From Mycobacterium sp. UM_CSW (GTDB lineage Bacteria > Actinomycetota > Actinomycetes > Mycobacteriales > Mycobacteriaceae): a DNA stretch of 39,457 bases. Positions within the stretch are counted from its first letter, which is position 1, and each line of letters begins with the position of its first letter. This document shows, piece by piece, positions 1 to 39,457 of this stretch. Made by a program: the position numbers and the translations under genes. A model generated the notes under the pieces. That model was not told the DNA's origin and ran no database searches. It worked only from the letters and a program-made list of their open reading frames with translations. The DNA is taken from positions 1-39,457 of the forward strand of contig NZ_AUWQ01000119.1 in assembly GCF_000455205.1 (NCBI RefSeq), in the 5' to 3' direction.

Positions 1-1479
1 CTCCAGCGCCGCCGCGGTGACGCCCGAATCGATCAGCCACAGCGCGGTGAGGATCCAGCCCTGGTGGATGCGATCCCGCAGCAGCGGCAACCGGACCTCG
101 AGCGCGGCGTCCGGCAGCGCCGCCAGTTGCGCGGCATCGGCGTGTTCGGCCTCCGCGGCCGCGCCGTACGCCAGCGTGTCCCGCTTGAGGTGGCGCATCA
201 CCGTCACCGAGCGCGCCGTCACGACCGCTTTGGCGAGCGACCCGAGCGCCCCCTCGGCCAGCCTCGGCTCGCCGAACGGCAGGACGTCGCCCACCTGGGG
301 TTGATCGGCCAGGGCCTGCCGGGCGACGGCGTGCTGGTCCCATCCGGGCAGCTGGGTGGCGGCGACGACGTTGGCCGACACCCCCACGTAGGCGCGGTGG
401 CCGAAGATAGCGATCGCCCGGCTGCTCCACTCGTCGTCGACCACGCCGCCGAGCGCGAGCACCTGTCCCAGCACCCGGCTGGCCGTGCGCAGCCCGCTCA
501 GCTGGACGTCGAGCGTTATCGGTGTCAGCGGACCGGGTAGCGCCTCGGCGAGCCGGGCCGCGCTGAAGACCGGAAACCGGGGATCGATGCGGTCGTCGAA
601 CTCGCCCTCCAGCCCCTCGGGGGCCGCGCTGCGCAATTCGTCGGACGGCCGTGGCCGCGGGAGGACCTCCACCGGCAGCGCCACCTGGCCGCCGTGGCTG
701 AGCGCGCCCTCGGGAAGGAGCCGGCGCCCGGCGAGGCCGCGCGCGGTGTCGGCGACCGCCTCGAGCGCTTGCCAGCCGAACTCGAAGCCCCAATCCTCTT
801 GCACCGCAGTGATATCCATTTTCGGAACCAGTTTCGACCAGCTGGGAACCCCGTTCAGCCGTGAACGCGGGCCGACGGCGCGCAGTAGCCGCCACGCGGT
901 GACCACGTTGGTAGTGTCCGGGGTGGCGAGGTCCACCACGCCGGTGCGGTCACTGGTCAGCGCGAAAACCAGGAACCGGACCAGGTCGTCGACGTGCAGG
1001 ACTCGCATCGGTCGGGTGGAAACCTTCGCGCGCAGCAGCGTGGCCACGGTGCGGCACACCATCCAGTCGAGCTGGCGGCCGACCGGCGGCGCGATCCGGA
1101 CGACCAGGCTCGGTGCCCAGCTCGTGGACACCAGCTCCTCGGCGGGTCGATAGAGCTCGGGCCGGCCGGCGGCCTGGGACACGAACAGCAGCCGCGCGCC
1201 GGCGCGGGCGGCCGCATGGGTCACGTGGGCGATCCCGTCGACGTCGGCGCCGCCGGGCGCGCTGGGGTCGGCCGGGGCCAGGTGGATCAGCGTGTCGGCT
1301 TCGTCGGCCAGGTCTTGCACGACGGGGTCGCTCAGCGGCGCGCAAACGAGTTCGACGCCGGGGTCCAGGCAGGGATGGGGGTGCTCAGCTATCCCGCTGA
1401 CCGTGTGCCCGGCAGCGATGAGTTGCCGTGCGACCAGCCGGCCTACGGCGCCGGTGGCGTCGGTAACCAGGACGTGCAC
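1..1479 (-). CDS. SDR/NAD-dependent epimerase-like protein (Rv1868-type), 3' part outside window
   Basis: Reads inward from a GTG at 1479 and stays open to base 1 (493 codons), so the C-terminus lies outside the window. The start is supported by GGAGGTGA six bases upstream on the minus strand. The N-terminus reads MHVLVTDATGAVGRLVARQL, a Rossmann strand-turn-helix with a TDATGAVG dinucleotide-binding loop like that of extended SDRs. A classical YxxxK catalytic motif is not evident, so an atypical SDR or NAD(P)-binding regulatory role is possible. The long region after about residue 250 has no domain I can name. It lies downstream of the thiolase-like and CoA-transferase genes on the same strand, which suggests a shared acyl-CoA pathway, possibly lipid or steroid related. 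Position and length suggest the Rv1868 orthologue; the exact reaction is unknown. Confidence 0.8.
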   Translation of the reverse strand, partial: MHVLVTDATGAVGRLVARQLIAAGHTVSGIAEHPHPCLDPGVELVCAPLSDPVVQDLADEADTLIHLAPADPSAPGGADVDGIAHVTHAAARAGARLLFVSQAAGRPELYRPAEELVSTSWAPSLVVRIAPPVGRQLDWMVCRTVATLLRAKVSTRPMRVLHVDDLVRFLVFALTSDRTGVVDLATPDTTNVVTAWRLLRAVGPRSRLNGVPSWSKLVPKMDITAVQEDWGFEFGWQALEAVADTARGLAGRRLLPEGALSHGGQVALPVEVLPRPRPSDELRSAAPEGLEGEFDDRIDPRFPVFSAARLAEALPGPLTPITLDVQLSGLRTASRVLGQVLALGGVVDDEWSSRAIAIFGHRAYVGVSANVVAATQLPGWDQHAVARQALADQPQVGDVLPFGEPRLAEGALGSLAKAVVTARSVTVMRHLKRDTLAYGAAAEAEHADAAQLAALPDAALEVRLPLLRDRIHQGWILTALWLIDSGVTAAALE

Positions 1480-1589
1480 CTGGGCTCACCTCCCCCAACG
1501 TCCAACCCGACAATAGGCAAGTTGATGTCACTTACGCGACCGTTACCCCGTTTTCGGGACCTTTGGCCCGTGGTGCTGTAACCCGCCGG

Positions 1590-3074
1590 TTACCGCAGCG
1601 ACGCGATGCCGTCCGGGGTGACGGCAACCTTGGCGCCACCGATGTCTTCGCGCACGGTTGCCTCGGCGGCGCCGGGATCGGCGATGACGGCCAGGGTGCG
1701 GGCCCCGTCGGGCGTCCGCACCGCCACGAATGCCTTCTCGGGCTGTCCCTCGCGGTCGAACGGTGTGGTCCACGCTTCGACGGTCCCGACGCCGTCCCAC
1801 TCGACCAGGCCCTCCCGGGTGGGTTCGCGATCCACGGCCGGCTGTGCGTCCTCCCAACGGAACGACGCCGGCGGCTCGGTGCCGTAGACCCCGAAGCTGT
1901 GCTTCGTCAGGTAGCCGCCGTTGCCGGTGATGAGGCCGCGCCGGCCCGGGTTGGCCACCAGCAATTCGGCCATGGTGGCGATGGAATGCATGACGTAGTT
2001 GCTCCACGGGCCGCCCGCGAAGGTCAGCCCGCCGGTGACGGTGAGCGGGCGGGCCGGGTCGTCTGCGCTCAGGCCGAGTTCGGCGGCGGCGACCTGCACG
2101 GCGGATGGGAAGCAGGAGTACAGGTCGACGTAGTCGACGTCGTCGATGCCCAGGCCGGCCAGCTGCAGGGCACGCGCGCCCGCGATCCGGATGGCCGCCG
2201 AGCGATGCAGCTCGTCGCGCTCGGCGATGGACGGGGTGTCGTGGGCGTCGGTGCCGGCGTGCGGGTATACCCACCGGTCGGCGGGGACCTGCAAGCGTTG
2301 GGCCTGCTCGACCGACGCCAGGACCAGCGCGGCGCCCTGGTCGACCATGTTGTTGGAGTTCATCAGCTTGGTGTAGGGCCAGCTGATCATCCGGTTCTGC
2401 GGTCCGGGCCGCCGGATTTCCTCGGCGGTCACCGGCTTGCGGATCCACGCGTGCGGGTTTTCGACCGCGACGGCGTTGAACCGCGCCCACAACTCGCTGA
2501 CGCGCCGGAGGTGGTCGTCGACCGACTCGCCGTTGGCGATGCGCAGCGCCTGTTCGAACAGGGGGTAGACGAATGCCGGCAGGTTCAGCCCGCTCTTGAG
2601 CTCCGCGTCGCCGAACATCGGGATGTCCTCGCCGGTGACCTCGCCCAACGGCACGGATTCGTCCTGCACGGTCCACTCGAGCCTGCCGCCCTTGGCCTTC
2701 AGCCCCCGCCTGGTGCGCCACGTCTCGGCGCCGGCCAGCAGCACGACACCGGCCCGGCCCGCCTGGATGTCCAGGCAGGCCTGGTTGACCAGCGTCTGCG
2801 GGACGTTGCCGCCGACAGGGCTGTAGCGGGTGCTGAATCCTTCCGCGCCCAGCCGCTCGCCCAGCAGCAGCGCGGGGTCGCGGTAGTGGGCCGACAACAC
2901 GTTCACCACGCGGATGGAATCCACGGCCTCGATCACCCGGGCGTCCGCGGCCTCGCGGGCCGCGACGGCCATCAGGTCCACCGGTTCGACCGACCGCGTC
3001 GCCGGGTCGATTTCGTCGCGGTGGTTGACCTGGCCGTAGCCGATCAACACCGGTGTCCTGGGATCGACGGTCAT
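1590..3074 (-). CDS. Thiolase-like protein, acetyl-CoA acetyltransferase family (Rv1867-type)
   Basis: 494 residues starting MTVDPRTPVLIGYGQV, with TAA at 1590. Thiolase-fold features are visible: a Cys in the segment QTLVNQAC (about residue 100, where thiolases carry the nucleophile), DLYSCFPSAVQ near residue 315, and a C-terminal ITGNGGYLTKHSFGVYG segment resembling the active-site glycine and histidine region. About 100 further residues follow, possibly an OB-fold-like extension. These proteins act on acyl-CoA thioesters in the cytoplasm, but the substrate cannot be read from sequence and the motifs differ from degradative thiolases. The gene sits between a CoA-transferase and an SDR-like gene on the same strand. 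The 134-base gap to the CoA-transferase holds a 30-bp tandem duplication. Matches the Rv1867 length I recall (494 aa). Confidence 0.85.
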   Translation of the reverse strand: MTVDPRTPVLIGYGQVNHRDEIDPATRSVEPVDLMAVAAREAADARVIEAVDSIRVVNVLSAHYRDPALLLGERLGAEGFSTRYSPVGGNVPQTLVNQACLDIQAGRAGVVLLAGAETWRTRRGLKAKGGRLEWTVQDESVPLGEVTGEDIPMFGDAELKSGLNLPAFVYPLFEQALRIANGESVDDHLRRVSELWARFNAVAVENPHAWIRKPVTAEEIRRPGPQNRMISWPYTKLMNSNNMVDQGAALVLASVEQAQRLQVPADRWVYPHAGTDAHDTPSIAERDELHRSAAIRIAGARALQLAGLGIDDVDYVDLYSCFPSAVQVAAAELGLSADDPARPLTVTGGLTFAGGPWSNYVMHSIATMAELLVANPGRRGLITGNGGYLTKHSFGVYGTEPPASFRWEDAQPAVDREPTREGLVEWDGVGTVEAWTTPFDREGQPEKAFVAVRTPDGARTLAVIADPGAAEATVREDIGGAKVAVTPDGIASLR

Positions 3075-3126
3075 CCAACGAATTTAGCGTGCCTATGGAT
3101 CCGGCCGGCCCGCAGCCCGGGAATGG

Positions 3127-3186
3127 TGCCGAGCGTCACGCCAGCGTCGCGTTGGTTGCCGAGCGTCACGCCAGCGTGGCGTTCGG
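3127..3186. repeat. 30-bp tandem duplication between thiolase-like and CoA-transferase genes
   Basis: Two adjacent 30-bp copies (3127-3156 and 3157-3186) begin TGCCGAGCGTCACGCCAGCG and differ at three positions. The second copy contains the perfect dyad ACGCCA-GCG-TGGCGT (3168-3182). This looks like a mycobacterial intergenic repeat with hairpin potential; no function is assigned. Confidence 0.75.
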
Positions 3187-3208
3187 AGCCCTGGGACCCA
3201 AAGCCTGG

Positions 3209-5617
3209 CTAGGCAGTCCCCGGGGTCGCGAACAGCACGCCGTCCCGGATCAGCCGCTCGGTCTCGTCGGCGCTCATCCCGAGCAGGTTGCGGCAGATGG
3301 CGCGGGTGTCCTGGCCGGGCAGCGGCGCCGGGCGTTGCGGGGCCGGCGGAATGTGCTGAAACGGTGCCGGGCCCGTCTCCGCGGGCATCGGGCGCTCGAT
3401 CAGCGGATGGGTCATGTCGCTGAACAGTTTTCGCTCGATCAACTGGGGGTCCTCGAGGATGTCCGGCGGGCGGTTCATCGGCCCGGCCGCGACACCGGCC
3501 GCCTGCAGCAGTTCGGTGTTGCGCAGCGGGGTGCGGGTGCGGGTCCAAGCCGACACCAGCTCGATCAATTCGCGGCGGTTGGCCAGGCGCGCCTCGCCGG
3601 TCGCGAACCGGGGGTCGTCGACCCACTGCGGATGGTCGAGAAGGCCTGCGAGGCAGCGCCATTCGTCGTCAGAGCCGATCGAGATGACGCACCATTCGTC
3701 GTCGCCCGCGCAGGGGTAGACCGCGTGCAGGCTGGTGTCGTCGCGGATCGGGCCGACGCCCGCGGCCAGCGCGGCCTCGGTGACGTAATGGGTGTCGAGC
3801 TGGTTGAGCACGACCTCGGCCTGCGAGATGTGGACGTGCGACCCGCCACCAGTGCGATCGCGATGGATCAACGCGGCCAGCGCCGCGATCGCGGTGACCC
3901 GCCCGACCACGTGATCCGGGAAGATCGTCGTCGCGTCGTAGAAGGCGTGCCGTCCCGTGCCGGTGTCCGCGTCGTCGTCCGCCTCGTCGGACGTCCACAG
4001 CCGGGTCACCCCGGTGGCGGCGCGGACCAACGGGCCGTAGCCCAGCCGAGTCCGCCAGGGGCCGCTGTCGCCGTAGGCGCTGCTGCCGGCGAGCACGATC
4101 CGCGGGTTGATAGCGCGCAGCGCCTCGTAGTTAAAGCCAAGGGCGGTAAGGGTTCCCGGCTTGAAGTTGGCGAACACCGCGTCGGCCTCGGCAACCAGCC
4201 GGCGGAAGATGTCCTTGCCCTCGGCGCTGCGCAGGTCGAGGCCCAGCCCGAGGTGATTGCGGTGGGTCCACGCGAACGACTCGCTCATGGCGTCGCCTTC
4301 GCGGGCCTGCCGCAGCCCGTCGGGGTATTCGGCGCTTTCCACCTTGATGACCTCAGCGCCCAGGTCGCCGAACAGCCGGCTCAGCTCGCCGCCCGCGACG
4401 ATGATGCCCAGATCGAGGATCCGCAGCCCGGTGAGCGGATAGTCGCCGACTCTGCCCGACGGTGCCCGCACCAACACCGGGTTCCCGCGCCAATACGGTT
4501 GGTCCTGCCCGATGGCCGGGGCCGGCGTGCGGAAACCCGCGCGCTGCCCGTCGACGACGAAATACCCAGTGGGCACGCTGGTCCGCACCCGCGGCATCAG
4601 CTCCGCCTCGGTGATCGCGCCCACCTCTTGGAAATGTTCGGAGCCCAGGACCCAGGACGGCGGCAGCACCGCGGCGATCGGCACACCATGCGCCTGACCG
4701 GCGGCGACCACGTCCTTCATCGTCTGGTCGGCGAACAACGCCCGGGCTAGCACGCTGATCTCGGGCCACGCCGCCATCCGGGCGCCGATCGCGTCGTACT
4801 TGGGGTCCTGAAACTCCTCCGGCTCCCCCAGCCAGCGACGCAACCCCCGCCACTGCCGGGGCGCCATCACGCACAGCCGGACGTAGCCGTCCTTGCACGG
4901 GCAGATCGGGTAGGCGTCCTGGTTCTTCGGGCGTCCCCGCCACCGGCCGCTGTGGCGGATGCCGGCGGCGACCTGCCCGTGCGCGCCGAACGCCGGGTCG
5001 AGCGCCATCACTACGGCATCGAACCGGGAGAAATCGATGTAATCGCCTGTGCCGCAGCGTAATCGGTTGTAGTAGGCGACGAGCGCCGCCCACGCCGCCT
5101 GCACCGCGGCGGTGGCCGAGGCGATGCCGTCCGGCGGCAACACCGGGGTGCCGGTGGTGGGACCGGACCGCGCCAGCGAGCCGCACATCGCGAACAACAC
5201 CGGATCGGTGGCGCGCCACGCGGACCGCGGACCCGTCTCGCCGAAGTCGGTGACCGACAGCACCACCAGGTGCGGGTAGCGGGCCGCCAGCTCCGCGCCC
5301 GTCATCCCGAACGCGCCGATATGCCCGGCCAGGCCGCTGTCCACGACGATGTCGGCCTCGGCGGCCAGGTCCAGGAACCGGCCGCAGTCGCCGTCCTCGA
5401 GCGGGTCCAGCACCGCGGCGCGCTTGTTGGCGTTGTGCAGCGCGAACGGGATGCTCGCGCCGGCCAGCGCCGGCAGGTCGTCGCGGCCCATGCTGCCGCC
5501 GGGGAATTCGATCTTGAGGACGTCGGCGCCCAGGTCGGCAAACAGGCGGGTCACCGCGTCGGCGTTGCCGCTGGACAGGTCCAGCACGCGCACGGTTTCG
5601 AGCAGCCCCTCCGCCAT
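3209..5617 (-). CDS. Two-domain CaiB/BaiF family CoA-transferase (Rv1866-type)
   Basis: 802 residues, about twice the usual family length (near 400). Two tandem class III CoA-transferase domains are visible. The first opens with VRVLDLSSGNADAVTRLFADLGADVLKIE-type sequence (residues 8-36). The second opens near residue 395 with LRILDLGIIVAGGELSRLFGDLGAEVIKVE, followed by FANFKPGTLTALGFNYEALR. Both halves keep the DLGA(D/E)V(L/I)K(I/V)E signature that contacts CoA. Enzymes of this class move CoA between carboxylic acids through an aspartyl-CoA anhydride. The fused form would supply both halves of the normally interlocked dimer from one chain. The start is ATG at 5617. It is the first gene of the minus-strand group with the thiolase-like and SDR-like genes, so an acyl-CoA substrate is likely, but none can be named. 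Confidence 0.88.
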   Translation of the reverse strand: MAEGLLETVRVLDLSSGNADAVTRLFADLGADVLKIEFPGGSMGRDDLPALAGASIPFALHNANKRAAVLDPLEDGDCGRFLDLAAEADIVVDSGLAGHIGAFGMTGAELAARYPHLVVLSVTDFGETGPRSAWRATDPVLFAMCGSLARSGPTTGTPVLPPDGIASATAAVQAAWAALVAYYNRLRCGTGDYIDFSRFDAVVMALDPAFGAHGQVAAGIRHSGRWRGRPKNQDAYPICPCKDGYVRLCVMAPRQWRGLRRWLGEPEEFQDPKYDAIGARMAAWPEISVLARALFADQTMKDVVAAGQAHGVPIAAVLPPSWVLGSEHFQEVGAITEAELMPRVRTSVPTGYFVVDGQRAGFRTPAPAIGQDQPYWRGNPVLVRAPSGRVGDYPLTGLRILDLGIIVAGGELSRLFGDLGAEVIKVESAEYPDGLRQAREGDAMSESFAWTHRNHLGLGLDLRSAEGKDIFRRLVAEADAVFANFKPGTLTALGFNYEALRAINPRIVLAGSSAYGDSGPWRTRLGYGPLVRAATGVTRLWTSDEADDDADTGTGRHAFYDATTIFPDHVVGRVTAIAALAALIHRDRTGGGSHVHISQAEVVLNQLDTHYVTEAALAAGVGPIRDDTSLHAVYPCAGDDEWCVISIGSDDEWRCLAGLLDHPQWVDDPRFATGEARLANRRELIELVSAWTRTRTPLRNTELLQAAGVAAGPMNRPPDILEDPQLIERKLFSDMTHPLIERPMPAETGPAPFQHIPPAPQRPAPLPGQDTRAICRNLLGMSADETERLIRDGVLFATPGTA

Positions 5618-5771
5618 CCGCTCACCGTACCTGCCTGGTCGGCGGCGCCCCGGCGAGCACGTGGTCGGTGGCCAAATGCGCAGCAGCCCAAGCCGGTTCG
5701 CGCGCGAATTCCGACCGGCTACGCTCGGTAGTTCTTGTCGGCAGTGACCCCGGATGGAGGCGCCCCACCCA

Positions 5772-6674
5772 ATGACCGCGCACTTGAGCTACGTCGAGGC
5801 CGTGGTAGTCGGCGCGTTCCAGGGCGTCACCGAGCTGTTCCCGGTCTCCAGCCTGGGGCACTCGGTGTTGGTGCCGGCGCTGGTCGGTGGGCAATGGGGC
5901 CGGGACCTCGACGTCTCCACGCCCGAATCGCCCTACCTCGCCTTCATCGTCGGCCTGCACGTCGCGACCGCCGCCGCGCTGCTGGTGTTCTTCTGGCGGG
6001 ACTGGTTGCGGATCGTGGCCGGCTTCTTCTCCTCGCTGCGGCATCGCCGAATTCAGACGCCCGACGAGCGGCTGGCCTGGCTGATCGTCGTCGCCACCAT
6101 CCCGGTGGGCCTGGCCGGGGTGGCCCTCGAGCACCTGTTCCGGACCACGCTGGGCAAACCCATTCCGGCGGCGGCTTTCCTGTTGCTCAACGGCATCGCG
6201 CTGTATGCCGGCGAGGTCCTGCGCCGCCGCGTTTCACCGAGCGGCGACGAGGAGCACGAGGACCATCGCGGCGAGGCCATCGACAACCGGCTGGCCCAAC
6301 TGCCGATGGGTCGTGGGCTGGTGATCGGCTCCTCGCAGATCCTGGCGCTGCTGCCCGGCATCAGCCGCTCCGGCATCGCGATGGTCGCCGGCCTGTGGCG
6401 CGGGCTGTCGCACGAGGACGCTGCCCGCTTCTCGTTCCTGCTTGCCACGCCGATCATCCTGGCGGCCGGGGTGTACAAGATCCCGGACCTTTTCGGCCCG
6501 CTCGGTGCCGGGATCGGCGGCCAGGTCCTGGCCGGCAGCGTCGCCTCGTTCGTCTGCGCCTACCTGGCCGTGCGGTTCCTGACGCGGTATTTCCAGACGC
6601 GCACCCTGACGCCGTTCGCGGTCTACTGCGCCGTCGTGGGCGGCGCCAGCCTGGTGTGGCTGAGCGTGCACTAG
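5772..6674 (+). CDS. UppP/BacA-type undecaprenyl-diphosphatase paralogue
   Basis: 300 residues from ATG 5772 (MTAHLSYVEAVVVGAFQGVT), with GGAGG at 5756-5760; an in-frame ATG at 5754 would add six residues. BacA/UppP motifs are present: GAFQGVTELFPVSSLGH (the E-rich motif, here with SLGH in place of SSGH) and LLPGISRSGIAM (the PGxSRSG motif) near residue 205. Eight or so hydrophobic segments indicate an integral membrane protein. Family members dephosphorylate undecaprenyl diphosphate to recycle the peptidoglycan lipid carrier and can give bacitracin tolerance. Mycobacteria normally carry UppP elsewhere (Rv2136c-like), so this is probably a second copy with possibly different lipid specificity. 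Its stop shares the bases CTAG with the stop of the convergent acetyltransferase. Confidence 0.85.
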   Translation: MTAHLSYVEAVVVGAFQGVTELFPVSSLGHSVLVPALVGGQWGRDLDVSTPESPYLAFIVGLHVATAAALLVFFWRDWLRIVAGFFSSLRHRRIQTPDERLAWLIVVATIPVGLAGVALEHLFRTTLGKPIPAAAFLLLNGIALYAGEVLRRRVSPSGDEEHEDHRGEAIDNRLAQLPMGRGLVIGSSQILALLPGISRSGIAMVAGLWRGLSHEDAARFSFLLATPIILAAGVYKIPDLFGPLGAGIGGQVLAGSVASFVCAYLAVRFLTRYFQTRTLTPFAVYCAVVGGASLVWLSVH

Positions 6675-7198
6675 ACCGGCGCGCAGCGGTAGCGCACCTG
6701 TCGGACGGGGGTGTCACCGAAAGTCTCTGTGCGGCAGGCTCCGTCGAACCGCCACCCGTCGCGTTCGTAGAACCGGCGGGCGCCGAGGTTCCCGTCCAAC
6801 ACCCACAACACGGCTCCGGCCACGCCGAGCCGGCGCAGCCGCTCGCGCGCGGCGGCCATCAGCAGCCGCCCGATGCCGGTCCGCGCGTGCGCGGGATCGA
6901 CGTAGATCGCCATCAGCTCACCAAAATTCGGGAACTCCATTTCGCTGCACAGGCCCGTGGTCGCCAGGCCGCGGATCGCGGGACCGTCGACCGCGACGAC
7001 GGTTGACGGCAGCCGAAGACCGACCCGACCGAAGGTGTACCGGCCGGCGAAGAACTCGGGCGTCAGGCCGTCGAGGTAGGCCTGGTCGATCAGCCCGCGA
7101 TACGCCGACTGCCACGACCGGACCTGCACCCGGGCCACGTCGCGTGCGTCGGCCGGGACGGCCGCCCGCACCTCGATCACGGGTGCAGTATCGGGCAT
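6671..7198 (-). CDS. GNAT-family N-acetyltransferase
   Basis: 175 residues from ATG 7198 (MPDTAPVIEVRAAVPADARD). An upstream in-frame start at 7216 is less likely because it runs into the divergent SDR leader. The GNAT acetyl-CoA loop is seen as ARTGIGRLLMAAARERLRR (Q/RxxGxG/A motif A, about residues 108-126), with the upstream beta strand LMAIYVDP and the C-terminal ARRFYERDGWRF (motif B). Such enzymes transfer acetyl groups from acetyl-CoA to amines; the acceptor is not predictable. The gene is convergent with the UppP-like gene (4-base overlap of stops) and divergent from the SDR at 7246. It may be a singly transcribed accessory gene. Confidence 0.88.
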   Translation of the reverse strand: MPDTAPVIEVRAAVPADARDVARVQVRSWQSAYRGLIDQAYLDGLTPEFFAGRYTFGRVGLRLPSTVVAVDGPAIRGLATTGLCSEMEFPNFGELMAIYVDPAHARTGIGRLLMAAARERLRRLGVAGAVLWVLDGNLGARRFYERDGWRFDGACRTETFGDTPVRQVRYRCAPV

Positions 7199-7209
7199 AA
7201 TCGCCCGAA

Positions 7210-7223
7210 TTGACACCCGTCAA
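7210..7223. promoter_or_regulatory. Small inverted repeat TTGAC-ACCC-GTCAA between divergent genes
   Basis: A perfect 5-bp dyad with a 4-base spacer lies between the acetyltransferase start (7198) and the SDR start (7246). The left arm with the next base reads TTGACA, like a -35 element toward the SDR. It could be a promoter, an operator or both; no regulator can be named. Confidence 0.35.
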
Positions 7224-7245
7224 CTTTCCGGGAAGGACGACGAAG

Positions 7246-8094
7246 ATGGCAGACACGGCTTCAATCGGCGTGAAGGTGCGCGACAAGGTCGTCGTCATCA
7301 CCGGCGGCGCGCGCGGGATCGGGCTGGCCACCGCGACCGCGCTGCACAACCTGGGCGCCAAGGTCGCGATCGGCGACATCGACGAGGTGCGGGTGAAGGA
7401 ATCGGGCGCCGCGCTCGGCCTCGACGTCTACGGGAAACTCGACGTCACCGACGCGCATTCGTTCGCGGACTTCCTCGATGAGGTGGAGCGCCAGCTCGGC
7501 CCCATCGACGTGCTGATCAACAACGCCGGCATCATGCCCGTCGGGCGGATCATCGAGGAGCCGGACGCCGTCACCCGCCGCATCCTCGACATCAACGTCT
7601 ACGGTGTCATCCTCGGCAGCAAGCTGGCGGTGCAGCGCATGGTCCCCCGCCGATCCGGGCACGTCATCAACGTCGCCTCCCTGGCCGGCGAGCTCTACAT
7701 CGTCGGCCTGGCCAGCTACTGCGCCAGCAAGCACGCGGTCATCGCGTTCACCGACTCGGCCCGGCTGGAGTACCGCTCGGCCGGTGTGGAGTTCTCCACG
7801 GTGTTGCCGACGTTCGTCAACACCGAGCTCGTCGCCGGGACCCCCGGCATGAAGGGGTTCCGCAACGCCGAGCCCGCCGAGATCGCGGACGCGATCGTGC
7901 GACTGGTGGCCCATCCCAGGCCACGGGTGCGGATCACCAAGGCCGCCGGCGCGATGGTCGTCTCCCAGAAATTCTGGCCGCGCAGAATCGCCGAGGGGCT
8001 CAACCGCCTGCTCGGCGGCGACCACGTCTTCACCGACGACGTCGATGTCGAGAAGCGGCGGGCCTACGAGACGCGGGCCCGCGGCGAGGAGTAG
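7246..8094 (+). CDS. Classical short-chain dehydrogenase/reductase (Rv1865c-type)
   Basis: 282 residues from ATG 7246, preceded by GGAAGGA. All classical SDR signatures are intact: the cofactor loop TGGARGIG (about residues 23-30), NNAG (near 93), the catalytic Ser in NVASLAG and YCASK (YxxxK) near residue 160. Asp after the second beta strand (IGDID) favours NAD(H) over NADP(H). The protein should be a soluble cytoplasmic oxidoreductase acting on an alcohol or ketone of unknown identity; a lipid substrate is plausible from the family in mycobacteria. The 40-residue C-terminal extension ends in a charged tail. Its TAG stop is the first triplet of the 57-bp tandem repeat at 8092. Confidence 0.9.
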
Positions 8095-8262
8095 TCGGCG
8101 ATCGCGAGCGCGGCGGAGCCGGGCGAAGCGGGTCGCCGCCATCGGGAGTAGTCAGCGATCGCGAGCGCGGCGGAGCCGGGCGAAGCGGGTCGCCGCCATC
8201 GGGAGTAGTCGGCGATCGCGAGCGCGGCGGACCGGGGCGAAGCGGGTCGCCGCCATCGGGAG
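8092..8262. repeat. Three 57-bp tandem repeats (VNTR/MIRU-like) starting at a stop codon
   Basis: Three consecutive units (8092-8148, 8149-8205, 8206-8262) begin TAGTCGGCGATCGCGAGCGC and end in GCCGCCATCGGGAG. Copies 1 and 2 differ at one base (TCGGCG to TCAGCG); copy 3 has a small change (GGAGCCGG to GGACCGGG). A fourth TAG follows. The first TAG is the stop codon of the upstream SDR. The array fills most of the 215-base gap before the phosphoketolase gene. Its placement resembles mycobacterial interspersed repeats used for strain typing. The last 15 bases of the window start a related unit at another stop codon. Confidence 0.92.
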
Positions 8263-8309
8263 TAGCCCGCGACAAGCGCCGTTCACCAAAGACACGGACA
8301 ATCGGCAGG

Positions 8310-10697
8310 GTGACCGCAGAAACCTCGACTACGGATGTTGCAGCCCTCTCCGACGACGAACTCGCCCTCATCGACAAGTATTGGCGCGCAGCCAATTACC
8401 TCTCGGTCGGGCAGATCTACCTCCTGGACAACCCGCTGCTGAGCGAACCGCTGTCGTCCGAGCACGTCAAACCCCGGCTGTTGGGTCACTGGGGCACCAC
8501 GCCCGGGCTCAACCTGATCTACGCGCACCTGAACCGGGTCATCCGCAACCGCGACGCCAGCGTCATCTACGTCACCGGGCCCGGCCACGGCGGGCCCGGG
8601 CTGGTCGCCAACGCGTACCTGGAGGGCACTTACACCGAGGTGTACACCGGCATCGAGGAAGACGCCGAGGGACTGCGAAAGTTGTTCCGGCAGTTCTCCT
8701 TTCCCGGCGGTATCCCCAGCCACGTCGCGGCCCAGACGCCCGGGTCGATCCACGAGGGCGGCGAGCTGGGCTACGCGCTGGTGCACGCCTACGGGGCGGC
8801 GTTCGACAACCCGGACCTGGTGGTGGCGTGCGTGGTGGGCGACGGCGAGGCCGAGACCGGGCCCCTGGCCGCGGGCTGGCACTCGAATAAGTTCCTGAAT
8901 CCGGTCACCGATGGCGCCGTGCTGCCCATCCTGCAGCTGAACGGCTACAAGATCGCCAACCCGACCGTGCTGGCTCGCATCCCCCACCCCGAACTGGAAT
9001 CACTGCTGCGCGGCTACGGCTACCGGCCCATCACGGTCGCCGGTGACGACCCGGCCAACGTGCACCAGCAGCTGGCCGCCGCCCTCGACGACGCCTTCGA
9101 CGACATCGCGGCCATCCAACGCGCCGCCCGCACCGGCGGCCGTGCGGAGCGGCCCGTCTGGCCGATGATCGTGCTGCGCACCCCGAAGGGCTGGACCGGC
9201 CCCAAAGTGGTCGACGGCAAGAAGGTGGAGGGCACCTGGCGGGCCCACCAGGTCCCGTTGGCCGAGACCCACGACAATCCGGACCACCGCGCGCAGCTGG
9301 AGGAATGGCTGCGCAGCTACGGGCCCGAGGAGTTGTTCGACGGCAACGGCGCGCTGCGCCCCGAGCTGCGGGCGCTGGCGCCCCGCGGTGATCGCCGGAT
9401 GAGCGCCAACCCACACGCCAACGGCGGGTTGCTGCTGCACGACCTCGACCTGCCCGACTTCCGCGACTACGCGCTGGCCGTGCCTCAGCCGGCCGCCGAG
9501 ACGCACGAGGCCACCCGGATGCTGGGCACCTTTCTGCGCGACGTGATCGCGCGCAACCCGGATCGGTTCCGGCTCATGGGCCCCGACGAGACCGCCTCCA
9601 ACCGGCTCGACGCCGTCTACGGGGCGACCGACAAGGTGTGGCTTTCGGAGATCGGGCCCGACGACGAGCACCTCGCGCCCGACGGCCGCGTGATGGAGGT
9701 GCTCTCCGAGCACCTGTGCCAGGGCTGGCTGGAGGGCTACCTGCTGACCGGCCGGCACGGCCTGTTCAACTGCTACGAGGCGTTCGTGCACATCGTCGAC
9801 TCGATGCTCAACCAGCACGCGAAGTGGCTGGCCACCAGCCGCGAACTGCCGTGGCGGCGGCCGATCGCGTCGCTGAACTACCTGCTGACCTCCCACGTGT
9901 GGCGCCAGGATCACAACGGCGCGTCGCATCAGGACCCCGGATTCATCGACCTGGTCGCGAACAAGCGGGCCGAGCTGACGCGGGTGTACCTGCCGCCGGA
10001 CGGCAACACGCTGCTGTCGGTGGCGGACCACTGCCTGCGCAGCCGCAACTACATCAATGTGATCGTCGCCGGCAAGCAGCCCGCGCTGGCGTACCTGGAC
10101 ATGGACCAGGCCATCGCCCACTGCGCGCGGGGCCTGGGCATCTGGCCATGGGCGAGCACGGCTAAGTCTTTAGGTGCCGAGCCCGACGTGGTGCTGGCCT
10201 GCGCCGGGGACATCCCGACGCTGGAGGCGCTCGCGGCGGCCGACGTCCTGCGGCGCGAACTACCCGGCCTGGCCGTCCGGGTGGTCAACGTCGTCGACCT
10301 GATGCGGCTGCAACCGGAATCCGAGCATCCACATGGCTTGCCGGACAAGGAGTTTGACGCGCTGTTCACCCGCGACAAGCCGGTCATCTTCGCCTACCAC
10401 GGCTACCCGTGGCTGATCCACCGGCTCACCTACCGGCGCACCAACCATCCGCACATCCACGTGCGGGGATTCAAGGAGCGCGGCACCACGACGACGCCGT
10501 TCGACATGGTGATGCTCAACGACCTCGATCGCTTCCACCTGGTCATCGACGTCATCGACCGGGTGGACGGCCTGGCCAGCCAGGCCGCCGTGCTGCGTCA
10601 GCGCATGGTCGACGCCCGCCTCGCCGCTCGCGCGTACACCCGCGAACACGGCGAGGATGACCCGGCGATCTCGGGGTGGACCTGGGAAGCGGACTGA
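8310..10697 (+). CDS. xfp: Phosphoketolase (xylulose-5-P/fructose-6-P)
   Basis: 795 residues from GTG 8310, close to the usual family length of about 800. It splits xylulose 5-phosphate (or fructose 6-phosphate) with phosphate into acetyl phosphate and glyceraldehyde 3-phosphate (or erythrose 4-phosphate), using ThDP and Mg. Signatures seen in order: [19 protein letters not shown] (near 92), [10 protein letters not shown] (about 147-156), [15 protein letters not shown] (ThDP/Mg-binding, about 177), [13 protein letters not shown] (about 418), and [18 protein letters not shown] (about 528). The C-terminus ends GWTWEAD. No acetate kinase or phosphotransacetylase gene lies in the window, so the fate of acetyl phosphate depends on genes elsewhere. 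I do not recall an M. tuberculosis orthologue at this position, so it looks like an accessory gene. A partial copy of its 3' end lies at 13040-13091. Confidence 0.95.
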
Positions 10698-10932
10698 GCT
10701 GGGCGAACGGGGCCTCCCGATGGTGTGGCGCCGTCGGTGCCGCCCCGAACCGCACCACGCGACCTACCCCCAGTCGCCGCGACCCACCCGGCGGCTGGGT
10801 GGTCATCCCTTCGGCAGCGGACGGATCGCTCCCGGCGTACTAACGGTTTGCCCAAAGGCGAAAATACCGGGCAGAAACTCGTTACAGTGCCTTCCACCGG
10901 AAGTTCGGTACTGGCCGGGCAGGAGAATCTTC

Positions 10933-12153
10933 ATGTCGTATCTGATGGCGGCACCCGAGTCCTTGGCCTCGGCGGCAACGGATCTGTCCAACATCGGCTC
11001 GGCGTTGAGCGCCGCGAAAGCGGCCTCGGCGACCCCGACGACTGGCGTGCTGGCCGCGGCTGCGGATGAGGTGTCGGCGGCCGTCGCGGCGGTGTTCTCC
11101 GCCCACGGTCAGCGCTTCCAGGCGCTAGGGGCGCAGGCGGCAGTGTTTCATGACCAGTTCGTGCAGCTATTGAATGTCGGCGCAGGGCGCTACGCATTGG
11201 CCGAAACCGCAAATGCCTCGCCTTTGCAGGGTCTCGGCAGCACAAACCTCGGTTTCGGGAACAACGGCAGCGCAAACCTGGGCAGCGGAAACCTGGGCGC
11301 CTTCAACGTGGGAAGCGGGAACACTGGCAACAACAATGTCGGCTTCGGCAACTCGGGCAGCAACAACATGGGCTTGGGGAACCACGGCAATGGAAACCTC
11401 GGCTTCGGGCTCACCGGCAACAACATGGTGGGCGTTGGCGCGCTGAATTCCGGCGTCGGAAATTTCGGCTTCGGGAACTCGGGTAACAACAACATCGGGT
11501 TTTTCAACTCGGGTAATAACAACGTCGGCTTCTTCAACTCGGGCACTGGTAACTTCGGCTTCTCGAACTCGGGCAACACCAACACAGGGTTCTGGAACGC
11601 GGGCGAGGTCAACACGGGCTTTGCAAACTCGGGTGACTACAACATGGGTTTTGCAAACCCGGGCGACTACAACATGGGCTTCGGGAACGCCGGCACCAAC
11701 AACATGGGCTTCGAGAACACGGGCTCGGACAACACGGGAAGCTTCAACTCGGGCGACTTCAACACGGGGTGGGGAAACTCGGGCGACATCAACACCGGCT
11801 TCTACAACTCGGGCAACCTGAACACGGGTTTCGGCAGCTCGGTCAACCAAACTGGTCCGAACTCGGGCTTCGGAAACACAGGTATCGGCAACTCGGGGTT
11901 CTTTAACCAGGGCCTCAATAACTCGGGCTTCTGGAACTCGAACACGGGCCCCGGCTGCCACAAGACTGGGTTCTTCAACTCGGGGAGCGGCGTATGGGAC
12001 ACCGGCGTCGGGAACTCGGGCGGCGACTACAACACGGGCTTCTTCAACTCGGGCATCGGCGGCTACAACACGGGCTTTTTCAACTTGGGCATGGACAGCT
12101 CCGGGGGCTTCAACACGGGTAATGACCAGTCGGGCTTCTTCGGCCTGTTCTGA
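10933..12153 (+). CDS. PE-domain protein with MPTR-type (NxGxGNxG) repeat tail
   Basis: 406 residues from ATG 10933, preceded by AGGAG. Residues 1-95 form a PE domain: Pro8-Glu9, then alanine-rich helices with [19 protein letters not shown], ending in a YxxxE motif (Tyr87 to Glu91, YALAE) like the type VII secretion signal. From about residue 100 to the end there are some thirty tandem NxGxxNxG/FxNSG units (for example [20 protein letters not shown]). This is the major polymorphic tandem repeat style normally attached to PPE rather than PE domains; PE_PGRS proteins instead use GGAGGX. A single Cys is near residue 344. No PPE gene is adjacent. The product is probably secreted or surface exposed through an ESX-5-like system. 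Function unknown. Confidence 0.9.
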
Positions 12154-12240
12154 CGTTGCAATGAGTTCGTGAGCGAGTACGACGAACTGGAAACCCGTGA
12201 GCGGAACGAGCCCTTGAGCCGGTACCCCGATCGTCCGCGG

Positions 12241-12408
12241 CTATGCGGCGCGGGGTTCGCCGGTGGCGCCGGAAGGCTCGCCGTAGTCCCTCGGCTTGTC
12301 GGCGTCGATATGCCAAATCCAATTGCCATGCAGGGGCCGGTCAACGGCCAGGGCGCCCAACGGCGCGATGACCAGGATGGAGACCAGCGTCCACACCGTC
12401 GTAGCCAT
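12241..12408 (-). CDS. Small single-span membrane protein, 55 residues
   Basis: A short frame from ATG 12408 to TAG at 12241 gives 55 residues beginning MATTVWTLVSILVIAPLGAL. Residues 4-22 form one hydrophobic segment. The rest is polar, with WIWHID in the middle and an acidic, glycine- and alanine-rich tail. A strong Shine-Dalgarno, GGAGGGAG, lies 5-6 bases before the ATG. It is divergent from the CGNR-type regulator at 12490, and the GTAACC/GGTTAC dyad lies between them, so it may be that regulator's target. I recognise no family. Coding is inferred from the ribosome site, membrane pattern and context. Confidence 0.6.
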   Translation of the reverse strand: MATTVWTLVSILVIAPLGALAVDRPLHGNWIWHIDADKPRDYGEPSGATGEPRAA

Positions 12409-12430
12409 GAGTTCTCCCTCCGTCGAGTGT

Positions 12431-12451
12431 GTAACCGTCTTAGTTGGTTAC
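12431..12451. promoter_or_regulatory. Inverted repeat GTAACC-N9-GGTTAC plus third GGTTAC at 12484: likely operator
   Basis: GTAACC (12431-12436) and GGTTAC (12446-12451) are perfect inverted arms 9 bases apart. A further GGTTAC (12484-12489) directly abuts the regulator's ATG at 12490. The sites sit between the divergent small membrane protein (start 12408) and the CGNR regulator. This is the layout expected for an autoregulator binding a dyad and blocking its own start. The binding protein is inferred from proximity only. Confidence 0.6.
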
Positions 12452-12489
12452 ATCTTGCCGTGGGCGGTGAAACCTGTCAAGGTGGTTAC

Positions 12490-13071
12490 ATGAAGTTCGT
12501 CTACGTGAGCGGACGGTCGTGTTTGGACTTCGCGGGCACCCTGAAATATCGGGGCTCGGCGCGTCGCGAGGAATTGTTGACCGACCCGCAGCGGGTGTCC
12601 GACTGGGCGGTCGGTGCTGGGCTGGTCGATAGTCCGCTCGAGATGACCGACGATGAACTCGCAACGGCGATCGCGGTGCGCGAAGCCATCTACCGGGTCG
12701 TCCTCGCGGGGCTTGAGGGCGGCCGGCCCGACGCCGCCGATGTTGATCTGGTGAATGCATACGCGTCCCGACCCCAGCTCACGCCGACGTTGCATCCGGA
12801 CGGATCGGTCAGCCGCAGCGGTACCGTGCAACAGCTGCTAGCGGGCCTGGCCGCCGACCTCCTCGATCTTTATGCCGGACCCGACATCGGCAGAGTCAAA
12901 AGGTGCTCCCATCCCGGCTGCACTCGCCTGTACGTCGACGCGTCGCGAGCCCAGAACCGGCATTGGTGCGGGATGAGCACCTGTGGCAACCGAGCGAAAG
13001 TCCAGGCCTTCCGCGCCCGCCAGCAAGCCGCCGCGGCTGCACCCGCGAGCACGGCGAGGACGACCCCGTAG
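12490..13071 (+). CDS. ABATE/CGNR zinc-finger family putative transcriptional regulator
   Basis: 193 residues from ATG 12490, with AAGGTGG upstream. The N-terminal ~130 residues fit the ABATE (stress-induced DUF1470) fold: a Leu/Asp start (SCLDFAGTLKYRG), LTDPQRVSDWAVGAGLV, then a helical stretch with REAIYRVVLA. The C-terminus carries the CGNR zinc finger, with Cys139, Cys144, Cys160 and Cys165 (CxxxxC, then WCxxxTCGNR). Family members are thought to bind DNA and act as one-component regulators. The upstream dyad supports autoregulation and control of the divergent 55-residue protein. Residues from about 184 to the end are encoded by a 52-bp copy of the phosphoketolase 3' end, so the tail was acquired by a rearrangement and TAG at 13069 comes from that foreign sequence. 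Confidence 0.85.
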   Translation: MKFVYVSGRSCLDFAGTLKYRGSARREELLTDPQRVSDWAVGAGLVDSPLEMTDDELATAIAVREAIYRVVLAGLEGGRPDAADVDLVNAYASRPQLTPTLHPDGSVSRSGTVQQLLAGLAADLLDLYAGPDIGRVKRCSHPGCTRLYVDASRAQNRHWCGMSTCGNRAKVQAFRARQQAAAAAPASTARTTP

Positions 13072-13091
13072 ATCTCGGGGTGGACCTGGGA
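13040..13091 (+). pseudogene. Fragment duplicating the 3' end of the phosphoketolase gene
   Basis: This 52-bp stretch matches 10637-10687 (the end of the phosphoketolase frame) at 47 of 52 aligned positions, with four mismatches and one extra base. The translated fragment TREHGEDDP survives in one frame, then shifts. It overlaps the last codons of the CGNR regulator and runs 20 bases past its stop. Together with the true gene end it brackets the PE-MPTR, small protein and regulator genes as direct repeats. It is best read as a remnant of recombination or duplication. Confidence 0.8.
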
Positions 13092-13106
13092 GTCACTCGA
13101 GCGGAA

Positions 13107-13541
13107 CTAGGTAAAGCGCGAAGCCCGGGACGGGCGCGAGGGCAGCAGCATGACAACGCCGAGGACTAGTGCGCCGAGTCCAGCAAGAATGTTTCCCCAG
13201 CCCTCCCAGACCGAGTTCGTGTATGCCTGGTCGCCGCGAACGTGCACGTCCACTGTTTTGTGCCAGCCACGCTGGTTACCGTCGACCCCGCGGATGGTCA
13301 CCGTCCGCACGTCTCCATCGGGTTGCCGCCATACTCCGGTGCAGTCATAGGGCAGGTAACCCATTCGCCTGACCGTATGGCCCTTGCAGCGCTCGATCTG
13401 GACGGTGGCGGGTGTCCCTGAATGCTGCACCCAGAGCGCGTATCCGCCGTGTGGCAAACACCAGAAAGCCGCCCCGAATAGGACCAAGACGGCGACTGTC
13501 TTCCAAAACCAACCCCCGCGGCGTCGGGTTTGCCGACTCAT
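13107..13541 (-). CDS. Hypothetical membrane protein with two transmembrane segments
   Basis: 144 residues from ATG 13541 (MSRQTRRRGGWFWKTV); an in-frame start at 13577 would add 12 residues, but the basic MSRQTRRR start before the first membrane segment looks more natural. Segments: a basic N-terminus, a hydrophobic stretch at about 14-34, a roughly 75-residue extracytoplasmic domain with two Cys (ERCKGHTV and PYDCTGVW) that could form a disulfide, then a second membrane segment near 115-136 and a basic tail. I recognise no family. It converges on the CGNR regulator and is separated by 86 bases from the divergent CPBP protease gene. Probably an envelope protein conserved among mycobacteria. 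Confidence 0.7.
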   Translation of the reverse strand: MSRQTRRRGGWFWKTVAVLVLFGAAFWCLPHGGYALWVQHSGTPATVQIERCKGHTVRRMGYLPYDCTGVWRQPDGDVRTVTIRGVDGNQRGWHKTVDVHVRGDQAYTNSVWEGWGNILAGLGALVLGVVMLLPSRPSRASRFT

Positions 13542-13627
13542 AGCAAAGAAGGCTAGATCGAGTTCGTAGGCTCGCACAATAAACGGCGAGGGAGTTGCAG
13601 AACCGGGCCCGCGGGTAAACTTGCCGG

Positions 13628-14371
13628 ATGCCCGACGCGACGGTTGCCGACACCGATCTCGTAGCGCCGCACCCGTTCCGGTTCCATCTCGACATCGCCG
13701 TGGTGGTCATCGTGCTGGTGCTGACCAACCTGATCGCGCACTTCACCACGCCGTGGGCGAGCATCGCGACCGTGCCCGCCGCCGCCGTCGGGCTCGTCGC
13801 CTTGATGCGCTACCGCGGGTTGGGCTGGACCGACCTGGGCCTCGGCCGCGAACACTGGCGCCCCGGGCTGGCCTATGCGCTCGGGGCCGTGGCCGTCGTG
13901 GCGTCGGTCATCGCGATCGGCATCCTGCTGCCGATGACCCGGCCGATGTTCCTGAACAACCACTACGCCACGATCTCCGGCGCCCTGATCGCCTCGATGG
14001 TCATCATCCCGCTGCAGACCGTGATCCCCGAGGAGCTGGCATTTCGCGGGGTGCTGCACGGCGCGCTGAACCGGGCCTGGGGCTTTCGGGGGGTGGCGCT
14101 GGGCGGATCGCTGCTGTTCGGCTTGTGGCACGTCGCCACGTCGCTGGGGCTCACCAGCAACAACGTCGGCTTCACCCGGCTGTTCGGCGGCGGCTTCGCC
14201 GGGATGGTGGCCGGCGTGACGCTGGCCGTCCTGGCCACCGGGGCGGCCGGCTTCGTCTTCAGCTGGCTGCGCCGGCGAAGCGGCAGCCTGATCGCGCCGA
14301 TCGCCCTGCACTGGTCACTGAACGGGCTTGGCGCCCTGGCCGCGGCGCTGGTCTGGCACCTGTCGACCTGA
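13628..14371 (+). CDS. CPBP-family intramembrane metalloprotease (Rv1863c-type)
   Basis: 247 residues from ATG 13628, with several hydrophobic segments (near 22-38, 48-60, 82-103, 116-132, 152-170, 195-220, 228-245). The CPBP (Abi/CaaX-like) signature is present: EELAFRG with Glu135, Glu136 and Arg140, a conserved His in GLWHV near residue 166, and a late HWSLN motif near 230. These residues form the membrane-embedded glutamate/histidine active site of Rce1-like proteases. Bacterial members are linked to processing of membrane peptides or bacteriocin immunity; the substrate here is unknown. It converges on adhA with only 4 bases between stops. Matches the position of the Rv1863c integral membrane protein. 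Confidence 0.87.
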   Translation: MPDATVADTDLVAPHPFRFHLDIAVVVIVLVLTNLIAHFTTPWASIATVPAAAVGLVALMRYRGLGWTDLGLGREHWRPGLAYALGAVAVVASVIAIGILLPMTRPMFLNNHYATISGALIASMVIIPLQTVIPEELAFRGVLHGALNRAWGFRGVALGGSLLFGLWHVATSLGLTSNNVGFTRLFGGGFAGMVAGVTLAVLATGAAGFVFSWLRRRSGSLIAPIALHWSLNGLGALAAALVWHLST

Positions 14372-14375
14372 GCGG

Positions 14376-15404
14376 TTAGACCAGCAGCACCGCGGCGCCG
14401 GCGATGCGCCCAGCGCTCAGATCGCTCAGGGCTTCATCGGCCCGGGCAAGCGGATACTCCGGCGTGGTCACCTCGATGCGATGTTCGCTCGCGAAGTCGA
14501 GGAATGCGCGCGCGTCGGCCCGCGTGTTCGACGTGACCGATCGGACCTGGCGCTCCTGGAACAGGTGGCGCTGGTAGTTCAGGGGCGGGATATCGGACAG
14601 GTGGATGCCCGCGATCGCCAGAGTGCCGCCGCGGTCCAACGCCTCCAGCGCCGGCAGCACCAGCTCGCCGACGGGCGCGAAAAGGATCGCGGCGTCCAGC
14701 GGCACCGGCGGCGGATCGGCCGCGCCCTGGGCCGACGCTGCGCCGAGTTGCAGCGCCAGCTCGCGCGCCTCGGCCCCGCGGGTCATCACATGCACCTCGG
14801 CGCCCTGCGCCAACGCGACCTGCGCGGTGATGTGAGCGCTCCCGCCGAAGCCGTAGAGGCCCAGCCGCCCACCGGGGGGCAGCTCCGCGCGCAGCAGGGA
14901 CCGGTATCCGATGATGCCCGCGCACAACAACGGCGCCAGCTCGCTGTCGCTGTAGCCGCTCGGCAGATGGTGCGCGAAAGCCGCCGGCACGGTGGCGAAT
15001 TCGGCGTATCCCCCGTCGGCGTCCCACCCGGTGTAGCGGGACTCCGGACAGAGGTTCTCGTTGCCGCGGCGGCAGTACTTGCACACGCCGCAGGTGTGGC
15101 GCAGCCAGGCGATGCCCACCCGGTCGCCCGTTCTGAACTCGTCGCCGGCCTCGGCCCCGACTTCGACGACCTCGCCGACCACCTCGTGGCCGGGCGTCAC
15201 CCCGGTGCGGTGCACTGGCAGGTCGCCTTCGGTGACGTGCAGGTCGGTGCGGCAGACGCCGCACGCCCGCACGGCTACCAGCAACTCCGACGGTGCGGGC
15301 GTCGGCACCTCGGCGGTGACTTGCTCGAGTGGGCCGGTGGCCATGGGACCGGGGCGGCGCACCCGCCACGCGCGCATGGTCGTGGTCGTCACCGCGTCGG
15401 CCAT
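14376..15404 (-). CDS. adhA: Zinc-dependent alcohol dehydrogenase (AdhA-type)
   Basis: 342 residues from ATG 15404; a GTG directly before it would add one. MDR-superfamily motifs are visible in order: the catalytic-zinc region [15 protein letters not shown] (about 36-50), GHEVVGEV (near 61), the structural-zinc loop [15 protein letters not shown] with four cysteines (about 93-107), and a Rossmann loop reading [10 protein letters not shown] near 170. It should oxidise an alcohol or reduce an aldehyde using NAD(P)(H) with Zn. The sequence pattern fits the Rv1862 adhA subgroup. It follows the GlsB/YeaQ-like gene by 45 bases on the same strand. The physiological substrate is not predictable. Confidence 0.92.
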
Positions 15405-15452
15405 CACCCCATCATGCCGGTATCTGGCACGGCCGCAACGGGTTAGGCCGGG

Positions 15453-15752
15453 TCAGGCCCGGCGGACCATGCCGACGACCCAGAGCAGGAGCACGGCGCC
15501 GAGCAGCGCGGTAAAGAAGGTGAAGATGATCCCGCCGCCGGCGGTGTTGACGAAGAAGCTCAGGATGAAGCCGCCGATCAACGCGCCGACGATGCCGATG
15601 ACGATGTCCATCAGGATGCCGGCCCCGCTGCCCCTGATGATCCTGCTGGCCAGCGCCCCTGCCAGCCCGCCGATGATGATGTAGCCGATCCAGCCGACGC
15701 TGGTCGTTGTCGTCGAGCGGGCGAGAAAGTCGGTTGCTGCCATGACGTCCAT
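15453..15752 (-). CDS. GlsB/YeaQ/YmgE-type small membrane protein (Rv1861-type)
   Basis: 99 residues from ATG 15752 (MDVMAATDFLARSTTTTSVG), preceded by GGAGA on the minus strand; an internal ATG at 15743 is the alternative. The body is a glycine-rich three-segment membrane protein: VGWIGYIIIGGLAGALASRII, GILMDIVIGIVGALIGGFIL, then ITFFTALLGAVLLLWVVGMV. This is the transglycosylase-associated protein pattern (glycine-zipper helices). Despite the family name no catalytic residue is known, and roles in envelope stress have been proposed for homologues. It lies between apa and adhA on the same strand with a repeat element upstream (15861-15934). Confidence 0.88.
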   Translation of the reverse strand: MDVMAATDFLARSTTTTSVGWIGYIIIGGLAGALASRIIRGSGAGILMDIVIGIVGALIGGFILSFFVNTAGGGIIFTFFTALLGAVLLLWVVGMVRRA

Positions 15753-15860
15753 GCGGGTCTCCTTGCAATCGAGGGCAAAGCCAGCTCACTGCTGAACCGG
15801 GATTGCGTATACCCGCTTTGCGTAAAGCTACGTGTGTCTAATTAGGCGGTGCCGCGGGTC

Positions 15861-15934
15861 GGGTGTGAATCGTCGGCGTGGCGCGTGAGGCCCGGGCGGG
15901 CAAATCGCCGAGATTTCGCCCTGGGAGCACACCC
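15861..15934. repeat. Dispersed nested-dyad element, copy 1
   Basis: Begins with the 19-mer GGGTGTGAATCGTCGGCGT (15861-15879), which recurs exactly at 26032. The outer arms GGGTGTG and CACACCC (15928-15934) are inverted. An inner imperfect stem pairs GGGCAAAT with ATTTCGCCC around CGCCGAG. It lies between apa (stop 15961) and the GlsB-like gene. Probably a mycobacterial intergenic repeat that forms a long hairpin in RNA or DNA. Confidence 0.7.
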
Positions 15935-15960
15935 AAGTCCCGGAGTGCACACCCTGCAGA

Positions 15961-16989
15961 TCAGGCCGGCAAAGCCCGTTGCGCCGCCGGAGTGGGAGTG
16001 ACTTCGCTGGCGGGCGCTTGGCCCGGAGCCGGCGCCGGGGCAGCCGGTGCCGGAGCGGGCGCCGGAGCGCCGGGAACCGGCGCGGTCGCGGGGGCGCCGG
16101 GCGCCGGGGCGGGCGCGGCCGGCGGGACCCACGGCTGGATCGATTCGGCGAGCGCCTTCGCGCCGCCCTGGTCCACCGCGTCGTTCGAGGTCCCGAGCCA
16201 CACCACGAACCAGCGCTGCGGCGGGCCATTGCCCGCCGAGGGCCCGCTGACCACACCGGTCCAGATCTGACCGTTCGGCTTGGACGGATCGCTGAACTTC
16301 ACCTCGTAGTACGACGCGCTTCCGGTGATCCCATTGGCGCCGGTCAGCGGAGTGGCGCTTTGGTTGATCCGGGTGCCGGGATAGGGCATGAAGAACTCAC
16401 CCATGTCGGAGCCCAGCCGGACGGCGGCCTTGGCGTCGCTGGCTTCGGCACTGGCGTAAAGCTTTTGGTCCAGCCGGCCCATCACGATGCGGGTGTCGTT
16501 GGCAACCGGCGGCGCCTGCCCGGGCGCCGGCGGCTGGCCGGTGGTCTTGCTGAGTAGCTCCGAACCGTAGTCGAGGTGGGTCGCGTCGGACTCCACCCAG
16601 CCGGGGGGAAGGACGAAGCTGAAGCCACCCACGGCGTTGCCGATCCGGCCCGCGTTGGGGTCGACGGGCGGCGGCGGGGGCGCGTTCGGATCGACCGGCG
16701 GTGGCGGCGTCGCGTTGGGATCGCCCGGTTGAGGCTGTGGCGATGCAGGCGCACCGGGAGGCGGCGGCGTCGTGGGCGTCGGCGACCCGGGCGCCGGGGC
16801 CGCCGTCGTCGGCGACGCAGGCGCGGGTGCCGTCGTCGTGGTTGGCGGGACCGGGGTCGGGGTCTCGGGGTCGGCGTTCGAGGTCGCCGGTAACGCGATA
16901 GCGACGGCGCTGGCACTGGTCACCGCGGCGATCGCCAGCGTCGCCCACAGCCCTTTCCGACGTGTCGAGTTCTGGTCCACCTGATCCAT
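15961..16989 (-). CDS. apa: Alanine/proline-rich secreted antigen Apa (fibronectin-attachment protein)
   Basis: 342 residues from ATG 16989. Residues 1-38 form a signal peptide: basic RRKG, a hydrophobic core [17 protein letters not shown], and a cleavage-like SNADPE. A Pro/Thr/Ala-rich region follows (to about 115), the kind that is O-mannosylated in this family. The folded core starts [20 protein letters not shown] and contains [20 protein letters not shown] and the fibronectin-contact-type motif [15 protein letters not shown]. The tail is again Ala/Pro-rich. It is secreted or cell-wall associated and a T-cell antigen. It sits downstream of modC on the same strand, the origin of its old name modD, though no molybdate role is expected. 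The proline-rich stretches differ in length between species. Confidence 0.95.
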
Positions 16990-17086
16990 GGCGACGAACC
17001 TACCGCGTTACGGCTGTGACGCAAGGGTGCCGTGCGGCGGTTCTTGCGATGTTGCCGATGTGCAATCTTGCGGGCGTCGGCGCAGG

Positions 17087-18184
17087 TCAGTGCGGCGAGG
17101 GATACAGCGTCACCTCGTGGGCCTTGACGGAGAACCACACCCGCTCCCCCGGCGTCAGCCGCAGCTCCGCGGCGGCGTCCGCGGTGATTTCCGCGGCCAG
17201 CCCCGGGGCGCCATCCGACTGTTCGCGGCCGCGCACCAGGACGGCGGATCCGTGAGCGTCCAGCTCCGCCACCGTCACCTCGACCGTGTTGCGGGGGCTG
17301 CCGCGCGGCCGGTCCCGGTACACGGCCACCGCCGTGGGCGGGAACACCGCGACCGCGTTGACCACCTCGGCGTCCAGCTCCTGGGCCGGGGTCGCATGCC
17401 AGTGGGCGCCGCCGCGATCGTGCAGCGAGCCGTCGGGGCCGACGGTGCCGGTGACCAGGTTGATGCCCGCGATGCGGGCGCCGAAATGACTGCGCGGCGC
17501 GGTGAGAACCTTTGCCACGGGCCCGATTTCGGCGATCTTTCCCGACTCGAGCACCAGTACCCGATCGGCCAGGGTGAACACGTCCAGCAGGTCGTGGGTG
17601 ATCAGGATGACCGCGCAGCCGGTTCGAGTGACGACGTCGCGCAGCGCCGCGCGGATGCCCGCGGCCGCGGCGACGTCGAGCCCGGCCAGTGGCTCGTCGA
17701 GCAGCAACACGTCGGGTTCGGCCGCCAGTGCGCGGGCGATCGCAACCCGCTGGGCCTGACCCCCGGACAGCTCTCGGGGTTTGCGGTCGGCGAAGCGCTC
17801 GGCGTCCACCTCGCGCAGCCAGCGCAGCGCCGTCGCCTTGTTGTCCGGACGGGCGAGACGGAACCGACCCCGGCGGCTGTGTGGCCCGAACGCCACGTTG
17901 GCGGCGACGCTCAGGTGCGGGAACAGCAGCGGGTCCTGCAGCAGCAACCCGACCCGGCGATCGTGGGTCGCCACGTGCACGCCGGCCGCGGTGTCGGTCA
18001 GCACCCGATCCCCCAGCCGCACGACGCCCTCGTCGGGCCGAAGCAGCCCGGCGATGACGTGCAGGGCGGTCGACTTGCCGGCACCGTTAGGTCCGAGGAC
18101 CGCGAGCACCTCGCCCGGCGACACCGAGAACTCCACATCCAGGCCGCGTTCGGCGACGACGGCGCGCAGCTGCAACTCGCTCAT
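17087..18184 (-). CDS. modC: Molybdate ABC transporter ATP-binding protein ModC
   Basis: 365 residues from ATG 18184. It overlaps the modB stop as ATGA, so the two are translationally coupled. ABC motifs: Walker [10 protein letters not shown] (31-39), a Q-loop ([13 protein letters not shown]), the signature [15 protein letters not shown], Walker [14 protein letters not shown] and the switch histidine in LITHD. The last ~130 residues resemble TOBE/Mop-type oxyanion-binding domains (for example [11 protein letters not shown]). It powers molybdate (and possibly tungstate) import with ModB and ModA. An open frame extends upstream across modB, but the ATGA junction and family length fix the start here. 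Confidence 0.95.
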
Positions 18185-18942
18185 GCGGATACCCCGGTGA
18201 GTCGGCGCGCACCCAGGCCCAGCACCACCACCGCGGCCACCGCCACCAGCAGGATCGACAGCGCCACCGCCGCGTTTTCGTCGCTCACCCGCTGCAGGTA
18301 GATCTCCAGCGGCAGGGTTCGGGTGACCCCCTGACGGGACCCGGCGAACGTCAGCGTCGCCCCGAACTCCCCCAGCGAGCGGGCGAACGCCAGCACCGCC
18401 CCCGACGTCAACCCGGGCAGCAACAGCGGCAGGGTCACCCGCCACCAGATCGTGCTCGGTCGCGCCCCCAGCGTCGCGGCGACCACCTCGTAGTCGGCTC
18501 CTGCGGTGCGCGCGGCGCCCTCGAGGGAAATCACCAGGAACGGCAGCGAGACGAACGTCTGCGCCAGCACCACCGCGGTCGTGCTGAAGGCGATGCTCAT
18601 CCCGGCGGCCTCGAGGTATCGCCCGATCAGTCCCAGCCGGCCGAACGCGTAGAGCAACGCGATGCCCGCCACCACCGGCGGCAGCACCAACGGCAGCAGG
18701 ATCAGCGGCCGCAGCAGCCGGATGACGCGCGCCGTGCTGCGGGCCAGCACCAGCGCCATCGGGACGCCCAGCAGCACGCACAGTGCGGTGCTGGCGGCGG
18801 CGGTCTTGAGGCTCAGCAGCAGCGCCGTCCGCGACGACGGGCTGGTGATCAGCGACCAGAAGTTCGGCCAGTCCACCTTGATCGCGATCGCTATCAGCGG
18901 CACGACCACGAACGCGGTCCCCGCCGCGGCGGGGATGTACAC
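18181..18942 (-). CDS. modB: Molybdate ABC transporter permease ModB, 5' end altered
   Basis: 253 residues if started at GTG 18942 ([20 protein letters not shown]). Five or six membrane segments are visible, with the permease EAA-loop [22 protein letters not shown] near 165-190. Upstream of the GTG the same frame continues as [11 protein letters not shown], which resembles the N-terminus I recall for M. tuberculosis ModB ([11 protein letters not shown]). It contains no ATG, GTG or TTG before a TGA at 19117-19115. An ATT codon at 18975 is preceded by AGGGG at good spacing and would give 264 residues, the recalled orthologue length. The true start is therefore uncertain. modA, its usual upstream partner, has been moved 2.8 kb away by an intervening gene. 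Confidence 0.9.
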
Positions 18943-18998
18943 CCACCTGGGCAGGTCCGTGCGACGCTCGCTAATACGTACACCCCTAAGCGTGGTCG

Positions 18999-19014
18999 GG
19001 CGGTCTACACCGCC
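18999..19014. promoter_or_regulatory. Inverted repeat GGCGGT-CTAC-ACCGCC in the modB/cyclase divergent gap
   Basis: A perfect 6-bp dyad with a 4-base spacer lies in the 111-base region between modB and the divergent cyclase gene (start 19054). It may be an operator for either gene. No known consensus matched. Confidence 0.35.
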
Positions 19015-19053
19015 TCAACCTAGTAGTTGCCGCCGATATGAGATTCTGCAGAG

Positions 19054-21696
19054 GTGGCAGCTCCTTCGGGGGTCGTGACGTTCCTGTTCACCGACGTTGA
19101 GGGTTCGACCCGTCGGTGGGAAGCCGACGCGGAGCGGATGCGGGCGGCACTGGCCGCACACGACGAGGTATTGCGCAAGGCGGTCGAGACGCACGGCGGC
19201 TGGTTGTTCAAGCACACCGGCGACGGGGTGTGTGCCGCGTTCGCCTCCCCCCGATCCGCGGTGGACGCTGCGGTGGCCGCGCAGCGGGCGCTGGAGTTGC
19301 CGGTGCGGATCGGGATCGCGACCGGTGAAGCCGAGCTGCGCGACGGCGACTACTTCGGTGCGGTGCTCAATCGCGCGGCACGGGTAATGGCCGCGGGCCA
19401 CGGCGGTCAGATCCTGTTGGCCGGGTCGACGGCGGGTCTGCTCGGCGGTGTTGATCTACGCGACCTGGGCCCGCGACGGCTGCGGGATCTGTCGGCTCCA
19501 GTTCAGGTGTTCCAGGTCAAAGCGGAGGGCTTGCCGACAGACTTTCCGCCGCTGCGGGCGCTGGATGCGAGCCCGGGGAACCTGCGGGCTGCGGTCACCA
19601 GTTTCATTGGCCGCGAGTCCGAGGTTGCCGAGCTGCAGGCGGCGGTGAAGGCTCGCCGGTTACTGACGTTGACCGGGGTGGGCGGGGTCGGCAAAACCCG
19701 CCTGGCCACCGAAGTCGCGGCGCGGTTGGCCGATGAATTCCCGGACGGGGTCTGGTTTTTCGACTTAGCCGCGGTGAGCGATCCCGCCGCAGTACCCGAC
19801 GCGGTGGCCGCGGTGCTGGGCATTGTCCAACAGCCGGGCAAGAGCATGAGCGACAGCGTCGCGGGCGCGTTGGAGGACAGAGTCCGGCTGCTCGTGTTCG
19901 ACAACTGCGAACACGTTGTGGGCAGTGTCGCCGATCTGGTCGAGGCGATCCTTGCCGCCTCGGCGACCGTAACGATTCTCGCGACCAGTCGCGAAGGATT
20001 GGGGGTCAGCGAGGAACAGTTATGGCGCGTCCCGTCGCTCGAAGTCGACTCCGGAACTGAATCCGCCGCCGTAAACCTTTTTGTCGACCGCGCACACAGT
20101 GTGGTTTCAGACTTTTCGCTGGCCCAGCCCGACGAAGCGGCCGCTGTCGTGGAAGTCTGCCGCCGACTCGACGGCATTCCGTTGGCTATCGAGTTGGCGG
20201 CCTCGCGGATGGCGTCGATGTCGGCCGGTGAGGTGCGAGATCGCCTGGATCAACGGTTCCGGCTGCTGGTGGGTTCGCGGCGCGGCCTGTCACGCCACCA
20301 AACTCTGCGCCACGCCGTCGCGTGGTCCTACGACCATCTTGATGACGCGGAGAAAGTCCTGCTGGAGCGGTGCTCGGTGTTCGCCGGCGGGTTTGACCTA
20401 GAAAGCGCCTGTGCGGTCATGGGTTCCGGTGACGACTACGCCGTCCTCGACCTACTCGACGCGCTGGTGCATAAATCGCTGCTGGTGGCCGACCGGTCGT
20501 CGGGCCGGACCCGATATTCGATGCTCGAAACGATCCGCCAGTTCGCCGAGGAACAGCTTGTTGCGAATGGCCAGGCCACCGACGTCCGGAATGCCCATGC
20601 TCGCTACTTCGCCGGACGCGAAACCGACCTCATGGCCCTGTGGGACAGTCCCCGTCAGCGGGATGCCTACGCCTGGTTCACCGTCGAGCTGGCCAATCTG
20701 CGCACCGCGTTTCGCTGGGCCGCGGACCAAGCCGATCTGGACACCGCCGCCGCCATCGCCGCCTACACGGCGCTCCTCGGCGCTCTGTTCGCCAATTATG
20801 AGCCGATGGCCTGGGCCGAGGAGCTCATCGAGCCCGCCTGCGCCGTTGACCATCCTCGCCTCGCGACTCTGTACGTGAACGCCGCGCAGTGCTACTGGAC
20901 TGGCCGGATCGACGATGCGGTCGGCTATGCCGACGCGGGCCAGACGGTGATCGGTGGTGGCGGCCAGGTGCAGATCGGCGCCGAGGGCGCACTTACTTCG
21001 GTGTACCCGCTCATCGGCCAGACCGAACGAAACGTCGAGTGGTGTCGCGCCCAGCTCGCACGCGGCCGCGACACCCATACGGTCACCCAGGCGATGCTGG
21101 TAGTCGGACTTGCGGTCGCCGGAGCCGGTGAGGAAGCGAGGGCCGCTGTGAACGGGCTGGTCGAATCCGCCGAAGCCACCCAGAACCCCTGGGTGCTCGC
21201 GAACGCGCTCTACGCCTACGGCTTCGCCTTCCGCGACGCTGACCCCGCCCGCGCGCTGGACGCCCTGCGCCGGGGCCTGGTGATCGCCCAAGGCAGCGGC
21301 AGCCGCGCGGCCGAATCACTGCTGGCTACCGTCTTGTCGCGGGTTGAGGCCGAACACGGCGATCCGCCGGCGGCCCTTGATCACATCACTCTGGCGATCC
21401 GCAACTTCTACGACGCCGGCAACGTCGCCTACATCCGTTTCGCCCTGGGCACTCTCGCGGTGCTCCTCGACCGCCTCGGACACCTTGAACCGGCGGCCAC
21501 CATCGCGGGTTTCGCATTCAATCCCCTCACCGCGTCGGAACTCAGCACCGCGATCGCTCATCTGCGCTCCGTCCTCGGCGATCAAACCTACGAATCGCTC
21601 GCCAGCACGGGAGAGGCGAGGGCCACCGCCGCGATCGTGACGTACGCCTACGACCAAATCGACCAGGCCCGAACGGAACTCGAGCTCTCCGGCTGA
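19054..21696 (+). CDS. Class III adenylyl cyclase fused to NB-ARC ATPase and TPR-like region
   Basis: 880 residues from GTG 19054. The N-terminal cyclase domain (about 1-160) has every catalytic residue expected: metal-binding Asp14 (FTDVEGST) and Asp57 (TGDG), adenine-selecting Lys53 and Asp99 (GDYFG), and transition-state Asn106 and Arg110 (LNRAAR). It should therefore make cAMP. A linker leads to TSFIGRESEV and Walker A GVGGVGKT (208-215), then Walker B VFDNCEH (281-287), an ATSRE motif, PLAIELAASRM and a winged-helix segment. The C-terminal ~350 residues are helical and TPR-like. Related mycobacterial proteins (Rv0386, Rv1358, Rv2488c) end in a LuxR-type DNA-binding domain, but here the chain stops without one. 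It lies opposite to and between modB and modA, with only 12 bases to the modA stop. Confidence 0.9.
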   Translation: MAAPSGVVTFLFTDVEGSTRRWEADAERMRAALAAHDEVLRKAVETHGGWLFKHTGDGVCAAFASPRSAVDAAVAAQRALELPVRIGIATGEAELRDGDYFGAVLNRAARVMAAGHGGQILLAGSTAGLLGGVDLRDLGPRRLRDLSAPVQVFQVKAEGLPTDFPPLRALDASPGNLRAAVTSFIGRESEVAELQAAVKARRLLTLTGVGGVGKTRLATEVAARLADEFPDGVWFFDLAAVSDPAAVPDAVAAVLGIVQQPGKSMSDSVAGALEDRVRLLVFDNCEHVVGSVADLVEAILAASATVTILATSREGLGVSEEQLWRVPSLEVDSGTESAAVNLFVDRAHSVVSDFSLAQPDEAAAVVEVCRRLDGIPLAIELAASRMASMSAGEVRDRLDQRFRLLVGSRRGLSRHQTLRHAVAWSYDHLDDAEKVLLERCSVFAGGFDLESACAVMGSGDDYAVLDLLDALVHKSLLVADRSSGRTRYSMLETIRQFAEEQLVANGQATDVRNAHARYFAGRETDLMALWDSPRQRDAYAWFTVELANLRTAFRWAADQADLDTAAAIAAYTALLGALFANYEPMAWAEELIEPACAVDHPRLATLYVNAAQCYWTGRIDDAVGYADAGQTVIGGGGQVQIGAEGALTSVYPLIGQTERNVEWCRAQLARGRDTHTVTQAMLVVGLAVAGAGEEARAAVNGLVESAEATQNPWVLANALYAYGFAFRDADPARALDALRRGLVIAQGSGSRAAESLLATVLSRVEAEHGDPPAALDHITLAIRNFYDAGNVAYIRFALGTLAVLLDRLGHLEPAATIAGFAFNPLTASELSTAIAHLRSVLGDQTYESLASTGEARATAAIVTYAYDQIDQARTELELSG

Positions 21697-21708
21697 ACCC
21701 CGCCCGGG

Positions 21709-22494
21709 TCAGGGTTTGGCGAAGCCCAACTGGGCGAGGATGTTCTGACCGATGTCACCGGTCACCATGGCCACGAACTTTTGCGCCAGCGTCGCCTGCG
21801 CGGCGTTCTTCAACACCGCGATCGGATAGACATTGACCGCGCCGGCGGCCTCCGGAAAGTTCACCGTCGCGACCTTGTTCCCGGCGCTGTGGGCGTCGGT
21901 GACGTAGACCAGTCCGGCGTCGGCCTGTCCGGTGGTGACCTTGTTGAGGACGTCAGTCACGTTGAGTTCCTCGCTGACCGGGTTGAGGCGCACGCCGGTG
22001 CTGTCCTCGACGCGCTGGGTTGCCGATCCGCACGGCACCGGCTTCTGGCAGATCACCACGCTCAGCCCAGGCTTGGCAAGGTCCGCGAAGGACCCGACCT
22101 TCTTCGGGTTGCCCGGCGCCGTCACGATGACGAGCGTGTTCGACGCGAAGTTCGTCGGGCTGCCCGCCAGCAGCCCCGCCTTGGCGACCGTGTCCATCTG
22201 CGCGGTGTCCGCCGACGCGAAGACGTCGGCCGTCGCGCCCTGAGTCAGCTGCTTGGCGAGCTCGGACGAACCCGCGAACTCGAAATCCACAGTGCTGCCG
22301 GGGTTTTGGGCCTTGAACTGGTCACTGATCTGACCGAACGCCGGCTTCAGCGAGGCCGCGGCGAAGACGACGACCTTCCCGGCGGGCTGGGCCGGCTGAG
22401 GGGATGATGACGACGGCGTTTTCGAGCTGCACCCGACCAGACCCGCCAGCAAGATCGTCGAAACCAGCCCGGCCAAGATTCCGATCCGCCGCAT
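21709..22494 (-). CDS. modA: Molybdate-binding lipoprotein ModA
   Basis: 261 residues from ATG 22494. Signal peptide with a lipobox ending Gly-Cys22 (LAGLVGCSS), so it is lipid-anchored on the outer face of the membrane. The mature part starts VVVFAAASLKPAFGQIS, the typical ModA opening that contacts the oxyanion. GSSELAKQLTQGATADVFASAD and the C-terminal AGLVYVTDAHSAG follow the family pattern. It delivers molybdate to ModB/ModC for molybdenum cofactor enzymes. Its stop is 12 bases from the stop of the convergent cyclase gene, which separates it from modBC, so modA needs its own transcript here. Confidence 0.95.
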   Translation of the reverse strand: MRRIGILAGLVSTILLAGLVGCSSKTPSSSSPQPAQPAGKVVVFAAASLKPAFGQISDQFKAQNPGSTVDFEFAGSSELAKQLTQGATADVFASADTAQMDTVAKAGLLAGSPTNFASNTLVIVTAPGNPKKVGSFADLAKPGLSVVICQKPVPCGSATQRVEDSTGVRLNPVSEELNVTDVLNKVTTGQADAGLVYVTDAHSAGNKVATVNFPEAAGAVNVYPIAVLKNAAQATLAQKFVAMVTGDIGQNILAQLGFAKP

Positions 22495-22642
22495 GGGTGC
22501 ACCCTAGTCCGCCGACGATGCGGTCGCGCGGCGGCCAAATCGTCGCAAACACGTGGCGACCGAATAGTTATGCAAATGATCCCGCGCGTCGCGGCGCCCG
22601 GAGTTTCGCGTACTAGCTACCGTCCAGTAACATCTTCTTAGA

Positions 22643-22655
22643 TTTATGCCATAAA
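22643..22655. promoter_or_regulatory. Palindrome TTTATG-C-CATAAA in the modA/SDR divergent region
   Basis: A perfect 6-bp dyad around a single C lies in the 213-base gap between modA and the divergent SDR-like gene. The AT-rich sequence stands out in GC-rich surroundings. It may be an operator or promoter element for modA or the SDR. It does not match the E. coli ModE box I know. Confidence 0.4.
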
Positions 22656-22682
22656 CGCGCTGAGGTCCCAGGCAGCTTCTGG

Positions 22683-22696
22683 GTTCAACGTTGAAC
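22683..22696. promoter_or_regulatory. 14-bp perfect palindrome GTTCAACGTTGAAC before the SDR-like gene
   Basis: A perfect 14-base palindrome ends only a few bases before the ribosome site GAGGAGG (22699-22705) of the gene at 22708. It is likely a repressor operator covering the start of transcription or translation. No regulator gene is adjacent. Confidence 0.5.
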
Positions 22697-22707
22697 ACGA
22701 GGAGGTC

Positions 22708-23385
22708 ATGGCAGTGGAGGTTCTGGTCACCGGGGGCGACACGGACTTGGGACGCACAGTGGCCGAGGGCTTCCGCGACGACGGCCACAAGGTGACCCTC
22801 GTGGGCGCGCGCCGCAGCGATCTCGAGGTCGCCGCGAAGGAGCTGGACGTCGACGCCATCGTCTGCGACACCTGCGACCCGGCCAGCCTGGCCGAGGCGC
22901 GCGGGCTGTTCCCCCATCACCTGGACACCATCGTCAACGTGCCGGCGCCGGCCTGGGACCCGGGCGACCCGCGCACCTACTCGCTGGCCGACACGGCCAA
23001 AGCCTGGCGTAACGCCCTCGACGCGACGGTGCTGTCCGCGGCGCTGACCGTGCAGGCGGTCGGCGACCACCTGCGCTCGGGGGGCTCGATCATCAGTGTG
23101 GTGGCGGAGAACCCGCCCGCCGGAAGCATCGACGCCGCGATCAAGGCGACGCTGTCGAATTGGACCGCGGGACAGGCGGAAGCCTTCGGCACCCGTGGGA
23201 TCACGGTCAACACGGTCGCCAGCGGGCGCAGCGCCCAGGCCGGCTACGACGGGCTGTCGCGCACCCCGCCGACGGTCGCCGCAGAGGTCGCCCGCCTGGC
23301 GCTATTCCTCACCACCCCGGCGGCTCGCCACATCACCGGGCAGACGCTGCACGTGAGCCACGGCGCGCTGGCGAGTTTCGCCTGA
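22708..23385 (+). CDS. Degenerate SDR-family protein (Rv1856c-type)
   Basis: 225 residues from ATG 22708, with GAGGAGG 2 bases upstream. It has an SDR Rossmann start (VLVTGGDTDLGRTVAEGF, with TGGDTDLG in place of TGxxxGxG) and the late helix AEVARLALFLTTPAARHITGQTLHVSHG, which is typical SDR. The catalytic site is altered: the usual YxxxK tyrosine position reads Asp (DAAIK), and the NNAG motif reads NVPAP. It may bind a nucleotide but probably lacks standard dehydrogenase chemistry, so a regulatory or structural role is possible. It is divergent from modA and followed by the LLM oxidoreductase. The same arrangement next to modA exists in M. tuberculosis (Rv1856c). Confidence 0.88.
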   Translation: MAVEVLVTGGDTDLGRTVAEGFRDDGHKVTLVGARRSDLEVAAKELDVDAIVCDTCDPASLAEARGLFPHHLDTIVNVPAPAWDPGDPRTYSLADTAKAWRNALDATVLSAALTVQAVGDHLRSGGSIISVVAENPPAGSIDAAIKATLSNWTAGQAEAFGTRGITVNTVASGRSAQAGYDGLSRTPPTVAAEVARLALFLTTPAARHITGQTLHVSHGALASFA

Positions 23386-23399
23386 GGCTGAATCGCGAA

Positions 23400-23419
23400 C
23401 CCTGGTTCTGATACCAGGG
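23400..23419. promoter_or_regulatory. Hairpin CCCTGGT-N6-ACCAGGG before the LLM oxidoreductase
   Basis: A perfect 7-bp stem with a 6-base loop lies 14 bases after the SDR stop and just before the GTG starts at 23422 and 23431. It overlaps the ribosome-site-like AGGGCGG, so it could modulate translation. There is no U-run, so a classical terminator is unlikely. Confidence 0.4.
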
Positions 23420-23430
23420 CGGTGGCTACG

Positions 23431-24357
23431 GTGAATGACGTGGCTATCCGACTTGGTTTGCAGATTCCCAACTTTTCCTACGGCACCGGGGTGGACAAGC
23501 TCTTCCCCACTGTTATCGCCCAGGCTCAAGAAGCCGAGGCGGCCGGATTCGATTCGGTCTTCGTCATGGACCACTTCTACCAACTGCCCATGCTGGGCGA
23601 TCCCGACCAGCCGATGCTGGAGGCCTACACGGCGCTGGCCGCCCTGGCTACCGCGACCGAACGGGTGCAGCTGGGCACTCTGGTGACCGGCAACACCTAC
23701 CGCAACCCGACGCTGCTCGCCAAGATCATCACGACGCTGGACGTGGTGAGCCAGGGCCGGGCGATCCTGGGCATCGGCACCGGCTGGTTCGAGCTCGAGC
23801 ACGACCAGTTGGGCTTCGAATTCGGCACCTTCACCGACAGGTTCAATCGTCTCGAGGAGGCGCTGCAGATCATCCTGCCGATGATCAAGGGCGAGCGGCC
23901 GACCTTCTCCGGCAAGTGGTATCGGGCCAAGGAGGCGGTGGCCAATCCCCGCTTCCGCGACCACATTCCGCTGATGATTGGCGGCAGCGGCGAGAAGAAG
24001 ACGATCCCGCTCGCCGCGCGCCACTTCGACCACCTCAACGTCATCGCCGGGTTCGACGAGCTGCCCGCCAAGCTGAAAGTCGTGCGGGAGCGCTGCGAGG
24101 AGATCGGCCGCGACCCGGCCACGCTGGAGACCAGCACGCTGACCACCGCGGTCGTCGACGAGAACTTCAACGCCGACCAGATCCCCGCCGAGATGACCCA
24201 GCGCGCGGTGGTCGGCAGCGCCGAGTCGGTCGCCGACCAACTCAAGACGAAGGTGCTCGACGCCGGGATCGACGGGGTGATCATCAACATGCCGTTCTAC
24301 ACACCCGGCACCATCGCCGCGGTCGGCGAAGCCTTGCGCCCGATCGTGGGGCTGTAA
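23431..24357 (+). CDS. LLM-class F420-dependent oxidoreductase (Rv1855c-type)
   Basis: 308 residues from GTG 23431; GTG codons at 23422 and 23440 are in frame alternatives. 23431 has AGGGCGG about 8 bases upstream. The luciferase-like TIM barrel is recognised by LGLQIPNFSYGTGVDKLFPTV, FDSVFVMDHFYQLP, TERVQLGTLVTGNTYRNP and GRAILGIGTGWFELEH, then IPLMIGGSGEKKT. These residues form the F420 (or flavin) site in mycobacterial homologues. It likely reduces or oxidises an unknown small metabolite using F420. It sits between the degenerate SDR and ndh, all on the plus strand, as in M. tuberculosis. Confidence 0.88.
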   Translation: MNDVAIRLGLQIPNFSYGTGVDKLFPTVIAQAQEAEAAGFDSVFVMDHFYQLPMLGDPDQPMLEAYTALAALATATERVQLGTLVTGNTYRNPTLLAKIITTLDVVSQGRAILGIGTGWFELEHDQLGFEFGTFTDRFNRLEEALQIILPMIKGERPTFSGKWYRAKEAVANPRFRDHIPLMIGGSGEKKTIPLAARHFDHLNVIAGFDELPAKLKVVRERCEEIGRDPATLETSTLTTAVVDENFNADQIPAEMTQRAVVGSAESVADQLKTKVLDAGIDGVIINMPFYTPGTIAAVGEALRPIVGL

Positions 24358-24422
24358 CGCAAAACGCATCGCGGATCGGGCATGACGAGTATCACGTCCA
24401 CTCGACCAGCCCCGATGCGTGA

Positions 24423-24438
24423 TGTGGTTCATTACACA
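24423..24438. promoter_or_regulatory. CRP-like site upstream of ndh
   Basis: TGTGGTTCATTACACA matches the CRP pattern TGTGA-N6-TCACA at 8 of 10 defined bases, with the correct spacing. It lies 95 bases before the ndh start. Binding by the mycobacterial cAMP receptor protein is an inference. Confidence 0.4.
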
Positions 24439-24532
24439 TGCTTACGATCTGGGTTTCGGGGTATCGCCTTCACTAGCGTGGCAGCTAACTGGAATCGCGC
24501 GTCCAGCGACCCCGATCAGGAGCAACCCGAAC

Positions 24533-25915
24533 ATGAGCACGCAGGCAGAAACCACTGCTGCACCCGACCGTCGCCACCAAGTCGTCATCATCGGATCGGG
24601 ATTCGGCGGGCTCAACGCGGCAAAGAAGCTCAAGCACGCCAACGTTGACATCAAACTGATCGCGCGCACCACCCACCACCTGTTCCAGCCGCTGCTGTAC
24701 CAGGTGGCCACCGGCATCGTGTCCGAAGGCGACATCGCCCCGCCCACCCGCGTGATCCTGCGCCGGCAGCGCAACGTCCAGGTGCTGCTCGGCGACGTCA
24801 CGCACATCGACCTAGAGGGGCAGTTCGTCGTTTCGGATCTGCTCGGCCACACCTACGAAACCCCTTACGACACACTGATTGTCGCGGCCGGCGCCGGCCA
24901 GTCCTATTTCGGCAACGACCAGTTCGCCGAGTTCGCGCCGGGCATGAAATCGATCGACGACGCGCTGGAGGTGCGGGGACGAATCCTCAGCGCCTTCGAG
25001 CAGGCCGAACGGTCCCGCGACCCGGAACGACGGGCCAAGCTGTTGACGTTCACCGTCATCGGGGCCGGTCCCACCGGCGTCGAAATGGCCGGGCAGATCG
25101 CCGAATTGGCGAATCACACCCTGAAAGGGTCTTTCCGCCACATCGATTCGACCCGCGCGCGGGTGATCCTGCTCGACGCCGCCCCCGCGGTGCTGCCGCC
25201 GTTCGGCGAGAAGCTCGGGGAACGCGCGGCCGCGCGGCTGGAGAAGATGGGCGTGGAAATCCAGTTGGGGGCGATGGTCACCGACGTCGACCGCAACGGC
25301 ATCACGGTCAAGGACTCCGACGGCACGACCAGGCGCATCGAATCCGCGTGCAAGGTGTGGTCGGCCGGGGTTCAGGCCAGCGGGCTGGGCATGGACCTCG
25401 CCGAGCAGTCGTCGGTCGAAGTCGACCGGGCCGGACGGGTCAAGGTGCTGCCGGACCTGTCCATCCCCGGGCACCCGAACGTGTTCGTCATCGGCGACAT
25501 GGCCGCCGTCGAGGGTGTGCCGGGGGTTGCGCAGGGAGCCATCCAGGGCGCCAAGTACGTCGCCTCCACGCTGAAGGCGGAACTCAACGGCGCCGATCCG
25601 GCCGAGCGCGAACCGTTCCAGTACTTCGACAAGGGCTCAATGGCCACGGTGTCGCGGTTTTCCGCGGTGGCCAAGATCGGCCCGCTGGAGTTCAGCGGCT
25701 TCATCGCCTGGCTGATGTGGCTGGTGCTGCACCTGGTGTACCTGGTCGGGTTCAAGACCAAGATCAGCACGCTGCTGTCGTGGACGGTCACCTTCCTGAG
25801 CACCCGGCGCGGCCAGCTCACCATCACCGAACAGCAGGCGTTCGCCCGCACCCGCCTCGAACAACTGGCGGTGGCGGCTGCCGAGGCCAAGCGCCCGGCC
25901 AGGCGGGCCAGCTAA
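24533..25915 (+). CDS. ndh: Type II NADH dehydrogenase
   Basis: 460 residues from ATG 24533, preceded by CAGGAGC; upstream in-frame codons to 24419 are not needed. A first GxGxxG for FAD reads VVIIGSGFGGLNAA (17-30); a second for NADH reads VIGAGPTGVEMAGQI (near 180). The FAD-contact VFVIGDMAAVEG precedes AQGAIQGAKYVA. The C-terminal region FSGFIAWLMWLVLHLVYLVGF is hydrophobic and would anchor this monotopic membrane enzyme, which passes electrons from NADH to menaquinone without pumping protons. Length and motifs fit mycobacterial Ndh (Rv1854c). In M. tuberculosis a urease operon follows; here only about 240 bases separate it from the thioesterase. Confidence 0.96.
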   Translation: MSTQAETTAAPDRRHQVVIIGSGFGGLNAAKKLKHANVDIKLIARTTHHLFQPLLYQVATGIVSEGDIAPPTRVILRRQRNVQVLLGDVTHIDLEGQFVVSDLLGHTYETPYDTLIVAAGAGQSYFGNDQFAEFAPGMKSIDDALEVRGRILSAFEQAERSRDPERRAKLLTFTVIGAGPTGVEMAGQIAELANHTLKGSFRHIDSTRARVILLDAAPAVLPPFGEKLGERAAARLEKMGVEIQLGAMVTDVDRNGITVKDSDGTTRRIESACKVWSAGVQASGLGMDLAEQSSVEVDRAGRVKVLPDLSIPGHPNVFVIGDMAAVEGVPGVAQGAIQGAKYVASTLKAELNGADPAEREPFQYFDKGSMATVSRFSAVAKIGPLEFSGFIAWLMWLVLHLVYLVGFKTKISTLLSWTVTFLSTRRGQLTITEQQAFARTRLEQLAVAAAEAKRPARRAS

Positions 25916-26031
25916 CCGTCCGGCCGGTCGGATCGAGGGGTGCCGACCGGCTCGGCAGGGGATTCTTTTGCGGCACAGCGGCTTTCGGCCCGAATTGGGC
26001 CTGTCTGAGCTAGGCGCAGTCTTCGAACGTT

Positions 26032-26101
26032 GGGTGTGAATCGTCGGCGTTGCGAGTGCGCCCTGGGCGGGAAAAACGCCGAAACCCCGCCCTGCACACA
26101 C
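26032..26101. repeat. Dispersed nested-dyad element, copy 2
   Basis: Starts with the same 19-mer as the copy at 15861 (GGGTGTGAATCGTCGGCGT) and has perfect inner arms GGGCGGG and CCCGCCC around AAAAACGCCGAAA, with outer GTGTG/CACAC. It lies in the convergent gap between ndh and the thioesterase, where it may act as a transcription end structure. Confidence 0.7.
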
Positions 26102-26152
26102 ATTGAAAACCACCACTGCACACTCAAAGCCCTGGGCGGGCGTCCGGAACGT

Positions 26153-26569
26153 CTATGCCTCGAGGTTCTGCAGCCGCACCTGACCCCGGGCCACCACCCG
26201 ATCGTCGTCGTCGGTGATGGTGACCAGCCACAGCTGCTGGCGCCGGCCGCGGTGGATCGGCTCGCCGGTGCCGTACACCATCCCGGAGCTGATCGAACGC
26301 AGAAAATCGGTGTTGTTGTTGACGCCGACCACGTTGCCGCCGTCGCCCTTGGCGTTCAGCCAGGTGTAGGCGGCCACGCTGGCCATGCTCTCGATCACCG
26401 AGCAGTAGACGCCGCCGTGCACGAGGCCCATGGGCTGCAACAGCTTCGGCGTGACCTCCAGCTGTGCCCGGACGCGGTCCGGGGTGAGTTCCGTGTAGTG
26501 CAGCCCCAATTCGCCGTCAAACGGCGCGGTGAAGTTCGGGGGCAACGGCGCATCGGGTGGCGGTGGCAC
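26153..26569 (-). CDS. PaaI-type hotdog thioesterase (Rv1847-type)
   Basis: 138 residues from GTG 26569 (VPPPPDAPLPPNF). The frame stays open further upstream, but the family length of about 140 and the loss of similarity support this start. Hotdog-fold thioesterase landmarks: a helix start LGLHYTELTPD, the catalytic-loop-like GLVHGGVYCSVIESMAS (HGG motif near residue 49), GVNNNTDFLRSI and VTITDDDDRVVARGQVRLQNLEA. It should hydrolyse a small acyl-CoA, possibly aromatic; the substrate is unknown. It is divergent from blaI, and the 295-base shared region holds an iron-box-like site, a BlaI-type dyad and a long hairpin. Confidence 0.88.
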   Translation of the reverse strand: MPPPPDAPLPPNFTAPFDGELGLHYTELTPDRVRAQLEVTPKLLQPMGLVHGGVYCSVIESMASVAAYTWLNAKGDGGNVVGVNNNTDFLRSISSGMVYGTGEPIHRGRRQQLWLVTITDDDDRVVARGQVRLQNLEA

Positions 26570-26634
26570 GCTCTTTTGTCTACACCATCGGCGAGCCGGG
26601 CCGTCGGCTTGCGAGTGCCCTGCCCCGCAAAAAC

Positions 26635-26667
26635 GGGCGAGCCCCGCGCTGGGCGCGGGGCTCGCCG
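26635..26667. other. Perfect 14-bp stem hairpin in the thioesterase/blaI gap
   Basis: GGCGAGCCCCGCGC (26636-26649) and its exact complement (26653-26666) enclose the loop TGG. It is one of the most stable hairpins in the window. It lies upstream of both divergent genes, so it is not an ordinary terminator of either unless an unannotated transcript runs through. Confidence 0.6.
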
Positions 26668-26736
26668 ATCGAGTAGACCGGGGGTCGCTGCAGCCCTCAG
26701 GACTCGCCGCGGTCATGTCGCTCGACCGCCATCAGC

Positions 26737-26755
26737 ATAGGCAAGGCTGCCCTAA
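26737..26755. promoter_or_regulatory. IdeR/iron-box-like site
   Basis: ATAGGCAAGGCTGCCCTAA matches the mycobacterial iron-box consensus TTAGGTTAGGCTAACCTAA at 14 of 19 positions, with the dyad AGG..CCT centre preserved. It lies 110 bases before blaI and 168 before the thioesterase start. I recall an IdeR site assigned to the Rv1846c/Rv1847 pair in M. tuberculosis, which supports this call. Confidence 0.6.
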
Positions 26756-26806
26756 TTTCGCAAGGTATGGTTTCGCTGTGTACAGGGGACGTCGTGCCCG
26801 GATAGA

Positions 26807-26823
26807 TACGACGGCCGGTAGTA
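26807..26823. promoter_or_regulatory. BlaI-type operator dyad TACGAC-N5-GTAGTA
   Basis: TACGAC and GTAGTA are inverted half-sites 5 bases apart (the second reads TACTAC on the other strand). The TACNAC/GTNGTA pattern is the core of BlaI/MecI-family operators. It lies 41 bases before the blaI start, as expected for autorepression. Confidence 0.65.
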
Positions 26824-26864
26824 AGCGAGTACGCTGGTTCTGACGCTCAGGAGATGAACGCACT

Positions 26865-27284
26865 ATGGCCAAGTTGACCCGGCTAGGGGATCTGGAACGC
26901 GCGGTGATGGACCATCTGTGGTCCACGCCGGAGCCCCAGACCGTCCGTCAAGTCCACGAAGCGTTGTCGGCGCGACGCGACCTCGCCTACACCACGATCA
27001 TGACCGTGCTGCAGCGGCTGGCCAAGAAGAACCTGGTCTCCCAGATCCGCGACGACCGCGCCCATCGCTACGCGCCGGTGCACGGCCGCGACGAGCTGGT
27101 CGCCGGGCTGATGGTGGACGCGCTGGCTCAGGCCGAAGACTCCGGGGGCCGGCAGGCCGCACTGGTGCACTTCGTCGAGCGCGTCGGCGCCGACGAGGCG
27201 GAGGCGCTGCGGCGTGCGCTGGCCGAACTGGAAGCCAATCCGCGCAACCACGCCCCGTCGGCTGGCGCGCCAGCGCAGGACTGA
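26865..27284 (+). CDS. blaI: BlaI-family transcriptional repressor
   Basis: 139 residues from ATG 26865; GGAG lies about 12 bases upstream. Winged-helix repressor sequence: LTRLGDLERAVMDHLWS, TVRQVHEALSARRDLAYTTIMTVLQRLAKKNLVSQIRDDRAHRYAPV, the classic BlaI/MecI DNA-recognition helix and wing (about 25-72). The C-terminal helix mediates dimerisation. The orthologue (Rv1846c) represses itself, the adjacent blaR gene and the blaC beta-lactamase in M. tuberculosis. The gene is 14 bases from the downstream M56 peptidase gene and probably co-transcribed with it. The BlaI-type dyad at 26807 and the iron box at 26737 mark its promoter region. Confidence 0.93.
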   Translation: MAKLTRLGDLERAVMDHLWSTPEPQTVRQVHEALSARRDLAYTTIMTVLQRLAKKNLVSQIRDDRAHRYAPVHGRDELVAGLMVDALAQAEDSGGRQAALVHFVERVGADEAEALRRALAELEANPRNHAPSAGAPAQD

Positions 27285-27298
27285 GGGAGACTGGCAGC

Positions 27299-28249
27299 GT
27301 GTCCGCGCTGGCCTTCTCCATCCTCGCGGTGCTGTTGGTTGGTCCGGCACCCGCTTTGTTGGCACGCGCGACGTGGCCGCTGCGCGCCCCGCGTGCCGCG
27401 ATGGTGTTGTGGCAGGCCGTCGCTCTCGCCGCGGTGCTCTCGGCGTTCAGCGCCGGCATCGCGATCGCCAGCCGGGTGCTGGTGCCCGGCCCCGACGGGC
27501 GGCCGACCGCCAGCGTCATGGGCGCCCCGGACCGGCTCGGCTGGCCGCTGTGGGCGGCATACATCGCCGTCTTCGCGCTGACCGTGTCGGTCGGCGTCCG
27601 GTTGATGGTCGCGGTCGCGCGGGTGGCCATCGCCAATCGGCGACGGCGGGCCCACCACCGCATGGTCGTCGACCTGGTCGGGGTCGGCCACGGCGCGGCC
27701 CTCGCCCAGCCCTGCGCCAACACCCGCGATCTGCGCGTCCTGGACGTCGCCCAACCGCTCGCCTACTGCCTGCCGGGCGTGCGCAGCCGCGTGGTGGTCA
27801 GCGAGGGAACGCTGAAAACGCTCGGCGACGCTGAGGTCTCGGCCATCCTCACCCACGAGCGCGCCCATCTGCGGGCCCGCCACGATTTGGTGCTGGAGGC
27901 TTTCACCGCGGCGCACGCCGCCTTCCCGCGGTTCGTCCGCAGCGCCAACGCGTTACGCGCGGTGCAACTGCTCGTCGAGCTTCTGGCCGACGACGCCGCG
28001 GTGCGCGCCACCGGGCGCACTCCCCTGGCCCGGGCCTTGGTCGCCTGTGCATCGGGTCGGGCGCCGTCGGGCGCGCTGGCGATGGGCGGTACCAGCACGG
28101 TGGTGCGGGTACGCCGGCTGTCGGGCCGCGGCAACAGCCTGATGCTGGCGGCCACCGCCTACCTGGCCGCGGCCGCGGTATTCGTGGTACCCACCGTGGC
28201 GCTGGTGGTGCCATGGCTCATCGAGCTGCGCCGGCTGTTCAACGTCTAG
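27299..28249 (+). CDS. blaR: Short BlaR/M56-type membrane metallopeptidase
   Basis: 316 residues from GTG 27299. Hydrophobic segments lie near 5-22, 36-58, 82-106 and 272-290. The zinc site is HERAH (186-190, an HExxH motif), with a possible third ligand Glu in LVELLADDAA near 235. BlaR1/MecR1 of staphylococci are about 600 residues with an extracellular penicillin-binding sensor; here the C-terminus stops after the last membrane segment, so that sensor is absent, as in Rv1845c. The protein probably cleaves BlaI when triggered by another signal, for example through respiration or cell-wall stress. Cotranscribed with blaI. Confidence 0.9.
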   Translation: MSALAFSILAVLLVGPAPALLARATWPLRAPRAAMVLWQAVALAAVLSAFSAGIAIASRVLVPGPDGRPTASVMGAPDRLGWPLWAAYIAVFALTVSVGVRLMVAVARVAIANRRRRAHHRMVVDLVGVGHGAALAQPCANTRDLRVLDVAQPLAYCLPGVRSRVVVSEGTLKTLGDAEVSAILTHERAHLRARHDLVLEAFTAAHAAFPRFVRSANALRAVQLLVELLADDAAVRATGRTPLARALVACASGRAPSGALAMGGTSTVVRVRRLSGRGNSLMLAATAYLAAAAVFVVPTVALVVPWLIELRRLFNV

Positions 28250-28308
28250 CGTCGGAGTGGGCCAACACCCTGGGATGCCTCTCGGAGTCGGCTGTGCCAC
28301 AGTGTGAT

Positions 28309-28323
28309 CCGACAGCTTGTCGG
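28309..28323. promoter_or_regulatory. Hairpin/operator CCGACA-GCT-TGTCGG upstream of gnd1
   Basis: A perfect 6-bp dyad with a 3-base loop lies 30 bases before the gnd1 start, with GAGAGG following. It could be an operator or a leader hairpin. No consensus is recognised. Confidence 0.4.
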
Positions 28324-28352
28324 AAGAGTTCTGCGACCTGAGAGGCCAAGCC

Positions 28353-31290
<2,938 letters not shown>

Positions 31291-31458
31291 GCGCGCCGCG
31301 GTCGTGCTGCCGTCCGCACGCGTTGGCTACCATGTGAATTCATGTGAGTCGCGGCCGGCAGCAAAGCGCTGCGCCGCATCGAGGGAAAGGCATGACGTGC
31401 CGCAGGCACGCGTCGGGGCCCGCATATTGATCCGGGCATCGTCCCCGGGATCTGGGTC

Positions 31459-32829
31459 ATGAACGTCGCCGTCACCCTGATCAGCCTCGTCGCCATCGCG
31501 CTGCTGATCTTCGCCAACGGGGTGTTCGTCGCGGCCGAGTTCTCGCTGACCGCCCTGGACCGCAGCGTCGTCGACTCCAACGCGCGCCTCGGGGGCCGGC
31601 GCGACCGCTTCATCCAGCGCGCCCAGCAGCGGTTGTCGTTTCAGCTCTCCGGCGCCCAACTGGGCATCTCGATCTCCACGCTCGCGACCGGGTATCTGAC
31701 CGAGCCGTTGATGGCCGACCTGCCGCATCCGGCGCTGAGCGCGATCGGCATACCGAACCGGCTCACCGACGCCGTCCTCGCGTTCCTGGCGCTGGTGATC
31801 GTGACGTCGGTGTCGATGGTGTTCGGCGAGCTGGTTCCGAAATATCTCGCCGTGGCGCGCCCGCTGTCGACCGCTCGTGCCGTCGCGGGCGTCCAGTTGC
31901 TGTTCTCGACGATCTTCACCCCGGCCATCCGGTTGACGAACGGCGCGGCCAACTGGATCGTGCGCGAGCTGGGCATCGAGCCGGCCGAGGAGCTGCGCTC
32001 GGCCCGCTCGCCGCAGGAGCTGGCGTCGCTGGTGCGCAACTCGGCCCGCAGCGGCACGATGGACGCCGCCACCGCCGCCCTGGTGCGGCGATCGCTGCAG
32101 TTCGGCGAGCTGACCGCCGAGGAGCTGATGACGCCGAGGTCGAAGATCGTCGCGCTGGAAACCGACGAGACGGTCGCCGACCTGGTCGCCGCGGCCGCCG
32201 ACTCCGGCTTCTCCCGCTTCCCTATCGTCGACGGCGACCTCGACGAGACCGTCGGCATCGTGCACGTCAAGCAGGTGTTCGCGGTGCCGGCGGCCGAGCG
32301 CGCGACCACCCTGCTGACCACGCTCGCGCAGCACGTGCCGGTGGTCCCGTCGACCCTGGACGGCGACGCCGTGATGGCCGAGATCCGCGCCAACAGCCTG
32401 CAAACCGCGATGGTCGTCGACGAGTACGGCGGCACCGCGGGCATGGTGACCGTCGAGGACCTGATCGAGGAGATCGTGGGCGACGTCCGCGACGAGCACG
32501 ACGACGCCACCCCGGACGTGGTGGCGGCCGGCGCCGGCTGGCGGGTGAACGGGCTGCTGCGCATCGACGAGGTGGCCGCCGCCACCGGATTCAGGGCCCC
32601 GGAAGGGCCCTACGAAACGATCGGCGGCCTGGTGCTGCGCGAGCTCGGCCACATCCCCGTGGCCGGGGAAACCGTGGAGCTGACCGCGCTGGACCCCGAC
32701 GGCCTGCTGGACACCTCGATGCGCTGGCAGGCGACCGTGGTTCGGATGGACGGTCGCCGCATCGACGTGCTCGAGCTACAGGAGCTGGGCAGCCGGGCCG
32801 AAACGCCCGCGGGACGGGGCCCCTCGTGA
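31459..32829 (+). CDS. CNNM/HlyC-CorC-type membrane protein with CBS pair (Rv1842c-type)
   Basis: 456 residues from ATG 31459. The N-terminal ~190 residues form the DUF21/CNNM membrane domain ([31 protein letters not shown], then further segments near 87-130). Two CBS domains follow (about 215-330): [21 protein letters not shown] and [24 protein letters not shown]-terminal CorC/HlyC-type domain starts near 355 ([12 protein letters not shown]). Homologues export Mg or Co ions or sense them. Its stop overlaps the GTG of the next gene (GTGA), so the two are translationally coupled paralogues. I saw no recognised metal riboswitch in the 168 bases upstream, only a short hairpin (CGTGCC-GCA-GGCACG). 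Confidence 0.93.
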
Positions 32830-33866
32830 ACGACGCACTGGGAGTCCTGCTGGCGATCCTGCTGATCGGCGTCAACGCGTTTTTCGTCGGCGCGGAGTTC
32901 TCGCTGATCTCGGCGCGCCGCGACCGCCTCGAGGCGCTGGCCGAGCAGGGCAAGGCGAGGGCCGTGGTGGTGATCCGCGCCGGCGAGCAACTGTCGTCCA
33001 TGCTGGCCGGGGTCCAGCTGGGGGTGACGGTCGCGTCGCTGCTGCTCGGCCGCATCGGGGAGGCCGCGGTCGCCAGCCTGCTGCGCTCGGCGTTGGGCCT
33101 CACCGGCTGGCCCCCGGCGCTGCTGCACACGCTCTCGCTGGCGATCGCGCTGGCGATCGTCGTGACCCTGCACGTGCTGCTGGGCGAGATGGTGCCGAAG
33201 AACATCGCGCTGGCCGGCCCCGAGCGCGCCGCGATGCTGCTGGTGCCGCCCTACCTGGCGTACGTGCGTGCGGCCCGGCCGTTGATCGCGTTCTACGACA
33301 AGTGCGCCAACGTGGTGCTGCGCGCGCTGCGGGTCGAGCCCAAGTCGCAACTCGACGTCGCGGTTTCCACCACGGAGCTGCGGGTGATGATCACCGAATC
33401 CGTGTCCGAGGGGCTGTTGGACGCCGAGGAGCACGGCAGGCTGACCCGGGCGCTGCAGCTGCGCTACCGCCGCGTCGGCGATGTGGCGCGGCCGCTCGCC
33501 GAGATCCGGGCGGTGCCGGTGGCCGCGGCGGGCTCCGGGCCGACCGTGGGTGCGGTCGAGGAGGCCCTGGCGCAGAGCGGTTATTCGCGGTTTCCCGTCG
33601 TCGACCCCGACGGGAAGTACATCGGTTACCTGCACATCAAGGACGTGCTGACGCTCGACGACGACCCGAACACGGTGATCGACCGGGCCTGGGTGCGACC
33701 GCTGCCGCAGGTCCCGACGTCGCTGCCGCTGGCCGACGCCCTGTCGCGGATGCGGCGCAGCAACAGCCATCTGGCTCTGGTCACCGACGACAGCGGCGCG
33801 GTGGTCGCGATGGTGGCGATGGAAGATCTGGTCGAGGACCTGGTCGGCACCATGCGCGACGCGTAG
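32826..33866 (+). CDS. CNNM/CBS membrane protein, short paralogue (Rv1841c-type)
   Basis: 346 residues from GTG 32826, overlapping the previous stop. The same DUF21 start ([25 protein letters not shown]) and later membrane segments are followed by a CBS pair (about 215-345, ending [15 protein letters not shown]). Unlike its upstream partner it lacks the C-terminal CorC/HlyC-like domain. The conserved [10 protein letters not shown] matches the second CBS of the partner ([10 protein letters not shown]). A heteromeric transporter or sensor with the upstream protein is likely from the coupling. It is followed by the glcB leader. Confidence 0.92.
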
Positions 33867-33977
33867 TGCCGCTGCCCACGAATCGGGCCGCAGCCCGTAT
33901 GATCGCCAAGGCTGCCGGGCCGGATAGCGATCGTCGCGGTTCGCCGCGGCGCCATAGTCGGAGCTCTTAGCGCGCGC

Positions 33978-34060
33978 CTGACCTGCTGTTGAAGGTCGGG
34001 CGGATGACGTCCGGCAACCCGCCGGTCGGTACGCTGAAGGCAATGCGTGTTGAGGGTCAG
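33978..34060 (+). ncRNA. Structured glcB leader with SAM-I/IV-like core (candidate riboswitch)
   Basis: A closing stem pairs CUGACCU (33978-33984) with GGGUCAG (34054-34060, with one U-G). Inside are hairpin GGGCG-GAUGA-CGUCC (33998-34012), then CCGGCAACC (34011-34019) and ACC-CGCC-GGU, as well as hairpin-like ACGC...GCGU (34031-34048). The order GAUGA, CCGGCAACC and a following short stem recalls the SAM-I/SAM-IV riboswitch core. The 5' closing strand can instead fold as GACCU-N8-AGGUC (33980-33997), giving a switch-like alternative. The region lies 35 bases before glcB, a gene I do not know to have a SAM riboswitch. Structure is read by eye only. Confidence 0.4.
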
Positions 34061-34094
34061 TGCGGTGTTACTCGGCCCACTATGGAGGAGAAAA

Positions 34095-36302
34095 ATGACT
34101 GATCGCGTGTCGGTGGGGAACCTGCGCGTCGCCCGAGTGCTCTACGACTTCGTGAACAACGAGGCCCTGCCCGGCACCGACATCGACCCGGACAGCTTCT
34201 GGGCCGGCGTCGACAAGGTCGTGGCCGACCTGACCCCGCAGAACCAGGATTTGCTGAACCGCCGTGATGAGCTGCAGGCCCAGATCGACAAGTGGCACCG
34301 GCACCGCGTCATCGAGCCGATCGACGCCGAGGCGTACCGCGAGTTCCTCGTCGAAATCGGCTACCTGCAGCCCGAACCCGACGACTTCACCATCACCACC
34401 TCGGGCGTCGACGACGAGATCACGACAACCGCCGGCCCGCAGCTGGTGGTGCCGGTGCTCAACGCGCGGTTCGCGCTCAACGCGGCGAACGCTCGCTGGG
34501 GTTCCCTCTACGACGCCCTTTACGGCACCGACGTCATCCCCGAGAGCGACGGTGCGGAAAAGGGATCGAGCTACAACCGGGTTCGCGGCGACAAGGTGAT
34601 CGCCTACGCGCGCGGATTCCTCGACCAGGCCGTCCCCCTGGCGTCGGGCTCCTGGGCCGACGCGACGGGCATCAGCATCGCCGACGGCCAGCTGCAGATC
34701 ACCCTCGATGCCGAGGCGGAGCCCGTCGGGCTCGCGAGCCCAGAGAAGTTCGTCGGGTACAGCGGCGAACTCGGGTCCCCCAGCTGGTCGGTGCTGCTGG
34801 TCAACCACGGACTGCACATCGAGATCCTGATCGACCCCGAGTCCCCCGTCGGCGCCACCGACCGGGCCGGCGTCAAGGACGTCGTCCTGGAATCGGCGGT
34901 CACCACGATCATGGACTTCGAGGACTCGGTGACCGCCGTCGACGCCGACGACAAGGTGCTGGGCTACCGCAACTGGCTGGGGCTGAACAAGGGCGACCTG
35001 GTCGAGGAGGTCAGCAAGGGCGGCAAGACCTTCACCCGCGCGCTCAACGCCGACCGCACCTACACCACGCCCGACGGCGGTGAGCTCACCCTGCCCGGCC
35101 GCAGCCTGTTGTTCGTCCGCAACGTCGGGCACCTGATGACCAACGACGCCATCGTCTCCGTCGGCGATGGCGACGAAGAAAAAGAGGTTTTCGAGGGCAT
35201 CATGGACGGGCTGTTCACCGGCCTGACCGCGATCCACGGGCTGCGGACCGGTGAGGCCAACGGCCCCCTGACGAACAGCCGCACCGGTTCCATCTACATC
35301 GTCAAGCCCAAGATGCACGGGCCCGCCGAGGTTGCGTTCACCTGCGAACTGTTCAGCCGCGTCGAGGACGTGCTGGGCCTGCCGCAGGGCACCCTCAAGG
35401 TCGGCATCATGGACGAGGAACGCCGCACCACGGTCAACCTCAAGGCGTGCATCAAGGCCGCCGCCGACCGGGTGGTGTTCATCAACACCGGCTTCCTCGA
35501 CCGCACCGGCGACGAGATCCACACCTCGATGGAGGCCGGCCCGATGATCCGCAAGGGTGCGATGAAGAACAGCACCTGGATCAAGGCCTACGAGGACGCC
35601 AATGTCGACATCGGGCTCGCCGCCGGGTTCAAGGGCAAGGCCCAGATCGGCAAGGGAATGTGGGCGATGACCGAGCTGATGGCCGACATGGTCGAGCAGA
35701 AGATCGGCCAGCCCAAGGCCGGCGCCACCACCGCGTGGGTGCCGTCCCCGACGGCGGCCACCCTGCACGCGATGCACTACCACTACGTGGACGTGGGCGC
35801 CGTGCAGGAGGAGCTCGCGGGCAAGAAGCGCACCACCATCGAGGAGTTGCTGACCATTCCGCTGGCCAAGGAATTGGCTTGGGCGCCAGAGGAAATCCGC
35901 GAGGAGCTCGACAACAACTGCCAGTCCATCCTCGGCTACGTGGTGCGCTGGGTGGAGCAGGGCGTCGGCTGCTCGAAGGTGCCCGACATCCACAACACGG
36001 CGCTCATGGAGGACCGTGCCACCCTGCGGATCTCCAGCCAGCTGCTGGCCAACTGGTTGCGCCACGGCGTGATCACCAGCGAAGACGTTCGCGCCAGCCT
36101 GGAGCGGATGGCGCCGCTGGTAGACCGGCAGAACGAAGGGGACCCGGTTTATCGGCCGATGGCGCCCAACTTCGACGAGAGCATCGCCTTCCTGGCGGCT
36201 CAGGAGCTGATTCTGTCCGGGACGCAGCAGCCCAACGGCTACACCGAGCCGATCCTGCACCGGCGCAGGCGCGAGTTCAAAGCTCGCGCCGCGGGTGCGT
36301 GA
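34095..36302 (+). CDS. glcB: Malate synthase G
   Basis: 735 residues from ATG 34095 with GGAGGAG 4 bases upstream, near the 741 I recall for M. tuberculosis GlcB. It condenses glyoxylate with acetyl-CoA to malate (glyoxylate shunt). Motifs: [34 protein letters not shown] (active-site Arg region), [30 protein letters not shown] (Mg-binding Glu/Asp region) and [23 protein letters not shown] with catalytic-base Asp640 and Cys626. The C-terminus ends EFKARAAGA, about 13 residues shorter than the M. tuberculosis tail. A tiny upstream frame (ATG 34082, six codons) overlaps the start. Between the CNNM pair and glcB, M. tuberculosis has a PE_PGRS and a toxin pair that are missing here. Confidence 0.97.
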
Positions 36303-36403
36303 AAACGGCCCGACATGCGGTAGGTAACGCGGTCCGATGACTAGAATCTGCGCCGAGTTCACAAGTCACGCGACGAGTCGACGGGAAGGCGGCGGGCACC
36401 GGT

Positions 36404-38452
36404 ATGGGTAGGCACAGCATGCCCGACCCCGAGGATTCCGTCGACGAGCCAGCTGACGAATACCTCGCCGACGATGCATACCCGGCCGACGACACAGGTC
36501 AGCACCACCGCGAGGCCGGCCTCCCGGACTATCCGAGCGGCGACGACTACGGCGCGGTGGACTACTCCGGCGCGGACTACTCGCACGAGGACCCCTACGC
36601 GACCGACGACACGTTCGCGTCCGGCCCCGACGACGCGTATCCGGAATTCGCCGCCGGCCCGGCGAGCACGCCGCCACCGGCCGCCCCGTCGTCCCGCTTC
36701 GGCGGCGGCCACCGCGGGCTCGGTGAACGGCTCGGCGGTCACCGCAGCGACGGCGGACGCCGCGGCGTCAGCATCGGGGTGATCGTCGCGCTCGTCGCCG
36801 TCGTCGTCGTGGTGGGCACGGTGATCCTGTGGACCTTCTTCGGTGACGCGTTGTCGCACCGCTCGCACACCGCCGCCGCCCAGTGCGTGGGGGGCAAGGA
36901 GACGGTCGCCGTCATCGCCGACCCGTCGATCGCCGATCCGGTGCAGCAGCTCGCCGAGAGCTACAACGCCACGTCCGGCCCGGTCGGCGATCACTGCATG
37001 GTGGTGAGCGTCAAACAGGCCGGCTCCGACGCCGTCCTGGGCGGGTTCGCCGGCAAGTGGCCGGCCGACCTGGGCGGCCAGCCGGCGTTGTGGATCCCGG
37101 GCAGCTCGATCTCGGCCGCGCGGCTCGCCGCGTCGGGTCAGAAGATCACCGAAAGCCATTCCCTGGTCACCTCGCCGGTCATGCTCGCCGTGCGCCCGGA
37201 ACTCGGCCAGGCCCTGGGCAATCAGGGTTGGGCGGCGCTGCCCGGCCTGCAAACCAACCCGAATTCGCTGGCCGGGCTGAACCTGCCGGCGTGGGGGTCG
37301 CTGCGGCTGGCGCTGCCGATGACCGGCAACGCCGACGCGTCGTTGCTGGCCGGCGAGGCCGTGGCGGCGGGGGCGGCCCCACCGGGTGCACCGCCGACCC
37401 AGGGCGTCGGTGCCGTGCGCACGCTGCTGGGCGCCCAGCCCAAGCTCGCGGACAACTCCCTGACCGAGGCGCTGAACGCGCTGCTCAAGCCCGGTGACGC
37501 GGCGACTGCGCCGGTGCACGCCGTGGTCACCACCGAGCAGCAGCTGTACCTGCGGGGCCAGGGGCTGTCCGATGCCAAGAGCACGCTGGCTTCCTGGCTG
37601 CCACCCGGCGCGGTGCCGGTCGCCGACTATCCCGCGGTGCTGCTGGGCGGCTCCTGGGTGAACCAGGAGCAAGCCTCCGCGGCCAACGGCTTCGCCCGCT
37701 ACATGCAGAAGCCCGAGCAGCTCGCGAAGCTGGCCAAGGCCGGCTTCCGGGTCAGCGGCGTCAAGCCGCCGAGCAGCCCGGTCACCAGCTTCGCGGCGCT
37801 GCCGTCCACCCTGTCGGTGGGTGACGACGCGCTGCGCGCCACGCTGGCCGAGGCGATGACCGCGCCGTCCAGCGGGCTGGCCGCGACCATCATGCTCGAC
37901 CAGTCGATGCCCGCCGACGAAGGCGGAAAGTCGCGGCTGGCCAACGTGATCGGGGCGCTGCAGGACAAGATCAAGTCGTTGCCGGCCAGCGCCGCCGTCG
38001 GGCTGTGGACCTTCGACGGCCACGAGGGGCGCTCGGAGGTGACGAGCGGACCGCTGGGCGACCCGGTTAACGGCCAGCCGCGCTCGGCGGCGCTGACCGC
38101 CGCGCTGGACAAGCAGTATTCGTCGGCCGGCGGCGCGGTGTCGTTCACGACGCTGCGCCTGCTCTACCAAGAGGTGCAGACCAATTACCGCGCCGGCCAA
38201 CCGAATTCGATACTGGTGATCACGTCGGGGCCGCACACCGACCAGACGTTGGACGGGCCGGGGCTGCAGGACTTCATCCGCAAGAGCGCCGACCCGGCCA
38301 AGCCGATCGCGGTCAACGTCATCGACTTCGGCGCCGACCCCGACAAGGCCACCTGGGAGGCCGTCGCCCAGCTCAGCGGCGGCGGCTACCAGAACCTCAC
38401 CACGTCGGCGTCCCCCGATCTCGCCGCGGCCCTCAGCACCTTCTTGAGCTGA
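36404..38452 (+). CDS. Membrane-anchored VWA/substrate-binding-like protein (Rv1836c-type)
   Basis: 682 residues from ATG 36404. Residues 1-120 are acidic, Tyr/Asp-rich and disordered. A single membrane segment (about 121-146, GVSIGVIVALVAVVVVVGTV) places the remainder outside the cytoplasm. The middle region (about 155-450) resembles a periplasmic-type substrate-binding domain (AVIADPSIADPVQQLAESYNA). The C-terminal ~200 residues resemble a von Willebrand A domain, starting ATIMLDQSMPADEGG. The metal site is degenerate: DxSxS reads D-Q-S-M-P, so metal-ion-dependent ligand binding may be lost. M. tuberculosis Rv1836c has the same position after glcB. Function unknown; envelope organisation or a protease-complex partner are possible. 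Confidence 0.85.
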   Translation: MGRHSMPDPEDSVDEPADEYLADDAYPADDTGQHHREAGLPDYPSGDDYGAVDYSGADYSHEDPYATDDTFASGPDDAYPEFAAGPASTPPPAAPSSRFGGGHRGLGERLGGHRSDGGRRGVSIGVIVALVAVVVVVGTVILWTFFGDALSHRSHTAAAQCVGGKETVAVIADPSIADPVQQLAESYNATSGPVGDHCMVVSVKQAGSDAVLGGFAGKWPADLGGQPALWIPGSSISAARLAASGQKITESHSLVTSPVMLAVRPELGQALGNQGWAALPGLQTNPNSLAGLNLPAWGSLRLALPMTGNADASLLAGEAVAAGAAPPGAPPTQGVGAVRTLLGAQPKLADNSLTEALNALLKPGDAATAPVHAVVTTEQQLYLRGQGLSDAKSTLASWLPPGAVPVADYPAVLLGGSWVNQEQASAANGFARYMQKPEQLAKLAKAGFRVSGVKPPSSPVTSFAALPSTLSVGDDALRATLAEAMTAPSSGLAATIMLDQSMPADEGGKSRLANVIGALQDKIKSLPASAAVGLWTFDGHEGRSEVTSGPLGDPVNGQPRSAALTAALDKQYSSAGGAVSFTTLRLLYQEVQTNYRAGQPNSILVITSGPHTDQTLDGPGLQDFIRKSADPAKPIAVNVIDFGADPDKATWEAVAQLSGGGYQNLTTSASPDLAAALSTFLS

Positions 38453-38467
38453 GGGCGCCCGACTCGC

Positions 38468-38527
38468 CGCGAGCGTAACCTGGCTGCGAAAAACCGGGCC
38501 GAGATTCGCCGTGCGGTTACGCTCGCG
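38468..38527. repeat. 13-bp perfect inverted repeat, intergenic palindromic element
   Basis: CGCGAGCGTAACC (38468-38480) and GGTTACGCTCGCG (38515-38527) are perfect inverted arms 34 bases apart, with an inner GCGAA/TTCGC pair. It lies between the VWA gene stop and the hydrolase start. The inner CCGAGATTCGCCG is similar to the core of the element at 15861. It could form a long transcript hairpin or act as a terminator-like structure. Confidence 0.75.
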
Positions 38528-38584
38528 AACGAGAGCTTGTCACCCCTCCGGAATACGATCGTCGCGTTGCCCGAAGGGAGCGCC

Positions 38585-39445
38585 ATGAAGATCGATTTCA
38601 CCCCGGATCCCCGCCTTTATCCGTTTGAGTCGCGCTGGTTCGACAGCTCACGCGGGCGGATGCACTACGTCGACGAGGGGGACGGCCCGCCGATCCTGCT
38701 CTGCCACGGGAATCCGACGTGGAGCTTTCTGTACCGGAACATCATCGTCGCGCTGCGCGGCCAATTCCGTTGCATCGCACCCGATTACCTCGGCTTCGGG
38801 CTGTCCGAGCGACCCGCCGGATTCGGATACAAGATCGAGGAGCATGCCCAGGTCGTCGGCGAGTTGGTCGATCACTTGGGCCTCGACGGCTATCTGACGA
38901 TGGGCCAGGACTGGGGCGGGCCCATCAGCATGGCGGTCGCCGTCGAGCGCGCCGCCAGGGTCCGCGGCGTCGTGCTGGGCAACACCTGGTTCTGGAAGAC
39001 GGACGAGCTGACGACGAAGATCTTCAGCCGCGTGATGGGCAGCCCGCCGATGCAGTGGGCGATCTTGCAGCGCAATTTCTTTGTGGAGCGCCTGATTCCG
39101 GCGGGGACTCAGCACCGCCCGAGCGAGGCGGTGATGGAACACTACCGGGCCGTGCAGCCCACCGCCGAGGCGCGAAGAGGCGTGGCCGAGATGCCCAAAC
39201 AGATCCTGGCGGCGGAACCCTTGCTGTCGCGGCTCGGGCGGGAGGTGCCCGCCCGGCTCGGTGCCAAACCCGCGCTATTCGTCTGGGGGATGAAGGACTT
39301 CGCGTTCAGGCCGGGCCCTACGCTGCCGCGGATGCGGGCGGCGTTCCCGGATCACGTCGTGGTCGAGCTGCCCGACGCGAAGCACTTCATCCAGGAGGAC
39401 GCGCCCGACCGGATCGCGGCGGCGATCATCGAGCGCTTCGGCTAG
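38585..39445 (+). CDS. Haloalkane dehalogenase-like alpha/beta hydrolase (Rv1833c-type)
   Basis: 286 residues from ATG 38585, with GAAGGGAG upstream. It matches the recalled Rv1833c length of 286. The alpha/beta hydrolase core is visible: oxyanion motif HGNPTWSFLYRN (41-52), nucleophile Asp109 in GQDWGGP (the dehalogenase-type QDWGG elbow, Trp110 being the halide-stabilising residue), a possible acid Asp238 in WGMKDFAF, and the base His267 in DAKHFIQED. Such enzymes hydrolyse carbon-halogen bonds, but natural substrates are often unknown. The stop TAG at 39443 starts a sequence related to the 57-bp repeat at 8092. M. tuberculosis has lipZ and Rv1835c between this gene and the VWA gene; they are missing here. 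Confidence 0.88.
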   Translation: MKIDFTPDPRLYPFESRWFDSSRGRMHYVDEGDGPPILLCHGNPTWSFLYRNIIVALRGQFRCIAPDYLGFGLSERPAGFGYKIEEHAQVVGELVDHLGLDGYLTMGQDWGGPISMAVAVERAARVRGVVLGNTWFWKTDELTTKIFSRVMGSPPMQWAILQRNFFVERLIPAGTQHRPSEAVMEHYRAVQPTAEARRGVAEMPKQILAAEPLLSRLGREVPARLGAKPALFVWGMKDFAFRPGPTLPRMRAAFPDHVVVELPDAKHFIQEDAPDRIAAAIIERFG

Positions 39446-39457
39446 TGGCGATCGCGA
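39443..39457. repeat. Start of a 57-bp-repeat-related element at the dehalogenase stop codon
   Basis: TAGTGGCGATCGCGA, from the stop codon to the window end, matches the start of the unit at 8092 (TAGTCGGCGATCGCGAG) apart from one missing base. The rest of the unit lies beyond the window. Confidence 0.55.

Follow-up and report, generated by a model that had tools for sequence, protein, structure and literature searches.

In Mycobacterium tuberculosis the molybdate transporter genes modABC carry the numbers Rv1857-Rv1858-Rv1859, as given in PMC7034087. Operons that hold a gene on the opposite strand have been described: a review names menE-menC-MW1733-ytkD-MW1731 of Staphylococcus aureus as a noncontiguous operon with such a gene inside it (PMC7154746). 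The Mclx proteins, of the cyclase/LuxR type, are described as nearly exclusive to mycobacteria (PMC4452763), and distributive conjugal transfer is reported to yield mosaics in which donor segments range from 59 bp to 226 kb (PMC3706393).

We examined a stretch of 39,457 nucleotides, contig NZ_AUWQ01000119.1 of Mycobacterium sp. UM_CSW, which is called the window throughout. The window holds the same three transporter genes as M. tuberculosis modABC but differs from it in that modA is parted from modBC and the modB start is replaced. No title on this modA-modB junction was found among the literature matches listed.

The split arrangement is real, derived and recurrent. We propose that a group of slow-growing mycobacteria has an exchange slot at the modA-modB boundary. 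In its tight form, modA ends a few bases from a GTG, TTG or ATG start of modB. In its open form, a block starts directly after the modA stop, carries cargo genes that differ between species, and swaps the modB start region for a Shine-Dalgarno-like purine run followed by ATT or ATC. The window genome would have gained the open block with an opposed cyclase after its split from the nearest sampled relative, with modA read from its own promoter, modBC from a separate one and the cyclase from an interlocked leaderless promoter. We hold this proposal as a whole with moderate confidence. The sequences show the gene order, the modB 5' end common to open loci and the conflicts between trees, whereas the promoters, their competition and AUU initiation are predictions.

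An opposed cyclase gene between modA and modB

The transporter genes lie on the minus strand. modA (21709..22494) encodes the molybdate-binding protein and passes its NCBIfam cut-off (TIGR01256, 128.2 vs 62.5), as does the permease gene modB (18181..18975, with a predicted AUU start at 18973-18975; TIGR02141, 220.6 vs 182.6). The 365-aa ATPase of the molybdate ABC transporter encoded by modC (17087..18184) misses the equivalog cut-off (TIGR02142, 207.9 vs 285.05 bits) and is still an ABC_tran plus TOBE protein. An SDR oxidoreductase gene on the plus strand (22708..23385; NF004534, 431.4 bits vs 244) diverges from modA and served as the syntenic anchor. The open reading frames and their strands confirmed the central claim of the preliminary description: a plus-strand cyclase/NB-ARC gene (19054..21696, GTG start, 880 aa) sits between modA and modBC. 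Its stop converges on that of modA across 12 bp (21697..21708) without a terminator-like site, and 0 Rfam matches to known RNA elements were found in 16900-23500. Assembly error is an unlikely cause of the cyclase position because the gene lies within the contig, its nearest relative among the 4 scored of 48 candidates in the genome shares 74% identity with it, and the same order occurs in other genomes.

The protein reads as a class III nucleotide cyclase followed by an NB-ARC/AAA module and a C-terminal region. It passed the Pfam cut-offs for PF00211 (33.5 vs 21.9 bits), AAA_22 (27.9 vs 27) and NB-ARC (25 vs 23.5), with AAA_16 slightly below cut-off (31.6 vs 32.6). The solved proteins that match it best in sequence, 10 distinct chains at E <= 0.001, are nucleotide cyclases. 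Stretches aligned to these solved cyclases contain FTDVEGST, FKHTGDG and GDYFGAVLNRAARV, which we take to be the class III catalytic motifs. Together with purifying selection (dN/dS 0.17 vs its nearest relative), these motifs suggest that the predicted enzyme is probably active. As in the partly comparable Mclx proteins Rv0386, Rv1358 and Rv2488c, a cyclase homology domain, here of class III, is joined to further domains; the Mclx family has LuxR, whereas neither Pfam nor NCBIfam gave a LuxR family for the 880-aa protein at E <= 0.001. A PF00211 search of the source genome gave 34 further matches, none on this contig; that search missed the window cyclase itself, which hmmscan detects.

The wider cyclase family is mosaic. 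Among the 39 copies kept for a tree (52% identity and 800 aa or more), different segments of the window gene are nearest to different copies: nucleotides 1300-2480 are 88-90% like a non-junction copy of genome G080, the first 200 nt are closest to the G155 junction copy (87.3%), with a non-junction G148 copy just behind (87.0%), and no supported grouping emerged for the last 150 nt. Simple orthology between the window cyclase and those at the other junctions was rejected, as the window gene is sister to the non-junction G080 copy (100/99) and its segments disagree. Copies of the 880-aa family also stand in tandem at L135, L198 and L207, and the mosaic family looks as if it recombined often.

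Occupancy of the boundary and origin of the insert

With ModA as query we screened 198 genomes of the genus and looked at the junction in the best 74. The two genes abut in 52, the cyclase lies between them in 6 and another insert in 4. The rest comprised 1 contig end, 1 genome with modB not in the stretch and 10 with modA away from the SDR gene; these 12 of the 74 were classed as uninformative or not syntenic. A second, overlapping set held 80 named loci among the ModB matches listed (L039-L118): 45 tight, 27 without modA before modB, 4 with another insert, 2 with cyclase remnants, 1 with the cyclase (M. paraense) and 1 at a contig start (L042). A few genomes appear twice, having come from two collections. 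Adjacency of modA and modB is therefore usual in sampled relatives with modA beside the SDR gene, as had been assumed, and comparison of the junction across mycobacteria showed the split order to be derived, not ancestral, within the genomes searched and looked at.

The 27 loci with modBC and no modA before modB belong mostly to fast growers, judged by name, and in most of them the SDR gene directly precedes modB.

Sixteen loci are of the open type: six cyclase junctions (the window and five other sampled genomes), two cyclase remnants, seven with other inserts, and L042. The cyclase is opposed to the mod strand in all six junctions; the slot of G036 holds, besides the opposed cyclase, a longer member of the family, encoded on the mod strand by an open frame of 1095 aa. 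Other cargo consists of a methyltransferase (L136), DUF2510 (L137 and, by eye, L060 and L062), DUF732 (L153 and, by eye, L051) and MpaB-like pieces (L065). Remnant L043 retains pieces of both cyclase ends, best matched to the L131 slot (0 of 200 shuffles scored as high for either piece), and L053 retains pieces of the 3' end. In M. paraense (L044) a 363-aa gene lies between cyclase and modB. A 359-aa gene stands beside modA in G058, the contig-end genome (L134:180-1259); its product is identical to that of the M. paraense gene at 287 of 358 positions and had no Pfam match. L042 was tried as a cyclase junction and rejected, there being no cyclase-like sequence in L042:1-325; its contig begins there, and with an open-type modB start and the TAGGTTG block described below it is now classed as open type, cargo unseen.

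The slot of M. lepraemurium (L065:7072-7886) holds two overlapping ORFs. Each corresponds to a portion of PF09995, the MpaB-like oxygenase family, which suggests a disrupted gene.

Trees were built from the flanking genes SDR, modA, modB and modC. Of 132 loci, 119 were kept after removal of nine that duplicated others and four that lacked SDR or modB; the flank tree had 96 rows and the test of an open clade 93. Fast growers lacking modA were left out, except for three kept as outgroup in the 96-row tree, one of which was misplaced. The window is sister to L039, then to L040 and L046, all tight, with the forks starred. Measured in 250-base windows, the window and L039 are 92-96% identical between 17000 and the junction and again between 21750 and 23500, and less so farther out (81% and 74% near 15750 and 26000; 15500 did not align). 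A recombination tract beside the insert was considered and rejected, as the near-junction windows show no identity drop against L039. Base by base, open-type resemblance is limited to roughly 20 nt at the beginning of modB, just past its start, which places the modB-side breakpoint within about 20 nt. Because the three nearest rows of the flank tree are empty and the near-junction flanks are 92-96% identical to L039, the window lineage probably gained the open block and cyclase recently, after splitting from L039.

A single clade for 15 open junctions was rejected on the flanking genes (p-AU 9.35e-05, a two-tree test). A single clade for the six junction cyclases was likewise rejected on the 39-row cyclase tree (p-AU 3.7e-70, also a two-tree test), where cyclase mosaicism means that both the tree and its AU test may mislead. 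Rejection of a single clade of occupied loci by both the flank and the cyclase trees suggests recurrent exchange at a cargo slot.

The strongest alternative is one old cyclase insertion, inherited since, in which paralog gene conversion and many losses through exchange with tight alleles, not repeated gains, produced the present pattern. It would explain why a modB-proximal block is common to all cyclase junctions, why remnants persist at L043 (both ends) and L053 (3' end) and why the cyclases are mosaic, with segments of the window gene nearest to different copies. However, the tight sisters start like other tight loci (GTG CAC CGG and similar) without a deletion scar, and the flank tree requires 9 open/tight changes and 5 changes for cyclase-or-remnant. 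We regard a single old insertion as somewhat unlikely and prefer recurrent exchange.

A candidate mechanism for this exchange is short-tract conjugal mosaicism. Distributive conjugal transfer could account for short, sharp-ended segments exchanged between mycobacteria; unlike in the described mosaics, no donor was found for the open block of the window. A search for terminal inverted repeats or a target duplication, as a transposon or integron cassette would leave, covered pairs of 12 nt or more and found none linking one end of the block to the other. A mobile-element end at the modB side was also tried and rejected: 36 of the 198 genomes contain ACGTATTAGCG, against about 50 for the reversed sequence used as control, among the matches listed. 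In the source genome a 22-nt pattern around the ATT had one match with up to 3 mismatches, and a 14-nt pattern of the TAGGTT block occurred once exactly and once with one mismatch. The 14-mer CGCCTCAACCTAGC was exact in 7 of 208 loci, all of them mod junctions, with variants in the window, L129 and L053.

Predicted promoters in the shared gap and possible read-through from modA

The preliminary description placed a new modB promoter in the gap shared with the cyclase gene, and a promoter-like block is indeed there. It contains TAGGTT (19017..19022, minus strand), and TAGGTTG is unchanged across an alignment of nine loci, made up of the six cyclase junctions, the two remnants and L042. The promoter itself is predicted from sequence. 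Lying about 35 nt before the ATT, TAGGTT fits what we take to be the mycobacterial -10 consensus; modBC would then be transcribed from near 19010 with a leader of about 35 nt, and modA from its own promoter.

On the plus strand, TGA followed by GATTCT (19042..19047), 6 nt and then the GTG fits a leaderless promoter, from which cyclase transcription would start at 19054. Leaderless translation in mycobacteria requires the RNA to begin with ATG or GTG, according to PMC4633059. A strict pattern of this type precedes 23 of 39 cyclase family copies, in and outside this slot. In the window the two -10 elements are 19 bp apart and face away from each other. Because each roughly occupies the position expected for the -35 of the other, the modBC and cyclase promoters are expected to compete for RNA polymerase. 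This prediction is for the window genome only: the interlocked spacing was seen there alone, the -10 elements in four other cyclase junctions being 55, 56, 75 and 179 bp apart, and M. paraense having another ORF between.

A sigma-70 consensus scan returned 0 promoters in 16900-23400, with no -35 apparent; shuffling gave an expectation of 0.2, so this null says little. Because this generic scan saw no promoter, we only infer those of modBC and the cyclase.

The preliminary description also took cotranscription of modBC with modA to be lost. In that form the claim is unsupported. The single terminator-like site lies at 19741, inside the cyclase, and there is none at the modA end; since operons with an opposite inner gene are known, read-through from modA is possible. 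Under such a noncontiguous operon, the modA transcript would run through the cyclase gene in antisense into modBC, and collision or double-strand processing would regulate both mRNAs. The layout resembles the published type, so far as the review describes it (PMC7154746), and only 12 bp without a terminator-like site separate the modA and cyclase ends. The conserved -10-like block near modB and its leader instead suggest that modBC has its own promoter, which we favour; joint transcription across the cyclase is unlikely.

The replaced modB start

All 16 open-type loci share a modB 5' end despite their differing cargo. Tight loci use ATG, GTG or TTG 9-13 codons from a conserved W in 95 of 95 scored (of 97, not all distinct genomes; GTG 67, TTG 15, ATG 13). 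At the corresponding position open-type loci have ATT (11), ATC (4) or ACT (1, L130), 3' of a purine-rich run. In the window this run includes AGGGG (18983..18987, minus strand), Shine-Dalgarno-like and 7 nt 5' of the ATT, and other open-type loci have G-rich or AGGAGG-like runs at the Shine-Dalgarno place. In seven of the 16, the interval from the upstream stop (or -120) to the conserved W contains no ATG, GTG or TTG.

Pairwise differences in the D-L-P-R codons before the conserved W are mostly synonymous (236 synonymous vs 42 nonsynonymous), unlike those in codons 5' of the ATT (104 vs 926), so translation of modB very likely begins before D-L-P-R. The simplest start would be the ATT or ATC, implying AUU initiation in the window. 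Three observations speak against this reading: the five codons between ATT and D show 69 synonymous vs 359 nonsynonymous differences, L130 carries ACT, and nine of the 16 loci do have an in-frame ATG, GTG or TTG before W (at 9 codons in two, at 16-25 in the others). With modB starting at ATT 18973-18975, the gap shared with the cyclase gene is likely 78 bases and not the 111 first given, which were counted from GTG 18942.

A start at GTG 18942, with the ATT irrelevant, would use the first ATG, GTG or TTG after the in-frame stop in the window. We consider it distinctly unlikely: that codon is GTA in three of the 16 open-type loci, and the codons immediately before 18942 are under protein-level constraint. 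The ATT or ATC start is thus the one we retain. infC is among the few genes known to start at AUU. 'AUU start codon' co-occurs with mycobacteria among the literature matches listed, and an ATT or ATC start kept across open-type transporter loci would extend the few genes known to start at AUU. The pattern also suggests that gene callers restricted to ATG, GTG and TTG would misplace the modB start in some open-type genomes.

Divergent control tying cAMP signalling to molybdate uptake, as first suggested, is very improbable: a 78-bp gap with facing promoter-like sites and a family cyclase in the same orientation in six sampled genomes would fit it, but the link is weakened because unrelated genes (methyltransferase, DUF2510, DUF732, MpaB-like) fill the slot in relatives, the 363-aa gene separates cyclase from modB in M. 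paraense, and the nearest sisters have no insert at all. The interest of the locus rests on the slot and the replaced modB start, not on that idea. Empty, cyclase-bearing, otherwise loaded and remnant loci form a natural series in which an operon was opened while a new start apparently kept its downstream half functional, and this makes the tolerance of bacteria for insertions within operons testable. More tentatively, with confidence a little short of even, tight and open forms may cross species lines as a general pattern. The open form would bring swappable cargo, its own modB promoter and an AUU or AUC start. Open blocks would pass from one mycobacterium to another, breaking the sequence no more than tens of bases from the coding ends, and would divide a single operon into two units with the transporter still expressed.

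The window locus differs from the noncontiguous operon of S. aureus by the conserved modB promoter-like block, the separate start and the variable inner cargo. The two are alike in having an opposite-strand gene within an operon, and in the window the convergent end of that gene is without a terminator-like site.
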